A stretch of DNA of 35,362 nucleotides. Source: Bacteroidales bacterium. Its GTDB lineage: Bacteria; Bacteroidota; Bacteroidia; Bacteroidales; UBA932. The position numbers and the translations under genes are program-made. Of this stretch, positions 1-35,362 are shown piece after piece. Every line of letters starts with the position of its first letter. Positions within the stretch are counted from its first letter, which is position 1. The DNA is taken from assembly GCA_017423025.1 (NCBI GenBank), contig JAFPGC010000004.1:1-35362 (forward strand), given 5' to 3'. The notes under the pieces are model-generated. The model had not been told where the DNA came from. It made no database searches and saw nothing but the letters and a program-made list of their open reading frames with translations.

Positions 1-115
1 AAAACGTAAGAACCTGTGTTCATATCGGAAGGGTATCTTCCGCAAAGTTAAGTTCAAATCGTTGCGCGCTCAAAAACCTTGCAACTTTCTAACTTACAAT
101 ATTTTCAAAGAACTA
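1..115. other. Non-coding left edge with small hairpin
   Basis: No gene is visible in this AT-rich stretch. The only structure I see is a 6-bp inverted repeat, CGGAAG (26-31) and CTTCCG (37-42) with a 5-base loop. It is not followed by a T tract on either strand, so it is not a convincing terminator. The function is unknown and the stretch may belong to a feature beyond the window edge. Confidence 0.4.
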
Positions 116-421
116 TTATGAATTTTTAGTGGACAGCAATGTTATCTCATCTTTATCTAACTGGTAGAGGCCAGAAGGCAAATCATCTTGGATTACCTCT
201 CGCTCATAATAATCCATATCCTCATCCACTAAGACTTTTTTATAATAATTCTGCTCGTCTTGTTCAATTCTACCAGTAAAACATTGGGGAATCTCAAAAG
301 ACTCGCCATCATTTACTTCTATATGATAAGCTTCCAGGCCTTGCTGTCCTAAAAGTTCTTCCTCATTGGTATCATTATAGTCAAGACCATAATCTTCGCA
401 AATACTTTCAATGGTTGGCAT
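116..421 (-). CDS. Small acidic hypothetical protein
   Basis: An open frame of 101 codons, rich in Asp and Glu, with no signal peptide, membrane segment or motif I recognise. An upstream in-frame Met exists at 436, but that codon lies inside a perfect -7 box (TATGTTTG, minus strand, 430-437). The start at 421 (MPTIESICEDYG) is therefore preferred, with a nearly leaderless mRNA. It is isolated: no co-directional neighbour is visible, and an AT-rich gap separates it from the FtsK remnant. Small acidic proteins can be inhibitors, immunity proteins or DNA mimics, but nothing here shows that. The codon and base composition differs from the GC-rich genes that follow, which suggests acquired DNA. 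Confidence 0.6.
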   Translation of the reverse strand: MPTIESICEDYGLDYNDTNEEELLGQQGLEAYHIEVNDGESFEIPQCFTGRIEQDEQNYYKKVLVDEDMDYYEREVIQDDLPSGLYQLDKDEITLLSTKNS

Positions 422-429
422 TATTAATA

Positions 430-437
430 CAAACATA
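430..437 (-). promoter_or_regulatory. -7 box TATGTTTG for the 116-421 gene
   Basis: A perfect match to the Bacteroidetes TAnnTTTG -7 element on the minus strand, ending 8 bases before the chosen ATG. A TTG lies about 22 bases further upstream, slightly further away than usual. Confidence 0.55.
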
Positions 438-644
438 ACAATATTAATTAAAAGTTAAACAATTTACAATATTTCTCTTGCTATTCACGCACAAGCCTCT
501 GCATCTGGGAGGTCGTTATTCATTCCTCTGATACATAATAATGTTCCGTATTCTGAACACCATCAAAATCAAGAAAGATTATCTTCTTCATGAATCACAC
601 TCCTTTTGTAATATGCTGTCTATTATTGTAAATAGTAATTTAAA

Positions 645-1091
645 ATTCCCCCACGATTCTGGATTGACCCCAAGGCGAAGGATGCCAACATGGAAGAGAT
701 ATCGGCCAGGCTGGAAGGCCTATGCGAGGAAATGGAACGCCGCCTGCAGGCGGAAGTTAAGCACCCCTATATCGTGGTATTTATTGACGAATATGCCGAC
801 CTTAGCGTGTCTCGCAAGATAAAGACCTCCGTCATCCGCTTGGCGCAACGGGGACGTAATGCTGGTATCCACCTTGTGCTAGCAACACAGCGGCCGACAG
901 TGGACGTGATTTCCGGATTAATCAAGGCTAACTTCCCTACACGTATTGCATTCCGCGTGGCTTGCCGTATTGACTCAACAACCATTCTGGACCAGCCCGG
1001 AGCGGAGAAACTCATCGGCAGCGGAGATTTGCTCTACGCCTGTGGGGTTGAGCTGGAAAGGCTTCAAGCAGGATATATAGATCAGTCGTAG
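645..1091 (+). pseudogene. Truncated FtsK/SpoIIIE DNA translocase remnant
   Basis: The frame reads [15 protein letters not shown], then EEMERRL, a Walker B strand [12 protein letters not shown], the segment [18 protein letters not shown], and [19 protein letters not shown] with GSGDLLY. These are the second half of the FtsK motor domain in the right order. The Walker A (P-loop) half is absent: the frame is closed by a TAA at 636-638. The C-terminus stops at GYIDQS, short of the usual tail and the gamma DNA-recognition domain. An intact FtsK is over 700 residues; only about 145 codons remain. An ATG at 690 could start a 133-residue product, but without a P-loop it cannot be an ATPase. It is most likely a relic of a duplicated or mobile-element FtsK gene. 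Confidence 0.75.
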
Positions 1092-1201
1092 TTCTCATCA
1101 AAAGACCAGACCTCCGGTCCTTTTACTTGTACGATTTCTTAAATCCTGCCACTTTTTGGCAAGAAGATTATATTTCTTTGCATAGTGAAACAAGAACGAG
1201 T

Positions 1202-2842
1202 ATGAGCAAGACGATTATCGAAAGAATGTGCAGCATCGCAGAGAAGATGCGCCCGGACGAAGACTCCAGCCAGATGGCCATTGGCCGGATGTCGCTGGCT
1301 ATGACCGACATTCGCTCGCTGGCAAAGACTCTTGACATGAGCGCCATGCAGGTGGTTATCCTGACCGCCATCGTGCGGCGTTCCTCCCGCTATCGCATTG
1401 AAGGAAGCGATGTGGCGGATACCCTCGGTCTGGACTATCTGAAGTTCCTCACCTACAACGACGAAATGGAGGGGCTCAGGAAGAGGGGCTATCTGCGCAT
1501 CGACAAGGACGGTGACATCGTCATTCCGAAATCGGTGCTGAACTGTTTGAAGAACAACTCCCCCGTGAAGCCGCTTCCTACGACCGGCCTGAGCTCCGAG
1601 GAACTGCTCACCCGTATCGACCACGCCCTGGACCTGCGCGACGAAGACCAGTGCACGACGGACGAACTGATCGAGGATCTTAACTCGCTGATGGAGCAGA
1701 ATCCCACCACCAGCGTTTCCCGCGGTATCCGGAAGATCCAGAAAAAGATTCCCTGGCTGGAGAACGTGGTTCTTTACGGCCTGGTTTACCGCTACTACTT
1801 CGAGGACGACGACATGGTGGGCTGGCACGACCTGGACGACTACGTGAGCGAGGACGAGTTGAACCGCTTGAAATCCCGCTACCGCCGGGAAATCCTCAGC
1901 CTCCAGCAGGAAGGCGTCATTGAGTATACCGGCCGAAACGGGCTTATCGACAAAGATTTCTTCCGCATCACCAACGAGTACAAGGAGGAAATCTTTGAAG
2001 ACGTGGGCGGAGTGCGCAAGAAGGAGAAGACCGTTTCCGCTTCCAGGAAGCTGGACGCATCAGGCATCGGCCCCAAAGAGCTCTTCTACAATATGGCCGA
2101 AGGACGCCAGGTGGCGCAGCTGAAGGAGCTGATGAGCGAGAAGCGCTTCGGCGAGATACGTGAGAAGATGAAAGCCAAGGGCCTCCGGACTGGCTTCACC
2201 TGCCTTTTCTACGGCTCCCCTGGCACCGGTAAAACGGAGACCGTTTATCAGATTGCGCGCGAATGCGGACGCGACCTTTACATCGTAGACGTGTCCCAGG
2301 TGAAGAGCTGCTGGGTTGGTGAGAGCGAGAAGAACATCAAGGACGTCTTCGACAAGTATCGGCAGGCAGTACGCGGAGAGGGCCCTGTTCCCATCCTTCT
2401 GTTCAACGAAGCCGATGCCATCTTCGGCATCCGTCAGGAAGGTGCCGAGCGGGCTGTAGACAAGATGGAGAACTCCATCCAAAACATCATCCTGCAGGAG
2501 ATGGAGGACCTGGATGGAATCCTGATCGCAACGACCAACCTGACCACCAACCTGGACAAGGCATTCGAGCGGCGGTTCCTGTACAAGGTTCGCTTTGACA
2601 AGCCCGGCATGGAGGCTCGCGTTTCCATCTGGCGGTCCATGATTCCTGAGCTGTCCGAAGCGGAGGCAACGCAGCTGGCGACGGAGTTCGAGTTCTCTGG
2701 CGGCCAGATCGAGAATGTGGCGCGAAAGCGCGAGGTGAGCTCCATCATCGGCCTTTCCGAGCCATCCTTTGAGCAGGTGCATGAGTTCTGCACTGAGGAG
2801 GGCATCTGCGGCAGCCCCGAGCGGCGACGGATAGGCTTCTAG
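1202..2842 (+). CDS. AAA+ ATPase with large N-terminal region
   Basis: A 546-residue protein from the ATG at 1202; a further in-frame TTG at 1127 precedes a likely promoter region and is not favoured. Residues ~1-310 are helical and unrecognised, with winged-helix-like stretches. The C-terminal half is one AAA+ module: Walker A GSPGTGKT at 338-345, Walker B ending LLFNEAD with N402, E403 and D405, sensor 1 IATTN at 442-446, and an arginine-finger-like AFERRF after it. The NEAD form of Walker B is unusual compared with DExD but typical of one bacterial AAA subgroup. It precedes a WYL regulator and a DEDDh exonuclease on the same strand, so a role in DNA damage or defence is plausible but inferred. 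The substrate is unknown. Confidence 0.85.
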   Translation: MSKTIIERMCSIAEKMRPDEDSSQMAIGRMSLAMTDIRSLAKTLDMSAMQVVILTAIVRRSSRYRIEGSDVADTLGLDYLKFLTYNDEMEGLRKRGYLRIDKDGDIVIPKSVLNCLKNNSPVKPLPTTGLSSEELLTRIDHALDLRDEDQCTTDELIEDLNSLMEQNPTTSVSRGIRKIQKKIPWLENVVLYGLVYRYYFEDDDMVGWHDLDDYVSEDELNRLKSRYRREILSLQQEGVIEYTGRNGLIDKDFFRITNEYKEEIFEDVGGVRKKEKTVSASRKLDASGIGPKELFYNMAEGRQVAQLKELMSEKRFGEIREKMKAKGLRTGFTCLFYGSPGTGKTETVYQIARECGRDLYIVDVSQVKSCWVGESEKNIKDVFDKYRQAVRGEGPVPILLFNEADAIFGIRQEGAERAVDKMENSIQNIILQEMEDLDGILIATTNLTTNLDKAFERRFLYKVRFDKPGMEARVSIWRSMIPELSEAEATQLATEFEFSGGQIENVARKREVSSIIGLSEPSFEQVHEFCTEEGICGSPERRRIGF

Positions 2843-2847
2843 GCTGC

Positions 2848-2878
2848 TTGTTTTTGGCAGTATTTATGATTATCTTTG
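2848..2878 (+). promoter_or_regulatory. Promoter of the WYL-exonuclease pair
   Basis: TTG at 2848-2850, 20 bases, then TATCTTTG at 2871-2878: a good Bacteroidetes -33/-7 pair ending 21 bases before the ATG at 2900. It gives the regulator and exonuclease their own promoter just after the AAA+ gene. Confidence 0.7.
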
Positions 2879-2899
2879 CGATATCCAAACCTTTAGAAT

Positions 2900-3799
2900 A
2901 TGGCAAAATCCTACTTTAACCGCTATGTGTGGCTGATTGATACCATTCAGCGGCACGGGCACATCACCCGGGTGGAACTGAGCCGTCTGTGGGAGAATTC
3001 TCCCCTGAACGAGACTGGTGAAGAGCTCTATGAGCGCACTTTCCACAATCATCGGCAGGCCATCTTGGACACCTTCGGCATTGAAATCAAGTGCGACCGG
3101 TCACTGGGGTACTACATCTCCAATGAGAGCGACATCGGCAACGAGGGCGTGCGTCAGTGGCTGCTGGAATCGATTCAGATGAACAACATCCTGAACGAGA
3201 CGGCCGACATGCGGGACCGGATTCTGTTCGAGAACGTGCCGTCCAGCTATCAGTGGCTGACAACGCTGGTGAATGCCCTGCGGGAGCGCAAATGCATCCG
3301 GATGACCTACCAGAGCTTCTGGCGGGACGAGCCCGCGACTTTCGTAGCGCATCCGTACTGCCTGAAACTGTTCAAGCAGCGCTGGTATCTGCTGGCGCGG
3401 AGCGACGGGAAACAAACGCCGTTCCTGTATGGATTGGACCGTATCCAGAATGTGGAGGTGCTTTCGAAAAAGGCAAAGGTGCCGGCCTCGTTCAATGCCG
3501 AGGAGTTCTTCGCCGACCACTACGGCATCATCGTCGGCACGGATAATCCGCTGTGCACGGTGGAGCTTCGCGTGGACGCCGATCAGGTGAAATACTTCGA
3601 TTCCCTGCCCCTGCACTGGACACAGAAGAAGGTGGAGGAGACGCCGGAGTACACGGTATACAGCTATCACCTGATTCCTTCGTTCGATTTCCAGCAGGAG
3701 ATTCTGGGACGCGGGGCTTCGGTGGAAGTGCTGATGCCGGACTGGTTCCGGGAGGAGGTGAAGGCCGAGATTGAAGCAATGGTGAAGAAATATGACTGA
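2900..3799 (+). CDS. WYL-domain transcriptional regulator
   Basis: A 299-residue protein. The N-terminus (~1-70) looks like a winged helix-turn-helix, and the centre holds a WYL domain whose signature Trp-Tyr-Leu is at 162-164 (QRWYLLARSDG), followed by a typical FLYGLDRIQNVEVL segment. The C-terminal ~90 residues match a WYL C-terminal extension. WYL domains sense ligands, often nucleic-acid fragments or nucleotides, and regulate DNA-damage and phage-defence genes; that is family knowledge. The gene has its own promoter and overlaps the downstream exonuclease by 8 bases, so the two are translationally coupled. It probably regulates the cluster it sits in, though no operator is identified. 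Confidence 0.9.
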   Translation: MAKSYFNRYVWLIDTIQRHGHITRVELSRLWENSPLNETGEELYERTFHNHRQAILDTFGIEIKCDRSLGYYISNESDIGNEGVRQWLLESIQMNNILNETADMRDRILFENVPSSYQWLTTLVNALRERKCIRMTYQSFWRDEPATFVAHPYCLKLFKQRWYLLARSDGKQTPFLYGLDRIQNVEVLSKKAKVPASFNAEEFFADHYGIIVGTDNPLCTVELRVDADQVKYFDSLPLHWTQKKVEETPEYTVYSYHLIPSFDFQQEILGRGASVEVLMPDWFREEVKAEIEAMVKKYD

Positions 3800-4286
3800 T
3801 TTTGCGGCAATAGACTTTGAGACGGCGAACGAGTGCCCGTCCAGCGTATGCTCGGTAGGGGTGGTGATTGTACGGGATGGCCAGGTGGTGGATTCCTTCT
3901 ATTCGCTTATTCATCCGGAGCCGGAGTATTACCAGTGGTTCTGCATGCAGGTGCACGGGCTTTGCGCCGAGGATACGGAGGATGCGCCGGTGTTCCCCAA
4001 GGTATGGGCCAAGATTGAGCCGCTGATTGAAGGGTTGCCGCTGGTGGCTCACAATGCCAGATTCGACGAAGGATGCCTCAAAGCTGTGCACAAGGTGTAT
4101 CAGATGGATTATCCGGATTACGAGTTCCATGACACCCTGCGGGCTTCACGCCAGCATTTCGGCCATGATCTACCGAACCATCAGTTACAGACAGTAGCAG
4201 CGGCTTGCGGGTTCGATTTGACGCAACATCACCATGCTCTGGCAGATGCAGAGGCGTGTGCGGCGATAGCGGTGAAGATTTTATAG
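3792..4286 (+). CDS. DEDDh 3'-5' exonuclease
   Basis: A 164-residue single-domain protein of the DnaQ/epsilon exonuclease superfamily. Motif I is D8-F-E10 (AAIDFETAN), motif II is the AHNARFD segment with D92, and motif III is the HHALADAEA segment with H147 and D152, giving a complete DEDDh set. Such enzymes use two metal ions to remove 3'-terminal nucleotides from DNA or RNA. With no polymerase or other domain attached, it is probably a repair or nucleic-acid-processing enzyme. It starts 8 bases inside the end of the WYL gene. It is the last chromosomal gene before the integrated element; ~160 bases separate its stop from the left att repeat. Confidence 0.9.
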   Translation: MTDFAAIDFETANECPSSVCSVGVVIVRDGQVVDSFYSLIHPEPEYYQWFCMQVHGLCAEDTEDAPVFPKVWAKIEPLIEGLPLVAHNARFDEGCLKAVHKVYQMDYPDYEFHDTLRASRQHFGHDLPNHQLQTVAAACGFDLTQHHHALADAEACAAIAVKIL

Positions 4287-4391
4287 ATATTTGAATAAAA
4301 AAACAGCCTACAGTCCCCTGGAATGGAGGGTTTGAGTTTGAGGGCGAAAGTGAATGTCCAAATGAATTTGTTTCGGTAATGTTTCGGAAAA

Positions 4392-4443
4392 AATTAGAAA
4401 AGGCCCGTAATTCACTGATTTGCAGCGTCTTACGAGCCTTTTT
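4392..4443 (-). terminator. Displaced terminator of the tRNA-Arg gene
   Basis: Arms at 4401-4410 (AGGCCCGTAA) and 4430-4439 (TTACGAGCCT) form a ten-position stem with one mismatch. On the minus strand it is followed by a run of T residues. It lies just outside the left att repeat and is oriented to stop transcription coming from the tRNA side, so it was probably the original tRNA-Arg terminator before the element inserted. It also has T residues on the plus strand and could act in both directions. Confidence 0.55.
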
Positions 4444-4444
4444 C

Positions 4445-4465
4445 GTACCCCCGCTCGGAATCGAA
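4445..4465. repeat. attL: 21-bp direct repeat
   Basis: An exact 21-base copy, beginning gtacccccgctcgg, of 11297-11317. It reproduces only the last ~20 bases of the tRNA gene, not a full tRNA, as expected for the distal attachment site of an integrase using the tRNA 3' end. Flanking bases differ on both sides. Confidence 0.9.
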
Positions 4466-4499
4466 ATTATTTATATCAGCGAAAACCGTTGTTGCGCCG

Positions 4500-4579
4500 T
4501 GTTATCTATAATGTTTTTAGTAACATATTATTTTACAATATGTTATCTATAAAATTAGACGCTTCTATACTTTAGAAGC
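4500..4579. repeat. Cluster of direct and inverted repeats beside attL
   Basis: This intergenic stretch holds a 12-bp direct repeat TGTTATCTATAA (4500-4511 and 4541-4552), a perfect 9-bp inverted repeat TAACATATT/AATATGTTA (4521-4529 and 4537-4545), and a 7-bp inverted repeat GCTTCTA/TAGAAGC (4561-4567 and 4573-4579). The position between core att site and integrase is where integrase arm sites, Xis sites and integrase operators normally lie. The specific roles are inferred. Confidence 0.6.
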
Positions 4580-4611
4580 ATAATCACCCAACTACAATTA
4601 TCTACATTTAA

Positions 4612-4639
4612 CACGCCAAAAATTTGATATTTTGGCGTG
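4612..4639. repeat. Inverted CACGCCAAAA pair over the integrase promoter
   Basis: A perfect 10-bp inverted repeat: CACGCCAAAA (4612-4621), 8-base spacer, TTTTGGCGTG (4630-4639). It overlaps the region just upstream of the integrase -7 box. The same CACGCCAA word occurs twice more near the right end (11221 and 11232), so it may be an integrase arm-type site as well as an operator. Confidence 0.65.
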
Positions 4640-4654
4640 CATTGGTTATCTTTG
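4624..4654 (+). promoter_or_regulatory. Integrase promoter
   Basis: TTG at 4624-4626 and TATCTTTG at 4647-4654, a perfect -7 box with a 20-base spacer. Transcription would start around 4660, which rules out the upstream TTG at 4632 as the integrase start. The CACGCCAAAA inverted repeat overlaps this promoter. Confidence 0.7.
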
Positions 4655-4670
4655 CATAAACCCAATGCGT

Positions 4671-6014
4671 ATGGCAACTATTTATTATACTCTTTCAAGA
4701 AAGATTGACAAAGTAACCGGACAGAGTCAAGTCTTGGTTCGTTTTGTGGTTGGTAGCCGCATTAACCAGCGTGGCAAAGCTCCAATTTTCGTACAACCGC
4801 AGTTCTGGAACGCAAAAAAACAACTAGCCACAATCCCTCAATACCGTCTAATGAATGACGAGCAAAAGAGGCTTATTGAATACCTAAACGGAGTAAACGA
4901 AACACTCTCAAAGCTAAAGAATATAATATCAAGTGCCTATAATAGTGAAAGTTCCGACAAGCAGACACTACCCCCCGACTGGCTTACTTCTGTAATAACT
5001 TCGTGCTTCTTCCCGGCGCAGGAAGAAAAGCCAGCCCCGGTGACATTATCCCAGGCTTTTGACTATTATTTAGAAACTCACGCTCTATCGGAAATACGCC
5101 AAAGGAATATCCAGGTAGTTTCAAGAAGCCTTGCTAGGTACAAAAAGTTCAAAGGCGCGACACTTGAACTTGATTCGATTACAGCAGAGGTAATGAAAGA
5201 CTTTGAGAATTACCAAAGAGAAGAAGCAAGTATTGTTGCCAAACGGCCAGATTTGCTTAAAGTGTGTCCCGAAAGTCGCTCCATAGATGAACGCGGAGAG
5301 AACACTATTATAGGAAGGATGCGAATTGTACGCGCCGTTCTCAACTGGGCATATAAGGAAGACTTGACTAAGAATATCGAATTTACAAAATACAAGATGC
5401 AATCTTGCATTTATGGAACTCCCTACTACATTAGTATTGACGAGCGAAATAAGATATATCGGATGAATCTTTCCCGCCACCCAGAATTAGCAATACAAAG
5501 AGACATTTTTGTTTTTCAATGCCTAATAGGTTGCCGCGTTTCAGACCTTATCAATCTTACTAAAGATAATCTGATTGGCGGCGCGATTGAGTATATTCCC
5601 ACAAAGACGAAAGATGAAGTTGGCGAAATAGTTCCTACTGTCCGCGTACCACTTAACTCAATCGCAAAAGAGATTGTTGAAAGGTACAAGTCAGATGAAA
5701 GGGCCTCACTCCTGCCATTCATTTCACCTCAAAGATACAATGATTCAATAAAACGAATCTTCTTAGCGGCGAGACTTACGAGAACGGTTACTGTTCTTGA
5801 CCCACTTACACGGAAGGAAACGAAGAAGCCACTAAACGAAATTGCCAGCAGTCACATTGCTCGAAGAACATTCATTGGCAACCTCTACAAGAAAGTCAAA
5901 GACCCCAACCTTATTGGGTCAATGTCGGGTCACTCCGAAGGTTCACGAGCATTTAGTCGCTACCGTAATATAGATGAAGAAATAAAGAAGGAACTTGTTA
6001 AAGAATTAGAGTAA
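4671..6014 (+). CDS. int: Tyrosine recombinase (integrase)
   Basis: A 447-residue phage-type integrase that would recombine the 21-bp core at the tRNA 3' end. The N-terminal part carries an Arm-DNA-binding-like domain (ATIYYTLSRK ... GKAPIFVQPQFW), the middle a SAM-like core-binding domain, and the C-terminal part the catalytic domain. Catalytic residues are visible: R289 (GCRVSDL), H395-x-x-R398 (SSHIARRTF), H421 (SGHSEGS) and nucleophile Y431 (SRYRNID). This is the full R-H-R-H-Y set, so the enzyme should be active. ATG 4671 was chosen because the -7 box ends at 4654; ATG 4665 is also possible. The gene lies nearest attL, transcribed inward, and is followed after 2 bases by the next gene. 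Confidence 0.95.
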   Translation: MATIYYTLSRKIDKVTGQSQVLVRFVVGSRINQRGKAPIFVQPQFWNAKKQLATIPQYRLMNDEQKRLIEYLNGVNETLSKLKNIISSAYNSESSDKQTLPPDWLTSVITSCFFPAQEEKPAPVTLSQAFDYYLETHALSEIRQRNIQVVSRSLARYKKFKGATLELDSITAEVMKDFENYQREEASIVAKRPDLLKVCPESRSIDERGENTIIGRMRIVRAVLNWAYKEDLTKNIEFTKYKMQSCIYGTPYYISIDERNKIYRMNLSRHPELAIQRDIFVFQCLIGCRVSDLINLTKDNLIGGAIEYIPTKTKDEVGEIVPTVRVPLNSIAKEIVERYKSDERASLLPFISPQRYNDSIKRIFLAARLTRTVTVLDPLTRKETKKPLNEIASSHIARRTFIGNLYKKVKDPNLIGSMSGHSEGSRAFSRYRNIDEEIKKELVKELE

Positions 6015-6016
6015 GT

Positions 6017-6703
6017 ATGGCAACAATACAACAAATTAGGGACAAAATACTTAGCGGAGACTACCCAAGCTCCGACTTCTGGAACGACTGTATTGAAAAC
6101 GGAGAGATAGAAAATATACTCTTTGACTTAACACTAGAAAGTATAACAAGTTGGAATGACAATCGAAAGAGAACCCTTCTTGATATGTCAATAGACTTAA
6201 TTAAGAGCTGGTTTCCATTTCGGTACAGGCAATATACACAACTTGGTAGAGGCCCATATCAATACAAGATAAAAAACGGTAAGTTTTTAAGGGATAGTGT
6301 TGGATTAAAAGAACTTGAAACCCCACCTGTGAGATGTCTCATATTGACTAATTACGACAAGGATAGACTTGAAGGCATATTTAACAAATTAGTTGAGAGG
6401 GGGTATATTGATGGAACTAGTAACGATGCACTACCGAACTTTCTAAATATGTTTTATACAAACACTCCGCAGGGCAAAGTTATCTGGATTAAGAAAGGGA
6501 GCAAGAACAATGGCGAGATAAATAAGTATTCATGGCTCATGTTTCTTCGCCTACTTGGAGTAAATGAGAATGAGTGGGAACTATTTACGGCTGAACTATC
6601 AAATATAGAAAAGTGTTCAGATAAAGTTACCAAATTGGCTAAGGCTCCTACCGGTAAGGCGGAAGAAATATATAACGAATTGAAAAACATTTTAGGGGTA
6701 TAG
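6017..6703 (+). CDS. Unknown 228-residue protein following the integrase
   Basis: It starts 2 bases after the integrase stop, so it is cotranscribed. It has no signal peptide, membrane segment or catalytic motif I can name. Residues ~115-185 (LEGIFNKLVERGYIDG, then a Phe-rich stretch, then KVIWIKKGSK, then SWLMFLRLLGV) follow a pattern I associate with uncharacterised proteins encoded near integrases in Bacteroidales mobile elements: a helical part, an 'F/Y-I-D' turn, an 'I-x-W' strand and a final helix. That resemblance is from memory and weak. It could be an element-specific regulator or cargo. The AT-rich composition matches the rest of the element. Confidence 0.75.
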   Translation: MATIQQIRDKILSGDYPSSDFWNDCIENGEIENILFDLTLESITSWNDNRKRTLLDMSIDLIKSWFPFRYRQYTQLGRGPYQYKIKNGKFLRDSVGLKELETPPVRCLILTNYDKDRLEGIFNKLVERGYIDGTSNDALPNFLNMFYTNTPQGKVIWIKKGSKNNGEINKYSWLMFLRLLGVNENEWELFTAELSNIEKCSDKVTKLAKAPTGKAEEIYNELKNILGV

Positions 6704-6804
6704 GGTAAAAAGTAACTACTAAAATATGCAATTTAACTATTTGTAATAGGGTGTGAGTGTTACTCGCGCCCTATTACCGTATAGTATGGGTGTTGTTGTT
6801 TGTA

Positions 6805-6812
6805 TATCTTTG
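6805..6812 (+). promoter_or_regulatory. -7 box upstream of the small HTH operon
   Basis: TATCTTTG, a perfect -7 element, 23 bases before the ATG at 6836. No convincing -33 TTG is seen at the usual spacing. It probably starts the long plus-strand operon of the element, in which genes from 6836 to 10295 follow with small gaps or overlaps. Confidence 0.55.
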
Positions 6813-6835
6813 TTGAGGTTGTTAGAGATAGAACT

Positions 6836-7159
6836 ATGGAACAATTACTCAAAATCTTACAAGATGCTCCAAACATTTCTGTCAATGTTCGTGGGGCTGA
6901 CCTAATTTCATTTGGGCGCGACCTTATCGCTCAGGCACAGCAACAGAAAGAAAACGAGAAGACGGCAGAACCGCAAGACACACTGCTTGATTACAAGGCA
7001 GCACTAGAACTGTTCGGGGTAAGTGGGCAGACTTTGTGGCGGTGGAGGAAGGCTGGTTATATTCACCCAGTCCGCGTGGGTGGGAAACTGAAATACCGCC
7101 GTGCTGACTGTATTGAGATTCTTAACGGAGGAAAACATGGAACGGAAACGCACAACTAA
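6836..7159 (+). CDS. HTH_17/MerR-like DNA-binding protein (Xis-like)
   Basis: A 107-residue protein. The C-terminal half holds a MerR/HTH_17-type helix-turn-helix (LLDYKAALELFGVS-GQTLWRWRKAGYIHPVR, then KYRRADCIEIL), the fold used by excisionases and small regulators of Bacteroidales integrative elements. The N-terminal half is helical and Gln/Glu-rich. The ATG at 6836 is preferred over the in-frame TTG at 6800, which precedes the -7 box. It overlaps the next gene by 23 bases. By family knowledge it is likely a recombination directionality factor or a regulator; the sequence alone does not say which. Confidence 0.8.
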   Translation: MEQLLKILQDAPNISVNVRGADLISFGRDLIAQAQQQKENEKTAEPQDTLLDYKAALELFGVSGQTLWRWRKAGYIHPVRVGGKLKYRRADCIEILNGGKHGTETHN

Positions 7160-7364
7160 AATTGATTTGGTGCGTATGCACCTTGAATCAGGGCGAGCCA
7201 TAACGCCGCTATTAGCATTGCGGATGTATGGCAGTTTCTCCCTTTCAGGTATAGTATGTAAACTCCGTAGCCGTGGCCTCAATATCCGTACAGAACTTGT
7301 TGAAAATGAGGAAACTGGGGCCAGATTCGGCAAATATAGTCTGGTTAAAAAATCAAAATCATAA
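7137..7364 (+). CDS. Small winged-helix protein (HTH_39-like)
   Basis: A 75-residue protein starting at ATG 7137, one of the few starts here with a purine-rich ribosome-binding sequence (ggagga, ending ~5 bases upstream). The body TPLLALRMYGSFSLSGIVCK followed by LRSRGLNI resembles the small winged-helix domain common in phage and prophage genes, where the phrase 'ISPLEAL...YG..RLSARI..LR..G' recurs. It begins inside the 3' end of the previous gene and ends sharing one base with the next (TAATG), so translation is coupled. It is probably DNA-binding; its role in the satellite is unknown. Confidence 0.75.
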   Translation: MERKRTTKIDLVRMHLESGRAITPLLALRMYGSFSLSGIVCKLRSRGLNIRTELVENEETGARFGKYSLVKKSKS

Positions 7365-7612
7365 TGAGAAAAGAGCAAGTAAAGTTTGACAGAGATTGGC
7401 TTAAAGAAGCCCTCAAAATTGAAGACAAGGAGCGCAGGAGTTTACTTCTTTTCACTTGTCTTGGTAAAGTGCTAGCCTCACCACAATACGAAGCTGTAAA
7501 AGGGTTCGCGTGGCCCGAAGTGCAAGAGTTGTTTGACAGAACTTTGATTATTCCGATAACGCCAGGAAAAGATGGATTAATAACATGGAAAAGACAAAGA
7601 CAAAGAGATTAG
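7364..7612 (+). CDS. Small hypothetical protein, 82 residues
   Basis: The ATG overlaps the previous stop by one base and the end overlaps the following gene by 28 bases, so it is an integral part of the operon. The charged helical sequence (FDRDWLKEALKIEDKERRSLLLFTCLGKVL) shows no motif I recognise. Its position before a replication-type gene and a primase suggests a replication accessory or an element regulator, but this is only inferred from context. Confidence 0.65.
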   Translation: MRKEQVKFDRDWLKEALKIEDKERRSLLLFTCLGKVLASPQYEAVKGFAWPEVQELFDRTLIIPITPGKDGLITWKRQRQRD

Positions 7613-7899
7613 AAGACCGTCAATGGGTTCCAATTCACAAAGAAATCTGTCTGGCCGCGCTTGATGATTTTCAAGATAGCGAAGACGCTATGAATTTTCT
7701 CAGGGCCGTGTTTACTTACGCTATTACAGGTGAACTTCCCGAAGATTATGAATTTAGACCAAGTGTCAGACCAATGTGGCGATTTGCTAAAGAGAAGCTG
7801 GATGTATCAAACAAAAAGTTTCTTAACAGCCCCGGCCCTCCTACTGGAAGTCGAAACAACCCTAACGGGAGGGGCGGAAAAGAACTAACAGAAAACTAA
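7585..7899 (+). CDS. DUF6291-like phage replication-associated protein
   Basis: A 104-residue protein. The segment AMNFLRAVFTYAITGELPED, then RPMWRFAKEKLDVSNKKF, matches in outline a family of short proteins found just before replication genes in phages ('...FY.AI..Y...G..p......l..iF..ik..ld'). The C-terminus is polar (SPGPPTGSRNNPNGRGG), as is usual in those proteins. It overlaps the preceding gene by 28 bases and is followed by a CAAACCC-rich repeat and then the primase, a typical phage replication neighbourhood. The family assignment is from remembered pattern. Confidence 0.65.
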   Translation: MEKTKTKRLEDRQWVPIHKEICLAALDDFQDSEDAMNFLRAVFTYAITGELPEDYEFRPSVRPMWRFAKEKLDVSNKKFLNSPGPPTGSRNNPNGRGGKELTEN

Positions 7900-7930
7900 C
7901 ATACAACTAACAAAAATTAACAGAACTGAC

Positions 7931-7966
7931 AAATACAAACCCAAATACAAACCCAAACCCAAATCC
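7931..7966 (+). repeat. CAAACCC-rich tandem repeat before the primase
   Basis: Two exact tandem copies of AAATACAAACCC (7931-7942 and 7943-7954) are followed by AAACCC and AAATCC, ending 5 bases before the primase ATG. The strand is almost free of G. It may be an iteron-like origin element for the adjacent primase, or simply slippage-prone DNA of the kind seen after DUF6291-like genes. Confidence 0.6.
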
Positions 7967-7971
7967 AAACA

Positions 7972-8853
7972 ATGTATTCAAGTAGAATAGATGAGGCCAG
8001 CACCGGGAATGTGAGTCTTTTTAGAAGTTGCTTTGACAAGATTCCAGGCGAGACTATTTCCATTGAATCCTTCTTTACTGGTTATAGTGAGTCTAGAAAG
8101 AGGCGTGTCGAAATGGTTCGAGCTTGTCAAGATAAGGACGAGCAGAGAAAAACGAAGTTGAGGCTACCAGCAATCACACCCGCCGGGGTTTTCACGGTAC
8201 GCAGGACAAACTGTCTTCTTCGGTATTCTGGATATGCCGGAATAGACCTAGATAACCTAGAGGGAAGGACTGACTACATTAAAGACAAACTTTCTGGTTT
8301 TCCAGGTCTCGCGTATTGTGGTTTGTCTGTGAGTGGAACTGGCCTATTTGCCCTTATTCGACTCGCAACCCCTGAGCAATATGAATCACACCTTGAATCA
8401 ATCTTTGCCGACTTTTCAAGTATGGGGTTATACCCAGACCCAGCTTGTAAAGACATTACTCGCTTACGCATTGTAAGCTATGACCTCAACCCAATAATCA
8501 ATTTCTCTGTTTCGCCTTACAGAAAGTTGTCCGCACACCCCGCCGAAAAGACAGCAGCACCGCAACAGTTACACGGAGACGCGATAGCTGTACGGGTTGA
8601 GAAATGTATCAGACAGATTATTGAGAGACAAATAGACCTCACTAGCGATTACTCAACCTGGATTGTTCTTGCTTATGCTATCGGAAATCAGTTTGGAGAG
8701 GCTGGTAGGTCATATTTCCACGAGGTCTCACAGTTCTACCCGAATTATGACAGAGGCGAGACTGACCGAACCTATACGGCGTGCCTGAGGGGAAGTTCCG
8801 TCAATATAGGCACATTCTTCTACCATTGTAAGAGGGCTGGAATATACTGGTAA
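7972..8853 (+). CDS. BT4734/VirE N-type primase
   Basis: A 293-residue protein. Residues ~40-185 look like the BT4734/VirE_N archaeo-eukaryotic-type primase domain: the acidic motif GIDLDNL with D92 and D94, the SGTGLFALIRL motif around 121-131, and the DITRLRIVSYD segment at 161-171. Residues ~205-290 (DYSTWIVLAYAIGNQFGEAG, SQFYPNYD, then RGSSVNIGTFFYHCKRAGI) match a primase C-terminal (PriCT-like) domain. No P-loop helicase is fused or encoded nearby; related proteins in larger phages usually carry one. It would prime replication of the excised element and depend on host or helper-phage helicase. It is the central replication gene of the element. Confidence 0.85.
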   Translation: MYSSRIDEASTGNVSLFRSCFDKIPGETISIESFFTGYSESRKRRVEMVRACQDKDEQRKTKLRLPAITPAGVFTVRRTNCLLRYSGYAGIDLDNLEGRTDYIKDKLSGFPGLAYCGLSVSGTGLFALIRLATPEQYESHLESIFADFSSMGLYPDPACKDITRLRIVSYDLNPIINFSVSPYRKLSAHPAEKTAAPQQLHGDAIAVRVEKCIRQIIERQIDLTSDYSTWIVLAYAIGNQFGEAGRSYFHEVSQFYPNYDRGETDRTYTACLRGSSVNIGTFFYHCKRAGIYW

Positions 8854-8872
8854 CTCCATAGTTTATTAGAGT

Positions 8873-9043
8873 ATGAAGAACGACTGGTTTACTATTACTT
8901 TGGCTAGGCTTATAGAATCACTTCAAGAAAGATGTTTGGAGGCGTGGCCGATGTACGAAGATTTGCGTAGCGTAGAGCAAGAGTTAAGGCGTGAAGGTGG
9001 GGAAGTGTCACAATTGGAAGAAAGTGTTTTAAAGGCCAAATAA
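8873..9043 (+). CDS. Small hypothetical protein, 56 residues
   Basis: An ATG-started frame of 57 codons, 19 bases after the primase stop. The product (MKNDWFTITLARLIESLQER ... SVLKAK) is charged and helical and probably forms a coiled coil (VEQELRREGGEVSQLEESVL). It is in the operon direction with good spacing to both neighbours. A short hairpin-like sequence (aaaggcc...ggcccttt) overlaps its stop codon. No function can be assigned. Confidence 0.6.
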   Translation: MKNDWFTITLARLIESLQERCLEAWPMYEDLRSVEQELRREGGEVSQLEESVLKAK

Positions 9044-9111
9044 CGGCCCTTTAAATGGAAGTCGCGCCAACCTTCAAAAGCCAATGAGTGAAACAAAAAG
9101 ATACAACCTAT

Positions 9112-9528
9112 ATGAAACCTAAACTAAAACGATTCAAAGAAGTGGCGAACCAATGCGAAGGGAATATTAGCAAAATTGCCGATTCGTTAGGCGTAGGCCG
9201 TTGCACTGTTTACAGATGGATTGAAAGCGAAGCCGGATTTAAGGAGGCCATAGAAGAACAGCGCGGGAGGCTCTTAGATAAGTGCATAGAAACAGCCGGG
9301 ATTCTTGCAAATGGAGTTCCGAAAATTATTGAAGGCCCAAACGGGCCGATGCAAATGGGGTGGGCAGTCCCGCCAGACGGACAAACACTGCGCTATCTTC
9401 TTGGTACACTTGGAAGGAAGGAAGGATTTGGAGAAAGTGTAGATATTACAAGTAAGGGAGAAAGCATAAAGCCTGAAACACTAACAATAGAAGTGATTGA
9501 TAAAAGGGAGCAGGTTGATAACATATAA
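9112..9528 (+). CDS. Putative phage terminase small subunit (TerS)
   Basis: A 138-residue protein from ATG 9112 (a GTG at 9088 would add 8 residues). The N-terminus is a clear helix-turn-helix (CEGNISKIADSLGVGRCTV, then YRWIESE). The middle is helical, and the C-terminal half has PPDGQTLRYLLGTLGRKEGF followed by GESVDITSKGES, which follows the TerS pattern '...a.k..L.....GF.E+..vtskG...'. TerS recognises the packaging site and feeds DNA to the large terminase. No large terminase is encoded, so a helper phage's TerL would have to be used, exactly as in phage-inducible islands. The alternative is a transposase-type HTH protein; the match is from pattern memory, not a search. Confidence 0.6.
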   Translation: MKPKLKRFKEVANQCEGNISKIADSLGVGRCTVYRWIESEAGFKEAIEEQRGRLLDKCIETAGILANGVPKIIEGPNGPMQMGWAVPPDGQTLRYLLGTLGRKEGFGESVDITSKGESIKPETLTIEVIDKREQVDNI

Positions 9529-9538
9529 TTGAACGACT

Positions 9539-10135
9539 ATGGAAAAGAAAATTTTACGAACTGACAAAACGAAGGAACAAGAACTTAGAACCTCAACACA
9601 ATTCGCTTGCACTGTGCTGAATCGTTCTGTGTTTCCGATTGCTTGCGAGCTTGGCATGAGGATAGATTTACAGGACAAAGAAACGCTACAGGGGTATGTT
9701 AAGAATCTTTCAAGCATGAAAGAAGCATACACTGAAACAGCCGTAAATGGTGTTGATAATCCGGCATTAAAAAGGGTTGCTAAAGAGGTAACAGAAAAAC
9801 AATGGAATGAGGTTGCCAAAAAGTATGAGTTGCCAAATCCGTATATTTTAAACCAGATTTTTCCAGATACGCTGCGCTATGTGGATATAAAAGGTACATT
9901 TGTACAAGATGCAAAAGCGATAGCCAACAATGATGCAATTAAAGAAGCTTGTGCAATCTATGAAACAGAACAAGATGCACAGAAGAAAAAGGAAATACAC
10001 AGCCTTTGTGATATGCTTAATAGTGTGTTCAATGGGAATAGCCAACTATTTGCCGGATATGTTGTAATTACAAATGGTAGATTCTATCCCAAAGAGGGCG
10101 TAATTAACTACAAACCACTTTATAATGGAGAATAA
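9539..10135 (+). CDS. Unknown 198-residue satellite protein
   Basis: It begins 10 bases after the putative TerS gene. It is a soluble, mixed-charge protein with no signal peptide, membrane segment or known motif. It begins with a Lys/Glu-rich stretch, has a long helical centre and a C-terminal strand-rich part (QLFAGYVVITNGRFYPKEGV). In known satellites the gene beside terS often encodes packaging or capsid-redirecting functions that interfere with the helper phage; by position alone that is the most interesting hypothesis. Nothing in the sequence proves it. The next gene overlaps its end by 11 bases. Confidence 0.75.
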   Translation: MEKKILRTDKTKEQELRTSTQFACTVLNRSVFPIACELGMRIDLQDKETLQGYVKNLSSMKEAYTETAVNGVDNPALKRVAKEVTEKQWNEVAKKYELPNPYILNQIFPDTLRYVDIKGTFVQDAKAIANNDAIKEACAIYETEQDAQKKKEIHSLCDMLNSVFNGNSQLFAGYVVITNGRFYPKEGVINYKPLYNGE

Positions 10136-10295
10136 CAAAACACAAGAACAAGTTATAAATAACTTGGCAGAACTGGCAATAAGGGCAGTTGAAAAAGATA
10201 CCATGAGCGTAGCGGAAAAGTATGCACGCAAGTTTGGAACAACAGACGGAGAGGCAACAGACAAAGAGATAGAAGAACTAATGAAACGCTTTTAG
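10125..10295 (+). CDS. Small hypothetical protein, 56 residues
   Basis: An ATG at 10125, overlapping the previous stop by 11 bases, opens a 57-codon frame ending at TAG 10293-10295. The product (MENNKTQEQVINNLAELAIR ... EELMKRF) is charged and almost entirely helical by composition. It is the last gene of the plus-strand operon, ~95 bases before a rho-independent terminator. The function is unknown. Confidence 0.65.
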   Translation: MENNKTQEQVINNLAELAIRAVEKDTMSVAEKYARKFGTTDGEATDKEIEELMKRF

Positions 10296-10388
10296 CGTGG
10301 CGATATTGGCGGGCATTCCGTCAGTCCAAGCCGGGGGGATTCCCGGTAAGCAGTTTCGTTGCAAAACGCTTCTTGCGAGTGTTATTGT
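10296..10388. other. GC-rich structured non-coding segment in the satellite
   Basis: Between the last operon gene and the terminator lie ~93 bases that are much more GC-rich than the rest of the element. They include a CCGGG/CCCGG hairpin near 10335-10350 and the phrase aaaacgcttcttgcgagtg. No ORF is convincing. It could be a structured 3' UTR, a packaging (cos or pac-like) site or a remnant. Confidence 0.35.
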
Positions 10389-10425
10389 GGCCGGGGAGGG
10401 GTAGAAAATACCACCCGGCCCTTTT
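10389..10425 (+). terminator. Rho-independent terminator of the satellite operon
   Basis: Outer stem GGCCGGG (10389-10395) with CCCGGCC (10414-10420), inner stem GGTA (10400-10403) with TACC (10409-10412), then CTTTT. It closes the long plus-strand operon. Confidence 0.75.
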
Positions 10426-10441
10426 ATGTGATAACCTCAAC

Positions 10442-10475
10442 AAAAAAACACCCCGCGCTATCACAGCGAAGGGTG
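10442..10475 (-). terminator. Terminator of the minus-strand small gene
   Basis: On the minus strand CACCC...CGCT pairs with AGCG...GGGTG (plus-strand arms 10449-10459 and 10465-10475) and is followed by seven T residues (plus-strand A run 10442-10448). It lies downstream of the 10534-10734 gene. Confidence 0.75.
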
Positions 10476-10533
10476 CAAGAATAATGTTACACAAAAAATC
10501 GCGTTGGAAACGCTTTGGGGCTGTAATAATGTA

Positions 10534-10734
10534 TTATGGTTTCTCCGGTTGCCGCCCGTTGGCAAAATCAATGTATGTTTGACAGAGGCCGGAAACATAG
10601 GACAAGCGTTCAACTATTTCTGTAATATCGCTATCCTCAAATGGGCTGTAATCAAACTTGCTAAGAGTGTCAATGTTGTTCTGTAAGACTGCGATGTTTT
10701 CGCGCAGGGCTTTGATTGCTTCGTTAGTTTTCAT
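10534..10734 (-). CDS. Small minus-strand protein, 66 residues
   Basis: The sequence (MKTNEAIKALRENIAVLQNN ... GRQPEKP) is helical with heptad-like spacing, so probably a small coiled-coil protein. It has a textbook promoter (TTG, 19 bases, TATATTTG) and its own terminator, so it is a real gene transcribed alone. It is transcribed away from the XRE regulator across a 141-bp gap. In satellites and phages the gene opposite the repressor is often an antirepressor or the first lytic gene; here the role is unknown. The two plus-strand ORFs covering the same bases have no promoter and are rejected. Confidence 0.75.
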   Translation of the reverse strand: MKTNEAIKALRENIAVLQNNIDTLSKFDYSPFEDSDITEIVERLSYVSGLCQTYIDFANGRQPEKP

Positions 10735-10759
10735 AATGTATAAGTGCTATATTTTGATG

Positions 10760-10871
10760 CAAATATAAGGGTTTATTTCGATATTGCAATAGGTTAATAT
10801 GAAAATTTCCTAATGTTTTTGCAAAAATATAGTATAATACTTTGATACAAGCCCCAAATCAGCTATCTTTG
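10760..10871. promoter_or_regulatory. Divergent promoter and operator region (genetic switch)
   Basis: Minus promoter: TTG at 10787-10789 with TATATTTG at 10760-10767, 19-base spacer. Plus promoter: TTTG at 10841-10844 with TATCTTTG at 10864-10871, 19-base spacer. Two palindromes overlap or abut the -33 regions: ATTGCAAT (10783-10790) and AGTATAATACT (10831-10841). Back-to-back promoters with palindromes between a small gene and an XRE repressor resemble a phage lysis-lysogeny switch. Confidence 0.75.
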
Positions 10872-10875
10872 CACT

Positions 10876-11118
10876 ATGTTAATTAGAGTTAAACAAATAT
10901 GCTCCCAGAAGGGCATTACTTTACAAGAGCTTGCAAAGAGGCTGGGTATAGGCTACCAGGCTTTATATGAGTCTGCAACTGGGAACCCGTCATTAAAGAG
11001 GATTAGAGCGATAGCAGACGCGCTTGGGGTTGAGGTTACGGAACTTTTTGAAGCACCCAAAGAGGCTAGTATAATTTGCCCTCATTGTGGGAAGCCAATT
11101 ACAATTAAGGCTGAGTGA
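10876..11118 (+). CDS. XRE-family HTH repressor with C-terminal Cys pair
   Basis: An 80-residue protein. Residues ~5-58 are a complete Cro/C1-type helix-turn-helix (ITLQELAKRLGIGYQALYES, then PSLKRIRAIADALGVEVTEL). The tail carries CPHCGKPI, a CxxC pair that could form half of a zinc site in a dimer. The -7 box ends at 10871 and the ATG is at 10876, so the mRNA is probably leaderless, as for the lambda cI maintenance transcript. By family it should bind the palindromes upstream and control the satellite, equivalent to the master repressor (Stl-type) of a pathogenicity island. It is too short for a self-cleavage domain, so induction would need a helper-phage or host antirepressor. Confidence 0.85.
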   Translation: MLIRVKQICSQKGITLQELAKRLGIGYQALYESATGNPSLKRIRAIADALGVEVTELFEAPKEASIICPHCGKPITIKAE

Positions 11119-11131
11119 TAAAGATTTTTAC

Positions 11132-11214
11132 TATATTTGCATCGAGCTTGCTCAACCCGCGGCGTTTACGGTTAGATTCCGGTCGCAATTAGCCTCCATT
11201 TTGGGGGCTTTTTT
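11132..11214 (+). ncRNA. Candidate small RNA of the satellite
   Basis: A -7 box TATATTTG at 11132-11139 predicts a start near 11146. About 45 bases on there is a good terminator: AGCCTCC (11191-11197) pairs with GGGGGCT (11203-11209), followed by TTTTT. The predicted ~70-nt transcript has no reading frame worth noting, begins near a GAGC-TT-GCTC mini-hairpin, and contains a T-loop-like phrase (ggttagattccggt). No -33 TTG is present, so promoter strength is uncertain. The hairpin may simply terminate the XRE gene. Confidence 0.45.
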
Positions 11215-11220
11215 ATGTAT

Positions 11221-11239
11221 CACGCCAAAGTCACGCCAA
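11221..11239. repeat. Direct CACGCCAA pair near attR
   Basis: CACGCCAA occurs at 11221-11228 and 11232-11239 as a direct repeat, 58-76 bases from the right core site. The same word forms the inverted pair at 4612-4639 near the left end. Matching sites near both cores point to integrase arm-type binding sites. Confidence 0.65.
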
Positions 11240-11251
11240 TTTTGACAAACG

Positions 11252-11290
11252 AAAAACCCCAACAAGTTGAGGCTCAACAAGTTGGAGTTT
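11252..11290 (-). terminator. Element-supplied terminator downstream of tRNA-Arg
   Basis: A long imperfect hairpin (CCAAC...GTTGAG pairing with CTCAAC...GTTGG, 13 positions, 2 mismatches) flanked by A and T runs on both sides, so it works in either direction. It sits immediately 3' of the tRNA but inside the element. It replaces the original terminator now displaced to 4392-4443. Confidence 0.65.
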
Positions 11291-11296
11291 TATAAA

Positions 11297-11317
11297 GTAC
11301 CCCCGCTCGGAATCGAA
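11297..11317. repeat. attR: 21-bp direct repeat in the tRNA 3' end
   Basis: Exact match to 4445-4465. It covers positions ~54-73 of tRNA-Arg plus one base, i.e. the T-loop, the 3' side of the T-stem and the acceptor stem, leaving the tRNA intact after insertion. Confidence 0.9.
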
Positions 11318-11369
11318 CCGGGACCAACGGAACCGGAATCCGTTATTCTATCCTTTAAACTACAGGGGC
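11298..11369 (-). tRNA. tRNA-Arg (anticodon CCG)
   Basis: A 72-nt minus-strand cloverleaf. The acceptor GCCCCTG pairs with CGGGGGT (one G-U at each outer region), discriminator A. The anticodon arm is ACGGA/TCCGT with loop TTCCGGT, giving anticodon CCG for codon CGG. The T-arm CCCGG/CCGAG surrounds TTCGATT and has one C-A mismatch. The D-stem is weak (GTTT/GAAT). CCA is not encoded. The -7 box TAATTTTG on the minus strand at 11386-11393 drives it. It is the integration target of the satellite. Confidence 0.9.
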
Positions 11370-11385
11370 ATCGGTTTCGGGACTG

Positions 11386-11424
11386 CAAAATTATACAAAT
11401 TTTCCGAAATATTTAGTATATTTG
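11386..11424. promoter_or_regulatory. Divergent promoters of tRNA-Arg and fabD
   Basis: Minus-strand TAATTTTG at 11386-11393 lies 17 bases before the tRNA 5' end. Plus-strand TATATTTG at 11417-11424 lies 20 bases before the fabD ATG. Both fit the Bacteroidetes -7 consensus. Confidence 0.65.
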
Positions 11425-11443
11425 TACACTTATTAAGATAAGG

Positions 11444-12316
11444 ATGAAAACCGCATATATTTTCCCCGGGCAGGGATCCCAATTTCCGGGAATGGCCCAA
11501 GAATTATACCCCGCTCATAAAGAGCTGATGGAGAAAGCCAACGACATTCTGGGCTTTCGTATTACGGATATTATGTTTGGAGAGGACGACGAAGCCCTCA
11601 AGGCCACCCGTGTCACCCAGCCTGCCATTTTCATCCACAGCACCGTGCTGGCCCTGAACCAGACCGAGCAGCCCGACATGGTGGCCGGTCATTCCCTGGG
11701 AGAATTCTCGGCCCTGGTCGCTGCCGGAGCCCTGAGCTTTGAGGACGGCCTCCGCCTGGTGGCCCTCCGCGCCCAGGCCATGCAGGAGTGCTGCGAAAAA
11801 GTACCCGGCGCCATGGCGGCCATCATCAAATTATCAGATGAAGTGGTGGAAGAAATCTGCGCCGGCATTCCCGGCGTGGTTCCCGCCAATTTCAACAGCC
11901 CCGGCCAGGTGGTCATATCCGGTGACGAGGCCGGCATCGACGAGGCCTGCGTCAAGTTCAAGGAAGCCGGCGCCAAGCGTGCCCTCAAACTGGCCGTGAG
12001 CGGCGCCTTCCATTCCCCGCTTATGGAGCCCGCCCGTGAGAAACTGGCCCAGGCCATCGAGGCCACGCCTTTCAGCACCCCGCGCTGCCCCATTTACCAG
12101 AATGTATCGGCCCTTCCCACTACGGATCCGGAAGAAATCAAGGAAAATCTCCTGAAACAGCTCACAAGTCCCGTGCGTTGGACGCAAACGGTACAGAATA
12201 TGCTGGAAGACGGAGCCGGGCGATTTGTGGAACTGGGCCCCGGAACCGTACTGCAGGGCCTGGTGAAAAGAATCGCCAATCCCGATGCAGGAATCGTTAT
12301 TGAGGGAATCGAATAA
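11444..12316 (+). CDS. fabD: Malonyl-CoA:ACP transacylase
   Basis: A 290-residue enzyme of normal length that moves the malonyl group from CoA to acyl-carrier protein, the first committed feeding step of type II fatty-acid synthesis in the cytoplasm. Visible motifs are the GQGSQFPGMA loop at ~8-17, the nucleophile elbow GHSLGEFS with S84, and the catalytic histidine H190 in FHSPLMEPA. The promoter is 20 bases upstream and the start needs no Shine-Dalgarno. The next gene, nifJ, follows after 33 bases on the same strand and may be cotranscribed. Nothing is unusual about the sequence. Confidence 0.97.
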   Translation: MKTAYIFPGQGSQFPGMAQELYPAHKELMEKANDILGFRITDIMFGEDDEALKATRVTQPAIFIHSTVLALNQTEQPDMVAGHSLGEFSALVAAGALSFEDGLRLVALRAQAMQECCEKVPGAMAAIIKLSDEVVEEICAGIPGVVPANFNSPGQVVISGDEAGIDEACVKFKEAGAKRALKLAVSGAFHSPLMEPAREKLAQAIEATPFSTPRCPIYQNVSALPTTDPEEIKENLLKQLTSPVRWTQTVQNMLEDGAGRFVELGPGTVLQGLVKRIANPDAGIVIEGIE

Positions 12317-12349
12317 TTATTACAACATACAATAAAACCAAAACTCATT

Positions 12350-15300
12350 ATGGCAAAAGAAAAGAAATTCATCACCTGTGATGGTAACTATGCCGCTTCG
12401 AACATTGCTTATCTGTTCAGCGAGCATGCTGCTATCTACCCCATCACGCCTTCCTCCACGATGGCCGAAAACATCGACGAGTGGGCTGCTCACGGTAAAA
12501 AGAACCTCTGGGGAGAAACCGTGAAAGTGACGGAGATGCAGAGCGAGGCCGGCGCCGCCGGTGCCGTGCACGGTTCCCTCCAGGCTGGTGCCCTCACTTC
12601 TACCTTTACGGCATCCCAGGGTCTGCTCCTGATGATCCCGAACATGTACAAGATTGCCGGTGAAATGCTGCCCACCGTATTCCACGTGAGCGCCCGCGCA
12701 CTCGCCAGCCACGCCCTCTCCATCTTCGGAGACCACCAGGACGTGATGGCCTGCCGCCAGACCGGTTTCTGCATGCTCGCCTCCGGTTCTGTCCAGGAAG
12801 CCCAGGATCTGGCCGCCGTTGCTCACCTGAGCGCCATCAAGGCCAGCCTTCCTTTCCTGCATTTCTTTGACGGTTTCCGTACTTCCCACGAAATCCAGAA
12901 GATCGAAGCCCTGGACGAGGAAGCCCTCAAGGATATGGTCTCCACCAAGGCCCTGGCCAAGTTCCGCGCCCGCGCCCTGAACCCGGATGCCCCCGTCACC
13001 CGCGGTACCGCCCAGAACGGTGACGTCTATTTCCAGGCTGTGGAAACCCGCAACCAGTATTACGATGCCGTTCCGGACATCGTGGCCCGTTATATGGGTG
13101 AAATCACCGAGCTCACCGGCCGTGCCTACCGTCCCTTCGAGTACTACGGTGACCCCACCGCCGAGAACATCATCGTAGCCATGGGTTCCGTCACCGAGAC
13201 CATCAAGGAAACCATCGACTACCTGGCTGGCCGCGGTCGCAAGTACGGCCTCATCACCTGCCACCTCTATCGGCCCTTCTCCGAGAAATACTTCTTTGCC
13301 GTGCTGCCTAAGAGCGTGCGCAAGATTGCCGTTCTGGACCGCACCAAGGAACCCGGCGCTATCGGCGAACCCTTGTTCACCGACGTCAAGGCCCTCTTCC
13401 AGGGTAGGGACAACGTGACCATCATCGGCGGCCGCTATGGTCTGTCCTCCAAGGACACCACCCCCGCCCAGATCGTCTCCGTCTTCGACAACCTGGACAT
13501 GAAGGAGCCCAAGGCCGATTTCACCATCGGCATCGTGGACGATGTCACCTTCAAGAGCCTGCCCATCAAGAGCGAGGTTTCCATCGTGAAGCCCGGCACC
13601 ACCGAGTGCAAGTTCTATGGCCTGGGTTCCGACGGTACCGTAGGTGCCAACAAGAACACCATCAAGATCATCGGCTCCCATACGGATCTCTACAGCCAGG
13701 CTTACTTTGACTATGACTCCAAGAAGTCCGGCGGTTACACCTGCTCCCACCTGCGCTTCGGCCAGCAGCCCATCAAGGCCCCTTATCTGGTGAACACGCC
13801 CGACTTCGTAGCCTGCCACGTTCCTTCCTACCTCAAGAAGTATGATGTGCTCAAGGGCATCAAGGAAGGCGGCACCCTGCTGCTGAACAGCCTCTGGGAC
13901 GAGGAAGAGACCATCGCCAACATTCCCGACAACGTGAAGGCCATCATCGGCCGCAAGCACATCAAGGTGTACATCATCAACGCCACCAAGATTGCTGCCG
14001 AGATTGGTCTGGGTGGCCGTACCAACACCATCCTCCAGAGCGCCTTCTTCAAGATCACCAATATCATCCCTTACGAGGACGCCGTCAAGTACATGAAGGA
14101 CGCCATCGTGAAGTCCTATGGCAAGAAGGGTGAGAACGTGGTCAACATGAACTACGCTGCCGTAGACCGTGGCGGTGAATACACCGAACTCCACGTTCCT
14201 GCCGAGTGGGCCAACATCACCGCCAAGTTCGAGAACCCGAACAAGGACCGTCTGGCTCCCGCCTTCGTAAAGGATGTGGCCGATATCGTCAACGCCCAGG
14301 CCGGCGACACCCTCCCGGTGAGCGCCTTCATGCCTTACGCCGACGGCACCATGCCCGCCGGTACCGCCGCTTTCGAGAAGCGCGGTGTGGCCGTGAACGT
14401 TCCTTCCTGGGACGCCGAGAAGTGTATCCAGTGCAACACCTGCGCCTTCGTCTGCCCGCACGCTGCCATCCGTCCTTTCCTCCTCACCGAGGAAGAGGCC
14501 GCCAAGGTGCCCGCTAACGTGAAACTGGCCCAGGGTAAGGCCAACCTCAAGGATTACAAGTACGCCATCGCCATCTCCGTGGACGACTGCACCGGTTGCG
14601 GTAACTGCGTGGATGTTTGCCTTGCCAAACCTGAGAAGGCCCTCAAGATGGTTCCTTACATCAACGACAAGGAAGACCAGTCTGCCTTCGACTACCTCAA
14701 CAAGAAGGTGGGTTACAAGGAGTACGTGGACAAGAAGGCCAACATGAAGAACAGCCAGTTCGCCCAGCCTCTGTTCGAGTTCTCCGGGGCCTGCGCCGGT
14801 TGCGGTGAAACCCCTAACATCAAGACCATCACCCAGCTCTTCGGAGACCACATGATGGTGGCCAATGCTACCGGTTGCTCCTCCATCTACGGTGCTTCCT
14901 TCCCGGCCAGCCCGTACTGCACCAACGCTCAGGGTCACGGTCCCGCATGGGCCAACTCCCTGTTCGAGGACTTCTGCGAATTCGGTCTGGGTATGAAGCT
15001 CGGTAGTGACCGCGCCCGTGAAACCGTGGCCCGCACCATGAAGCAGGCCCTCGAGTGCGAGTGCTGCAGCCAGGAAATCAAGGCCCTGGCCGCCCAGTGG
15101 CTGGAAGCCCCTCAGGATCCCGCTGTGACCCGCGAGGTGGCCGACAAGATTGTCCCTCTGGCCAAGGATTGCAGCTGCGACACCTGCAAGAAACTCGTTG
15201 AATACGAGCACTTCATCCCTGCCCGCAGCCAGTGGATCTTCGGTGGTGACGGTGCCTCCTACGACATCGGTTACGGCGGTCTGGACCACGTGCTGGCCAG

Positions 15301-15874
15301 CGGCGAGAACCTCAACATCCTGGTTCTGGACACCGAGGTGTACTCCAACACCGGCGGTCAGAGCTCCAAGGCTACTCCCGTGGGCGCTATCGCCAAGTTC
15401 GCTGCCTCCGGTAAGAAGATCCGCAAGAAGGATCTGGGCATGATGGCCATCTCCTACGGCTACGTCTATGTGGCCCAGGTGGCCATGGGTGCCAGCCCTG
15501 TGCAGTACTTCAACGCCATCAAGGAAGCCGAGGCCTACAACGGCCCGTCCCTCATCATTGCCTACAGCCCTTGTATCAACCACGGTCTGAAGGCCGGCAT
15601 GGGTCTGAGTCAGAAGGAAGAGAAGCTGGCCGTCGAGTGCGGTTACTGGCACCTCTACCGTTACAACCCGGCTCTGGAAGGCACGGACAAGAACCCGTTC
15701 ACCCTGGACAGCAAGGAACCCGACTGGACCAAGTTCCAGGACTTCCTCAAGGGTGAGGTCCGCTTCGCTTCCCTGTACAAGATGTTCCCGGACCAGGCCG
15801 ATGAACTCCTCGCCAAGACCGAAGAGTTTGCCAAGGTTCGTCTGAACACGTACAAGCGTCTCGCCGGCAAATAA
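12350..15874 (+). CDS. nifJ: Pyruvate:ferredoxin (flavodoxin) oxidoreductase
   Basis: A 1174-residue single-chain PFOR, the usual length. It oxidises pyruvate with CoA to acetyl-CoA and CO2 and passes electrons to ferredoxin, central to anaerobic energy metabolism. The N-terminal domains carry YPITPSSTMAE and the CoA-binding region. Two 4Fe-4S motifs are CIQCNTCAFVCP (from C692) and CTGCGNCVDVC. A cysteine-rich GACAGCGETP begins the TPP-binding part, and the TPP/Mg site GGDGASYDIGYGG starts at 965, with DTEVYSNTGGQSSKATP after it. Codon choice is extremely biased, as in a very highly expressed gene; this explains a 1110-codon mirror ORF on the other strand. Confidence 0.98.
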   Translation: MAKEKKFITCDGNYAASNIAYLFSEHAAIYPITPSSTMAENIDEWAAHGKKNLWGETVKVTEMQSEAGAAGAVHGSLQAGALTSTFTASQGLLLMIPNMYKIAGEMLPTVFHVSARALASHALSIFGDHQDVMACRQTGFCMLASGSVQEAQDLAAVAHLSAIKASLPFLHFFDGFRTSHEIQKIEALDEEALKDMVSTKALAKFRARALNPDAPVTRGTAQNGDVYFQAVETRNQYYDAVPDIVARYMGEITELTGRAYRPFEYYGDPTAENIIVAMGSVTETIKETIDYLAGRGRKYGLITCHLYRPFSEKYFFAVLPKSVRKIAVLDRTKEPGAIGEPLFTDVKALFQGRDNVTIIGGRYGLSSKDTTPAQIVSVFDNLDMKEPKADFTIGIVDDVTFKSLPIKSEVSIVKPGTTECKFYGLGSDGTVGANKNTIKIIGSHTDLYSQAYFDYDSKKSGGYTCSHLRFGQQPIKAPYLVNTPDFVACHVPSYLKKYDVLKGIKEGGTLLLNSLWDEEETIANIPDNVKAIIGRKHIKVYIINATKIAAEIGLGGRTNTILQSAFFKITNIIPYEDAVKYMKDAIVKSYGKKGENVVNMNYAAVDRGGEYTELHVPAEWANITAKFENPNKDRLAPAFVKDVADIVNAQAGDTLPVSAFMPYADGTMPAGTAAFEKRGVAVNVPSWDAEKCIQCNTCAFVCPHAAIRPFLLTEEEAAKVPANVKLAQGKANLKDYKYAIAISVDDCTGCGNCVDVCLAKPEKALKMVPYINDKEDQSAFDYLNKKVGYKEYVDKKANMKNSQFAQPLFEFSGACAGCGETPNIKTITQLFGDHMMVANATGCSSIYGASFPASPYCTNAQGHGPAWANSLFEDFCEFGLGMKLGSDRARETVARTMKQALECECCSQEIKALAAQWLEAPQDPAVTREVADKIVPLAKDCSCDTCKKLVEYEHFIPARSQWIFGGDGASYDIGYGGLDHVLASGENLNILVLDTEVYSNTGGQSSKATPVGAIAKFAASGKKIRKKDLGMMAISYGYVYVAQVAMGASPVQYFNAIKEAEAYNGPSLIIAYSPCINHGLKAGMGLSQKEEKLAVECGYWHLYRYNPALEGTDKNPFTLDSKEPDWTKFQDFLKGEVRFASLYKMFPDQADELLAKTEEFAKVRLNTYKRLAGK

Positions 15875-15887
15875 TCGCGTGGATACA

Positions 15888-15946
15888 ACTGACTTAGAGT
15901 CAGTGCTTTAACAGATTACCCCTAGGTGAAATCGCCTAGGGGTAAT
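15888..15946 (+). terminator. Double-hairpin terminator after nifJ
   Basis: A first hairpin ACTGAC/GTCAGT (15888-15893, 15899-15904) is followed by a perfect 12-bp stem ATTACCCCTAGG (15915-15926) with CCTAGGGGTAAT (15935-15946), then TGTTT. It lies between convergent genes and could serve both strands. Confidence 0.8.
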
Positions 15947-15987
15947 TGTTTATTGTAAAGATTATCAATTACTTACATCCACACATC

Positions 15988-16254
15988 TTATTTGCTAAAC
16001 ACGCTGTTGAAGGCGTTGTTGGCCAGGTCGTAGGACTGCTGGATACGGCGGGCGTAGCCCAGGAATATCTCCCCGGAGGGCGACAGGCGCACTTCCCTGC
16101 CCCTTTGGAAAAGCTCTACGCCAAGGGCATCTTCCAATGCGGCAATCTGCGAACTCACGGCCGGCTGGGTGAGCCCCAGCACCTTGGCGGCCTTGGTAAA
16201 ATTCCGTTCTTTTTCCACCTCCAGAAAGGCCCGGATTTTGCTGTCTTCCAACAT
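15988..16254 (-). CDS. LysR-type DNA-binding domain protein, 88 residues
   Basis: The product is essentially only the N-terminal winged helix-turn-helix of a LysR regulator: FLEVEKERNFTKAAKVLGLT then QPAVSSQIAALEDALGVELF, ending with the linker helix (SPSGEIFLGYARRIQQSYDL). The ~200-residue effector-binding domain is absent and no remnant of it follows, so this looks like a compact regulator rather than a broken gene. It has a -7 box TATTTTTG on the minus strand (16281-16288) and is divergent from the M16 peptidase and convergent with nifJ. It may regulate either neighbour. Without a ligand domain it may act constitutively or through its dimer partner. Confidence 0.85.
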   Translation of the reverse strand: MLEDSKIRAFLEVEKERNFTKAAKVLGLTQPAVSSQIAALEDALGVELFQRGREVRLSPSGEIFLGYARRIQQSYDLANNAFNSVFSK

Positions 16255-16280
16255 ACCTAAAAAGATTCTGATTCTTAATA

Positions 16281-16329
16281 CAAAAATAAGTAAATTTGTT
16301 TGGAATATAAAAAAATGTTTCTACCTTTG
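16281..16329. promoter_or_regulatory. Divergent promoters of the LysR-type gene and M16 peptidase
   Basis: Plus strand: TTTG at 16299-16302 and TACCTTTG at 16322-16329, 19-base spacer, a near-perfect match. Minus strand: TATTTTTG at 16281-16288. The peptidase mRNA has a ~60-base AT-rich leader before its ATG. Confidence 0.75.
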
Positions 16330-16392
16330 CGGTGTACTATTAAACTAATACACATTTAAGCTGAATAACTATTTTCTTAACCATTATTATAA

Positions 16393-19257
16393 ATGAAAAG
16401 AATTTTTCTAGTTTTCGGTGCGCTGGTCATGACCGCCCTGACGGCCCTGGCCCAGCAGCCCACCCGTGAGCAGATGGAGGCTTACATCTCCCAGATGCCC
16501 AAGCTCCCTAACTCCGACCAGGTCCGTATCGGCCACCTGGACAACGGTCTCACTTACTACATCCGTCACAATGAACTGCCCAAGGGCCGTGCAGAATTCT
16601 ACCTGGCTACCAATGTAGGTGCCATTGAGGAAGAATATCCCGCCCAGGACGGTCTGGCTCACTTCCTGGAGCACATGTGCTTCAACGGAACCGAGCATTT
16701 CCCGGACAAGACCATCCTCAACTACCTGCGTTCCATCGGCGCCGAATTCGGCCGCAACATCAACGCTTCCACCGGTTTTGAGGAAACCCAGTACATGCTC
16801 AACAACATCCCTGTAGAGCGTGAAAGCGTAGTGGACTCCTGCCTCATGATCCTGTGCGACTATTCTCACTTCGTGCTTAACGAGCCCAAGGAGATCGATG
16901 CCGAGCGCGGTGTCATCATCGAGGAGCGCCGCACCCGCCGCAACGCTGCCTGGCGCACCATGGAGGCCTCTCTCCCCTACTACTTCGGCCCCGACTCCAA
17001 GCAGGCTTCCTGCACCCTTATCGGCACTCAGGAGCACCTGGAGACCTTCAAACCCGAAAGCCTGGTAGCCTTCTACCACACCTGGTACCACCCCGGCAAC
17101 CAGGCCGTCATCGTTGTGGGTGACGTGGACGTGGACCGCACCGAGGCCAAGATCAAGGAAGTCTTCGGCATCATCCCCGCCAAGGAGAATCCCGTTGCCA
17201 AACCCATCCAGACCATCGCCAACCATGCTGAGCCCCGCATAGGTGTCATCACCGACCCGGAAACCACCAGCCCCAGCGTGGAAGTGTTCTGGCACAGCGA
17301 GGCCATGCCCGAGTCTGTGAATGCCACCGTCCTGGGCCAGGCTACCGAACTCATCAAGGACGTGATCAGCATGGTTATGCGCGAGCGTTTCAACGACATC
17401 ACCTCCAAGCCCGGTTCTTCTTTCCTGAGTGGCAACTTCGGTGTCAGCAGCCTCATATACGAGGACATCGATGTAGCCGGCGGTTCGGTAGACCTGAAGG
17501 AAGACAACATCCTGGGAGGCTTCCGTGACTACTACACCGAAGTCGTCCGCCTCAAGCGTTACGGCATCACCGACGCCGAGTTCAACCGCGTCAAGGCCGA
17601 CTATCTGTCTATGCTGGAAACCCGCGTCAACCGCGCCAGCACCCGTCAGAACGCCGAATTCATCTACCCGATTATTTCCAACTTCTTCGACAAAGAGCCC
17701 CTTATGGAGCCCGCCGACGAGCAGGAACTTGTCCAGGCCCTCCTCGGCCAGGTGAACACTACTGCCATCAACCAGGCCGCCGCCCAGCTTTGGGACGGCA
17801 ACAACCTGGTCGTCGTTTACAACGGCCCTGAGAAGGAAGGCATTGCCACTCCTACCGCCGAGCAGCTGCTCCAGGTAATGGCCGAGGTAGACGCCTCTGA
17901 AATCAGCGCCCCCGAAGGTGAGGATATTCCGGATGCTTTCCTGGATCCCGCCAAGCTCAAGGGCTCTCCCATCGCCAAGACCGGCACCACCATCTACGGC
18001 GCCCAGGAATGGACCCTCAAGAACGGTGTAAAGGTCATCGTCTATCCTACCGACCTCCAGAAGGACCAGATCCTCTTCAACATTGTCAAGGAAGGCGGTA
18101 TGTCCCTGGTGGCCGATGAAGATATGGCATCCTTCGACGACAACATCATCTCCCTGTTCCAGAGCAACAGCGGTATTTCCTCCTTCTCCGGAACCACCGT
18201 GGCCAAGATGCTCACCGGCAAGAACGTGAACGTATCGCCTTACTTCGACCGTCTGCAGAATGGCATCAACGGCAGCAGCACCGTCAAGGACTTCGAGACC
18301 GCCCTGCAGCTCGTTTACCTCCTCTGGACGGATCCCCGCTTCGATCCCGAAGAGTGGCAGAACGGCATCAACCAGATTACCTCCGTTCTCCCGAACCTGG
18401 TGAACCAGCCTAATTACAAGCTCCAGTCCGAGCTCTACAAGACCCTCTACGGCAACCATCCCCGCCGTCAGATGCTCTCCCAGGAGACCGTTGACAAGGC
18501 CAGCCTCGCCGTTGTGGAGAAGTACTACAGAAAACTCTTTGCCGATGCCGCCGGCGCCACCTTCGTGGTAGTGGGTGACGTGAACCCCGAGGCCATCAAG
18601 CCGCTGGTAGAGAAATACATCGGCTCCCTGCCTAAGGGCAAGAAGCCTCTCCAGTGGGCCGAGACCAACGAGTACATCGTGAACGGCCGCAACGAGAACG
18701 TCTTCAGCGTAGATATGCAGACTCCCAAGAGCACCGTCCTGCAGGTCTGGAGTGCCTTCATTCCGTTCACCTTCGACACCGACGCCGCCCTGGATGCCAT
18801 TTCCTACATCCTGGATATGCGTTACACCGAGAGCCTCCGCGAGGAGGAAGGCGGCACCTATGGCGCCAGCACCGCTGCCCAGATTTCCCGCCGTCCCAAG
18901 TCCCAGGCCCTCATCCAGGTGTACTTCGACTGCAAGCCCGCCCTCTGCGACAAGCTCCGTGAGTTGGCTATCGCCGGAATCAAAGACATGGCCGAAAATG
19001 GTCCTACCGAAGAGGAAGTGAACATGGCCAAGCTAAATCTCCAGAAGAACCTCCCGGAAAGCCGTCAGCGCAACAGCTGGTGGAGAAACGGTATCGAGCA
19101 GTATGTCACCTATGGCCAGGATCGCGACGCCGAGTATGAGGCTGCCGTGAACGCCCTCAGCAAGGAAAGCATCCAGAATGTGCTGAAGTCCATCGTGGCC
19201 CAGGACAACTTCACCGAACTGGTGATGAAGCCCGCCGCCACCGCCGAGGCTGAATAA
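16393..19257 (+). CDS. Secreted M16 (pitrilysin-type) zinc peptidase
   Basis: A 954-residue protein with an N-terminal signal peptide (MKRIFLVFGALVMTALTALA, cleavage before QQ), placing it in the periplasm or on the surface. It has the two-half architecture of the M16B/M16 family. The active half begins with the inverted zinc motif HFLEH at 90-94, with E93 catalytic, and the third ligand E171 in AERGVIIEE. The C-terminal half (from ~540) has an R/Y pair region (YTESLREEEGGTYGAS) typical of the inactive partner domain. It degrades peptides or processes outer-membrane proteins. Codon use is strongly biased, suggesting high expression. It has its own strong promoter. Confidence 0.93.
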   Translation: MKRIFLVFGALVMTALTALAQQPTREQMEAYISQMPKLPNSDQVRIGHLDNGLTYYIRHNELPKGRAEFYLATNVGAIEEEYPAQDGLAHFLEHMCFNGTEHFPDKTILNYLRSIGAEFGRNINASTGFEETQYMLNNIPVERESVVDSCLMILCDYSHFVLNEPKEIDAERGVIIEERRTRRNAAWRTMEASLPYYFGPDSKQASCTLIGTQEHLETFKPESLVAFYHTWYHPGNQAVIVVGDVDVDRTEAKIKEVFGIIPAKENPVAKPIQTIANHAEPRIGVITDPETTSPSVEVFWHSEAMPESVNATVLGQATELIKDVISMVMRERFNDITSKPGSSFLSGNFGVSSLIYEDIDVAGGSVDLKEDNILGGFRDYYTEVVRLKRYGITDAEFNRVKADYLSMLETRVNRASTRQNAEFIYPIISNFFDKEPLMEPADEQELVQALLGQVNTTAINQAAAQLWDGNNLVVVYNGPEKEGIATPTAEQLLQVMAEVDASEISAPEGEDIPDAFLDPAKLKGSPIAKTGTTIYGAQEWTLKNGVKVIVYPTDLQKDQILFNIVKEGGMSLVADEDMASFDDNIISLFQSNSGISSFSGTTVAKMLTGKNVNVSPYFDRLQNGINGSSTVKDFETALQLVYLLWTDPRFDPEEWQNGINQITSVLPNLVNQPNYKLQSELYKTLYGNHPRRQMLSQETVDKASLAVVEKYYRKLFADAAGATFVVVGDVNPEAIKPLVEKYIGSLPKGKKPLQWAETNEYIVNGRNENVFSVDMQTPKSTVLQVWSAFIPFTFDTDAALDAISYILDMRYTESLREEEGGTYGASTAAQISRRPKSQALIQVYFDCKPALCDKLRELAIAGIKDMAENGPTEEEVNMAKLNLQKNLPESRQRNSWWRNGIEQYVTYGQDRDAEYEAAVNALSKESIQNVLKSIVAQDNFTELVMKPAATAEAE

Positions 19258-19276
19258 TCACTAACGTCCCCAAAGA

Positions 19277-19335
19277 CCGGCTTCTGCCGGCCAGTCCCTC
19301 CCCCGAGGGGAGGGATTTAGGGAGGGGGCAACGTG
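19277..19335. repeat. GC-rich intergenic repeat, copy 1
   Basis: A hairpin with TTCT loop (CCGGC/GCCGG) is followed by a C/G-block hairpin, CCCTCCCC...GGGGAGGG (19296-19314), then a ggagggggc-acgtg tail. The same order occurs at 34236-34297. Both copies lie between convergent genes next to a separate terminator. It is REP-like. Confidence 0.75.
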
Positions 19336-19343
19336 AGCAAATT

Positions 19344-19374
19344 AAAAAGGCTACGCGTTTGCGTAGCCTTTTTT
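19344..19374. terminator. Bidirectional terminator between M16 peptidase and ferredoxin
   Basis: AAAAAGGCTACGC (19344-19356), GTTT loop, GCGTAGCC and six T (19361-19374). The A and T flanks allow termination from either strand. Confidence 0.85.
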
Positions 19375-19395
19375 GACGAAGTCATTACCGAGGCT

Positions 19396-19569
19396 TTATG
19401 CCTCGGTAATCGCTTCGTTGGGGCAGGTTCCTTCGCATGCACCGCAATCGATGCACTCGTCGGCGTTGATCTTGTAAGAGGCATCACCGGCGGTGATGGC
19501 GCCCACAGGGCAAACTTCTGCACAGGAGCCGCAAGAAACGCAAAGCTCGGGGTTGATCATTCTAGGCAT
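19396..19569 (-). CDS. 2[4Fe-4S] ferredoxin
   Basis: A 57-residue electron carrier (too short for a 60-codon ORF cut-off). Two complete cluster motifs are present: CVSCGSCAEVCPVG (C10, C13, C16, C20) and CIDCGACEGTCPNE (C39, C42, C45, C49), with the internal two-fold repeat typical of clostridial-type ferredoxins. It would accept electrons from PFOR (nifJ, ~3.5 kb away) and pass them to hydrogenase, Rnf or biosynthetic enzymes. A 10-bp inverted repeat (19384-19393 with 19401-19410) overlaps its stop codon. It is divergent from the DUF1573 gene. Confidence 0.95.
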   Translation of the reverse strand: MPRMINPELCVSCGSCAEVCPVGAITAGDASYKINADECIDCGACEGTCPNEAITEA

Positions 19570-19628
19570 AGTTTAAATCTTTTATTGTTGTTGTGTTCTA
19601 TTCTTAGGGCACGAAGATAGGCATTATA

Positions 19629-19660
19629 TTTGAAATTCAAAAGAAGAGTGACTAACTTTG
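19629..19660 (+). promoter_or_regulatory. Promoter of the DUF1573 lipoprotein
   Basis: TTTG at 19629-19632 and TAACTTTG at 19653-19660 with a 20-base spacer. The -7 box ends only 5 bases before the ATG at 19666, so the mRNA is probably leaderless, and the in-frame TTG at 19630 cannot be the start. Confidence 0.7.
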
Positions 19661-19665
19661 TAAGC

Positions 19666-20787
19666 ATGAAAGCTATGTTTTGGACCCTTCTTCTGGCCGC
19701 CGGCATCGCGTCCTGTGGCTCCCGGAATGCAAATAGCGCGCCAGTTGTGGAACTGGTGCCCGTAGAGGACAGCCAGGCCCCGGCAACGGTGGTCTTCGAC
19801 AAAACCGTCCACGATTTCGGGGACGTAAGTGTAACGGACGGTCCCCTCACCTGCACCTTCACCTTTACCAACGAAGGTTCGGACCCCATCAGCGTCTACG
19901 AGGTAGTATCGTCCTGCGGCTGTACGGACGTCCAGTGGACCAAAGGAACCCTGACCAAGGGCCAGAGCGGTACCATATCGGCCACTTATAAGAACCAGGA
20001 CGGCGCCAAGCCTTTCGACAAAACGCTTACCGTCTACATATCCGGCCTCAAAAGACCGGTGGTGTTGCGCCTGCGAGGCGTAGTTCACGAGAAAAAGAAA
20101 TCCCTGAGCGAGCTCTACGGAGCCCAAAAGCTCGGGGATTTTGGTCTCAAGGCCCGTCAGTTCAAGACCGGAACCCTCAAGCAGGGCCTCTCAGTAAGTG
20201 AAACCGCCCCCGTAGCCAACCTGGGCAAAAAGCCGCTCCAGGTCACCTGGGCCGATGTCTCCCCCCAGCTCACCGTCTCCGTAGATCCCAACCCCATCCC
20301 TGCCGGCAGCACCGCAACGCTAAGCTTCACCATCAAGGCCGACAGCGCCCTCTACGGAAAAACGGTCTATACTGCAACGCCCGTCCTCAACGGCAGGAAG
20401 GCCGAAGCCCCGCTGGAAGTATCGGCCTTTACGCAGGAGAATTTCTCTTCCTGGAGTGCCGACAAGCGAGACGAGGCGGCCCTTCCCGTCTTCGACGCCA
20501 GCACCGTAAACCTGGGAATCATCCGGCAGGACACCCCGCAGGAAGCCGTCTTCCTCTGCACCAACAAAGGCAAGACGCCCTTCCATATTTATAAGGCCGA
20601 TGTGGAAAGCCCCGCCCTCAAGGCCGTCTCCCTGCCTGACGTAACCGCGGGCGCCCAAGAGAAGGTGGTGTTCAGGCTGGACCCGTCCGCCCTCCCAAAA
20701 GGAGAGTGCGTTATCATGATTTCCCTTACCACCAACTCTCCCCTCCGCCCCCTCGTTAACCTATTTGTAGCAGGAGAAATCAGATAA
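19666..20787 (+). CDS. DUF1573 lipoprotein
   Basis: A 373-residue lipoprotein: signal MKAMFWTLLLAAGIAS with lipobox cysteine C17. The first domain (VVFDKTVHDFGDVS ... TFTFTNEGSDPI, then VVSSCGCTDVQW) is a classic DUF1573 Ig-like (ASH/MSP-type) domain with its SCGCT motif. Two further degenerate repeats follow (ETAPVANLGKKPLQVTW ... and STVNLGIIRQDTPQEAVFLC ...). Proteins of this type are abundant envelope proteins in Bacteroidetes with unknown function, probably protein-binding. It has its own promoter and is followed, 32 bases after its stop, by topoisomerase IV with a separate promoter. Confidence 0.9.
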   Translation: MKAMFWTLLLAAGIASCGSRNANSAPVVELVPVEDSQAPATVVFDKTVHDFGDVSVTDGPLTCTFTFTNEGSDPISVYEVVSSCGCTDVQWTKGTLTKGQSGTISATYKNQDGAKPFDKTLTVYISGLKRPVVLRLRGVVHEKKKSLSELYGAQKLGDFGLKARQFKTGTLKQGLSVSETAPVANLGKKPLQVTWADVSPQLTVSVDPNPIPAGSTATLSFTIKADSALYGKTVYTATPVLNGRKAEAPLEVSAFTQENFSSWSADKRDEAALPVFDASTVNLGIIRQDTPQEAVFLCTNKGKTPFHIYKADVESPALKAVSLPDVTAGAQEKVVFRLDPSALPKGECVIMISLTTNSPLRPLVNLFVAGEIR

Positions 20788-20793
20788 TTTTAG

Positions 20794-20801
20794 TATATTT
20801 G
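20794..20801 (+). promoter_or_regulatory. -7 box of the topoisomerase operon
   Basis: TATATTTG, a perfect -7 element, 18 bases before the ATG at 20820, directly after the DUF1573 stop. Confidence 0.65.
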
Positions 20802-20819
20802 TAGGTTAATTAGAAACGA

Positions 20820-22730
20820 ATGGCTGAGACTGTAAATACTACCTACAACGACGATTCCATCCAGACCCTGGAATGGAACGAGCATATCCGGCGGCGTGCC
20901 GGTATGTACATCGGCCGCCTGGGAAATGGCGACCGCCAGGGCGATGGTATCTACGTTCTTCTGAAAGAAATTGTGGATAACTCCATCGACGAGTTTTCCA
21001 TGGGATTCGGCAAACGCATCGACATCACCATCGAGGACAAGACCGTGACCGTGCGTGACTATGGCCGTGGCATTCCGCTGAACAAAGTGGTGGATGCAAC
21101 CTCCAAGCTCAACACCGGCGGCAAGTTCGACGACACCAACTTCAAGAAGAGCGTGGGTATGAACGGTGTGGGTACCAAGGCCGTGAATGCCATGTCGGTA
21201 GATTTCTACGTTGCCTCCTACCGCGAGGGTCAGTGCTCGTATGCCCACTTCAGCCGGGGCATCCTGCAGGAAAGCGCCATCGTTCCCTCCAACGAGAAGA
21301 ACGGCACGTTCATCCGTTTCACACCGGACGAGGAGATGTTCAACGACTTCTCTTTCCACATGGAATTTGTGGAAACCATGGTCAAGAACTACTCCTACCT
21401 TAAGAAAGGCCTCACCCTTAACCTTAACGGCACCCCGTACAAGAGCGAAAACGGCCTGCTGGACCTGGTGAACGAGAACATGAGCGAGACTCCGCTGTAT
21501 CCCCTCATCCACCTGGAAGGAGAGGATATCGAGATCGTGCTCACCCACGGCAACAGCTATGGTGAGAATATCGCCACCTTCGTGAACGGTCAGAATACCC
21601 GTGACGGCGGCACCCACCTGGCCGCCTACCGCGAAGCCATCGCCAAAACCTTCAAGGACTTCTTCAAGAAAGACTATAAGCCCGAAGACATCCGTCAGGG
21701 CATTGTGGGCGCCATCTCCATCCAGATCCAGGAGCCCATCTTCGAAGGCCAGACCAAGACCAAGCTGGGTTCCACATACATGTGGGAGAAGCAGGTCAAA
21801 GGAACCGACGGCACCTCGTCCGTAGACCGCGGACCTACCATCCGCACCTTCGTGAACGACTTCGTCACCAAGAACCTGAACGACTACCTCCATATGCATA
21901 TGGAGATTGTCCCCATCATCGAAGACAAGATCAAGGCCTCCCAGGCAGAGCGCGAAGAGATTGCCGGCGTGCAGAAAAAATCCCGCGAACGTGCCAAGCG
22001 TACGGCGGTTTACAACCGCAAACTGAGGGACTGCCGCTACCATTTCTCGGACAACAAGTTCCCCAAAGGCATGGAAGACCAGCGGGAGAAGACCTCCATC
22101 TTCATCACGGAGGGCGACTCTGCAAGCGGTACCATCACCAAGGTGCGCAACGCCAACAACCAGGCCGTCTTCTCCCTCCGGGGAAAGCCCATCAACTGCT
22201 TCAAGGAAAGCCGCAAGAGGGTGGCCGAAAACGAGGAACTCAACCTCCTCATCGCCGCTCTGGGCGTGGAGGAAGATCTGGAGAACCTGCGCTACAACAA
22301 CATCATCGTAGCAACCGATGCCGATGACGACGGCATGCACATCCGCATGCTGGTGCTCACCTTCATCATGAAATACTATCCGGAGCTCATCCGCCGCGGG
22401 CACGTCTATATTCTCCAGACTCCCCTGTTCCGCGTCCACAACAAGAAAGAGCGCCGCTACTGCTACTCCATCGAGGAGCGTGACAAAGCCGTCAAACAGC
22501 TCAAGACCGGCGTGGAAATCACCCGATTCAAAGGTCTGGGAGAAATCTCCTCCGACGAGTTCGTGGATTTCATCGGAGAGAACATGAGGCTGGACACGGT
22601 TAAACTGGCCGATGAAGAATCCATCTCCACCATCATGGAGTTCTATATGGGCATCAACACCTACGAACGCCAGCACTTCATTATGGACAACCTCCGTAGC
22701 GAAAAGGAACTGGAAGACGTAAACATCTAA
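20820..22730 (+). CDS. parE: DNA topoisomerase IV subunit B
   Basis: A 636-residue ATPase subunit of a type IIA topoisomerase. The GHKL ATPase part shows the N-box DNSIDEFSMG, the DYGRGIP motif, GGKFDD and the lid GMNGVGTKAVNA. The transducer contains QTKTKLGS. The TOPRIM part has TEGDSASG with E431 and the ATDADDDG motif with D500-D504, then QTPLFRV and RFKGLGE. The length and lack of the extra gyrase B insert favour ParE over GyrB. The A subunit (parC) is not the next gene; an acyltransferase follows after 4 bases. It decatenates daughter chromosomes. Confidence 0.92.
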   Translation: MAETVNTTYNDDSIQTLEWNEHIRRRAGMYIGRLGNGDRQGDGIYVLLKEIVDNSIDEFSMGFGKRIDITIEDKTVTVRDYGRGIPLNKVVDATSKLNTGGKFDDTNFKKSVGMNGVGTKAVNAMSVDFYVASYREGQCSYAHFSRGILQESAIVPSNEKNGTFIRFTPDEEMFNDFSFHMEFVETMVKNYSYLKKGLTLNLNGTPYKSENGLLDLVNENMSETPLYPLIHLEGEDIEIVLTHGNSYGENIATFVNGQNTRDGGTHLAAYREAIAKTFKDFFKKDYKPEDIRQGIVGAISIQIQEPIFEGQTKTKLGSTYMWEKQVKGTDGTSSVDRGPTIRTFVNDFVTKNLNDYLHMHMEIVPIIEDKIKASQAEREEIAGVQKKSRERAKRTAVYNRKLRDCRYHFSDNKFPKGMEDQREKTSIFITEGDSASGTITKVRNANNQAVFSLRGKPINCFKESRKRVAENEELNLLIAALGVEEDLENLRYNNIIVATDADDDGMHIRMLVLTFIMKYYPELIRRGHVYILQTPLFRVHNKKERRYCYSIEERDKAVKQLKTGVEITRFKGLGEISSDEFVDFIGENMRLDTVKLADEESISTIMEFYMGINTYERQHFIMDNLRSEKELEDVNI

Positions 22731-22734
22731 GCTT

Positions 22735-23331
22735 ATGGCTAAAAAACACAACAAAACAACGGTCAACCCCCGCTGGGCCAAGTTCTGCGGCTGGTGGCTG
22801 CGTAAAATGGGCTGGGAAACCGTTGGCGGTCCCATGAAAGAGCCCAAGGCCATTGTACTGGGCGTGCCCCACACAACGGTATGGGATTTCCTCGTATCCT
22901 ACCTTTTCTATACCCAGTTTGGAAAAGTGGCCCACATCATGGTTAAAAAGGGCTTCTTCTTCTGGCCCCTCGGCCCCATCCTCAAAGCCTGCGGCGCCAT
23001 CCCCACGGATCTCAGCAGCCCGGCCACCACGGTCAAGAGCGTGATCAGCGCCATGGAGGATGTGGACGAATTCCACCTGGCCCTGGCACCCGAAGGATCC
23101 CGTTCCCTGGTCAAACGCTGGAAGAACGGATATCACCTCATTGCCAAAGCCACAGGAGCCACCGTTTACCTCGGATATTATGACTGGGGCCGCAAGCGCA
23201 TCAGCGTGGGAGAGCCCTTTGAACTGACGGACGACGCCAATGCCGACATGCAGCGTATCTACGACCATTATCGGCCCTTAGGCCTGGAAGGCTACCACAA
23301 GGATCAATTCGCCGTCCCTGAATCTAAATAG
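22735..23331 (+). CDS. PlsC-type 1-acyl-glycerol-phosphate acyltransferase family
   Basis: A 198-residue acyltransferase. The catalytic HX4D is H46-TTVW-D51, and the substrate motif is PEGSR with E119 and R122. Family members move an acyl chain from acyl-CoA or acyl-ACP to a lysophospholipid or ornithine lipid at the inner membrane. The length is somewhat short and there is no clear transmembrane helix, like the minimal Bacteroidetes members. It sits 4 bases after parE and 6 bases before an acyl-CoA synthetase, so the two lipid genes are likely to work together. The exact acceptor is unknown. Confidence 0.85.
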   Translation: MAKKHNKTTVNPRWAKFCGWWLRKMGWETVGGPMKEPKAIVLGVPHTTVWDFLVSYLFYTQFGKVAHIMVKKGFFFWPLGPILKACGAIPTDLSSPATTVKSVISAMEDVDEFHLALAPEGSRSLVKRWKNGYHLIAKATGATVYLGYYDWGRKRISVGEPFELTDDANADMQRIYDHYRPLGLEGYHKDQFAVPESK

Positions 23332-23337
23332 TTTTTT

Positions 23338-25041
23338 ATGGCAAAAAGAATCAAGAGCCCGTACAAAGCCTGGCGCAAATACCGCAACCGCGAAAACACC
23401 TGCACCACCCTTCACAAGGTCTTTGACTACGCCACCACCAATTACGCCAAAAGAGTCGCCTACCAATTTGTAGATGGCGGCCAGAAATACACTTACGAGG
23501 AGTTCCGCCGCAAGGTCAACCAGCTTTCCATGCGCATGACGCGCTTCGGAATCAAGCACGGAGACCGCGTGGCCATCATCTCCCAGAACATGCCCAACTG
23601 GGTAGTGGCCTTCTTCAGTGCCACGAATTTCGGCCGTGTAGCCGTTCCCATCCTGCCGGACAGTTCGGAGACGGAACTCACCAACATCCTGAACCACTCC
23701 GAGTCCAAGGTGCTGTTCATCTCGCAGAGGATGATGCCCAAACTCAGCGATGAGTGCCGGCAGAAACTCACCCTCATCATTGACATCGAGACCTTCGAGT
23801 TCATCAAGAAGGAAAAGGACGATTTCAAATGCAACGGATGGGTCAAGGATCCTCAGCCCGACGACCTGGCCTGCATCATCTACACCTCCGGCACCACTGG
23901 AAAGGCCAAGGGTGTGATGCTGAGCCACCGCAATATCTGCAGCAACCTGGCATCGGCCTTCAAAGCCCAGCCGGCCTTCCGCAAGGACCGCTTCCTGAGC
24001 ATCCTGCCGGCCGCCCACGCGTATGAGATGAATGTTTCCACCATCTACTCGTTCTACGTGGGTGCCACCTGCTACACCCTTCAGAAACCGCCGACTCCCA
24101 CCATCCTCCTCAAGGCCATGAAGGAGGTGAAGCCCACCATCGTGTGCTCCGTCCCCCTCATCATCGAGAAGGTGGTCAAGAACAGCGTCCTTCCCACCAT
24201 CCAGAAGAGCCGCGTGCTCTCCTGGGCCGATGAGCACATCCCGCACATCCTGCGCCGCTTCATCGGCAAGCGCATGGTGAAGACCTTCGGCGGAAAGCTG
24301 GTGTTCTTCGGCATCGGCGGCGCCAAGCTGGATCCGGCCGTGGAGCAGTTCCTGCGGGACTGCCACTTCCCCTACGCTGTGGGCTACGGCCTCACGGAGA
24401 CCGCTCCCCTCGTGTGCAACCTCATGGTGCACAAGAGCAAGGGCGTCGGTTCCATCGGCCCTGCCTCCTACAAGGTGGAAATCCGCCTGGATAATGTGAA
24501 TCCGGCAAACGGAGAGGGAGAAATGGTGGTGCGCGGAGACAATGTGATGCTGGGATACTACAAGGACCCGGAGCGCACCCTGCAGGTCCTGGACGACGAA
24601 GGCTGGTTCCACACCAACGATGTGGCCACTGTGGACGAAGACGGCTACTACTATATTAAGGGCCGCCTTAACAACACCATCCTGGGCCCTTCCGGAGAGA
24701 ATATCTATCCGGAGGAAATCGAGCAGGTCATCAACAACATCGAAGGCGTGGAAGAATCGCTGGTGATGGAGCGCGACGGCAAGCTGGTGGCCCTGGTGAA
24801 GTTTACGGACAATGCCATCGACTGGAACCAGAGCACGGAAGACAAGTGGTTCGAGGAGCTGGAAGCCCGCAAGAATGCCATTATGGAATGGGTGAACAAG
24901 ACCGTTGGCAAGAACTCCAAGATTGGCGAAGTGGATGCCATGAAGGAGCCCTTCGAAAAGACGGCTACCCAGAAAATCCGCCGCTTCCTGTACAAAGACT
25001 CCCACGGAGACGAGCCTCAAAAACCGTCCTCTAAAGAATAA
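23338..25041 (+). CDS. Long-chain acyl-CoA (AMP-forming) synthetase
   Basis: A 567-residue adenylate-forming enzyme. The P-loop motif YTSGTTGKAKGVMLSH starts at ~182, the A5-type motif is YGLTETAPLVC, and the hinge region has GWFHTNDVATVDEDGYYY, then KGRLNNTILGPSGENIYPEE, with the C-terminal lysine region near TATQKIRRF. It activates fatty acids through an acyl-AMP to acyl-CoA or acyl-ACP. It is third in the parE operon, 6 bases after the acyltransferase that could use its product. A strong terminator follows. Confidence 0.9.
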   Translation: MAKRIKSPYKAWRKYRNRENTCTTLHKVFDYATTNYAKRVAYQFVDGGQKYTYEEFRRKVNQLSMRMTRFGIKHGDRVAIISQNMPNWVVAFFSATNFGRVAVPILPDSSETELTNILNHSESKVLFISQRMMPKLSDECRQKLTLIIDIETFEFIKKEKDDFKCNGWVKDPQPDDLACIIYTSGTTGKAKGVMLSHRNICSNLASAFKAQPAFRKDRFLSILPAAHAYEMNVSTIYSFYVGATCYTLQKPPTPTILLKAMKEVKPTIVCSVPLIIEKVVKNSVLPTIQKSRVLSWADEHIPHILRRFIGKRMVKTFGGKLVFFGIGGAKLDPAVEQFLRDCHFPYAVGYGLTETAPLVCNLMVHKSKGVGSIGPASYKVEIRLDNVNPANGEGEMVVRGDNVMLGYYKDPERTLQVLDDEGWFHTNDVATVDEDGYYYIKGRLNNTILGPSGENIYPEEIEQVINNIEGVEESLVMERDGKLVALVKFTDNAIDWNQSTEDKWFEELEARKNAIMEWVNKTVGKNSKIGEVDAMKEPFEKTATQKIRRFLYKDSHGDEPQKPSSKE

Positions 25042-25043
25042 TT

Positions 25044-25075
25044 AATAACCCTCGGCGTTACGGCCGAGGGTTATT
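25044..25075 (+). terminator. Terminator of the parE-acyltransferase-synthetase operon
   Basis: AATAACCCTCGGC pairs perfectly with GCCGAGGGTTATT (13 bp, 6-base loop), followed by GTTATTG. The terminator ends just where the promoter of the next operon begins. Confidence 0.88.
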
Positions 25076-25104
25076 GTTATTGAGGGGAGAATTTCGTAAG
25101 TTTG
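25074..25104 (+). promoter_or_regulatory. Promoter of the glycan-scavenging operon
   Basis: TTG at 25074-25076 and TAAGTTTG at 25097-25104, 20-base spacer, ending 19 bases before the GH109 ATG. No other promoter is obvious until after 34 kb, so the five genes 25124-34168 probably share it. Confidence 0.7.
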
Positions 25105-25123
25105 TAAATCAAACCCTTTTGTT

Positions 25124-26500
25124 ATGACACGAAAACTCCTTTCCCTTTGTGCAGCGGTCCTGTTTCTGGCAGCGTGTGGCAGCCAGAAGACAGGCGGCGT
25201 CATTGAACTGCCGGTGCCTCAGCGGCCGGCGGGACAGCAGGATATGATTCAGTTTGCGGCCGAACCCATTGCCGACGTTGGCATTGGCGTAGTGGGCCTG
25301 GGTATGCGTGGAAGCGACGCCGTAGAGCGCCTTAGCTTTGTACCCGGATGCCACGTGGCCGCCGTCTGCGACCTCCTTCCGGAGCGTGCACAGGCCAGCA
25401 TCCAGTATCTGAATGACAAAGGCATCGAGGCCCATTCCTACAGCGGGGAGGAGGAGTCCTACAAAGCCCTCTGCGAAGACCCGGCGGTAGATCTGGTGTA
25501 CATCTGCACGGACTGGCTGCACCACGTTCCCGTGGCGCTCTATGCCATGGAACAGGGAAAGCACGTAGCCATCGAGGTGCCATCGGCCGAAACCCTGCAG
25601 GCCTGCTGGGACTTGGTGAATACCTCCGAGCGCACGCGCAAGCACTGCATGATTCTGGAGAACTGCTGCTATGATTTCTTTGAACTCACGGCCCTCACCA
25701 TGGCCCAGGCGGGCGTTTTTGGAGAAATTATCCATGCCGAAGGGGCCTATAACCACAACCTGGATCCCTTCTGGAAGGCCTACTGGAACAACTGGCGCCT
25801 GGACTTCAACAGCAAGAACCGGGGAGACCTCTACCCTACCCACGGTTTCGGCCCGGTCTGCCAGGCCCTTGACATCCACCGCGGAGACCGCCTGACCACC
25901 CTGGTAGCCATGGATACGGACCCGTTCAACGGTCCCAAGCACGCCAAGGCGGCCGGCATGGAAGACAAGCCGTTTGCCCACGGAGACGTAACCATGACCA
26001 TGCTCCGTACGCAGAAGGGCAAGACCATCCTCATCGAGCACGACGTGATGACCCCGCGCCCGTACAGCCGCATGTACCAGCTGGTGGGAACGGACGGCTA
26101 TGCCGAGAAGTATCCCGTCCAGGGTATCTGCCTCAGGAACGAGGGTTCCGAAAACGTGGATTACCAGAATCTGGAAGGCGAGAAAACCTACCGCGGAGAG
26201 GCCCTGGAGGCCATTATGGCCCAGTATCAGAGCCCCATCCTCACTCCTGAATTAGTAGCCAAAGCCAAGGAAGTGGGCGGCCACGGCGGCATGGACTTCA
26301 TCATGGACTACCGCCTTATCTACTGCCTTAACAACGGCCTGCCGCTGGATATGGATGTCTACGACCTGGCCGAATGGTGCTGCGTGGCCGAACTCTCCCG
26401 CATCTCGCTGGAGAACGGATGCGCCCCCGTTGCCGTGCCGGATTTCACCCGCGGCGGCTGGAACAAAGTGAACGGATTCTCTTACGCCTTTGCCAAATAA
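25124..26500 (+). CDS. GH109 family lipoprotein (alpha-N-acetylgalactosaminidase)
   Basis: A 458-residue Gfo/Idh/MocA-fold protein with lipoprotein signal (MTRKLLSLCAAVLFLAAC, C18). The Rossmann motif is GVVGLGMRG at 55-63, followed by AVCD. The EVPSAET segment (151-157), YNHNLDPFW (209-217) and YPTHGFGP (237-244, H240) match the GH109 group, whose members use a tightly bound NAD+ to cleave alpha-GalNAc from Tn antigen and blood-group A glycans. The lipid anchor places it in the envelope. It is first in an operon with an N-acetylhexosamine kinase and a sialidase-peptidase, which supports GalNAc release from O-glycans. A plain MocA-type oxidoreductase is the less likely alternative. Confidence 0.85.
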   Translation: MTRKLLSLCAAVLFLAACGSQKTGGVIELPVPQRPAGQQDMIQFAAEPIADVGIGVVGLGMRGSDAVERLSFVPGCHVAAVCDLLPERAQASIQYLNDKGIEAHSYSGEEESYKALCEDPAVDLVYICTDWLHHVPVALYAMEQGKHVAIEVPSAETLQACWDLVNTSERTRKHCMILENCCYDFFELTALTMAQAGVFGEIIHAEGAYNHNLDPFWKAYWNNWRLDFNSKNRGDLYPTHGFGPVCQALDIHRGDRLTTLVAMDTDPFNGPKHAKAAGMEDKPFAHGDVTMTMLRTQKGKTILIEHDVMTPRPYSRMYQLVGTDGYAEKYPVQGICLRNEGSENVDYQNLEGEKTYRGEALEAIMAQYQSPILTPELVAKAKEVGGHGGMDFIMDYRLIYCLNNGLPLDMDVYDLAEWCCVAELSRISLENGCAPVAVPDFTRGGWNKVNGFSYAFAK

Positions 26501-26503
26501 ACT

Positions 26504-27556
26504 ATGAAAGACCCTAAATTCATTGCCGAACAGTTTGCCATTCAGGGGAATGTCCTGGAAGTAAAGCCCCTGGGCAGCGGCCTCATCAACGATACCTTCC
26601 GCGTCTATACCGACGGGGCCGATGACTACGTACTCCAGCGCATCAACACAGCCATTTTCAAGGATGTGGAACTGCTGCAGCACAACATCGAGTTCGCCAC
26701 CGCCCACATCCGTAAGAAAGGCGGCTTCACGCTCACCTTCCTGCCCTGCAAGGCCACCGGCAAGACCTACTGGACCGACGGCGAAACCCACTGGCGCGTG
26801 TCCGTCTTCATCAAGGACTCCTACACCTACGATACCGTCAATCCGGAGTATTCCTACTATGCGGGCAAGGCTTTCGGCGCCTTCGAAGCCGCTTTGGCCG
26901 ATATTCCCGACACCCTTGGAGAGACCATTCCGGATTTCCACAACATGGAGCTCCGCGCCCGCCAGTTAAGGGAAGCGGTAAAGGCCGATCCGGTGGGCCG
27001 CATGGCCGAACCGGAAGTGCAGGCCATCCTGAAAGACCTCCAGCAGTACGAGGAAGAGATGTGCCAGGCCGAAAGATGGTACCGCGAAGGAAAACTGCCC
27101 AAGCGCATCTGCCACTGCGACACCAAGGTGAACAACATGCTCTTTGACTCCAAGGGTAACATCCTCTGCGTCATCGACCTCGATACGCTTATGCCGTCCT
27201 TCGTGTTCTCCGATTTCGGAGATTTCATGCGCACCGCCGCCAACACCGTGGCCGAGGACGACCCCGCCATAGAGAAGGTTGCTTTCAAGATGGACATCTT
27301 CGAGGCCTTCGCCAAAGGCTACATCGAAGGAGCCACCTTCCTCACGCCCATCGAGAAGGAAAACCTGCCGTACGCCGCCTGCCTGTTCCCGTATATGCAG
27401 GCCGTACGCTTCTTTGCCGACTATATTAACGGAGACACCTATTACAAGATCCAATACCCGGAACACAACCTGGTGCGCACCCGCAACCAGGTGGCGCTCT
27501 TCCATGCCGCCTACGCCAAGCAGGCAGCCATGAAAGCCTATATCGACAGCCTATGA
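26504..27556 (+). CDS. N-acetylhexosamine 1-kinase-like phosphotransferase
   Basis: A 350-residue cytoplasmic enzyme with the aminoglycoside phosphotransferase (APH) fold. The catalytic loop is HCDTKVNNMLFD with D206 and N211, and the metal motif VIDLDTLMPS has D225/D227. The phrases YVLQRIN near 42-48 and HCDTK...IDLDT...DFGD correspond to NahK-type kinases, which phosphorylate GalNAc or GlcNAc at C1. It starts 3 bases after the GH109 gene and overlaps the next gene by 4 bases (ATGA), so it is translationally coupled. It would trap the GalNAc released by GH109 as GalNAc-1-phosphate. The exact sugar is inferred from family and context. Confidence 0.85.
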   Translation: MKDPKFIAEQFAIQGNVLEVKPLGSGLINDTFRVYTDGADDYVLQRINTAIFKDVELLQHNIEFATAHIRKKGGFTLTFLPCKATGKTYWTDGETHWRVSVFIKDSYTYDTVNPEYSYYAGKAFGAFEAALADIPDTLGETIPDFHNMELRARQLREAVKADPVGRMAEPEVQAILKDLQQYEEEMCQAERWYREGKLPKRICHCDTKVNNMLFDSKGNILCVIDLDTLMPSFVFSDFGDFMRTAANTVAEDDPAIEKVAFKMDIFEAFAKGYIEGATFLTPIEKENLPYAACLFPYMQAVRFFADYINGDTYYKIQYPEHNLVRTRNQVALFHAAYAKQAAMKAYIDSL

Positions 27557-30234
27557 GAAGAATCCTTCTGACGCTGGCCGTTCTCCTGTCGGCCTGGTCC
27601 CTGAATGCGCAGGATGTTGTCTTTGAGGAAGTATTTACCGGCTCCACCCTGCGCCTGGACTATGTGCTGTGCGGAGACGCCTCGCACCAGAGCATTTACT
27701 GGCGGCAAAGCTTTAAGACAGGCCCCTGGGCTGGCCGGAAGGCGCAGCTGGCAGAGCCGCTGCTGAAAGGAAACGGCCAAATCCGCGTGCTGGATCCTGA
27801 AGGCGGAGCCTGCCTGTATGCCAACAGTTTCTCTACGCTGTTCCAGGAATGGACGGGAACCGAGGAAGCTACGCGGGTACAAAAGGCCTTCGAGAGCAGT
27901 TTCCTGGTGCCTTTCCCCAAGAAGCCCGTAGACATTGAACTGGTGCTGACGGACACCCACGGAAAGGTTTCGGGTTCCCTCAAGCACCGCGTAGATCCTA
28001 CGGACATCCTTATCCGGCCTTTTGCCGACAAAGGATACGAGACCCGTACCGTCCTGCAAGGCGGCCCGCTGGCACAGACCGTCGATATCGTGATTGTGGC
28101 AGAGGGGTATACGGAGGCTCAGAAGGACAAATTCTTCAAGGACGCCGGCCGGGCGGCCGACGCCCTCTTCTCCCACGAGCCCTTTGCCTCCCAGAAGGAG
28201 AGATTCAGCGTCCGGGCTGTCTTTGCCCCATCGGCCGACAGCGGCGTAAGCCTTCCCCGCCAGGGAGAATGGCGCTCCACCAGCACTTCCAGTCACTTCG
28301 ACACCTTCTATGTGGACCGGTATCTCACCACTTCGTCCGTGTGGGATGTGTATGATATCATCGGCACGGTTCCCTTTGACCAGATCATAGTCCTGGCCAA
28401 TACGGACATCTATGGAGGAGGAGGCATTTACAACAGCCTCACCATCATGAACAGCGACCATCCCACCTTCGTTCCGGTGCTGGTCCACGAGTTTGGCCAT
28501 GCCTTCGGAGGCCTGGGAGACGAGTATTTCTACGACGACCAGTACGAAACCATGTATCCGGCCGATGCCGAACCCTGGGAGCCCAATCTCACCACTTTGG
28601 TAGATTTCCAGGGTAAATGGGCCGATATGCTGCCCGCCGGAACACCCATCCCCACCCCGGTGGACGAGATAGAGAAGCAGGATGTCCGCCGCATCTGGCG
28701 GACGCTCATCCAGGAGAACAAGGACCTTCTGAATCTCAAGCTGGGCGTATATGAAGGGGGCGGATACCAGTCCAAGGGTGTGTACAGGCCCGTACAGGAA
28801 TGCCGCATGAAGATCAACGAATGCGAGCGCTTCTGCCCCGTGTGCACCCGTGCCATCCTGCAGATGATTGCCTTCTATACGGCTCCATCGGCCTCTACCG
28901 TACAGGTGCATCACCGCACCCTGCCGGTTCTTATGGACCACGAGGTTGCCATCGCGGCCGTGACCGTTCCCAAGGGGCTGAAGCCGGAGTGGACCTTCAA
29001 AAGCTCCCTGCCCAAGGGCGCCTTGAAAAAGGCCGAAATCCGCGGCGGCAACTTGTATGTAACGCTGAACAGCGCCAAAATCAAGGACTTGTCCAAGCCC
29101 TTTACCATAACCCCGGAGGCTCCGGGCGTGACGGTGGAAGAAAGCGGAACCCGCGAGCACCGGGCCGCCTATTGCCTGCGCACGGCAGGTGATGACGGAG
29201 TGGCCGCCTACCGCATTCCGGGCCTGGTCACCAGCAAGAAAGGAACGCTCGTCGCCACCTACGACATCCGCTACAACAGTTCCTTCGACCTGCAGGAAGA
29301 CATCGACATCGGCATCAGCCGTTCCACCGACGGAGGCCGCACCTGGAGACCGATGATAGTGGCCATGGATATGGGTGAATGGGGAGGCAAACCCCAGAAG
29401 GAGAACGGAATCGGAGACCCCTGCATCCTGGTGGACGAGAAGACGGGAGACCTGCTTCTGTTTGCCGCCTGGAAGCACGGTGGAAAGGCCGGGGAGGCCG
29501 CCTGGTTCAGCGCCGGAAGCGGCTTCGGGCCCGAGACCACCCCGCAACTTATGATGTCCCGTTCAAAGGACGACGGCAAAACCTGGAGCGAACCCGTGAG
29601 CATTACCAGGCAGGTAAAGCAGGAAGACTGGAACTTCACTTTCCAGGGCCCCGGCCGCGGCATTACCATGGCCGATGGCACCCTGGTGGTCCCCTTCCAG
29701 CACCAGGAACCGGAACCCGACCGCACCCCGGCCGCCGGCCTCATCTACTCCAAAGATCACGGCCTAACCTGGCATGTGCACAATGCCGCCAAGAGCAACA
29801 CCACCGAGAGCCAGGTAGCCGAGGTAGAGCCCGGCGTGCTAATGCTCAACATGCGGGACAACCGCAAGACCGGACGGGCTGTCTATGTTACGCGGGATAT
29901 GGGACGGACCTGGGAACCGCACGCCTCCGACGGCCAGCTGGCCGAGCCGGTGTGCATGGCCAGCCTCCTGGCCGTTCCCGCCGCCAGGAACGCCCTCAAG
30001 CAGGATATCCTGCTCTTCTCCAATCCCTCCGACGCCAACCAGCGCAAGAACATCACCATCCAGCTGAGCCTGGACGGCGGCGTCACCTGGACCCGGAAGC
30101 TCCTCCTGGACGAAGGAATAGGCTGGGGGTACTCCTGCCTTACCCTGATTGACCGCGAGACCGTAGGCATCCTTTACGAAAGCTCCCAGGCCCACATGAC
30201 CTTCCAGGCCGTCAAACTGGCAGATATTAAATGA
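27553..30234 (+). CDS. Secreted M64 metallopeptidase - GH33 sialidase fusion
   Basis: An 893-residue protein. The signal peptide is MRRILLTLAVLLSAWSLNAQ. Residues ~20-145 resemble the M64 N-terminal beta domain. The M64 catalytic domain (~165-440) carries HEFGHAFGGLGDEY with zinc ligands H312, H316 and catalytic E313, followed by a Cys-rich end (CERFCPVCTRAIL). After a ~90-residue linker, a sialidase begins: the RIP motif at 554-556 (AYRIPGL), five Asp-box motifs (SRSTDGGRTW, SRSKDDGKTW, YSKDHGLTW, VTRDMGRTW, SLDGGVTW) and a conserved acidic LAEPVCMAS. M64 enzymes cleave glycoproteins such as IgA; GH33 removes terminal sialic acid. One chain doing both suits mucin degradation. It overlaps the kinase gene by 4 bases. 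Confidence 0.9.
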   Translation: MRRILLTLAVLLSAWSLNAQDVVFEEVFTGSTLRLDYVLCGDASHQSIYWRQSFKTGPWAGRKAQLAEPLLKGNGQIRVLDPEGGACLYANSFSTLFQEWTGTEEATRVQKAFESSFLVPFPKKPVDIELVLTDTHGKVSGSLKHRVDPTDILIRPFADKGYETRTVLQGGPLAQTVDIVIVAEGYTEAQKDKFFKDAGRAADALFSHEPFASQKERFSVRAVFAPSADSGVSLPRQGEWRSTSTSSHFDTFYVDRYLTTSSVWDVYDIIGTVPFDQIIVLANTDIYGGGGIYNSLTIMNSDHPTFVPVLVHEFGHAFGGLGDEYFYDDQYETMYPADAEPWEPNLTTLVDFQGKWADMLPAGTPIPTPVDEIEKQDVRRIWRTLIQENKDLLNLKLGVYEGGGYQSKGVYRPVQECRMKINECERFCPVCTRAILQMIAFYTAPSASTVQVHHRTLPVLMDHEVAIAAVTVPKGLKPEWTFKSSLPKGALKKAEIRGGNLYVTLNSAKIKDLSKPFTITPEAPGVTVEESGTREHRAAYCLRTAGDDGVAAYRIPGLVTSKKGTLVATYDIRYNSSFDLQEDIDIGISRSTDGGRTWRPMIVAMDMGEWGGKPQKENGIGDPCILVDEKTGDLLLFAAWKHGGKAGEAAWFSAGSGFGPETTPQLMMSRSKDDGKTWSEPVSITRQVKQEDWNFTFQGPGRGITMADGTLVVPFQHQEPEPDRTPAAGLIYSKDHGLTWHVHNAAKSNTTESQVAEVEPGVLMLNMRDNRKTGRAVYVTRDMGRTWEPHASDGQLAEPVCMASLLAVPAARNALKQDILLFSNPSDANQRKNITIQLSLDGGVTWTRKLLLDEGIGWGYSCLTLIDRETVGILYESSQAHMTFQAVKLADIK

Positions 30235-30244
30235 TTAAAGCGGC

Positions 30245-31708
30245 ATGTTAAGAAATAGTATCATAACTTTTCTTTCGGTTTTCTGCTGCCTGTGCGTTCA
30301 GGCGCAAGATATCACGTATCCGCAAAGCGTTAAGCAGCTTATGGAGAAGGCCGATGCCCAGACGCTTCCGGGGCATCGGACGGCACCCGTCATTGCCATC
30401 CCCCAGTGCCGGAATTCTGCGGTGCTGGTCAGGAGTGTGCAAATAGCCGGGGCTTGCGCTGTCATCGTCCCTGAAACGAAGGACGGTGCCGCGCTAAGGG
30501 AAATGGCCGCCGCCTGGGACGGCGCTGCCATTCCGGACGGCTGGGTCAAGGAAACATCGGCCTTCAGCGTCCTTTTCTATAAGGCAGTGGCCGACAGGAA
30601 CATCCCCCATACGGGAACATCGGTCCTCTCGCGGGAGATGAACAGGGGGCTGATGCGCTACGACGGTGCCTTGCCCGGCATTGAAGAACTGATTCAGAAG
30701 GCGGCTACCTACAAAAGGGCCAAACTGCTGATGGACAGCATTCTGGCCATCGATGCCCACGGGGACTTGCCCTGCTGCTACGAAGACGGTTATGAGCTGG
30801 GCGTACGGCAGCGGAACCAGGTCAGCCTTCAGAAAATGGACGAGGGACACCTGAGCAGCCGCGTACTCATCAGCTATCAGCACCAGGGAGCTTTGGACGA
30901 CGAATCTTCGGCCAAGGCCTTTGCCTACTGCGACGACATGATAGACCAGATTCTGGCCGATATCGACAAGAACAAAGCCTGGTGCGGTCTGGCCAAGACC
31001 CGGGAGGACGCCATCCGCTTGAAGGCTGTAGGGAAAAAGGCCTTCTTCCTGGGAATCGAGAATGGTTACGGCATAGGGAACGACCTCCGGAATGTGGAGC
31101 ATTATGCCCGCCGCGGGGTGGTCTACATAACCCTCAGCCACATGTATGACAATGCCATCTGCCACAGTTCCACCCACAGTGCCGACACCACGCTGGGCCT
31201 TACGCCCTTCGGCCGGGAGGTGGTCAGGGAAATGAACCGCTGTGGCATCCTGATAGACGTTTCCCATACCAGCAGTGGTACTTTCTGGGACTGCATTGAG
31301 CTTAGTTCGGCCCCTATCATCTGTTCCCATTCGGGCGCCAAGGCCGTATTTAAGCACGACCGCAACATCACGGACGATCAGCTCCGCGCCCTTGCCGCAA
31401 AGGACGGCCTGGTAATGGTTTATATCGTTCCGGATTATATGAACACCCAAAAGGCCGATGCAACCCTCGATGACTTTATGGAGCATCTACAGCATTGCAT
31501 CAAGGTGGCGGGAATAGACCATGTGGGTATCTCCTGCGACTTTGACGGCGGTGGTGGCGGCTGGGGGCTCAACGGCGATAATGACGCCATCAACATCACC
31601 GTGCGCCTGCTGGAGGCTGGTTTCAGTGACGAAGACATTGCCAAAATCTGGTCCGGCAACTTTTTCCGCGTATTGAAGAAAGCACAAGATATCTTTAGTA
31701 ATATATAA
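30245..31708 (+). CDS. M19 (membrane/renal-type) dipeptidase with extra N-terminal domain
   Basis: A 487-residue protein with a signal peptide (MLRNSIITFLSVFCCLCVQA). Residues ~165-487 are a peptidase M19 TIM barrel: metal ligands in IDAHGDL (H172, D174), GIENG (E272), LSHMYDN (H299), then LIDVSHTS and CSHSGAK, ending with the GISCDFDGG segment. M19 enzymes hydrolyse dipeptides. Residues ~45-155 are an additional domain (PVIAIPQCRNSAVLVRSVQI, then AGACAVIVPETKD, AAAWDGAAIPDG) resembling the Rossmann-like start of class-I glutamine amidotransferase/C26 hydrolases, but with no catalytic Cys-His-Glu visible. It lies 10 bases after the M64-GH33 gene in the same operon and would finish degrading released peptides. 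Confidence 0.88.
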   Translation: MLRNSIITFLSVFCCLCVQAQDITYPQSVKQLMEKADAQTLPGHRTAPVIAIPQCRNSAVLVRSVQIAGACAVIVPETKDGAALREMAAAWDGAAIPDGWVKETSAFSVLFYKAVADRNIPHTGTSVLSREMNRGLMRYDGALPGIEELIQKAATYKRAKLLMDSILAIDAHGDLPCCYEDGYELGVRQRNQVSLQKMDEGHLSSRVLISYQHQGALDDESSAKAFAYCDDMIDQILADIDKNKAWCGLAKTREDAIRLKAVGKKAFFLGIENGYGIGNDLRNVEHYARRGVVYITLSHMYDNAICHSSTHSADTTLGLTPFGREVVREMNRCGILIDVSHTSSGTFWDCIELSSAPIICSHSGAKAVFKHDRNITDDQLRALAAKDGLVMVYIVPDYMNTQKADATLDDFMEHLQHCIKVAGIDHVGISCDFDGGGGGWGLNGDNDAINITVRLLEAGFSDEDIAKIWSGNFFRVLKKAQDIFSNI

Positions 31709-31729
31709 CCTCATTTTAGTAAGACGAAC

Positions 31730-34168
31730 ATGAAAAGATTATTCCTGATTGTTTCAGTTGCACTGCTCGCTCTTACGGCGTGCAACGACAAAGAAAGACC
31801 CTCCGGCGATCCCGAGGGCATTGCCATGATTGTCAAGAATGGCGACATCGATTATTGGAAACAGATTGAAACGTCATTCCGCAGCGCCTGTCAGGAGAAA
31901 GGTCTCGAGGCCTACTATTATTCCACCTCCTCGGAGACGGCTTACCAGGAGCAGCTGGCCGCCGTTAAAGAACTCCGCAAGTTGGGAAGGAAAGCGCTGA
32001 AGGGCATTATCTTAGCGCCCAGTTATGGAATCAACGGGGAGAACGCCGAGGCCGAGGTAGCCGCCCTGGCCCGGGAGCGCGGCATTCCTGTCGTCATCAT
32101 CGATTCACCGGTCAAGGCCAACGGCCCGCTGGCTTCTTACCCCTATATTGGCACGGACAACACGGCTGCCGGTGAGGCAATGGCCAAGTTGGTATCGGCC
32201 GACAGGGTGGCCGTTTTCGCCATGATCAACAGTCCCGGCATTGAGCGTGCCACGGCTTTCAAGGCCCTGAAGCCCGGCGCCGAGGTCTTCCGCGTTGGCG
32301 ACACTTGCATCGACGAAGTAAAGGCCGTGCTGGACAAATACAGCGATTTCGTATTCTTCAACGGCAACGACCTCGTTGGCGCCCTTCCTTACCTTATGGC
32401 CGCCGGCAAGAACGTTTACACCTTCGATGTATATGACCAGTTCCTGGATCTGCTCATTTCCGGCAGCCCCTACTTCAAAGGCGTGATGGCGCAGAACACC
32501 TTCACCATGGCCACCAAGGCCGTGGAGACCGTCCTGTCCAACTCTAAACAGGGTGTGATGGTTCCGCCTTTTTTCATAAGCACTTCCAGCCTCACCGACT
32601 TAGAGGTGCAGCCCTTCCTCCATTTCTACAACAAGCAGATTCCCGACCTCAAAGTGGCCGAGAAGATTATAGGTAAGTGGATCCAGGCCGATCTGAATGG
32701 CAAGCCGGCACTAACCGACGATAAGAAGGTGTTCACATTCCTCTCTACCACCAAAGGCTACATGAGCGCATCGTTAGGCATCGATGGCGGACAATGGAGC
32801 AACAAAGTCGAGACCGATGTCACCATCCGTGGCAATAAGGTGACTATCATCTTCCACCCTGACGTAAATACAACCGTTACGGACGAGTTCGTCATAACCG
32901 CTATTAATGACAAAGAATTCTCTACCAGTTACAAGGTAACCGCAACGAAAGACGGTTCGGTAGTCTATTCACGAGAAGCTACCGCGCGCTACTTAAAGAC
33001 TGCCGCCGACTACACCGAGGCCATCCTTGGCACGTGGGAAGGCCGTTGCACCAGCCAGGGTTCTGAGTACGACGATGGCCAGATGCACCGCTGGGGATAT
33101 AAGGAAGATGGGAACTTCGTATATTATGTCAAGAACAATGCAGGCGTATGGGTACCCAGCGAAAACACCCTCAACGAGTACTTCGTAGACGGTAACCTCC
33201 TCTGCACCCGCTGGGTAGACAACGGCGAGGAATACCGCGAGTGGTGGGAAATTGACATCGACGATGACAAGATGAACTGGACCGCCCTGCGCCAGAACCC
33301 TCGCAGCGAGCCTTCCACCGTTACCTTTGAAATGACGCCGGTGCCCGGCATCGCCATGATCGGCAAGGCGGGTCAGTTTGACTACTGGCAGCAGATTGAG
33401 ACAACGTTCAACAGCGTCTGCCAGGAGAAAGGAGTCATCCCGTACTACTTCAGCACTTCGGCCGATAACGCCTATGCTGAGCAGATTGCCGCTTTGGAGG
33501 AACTGGGCAAGTTGAAAAAGGATGCTCTGAAAGGCATCATCTACACTCCCTGCTACGGGCCGAATGGAGAGAACGCCGAGGCCGAGGTGGCCGCCCTGGC
33601 CAATGAGCTCGGCATTCCCGTCATCATCTTCGATACCTACGCCAATGAAACGGGCCCTCTGGCCTCTTACCCCTTCATCGGCACGGATAATACCGGTGCA
33701 GCTATAGATTTGGCTGAAGAGGTGACTGCAGAGCGTGTGGCCGCCTTCGCCAAGGTTAACACCCCGGGTGTTGAGCGCGGAGAGGCCTTCATGGCCATGA
33801 AGCCCCAGACCTGCCTCGTCACCGTGTCCGAAAGCGCCGCCAGCGAAGTGGAGGCTGTCCTTAACGACTACGACGACTTCGTGTTCTTCAACGGCAGCAA
33901 CCTCCTGGAGGTCTATGCTACGCTCAAGGCAGCCGGCAAGAACGTCTATACCTTCGATGTCTACGAAGAGTTCCTGGATGAACTCATTGCAGGCAGCACT
34001 TGCCTCAAGGGCATCATGGCACAGAATACCTTCCTCATGACCCGCAAGGCCGTGGAAGCCGCCTTGGCCGCCGCCAAGGAAGGAGAACTGGTCCCCACAT
34101 TCTACATCACCAGCGACAACCTCCTCGACCCCAACGTCATGCCCTTCATCGAGTACTACAAGAAATAA
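31730..34168 (+). CDS. Lipoprotein with two tandem periplasmic-binding modules and a lipocalin-like linker
   Basis: An 812-residue lipoprotein (lipobox ALLALTAC, C18). Residues ~30-315 and ~540-812 are two copies of a Peripla_BP_4-like sugar-binding fold, starting GIAMIVKNGDIDYWKQIETS and GIAMIGKAGQFDYWQQIETT, and sharing KALKGIILAPSYG/DALKGIIYTPCYG, NGENAEAEVAALA and ASYP(Y/F)IGTDNT. Between them, ~318-535 looks like two small beta-barrel, lipocalin-like repeats (IIGKWIQADLNG ..., ILGTWEGRCTSQG ...). No ABC transporter or kinase gene adjoins it, so it is probably a surface or periplasmic capture or sensing protein for a sugar made by the operon. It starts 21 bases after the dipeptidase. The middle section (~32740-33000) is less GC-rich than the repeats. 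Confidence 0.85.
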   Translation: MKRLFLIVSVALLALTACNDKERPSGDPEGIAMIVKNGDIDYWKQIETSFRSACQEKGLEAYYYSTSSETAYQEQLAAVKELRKLGRKALKGIILAPSYGINGENAEAEVAALARERGIPVVIIDSPVKANGPLASYPYIGTDNTAAGEAMAKLVSADRVAVFAMINSPGIERATAFKALKPGAEVFRVGDTCIDEVKAVLDKYSDFVFFNGNDLVGALPYLMAAGKNVYTFDVYDQFLDLLISGSPYFKGVMAQNTFTMATKAVETVLSNSKQGVMVPPFFISTSSLTDLEVQPFLHFYNKQIPDLKVAEKIIGKWIQADLNGKPALTDDKKVFTFLSTTKGYMSASLGIDGGQWSNKVETDVTIRGNKVTIIFHPDVNTTVTDEFVITAINDKEFSTSYKVTATKDGSVVYSREATARYLKTAADYTEAILGTWEGRCTSQGSEYDDGQMHRWGYKEDGNFVYYVKNNAGVWVPSENTLNEYFVDGNLLCTRWVDNGEEYREWWEIDIDDDKMNWTALRQNPRSEPSTVTFEMTPVPGIAMIGKAGQFDYWQQIETTFNSVCQEKGVIPYYFSTSADNAYAEQIAALEELGKLKKDALKGIIYTPCYGPNGENAEAEVAALANELGIPVIIFDTYANETGPLASYPFIGTDNTGAAIDLAEEVTAERVAAFAKVNTPGVERGEAFMAMKPQTCLVTVSESAASEVEAVLNDYDDFVFFNGSNLLEVYATLKAAGKNVYTFDVYEEFLDELIAGSTCLKGIMAQNTFLMTRKAVEAALAAAKEGELVPTFYITSDNLLDPNVMPFIEYYKK

Positions 34169-34174
34169 TAAAAG

Positions 34175-34210
34175 AAACTAAGACCGACTCTTTCGAGCCG
34201 GTCTTAGTTT
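34175..34210 (+). terminator. Terminator of the glycan-scavenging operon
   Basis: AAACTAAGACCG...CTC, TTTC loop, GAG...CGGTCTTAGTTT: ~15 paired bases with one internal mismatch, then TATATAG. A- and T-rich flanks on both sides. Confidence 0.85.
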
Positions 34211-34235
34211 ATATAGTAATAGTTTGATGAGCGAA

Positions 34236-34297
34236 GGGCTCGGCGTCTTCTGACGCCGAGCCCTCCCCCGAGGGGAGGGTTGGGAGGGGGCGACGTG
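34236..34297. repeat. GC-rich intergenic repeat, copy 2
   Basis: A perfect 12-bp hairpin with TTCT loop (34236-34247 with 34252-34263) runs into the CCCTCCCC...GGGGAGGG hairpin (34261-34279) and a gggagggggc-acgtg tail. Same order and spacing as 19277-19335. Again between convergent genes. Confidence 0.75.
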
Positions 34298-34305
34298 GGT
34301 AAAAT

Positions 34306-34336
34306 AATAATAGCCTGCCATCTGGCAGGCTATTAT
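34306..34336 (-). terminator. Terminator of the ribosomal protein cluster
   Basis: AATAATAGCCTGCC (34306-34319), ATCT loop, GGCAGGCTATTAT (34324-34336), with A and T flanks. It closes the minus-strand rpsF-rpsR-rplI transcript 21 bases after the rplI stop. Confidence 0.85.
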
Positions 34337-34356
34337 GTTTGGCGTTGTTGCAGGAT

Positions 34357-34803
34357 TTATTCCGCGACAACGTTAAACTTGAAGGTACCCTTGATGGCCT
34401 TGTAAACCTTGACGGCGGCCTCATACTCACCAACTTCCTTCACCTCACCGGCGAGGATGGTGATGTCCTTCTTGTCAATGTTCAGACCCTTGGCGTTCAG
34501 AGCCTCGGCGAGGTCCATGGTGGTAACGCTGCCGTAGAGCTTGCCGCTCTCGGAAACTTTCACCTTAACCTCAACGGTCTGGGCATTAATAGTGGTAGCA
34601 AGAGCCTCGGCATCCGCAACCAGCTTGGCCTCTTTGTGGGCGCGCTGACGAAGAGTCTCGGCGTGCTGCTTCTTCACGGACTCGGTGGCCACGGTGGCGA
34701 AGCCCTGGGGCACCAGATAGTTCATGGCATAACCGGCCTTTACCTTTACGATCTCACCGGCGTAGCCCAGATTGGCTACATCTTTCTTGAGCAAAATTTC
34801 CAT
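34357..34803 (-). CDS. rplI: 50S ribosomal protein L9
   Basis: 148 residues, the normal length. The N-terminal domain MEILLKKDVANLGYAGEIVK, then VKAGYAMNYLVPQGFA, contains the L9 signature; a long connecting helix (~45-75) is followed by the C-terminal domain with GKLYGSVTTMDLAEAL. It binds 23S rRNA near the L1 stalk and restrains frameshifting. It is last in the rpsF-rpsR-rplI order, 8 bases after rpsR, with a terminator downstream. Confidence 0.98.
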   Translation of the reverse strand: MEILLKKDVANLGYAGEIVKVKAGYAMNYLVPQGFATVATESVKKQHAETLRQRAHKEAKLVADAEALATTINAQTVEVKVKVSESGKLYGSVTTMDLAEALNAKGLNIDKKDITILAGEVKEVGEYEAAVKVYKAIKGTFKFNVVAE

Positions 34804-34811
34804 AAGGCAGA

Positions 34812-35081
34812 TTATTTAAGGAGGTCAGTAACATACGGAAGAAGGGCGAGGGAGCGGGCACGCTTGATGGCCTGGGCAACCTTGCGCTGGAACTTCAGGG
34901 AAGTACCGGTGATGCGGCGAGGGAGAATCTTACCCTGCTCATTGAGGAACTTCTTGAGGAACTCAGGATCCTTGTAATCTACATACTTGATACCGGCCTT
35001 CTTGAAACGGCAGTATTTCTTCTTGCGAACCTCCACGGTCGGGGGATTCAGATAGCGGATTTCTTTGTTTTCGTTTGCCAT
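34812..35081 (-). CDS. rpsR: 30S ribosomal protein S18
   Basis: 89 residues with the S18 core: [20 protein letters not shown], then [18 protein letters not shown] and [21 protein letters not shown]18 binds 16S rRNA together with S6. The N-terminus is slightly extended, as in other Bacteroidetes. It is between rpsF (17 bases away) and rplI (8 bases). Confidence 0.98.
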
Positions 35082-35098
35082 AATTTTGTCCTCCTTAA

Positions 35099-35362
35099 TT
35101 ATTCAGCAGCGGGAGCTTCGGCAGCGGGAGCAGCCTTGGCAGCCTTGTTGGCGCGACGCTTTTCGGCGTATGCGACGGCATCCTTGTCGAGAGCGACGGT
35201 GAGGAAGCGGATGATACGCTCGTCACGGTGATACTGGGTTTCGAGGGTGGCAACGAACTGGCTGTCGGCCTTGAACTCGATCAGGTAATAAAAACCTGTG
35301 GTCTTGTGCTGGATGGGATAAGCGAGCTGACGCAGGCCCCAATCCTCCTGGTACACAACCTC
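35099..35362 (-). CDS. rpsF: 30S ribosomal protein S6 (partial, N-terminus outside window)
   Basis: The C-terminal 87 codons of S6: [20 protein letters not shown], then YLIEFKA and [16 protein letters not shown], are the S6 core that pairs with S18. The tail is alanine-rich ([15 protein letters not shown]), as is usual in Bacteroidetes. The frame continues past the right edge of the window (an internal GTG at 35356 is not the start). About 35-40 N-terminal residues are missing. Confidence 0.97.

Follow-up and report, generated by a model that had tools for sequence, protein, structure and literature searches.

Phage satellites are defined as elements that are not phages and that encode a mechanism favouring their packaging in phage particles; the families named (P4-like elements, PICIs, cfPICIs, PLEs, PICMIs, and marine and soil types) include none stated to come from Bacteroidota in the excerpt of PMC11389934 used here. 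Published systems are described here and below as they appear in excerpts of the cited papers. PICIs have a divergent regulator pair, with int to one side and the xis and replication genes to the other, and a typical size of ~15 kb (PMC6092414); further PICI traits are att sites that prophages never use, genes found in no other elements, a TerS without TerL in some members, and induction, interference and packaging that depend on a phage. In SaPIs the Ppi protein favours the TerS of the island over that of the helper (PMC6739421). In phages P22 and lambda the C-terminus of TerS binds TerL, and in P22 it is the N-terminus of TerL that contacts TerS (PMC9611059). No phage satellite of Bacteroidota was found in the literature searched. 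Here we describe an island of 6,852 bp (positions 4445-11296) in a Bacteroidales contig stretch of 35,362 nucleotides, hereafter the window, which, judging from its sequence, is likely to be a minimal satellite of tailed phages. Promoter motifs and relatives make Bacteroidales a plausible assignment for the host. A recurring compact satellite family in Bacteroidota, a main gut group, would extend phage piracy to these bacteria and would offer a small set of uncharacterised genes to study.

Insertion site and ends of the island

The island is AT-rich (GC content 0.38-0.45, versus ~0.56 in the adjoining DNA) and lies at the 3′ end of a tRNA-Arg(CCG) gene between two exact copies of a 21-bp direct repeat, the right copy being the 3′ end of the tRNA gene itself (Table 1). 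A hairpin and T-run precede the left copy, as at the 3′ flank of the tRNA in many relatives. Repeat, tRNA gene and base composition together bear out the preliminary description, which had proposed an AT-rich 6.9-kb insertion with exact 21-bp ends in tRNA-Arg. The inverted pair near the left end is a candidate integrase/Xis arm site or operator, and the two motif copies near the right end are candidate right arm sites.

From relatives of the same genus, 29 loci matching the tRNA/fabD DNA were fetched. The fabD match was in the same stretch of 1.6-3.3 kb in 26 of the 29, and none of the 29 gave a match to the proteins of the element (tblastn, E≤1e-3). The exonuclease gene to the left of the island does not lie near tRNA-Arg in the relatives and, not being syntenic, was dropped as a flank marker for the empty site; the 29-locus comparison therefore gives no empty site with both flanks of the window.

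Table 1. Features of the island and of its insertion site (positions in the window)
Feature	Position	Strand	Evidence or remark
Left att copy, 21 bp, duplicate of tRNA-Arg 3′ end	4445..4465		Exact repeat
Inverted pair CACGCCAA...TTGGCGTG	4612..4639		Near left end, over int promoter
Promoter-like site TTTG-N20-TANNTTTG	4623..4654	+	Before int
Tyrosine integrase (int)	4671..6014	+	PF13102 E=8e-11; PF00589 E=4e-7; PHROG 1 E=8e-20
orf228	6017..6703	+	Starts 2 nt past int; no family; position of PICMI 'iolg'
HTH_17 protein, AlpA/Xis-like	6836..7159	+	PF12728; PHROG 66 'excisionase and transcriptional regulator' E=4e-9
Winged HTH (HTH_39)	7137..7364	+	Counterpart in sister island L028 63% identical
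orf82	7364..7612	+	No family assigned (Pfam, PHROGs)
DUF6291 protein	7585..7899	+	
Primase-like protein, BT4734-N + PriCT-2	7972..8853	+	PF08800 E=4e-14; PF08707 E=3e-12
orf56	8873..9043	+	No family assigned
TerS	9088..9528	+	HTH, long helix, beta hairpin, unstructured C-terminal tail
Predicted TerL-docking tail VDITSKGESIKPETLTIEVIDKREQVDNI	9439..9525	+	
orf198, gene of island family	9539..10135	+	Occupies place of TerL, or of gene preceding TerL, in phages
orf56b	10125..10295	+	No family assigned
orf66	10537..10734	-	No family assigned
Promoter-like site	10841..10871	+	Before xre
XRE regulator (xre)	10876..11118	+	C-terminal CPHCG motif; PF01381 E=7e-10
Two CACGCCAA copies, 11 bp apart	11221..11239		Near right end
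Right att copy	11297..11317		Exact repeat; inside tRNA-Arg
tRNA-Arg(CCG)	11297..11369	-	Integration target

Gene content

All 13 proteins of the island were compared with Pfam, and 10 of them also with PHROGs. Family matches agree with the tyrosine integrase, the Xis-like and XRE regulators and the VirE/BT4734-type primase initially proposed; the integrase also carries R, K, HxxR and H...Y stretches, which we take to be its catalytic motifs. On two points the initial reading needs correction. Pfam and PHROGs revealed neither a helicase nor an initiator domain in the primase-like protein. The plus strand carries int, the HTH_17 operon and xre alike, with xre at the far end, so that the regulators have no divergent arrangement. 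The XRE protein is a candidate repressor of the island. The pattern of the promoter-like site before int, which is the Bacteroidota promoter consensus, has seven matches across the whole window, versus 0.62 expected by chance. Other islands (see below) have ORFs of about 190-280 aa at the position of orf228, without clear sequence similarity, and the alignment was set aside as too weak to be evidence of homology.

The proposed absence of structural, TerL, lysis and relaxase genes held up: no credible match to capsid, portal, TerL, lysis or relaxase families was obtained among the 13 proteins (Pfam; PHROGs for 10). The sole structural names were tail-completion models covering 40-odd residues of the primase-like protein (E=0.02 and 0.06), which are taken as chance matches. 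PADLOC found no complete defence system in the island; its matches were to regulator-type HTH domains and to a primase/VirE domain shared with DRT and CRISPR-associated models.

The small terminase and its C-terminal tail

The assignment of TerS, at first only putative, is now well supported by synteny in phage contigs, where TerL and portal genes follow full-length relatives of ~54% identity. In one such contig (L014), the TerS relative is followed by TerL (PF04466, PF17288), an SPP1-like portal and another ORF that resembles MuF by eye. A TerS relative is present in 26 distinct viral contigs, of which 15 gave a tblastn match to TerL queries taken from L014, L017, L018, L030 and L031; in seven others (L130, L132, L134 and L137-L140) a downstream ORF was read as TerL by eye, two (L015, L016) stop inside terS, and two (L133, L135) gave no assignment. 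Searched against 50,697 phage records, the full TerS matched one, an unannotated record of 4.3 kb, and a TerS profile found no TerS by sequence among solved structures. The structure model, in which the tail is disordered, has a mean pLDDT of 74, and alignment makes ATG 9112 a more likely start than the GTG at 9088 chosen originally. No pac site was identified on the island. Separately, a Muribaculum MAG (L010) contains a TerS remnant only, amid chromosomal genes.

The tail of the island TerS has the motif IEVIDKREQVD. Two scans of viral contigs yielded 10 and 15 stretches with this motif, together 19 loci, and an L014-like TerL match was present at most 6.5 kb downstream in 18 of the 19. The tail-bearing TerS proteins, about 12 of them distinct by eye, fall by their N-terminal domains into five groups that BLAST does not link at E 1e-3, and the downstream TerL opens, where compared, with an IQTT-like peptide. 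Among 17 loci chosen by TerS similarity beyond the tail, five had both the tail and the IQTT-like TerL N-terminus and 12 had neither. The exception without TerL (L153) encodes a 61-aa ORF that is scarcely more than the tail; its contig also carries a tape-measure-like gene, and as a satellite it was set aside and remains a lead. In phage records, where short queries are weak, the tail peptide had no tblastn match, and among 299 genomes of the host family the pattern occurred in one, the window itself.

We read the tail of the island TerS as a putative hook for the TerL of a helper, and common descent of one TerL clade could be a partial cause of the association. Given the tail match, the class of helper can be predicted from sequence, namely phages whose TerL opens with an IQTT-like peptide, and it offers a simple test of TerL recruitment by TerS. 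No helper phage was identified with the tail pattern in the 299 family genomes or with a TerL profile in the host (genome 87% complete) and five relatives, the latter giving weak matches only (E 2e-5 to 6.5e-4).

A family of islands sharing orf198

orf198 is common to five further islands from four genomes of the host family. Two are complete, L029 (7,091 bp, tRNA-Glu, 18-bp repeat) and L059 (7,914 bp, tRNA-Pro, 49-bp repeat), and L028 and two islands of genome G128 are cut by contig ends. The islands at other tRNAs have a similar compact order, i.e. int, orf, HTH, replication-type gene, TerS or TerS-like gene, orf198, and a similar total size. In leave-one-out searches, the profiles recovered all five orf198 members other than that of the window at E≤1e-15, with the best non-member at 0.003. 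A profile of the window and L028 copies reached L059 (E 1e-10) and neither L029 (0.24) nor L164 of G128 (1.9), so that it is the wider profile that ties in the distant members. Neither the 50,697 phage records nor two scans of viral contigs gave a match to orf198, and nothing convincing came from PDB, Pfam, PHROGs, PADLOC or NCBIfam. In a profile comparison orf198 showed no relation to the gene at the end of islands L055-L057, which lack TerS (probability 0.2), although the L055 gene was often the best non-member in the leave-one-out searches (E 0.003 to 0.8).

In the sister islands, three proteins of L028 and five each of L029 and L059 were scanned and the remainder inspected by eye, and no capsid, portal, TerL or relaxase was found in these three islands. 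Their sole structural hint is a sub-threshold tail-chaperone match (E=0.004) of the DUF5681 protein of L059, which is all that this island has as a TerS-like gene. L029 and L059 are without an IEVIDKREQVD-type tail, and no TerS was found in the two G128 islands within the sequence left by the contig ends. TerS synteny and sister islands without recognised structural genes strengthen the satellite status, which had originally been suggested from layout.

Proposed mode of action and alternatives

As a satellite, the island would be kept silent by the XRE repressor until infection by a helper phage lifted repression. The HTH_17 protein and the integrase, perhaps with orf228, would then excise it, and the primase-like protein would begin replication using host or helper enzymes. 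The N-terminal HTH of TerS is expected to bind island DNA, while its tail would dock at the N-terminal end of a TerL that the helper supplies and that belongs to the IQTT-like Terminase_3 type, whereby the helper motor would package island DNA. The product of orf198, next in the operon, would most probably favour the island TerS over that of the helper, as Ppi does in SaPIs, or adapt packaging, a conjecture based on its position and conservation. More tentatively than the satellite reading itself, we propose that TerS tail and TerL N-terminus might form an interchangeable docking code, retained by phages as they swap the DNA-binding domains of TerS, and that a family of 7-8-kb tRNA-integrated satellites might use such codes to pick a helper class: the code of the window and L028 would point to IQTT-like Terminase_3 helpers, perhaps virulent phages, L029 and L059 would have other tails, and orf198 would serve packaging or interference in satellites only.

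TerS competing for TerL would inhibit a helper, and the ORF of L153 hardly exceeds the tail; both would suit a satellite-like island in which TerS mainly blocks helper packaging as a defence, with vertical descent and rare transduction. We consider this improbable, as integrase and regulators are kept, ORFs are intact, arm-like repeats occur at both ends and PADLOC gave no complete system.

Decay of a prophage that lost its structural genes and retained int, regulators and terS could explain why TerS and regulators are phage-like, why the integrase shares 47% identity with that of L030, a contig on which TerS and a TerL-like gene also occur, and why the XRE protein is 36% like one in phage contig L130. 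It is slightly less probable still. The island ORFs are intact, no remnants of TerL, capsid or portal were recognised in the 13 proteins, and islands at other tRNAs have a similar compact order at similar size; moreover, the family shares orf198, which was not found in the 50,697 phage records or the viral-contig scans and thus counts against decay.

Least probable is an integrative mobilizable element conjugating through an unrecognised oriT or relaxase: TerS-less islands of like plan in the same family (L055-L057, with int, orf, HTH_17-like and AAA-type genes by eye, and a BT4734-type primase) indicate that part of the architecture need not use phages, but no relaxase family was matched across the 13 proteins and we know of no use in conjugation for a TerS with a TerL-type tail.

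Comparison with known satellites

The hallmarks of prophages and phages (TerL, portal, capsid and tail genes) were not recognised among the 13 proteins of the island, nor was the relaxase of IMEs. The likeness to PICIs put forward in the preliminary description stands for the proposed way of working and not for membership. Like SaPI-type PICIs, the island has an integrase, a xis-like HTH protein, a primase homologue and genes of its own (PMC6092414), and a TerS without TerL, structural and lysis genes not being recognised in it; of the PICI replication module, primase-like domains are present and a helicase/initiator domain was not recognised. Unlike PICIs as described there, its main genes are on one strand, with XRE at the far end and no divergent pair; it measures 6.9 kb rather than about 15 kb, belongs to another host group and has no known interference or capsid-remodelling gene. 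It is not a PICI. PICMIs of Vibrionaceae are closer in size (about 6 kb) and likewise combine int and a tightly linked ORF, to whose iolg orf228 is likened by position alone, with an AlpA/HTH-type regulator and a primase; as described, however, they are without terS, insert next to fis and occupy other hosts, whereas the island has terS and a tRNA-Arg site (PMC10803314). Among the families of the libraries scanned, orf198 matched none named for Ppi or Rpp; as in SaPIs, though, the island's own TerS would be expected to use a helper TerL, and a candidate interference gene lies directly downstream (PMC6739421). Set against the definition of a satellite (PMC11389934), what the island offers, on sequence grounds, is a TerS with a TerL-type tail.

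Layout and boundaries of the element

The 6.9-kb AT-rich insertion at tRNA-Arg that the preliminary description had recognized was confirmed as a 6,852-bp element with an exact 21-bp repeat at both bounds, of which the right-hand one forms the tRNA-Arg(CCG) 3′ end, and with a GC content of 0.38-0.45 compared to ~0.56 in the adjoining DNA. The genes int and orf228, 2 nt apart, form an int-proximal pair, and the main operon consists of HTH_17, HTH_39, orf82, DUF6291, the primase-like protein gene, orf56, terS, orf198 and orf56b. The xre gene stands by itself at the far end, and only the small orf66 lies on the minus strand among the ORFs accepted as genes. Sites of the form TTTG-N18-24-TANNTTTG, which correspond to the Bacteroidota promoter consensus, precede int and xre, with seven occurrences in the window versus 0.62 expected. 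That no structural phage gene can be recognized also held: among family-search matches of 13 proteins, the only structural names were tail-completion models hitting the primase-like protein (E 0.02 and 0.06), which were taken as chance.

DNA of the tRNA/fabD region was matched in 48 of the 81 genus genomes searched. In the 29 loci fetched as the best of these 48, fabD matched within the same 1.6-3.3 kb stretch in 26 cases, and no protein of the element was found in any. A hairpin and T-run lie left of the left repeat, as at the tRNA 3′ flank of many relatives, while the DNA ahead of the right repeat belongs to the island and, in a terminator scan, has a hairpin of its own, which argues from sequence that the element boundaries are sound. 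In relatives, the gene adjoining the island on the left does not neighbour this tRNA, and hence no empty site flanked identically on either side was identified. Integration appears to give tRNA-Arg a new terminator. A short repeat, present in five copies in the window (1.5 expected), is paired at the right end of the island and occurs as two inverted copies at the left end, as integrase arm sites would. Short repeats also lie near both ends of two related islands, L029 and L059, which contain single copies elsewhere as well; those spaced exactly 11 bp apart are probably integrase arm sites.

Positions of features in the window and in related loci
Sequence	Position	Feature
Window	4445-11296	Inserted element
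Window	11221-11239	Short-repeat pair, 11 bp apart, right end of island
Window	11240-11296	Island's own hairpin and T-stretch, reaching tRNA-Arg 3′ end
L029 (sister island)	6536-6554; 13431-13449	Short repeats, 11 bp apart, near both ends
L059 (sister island)	7690-7709; 15363-15382	Short repeats, 11 bp apart, near both ends
L164 (genome G128)	1596-1796	67-aa ORF near tRNA end
L153 (IMGVR_UViG_2940202316_000002)	5780-5962	61-aa ORF: short segment plus tail IEVIDSRDKVD
L014 (from a 34-kb viral contig)	11109-13418	TerL gene interrupted by an intein that has a homing endonuclease (matches to Hint and LAGLIDADG)
L012	1630-3936	TerL gene, intein with homing endonuclease by similarity to L014
L010 (Muribaculum MAG)	9992-10129	TerS fragment stranded amid chromosomal genes; 62% identical to L029 TerS over 34 residues
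MT839454.1	1529-1915	Relative (38%) of window's TerS

Identity of the small terminase

The HMM search proposed for TerS did return PHROG TerS families, but only weakly and in the HTH region (E=3e-4 to 0.13), so that family libraries by themselves are weak for this call. The predicted TerS assignment is instead decided by synteny, which upholds the original suggestion of a small terminase. In L014, a full-length TerS relative (54%) is followed by TerL (PF04466, E=3e-16; PF17288, E=2e-12), then by an SPP1-like portal (E=2.5e-21) and, by eye, a MuF-like ORF. Among 26 distinct viral contigs with TerS relatives, 15 gave a tblastn match to TerL (queries came from L014, L017, L018, L030 and L031, making three of the 15 also self-matches), seven have a downstream ORF assigned as TerL by eye and two stop within terS; the remaining two were ambiguous. 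In Capnocytophaga genomes, TerL also adjoins the TerS relative at loci L009 and L011, the former apparently being the same sequence as viral contig L019. An AlphaFold model (12 sequences; mean pLDDT 74, pTM 0.51) shows an HTH, a long helix and a beta hairpin, plus a tail that is disordered from approximately residue 109 onward, in agreement with the TerS plan given in PMC9611059. The sole record with a relative of this TerS in the phage collection searched, MT839454.1, is an unannotated 4.3-kb sequence from human faeces, a size compatible with a satellite fragment.

The TerS tail and the TerL N-terminus

Several matches of the TerS query covered just its final part. Strict and loose back-translated motifs of this tail, run over 2.9 million viral contigs, gave 10 and 15 stretches, respectively, with a union of 19 loci. 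An L014-like TerL lies downstream in 18 of them (the match is weak in L158, a short stretch, and the gene is 4.7 kb off in L156), and L153 had no TerL match within 6.5 kb. By eye, about 12 distinct TerS sequences bear the tail, and their N-domains fall into five groups without a BLAST link at E 1e-3.

The comparison of tail and TerL excluded truncated loci, L153 and most duplicates, and kept the near-duplicates L013/L014, L132/L134, L138-L140, L009/L011 and L143 (L019's contig). Of 17 loci picked by TerS similarity beyond the tail, five had both the tail and an IQTT-like TerL N-terminus and 12 had neither; L031 was scored as lacking this N-terminus, its TerL-like ORF having IQIS near the start. 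All 10 loci picked by the tail, which is thus present by selection, had the IQTT-like N-terminus; three of them had been reached by the TerS query solely via the tail. The TerL start of L022 was admitted via a hand-added variant. A telling case for the predicted pairing is L131, whose TerL shares 55% identity with the L014 protein but differs at the N-terminus and accompanies a tail-less TerS. According to PMC9611059, P22 TerL residues 1-58 suffice in vitro for binding TerS residues 140-162, and the C-terminus of lambda TerS binds TerL. Because of this co-occurrence and these precedents, we read the tail as a predicted TerL-docking peptide.

The tail is carried by the window and by sister island L028 (as VEIIDRREQVD), with other tails in L029 and L059. 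The 61-aa ORF of L153 could be a TerL decoy; near it lie, by eye, HicA/HicB-like ORFs and an XRE protein sharing the C-terminal CPxCG motif of the window's XRE.

orf198 and sister islands

Directly after terS, where phages carry TerL or a gene preceding TerL, the window has orf198. It was found in three of 299 family genomes by single-sequence search and, by profile, in four of 239 (three being in the profile by construction); in an order-wide draw of 393 genomes, containing few of the family, the profile matched the window's own genome only. The TerS search hit eight of 299 family genomes. Combined, the searches gave six islands spread over five genomes, including the one in the window. L028 (G245, contig-cut) has TerS at 58%, HTH_39 at 63% and orf198 at ~41%. 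L029 (G194; tRNA-Glu, 18-bp repeat, 7,091 bp) and L059 (G095; tRNA-Pro, 49-bp repeat, 7,914 bp) have orf198 proteins 18-23% identical to that of the window; L059 carries DUF5681 and VRR-NUC genes, and no close TerS among its genes. Two islands of G128, beside tRNA-Asp and tRNA-Leu, are both contig-cut, and TerS was not found in the sequence present. Leave-one-out profiles recovered each of the five other orf198 members among 253 proteins at E 1.3e-15 or better, the best non-member reaching 0.003. There was no orf198 match in 50,697 phage records or in two scans of viral contigs.

The 67-aa ORF of L164 has a C-terminus that on visual inspection resembles a further type of TerS tail (LSxEEL...) and is possibly a mini-TerS of that G128 island. 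Three islands without a TerS match, L055 (G272), L056 (G269) and L057 (G194), contain int, an ORF, HTH_17-like and AAA-type ORFs and a BT4734-type primase. Although in different genomes, L055 and L056 share their chromosomal neighbours on either side, which by eye are a ychF-like and an endonuclease-like gene.

Helper and relation to known satellites

The PHROG 2 TerL profile matched frames of 317-540 aa in all six genomes scanned (host and five relatives; E 2e-5 to 6.5e-4). These are presumed to be other ATPases; the same profile also matches 11 of 14 control genomes, and L014 TerL scores 7e-31 against this family, in a different kind of search. The tail pattern, which misses variants such as that of L028, occurs in one of 299 family genomes, that of the window. 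This weak negative evidence fits a helper that does not reside in the genome as a prophage and that may, like that of PICMI, be virulent.

Among the titles and abstracts listed in searches of an open-access library, which is without subscription journals and most preprints, none concerned a phage satellite of Bacteroidota. Comparison drew on PMC12946183, PMC12324425, PMC11389934, PMC9006064, PMC10803314, PMC6739421, PMC9611059 and PMC6092414. Two tested PICI features, as defined in PMC6092414, do not hold for the element, which is therefore not filed as a PICI. The earlier term PICI-like stands for its predicted working and falls for membership: the element is not a PICI, but would work like one.
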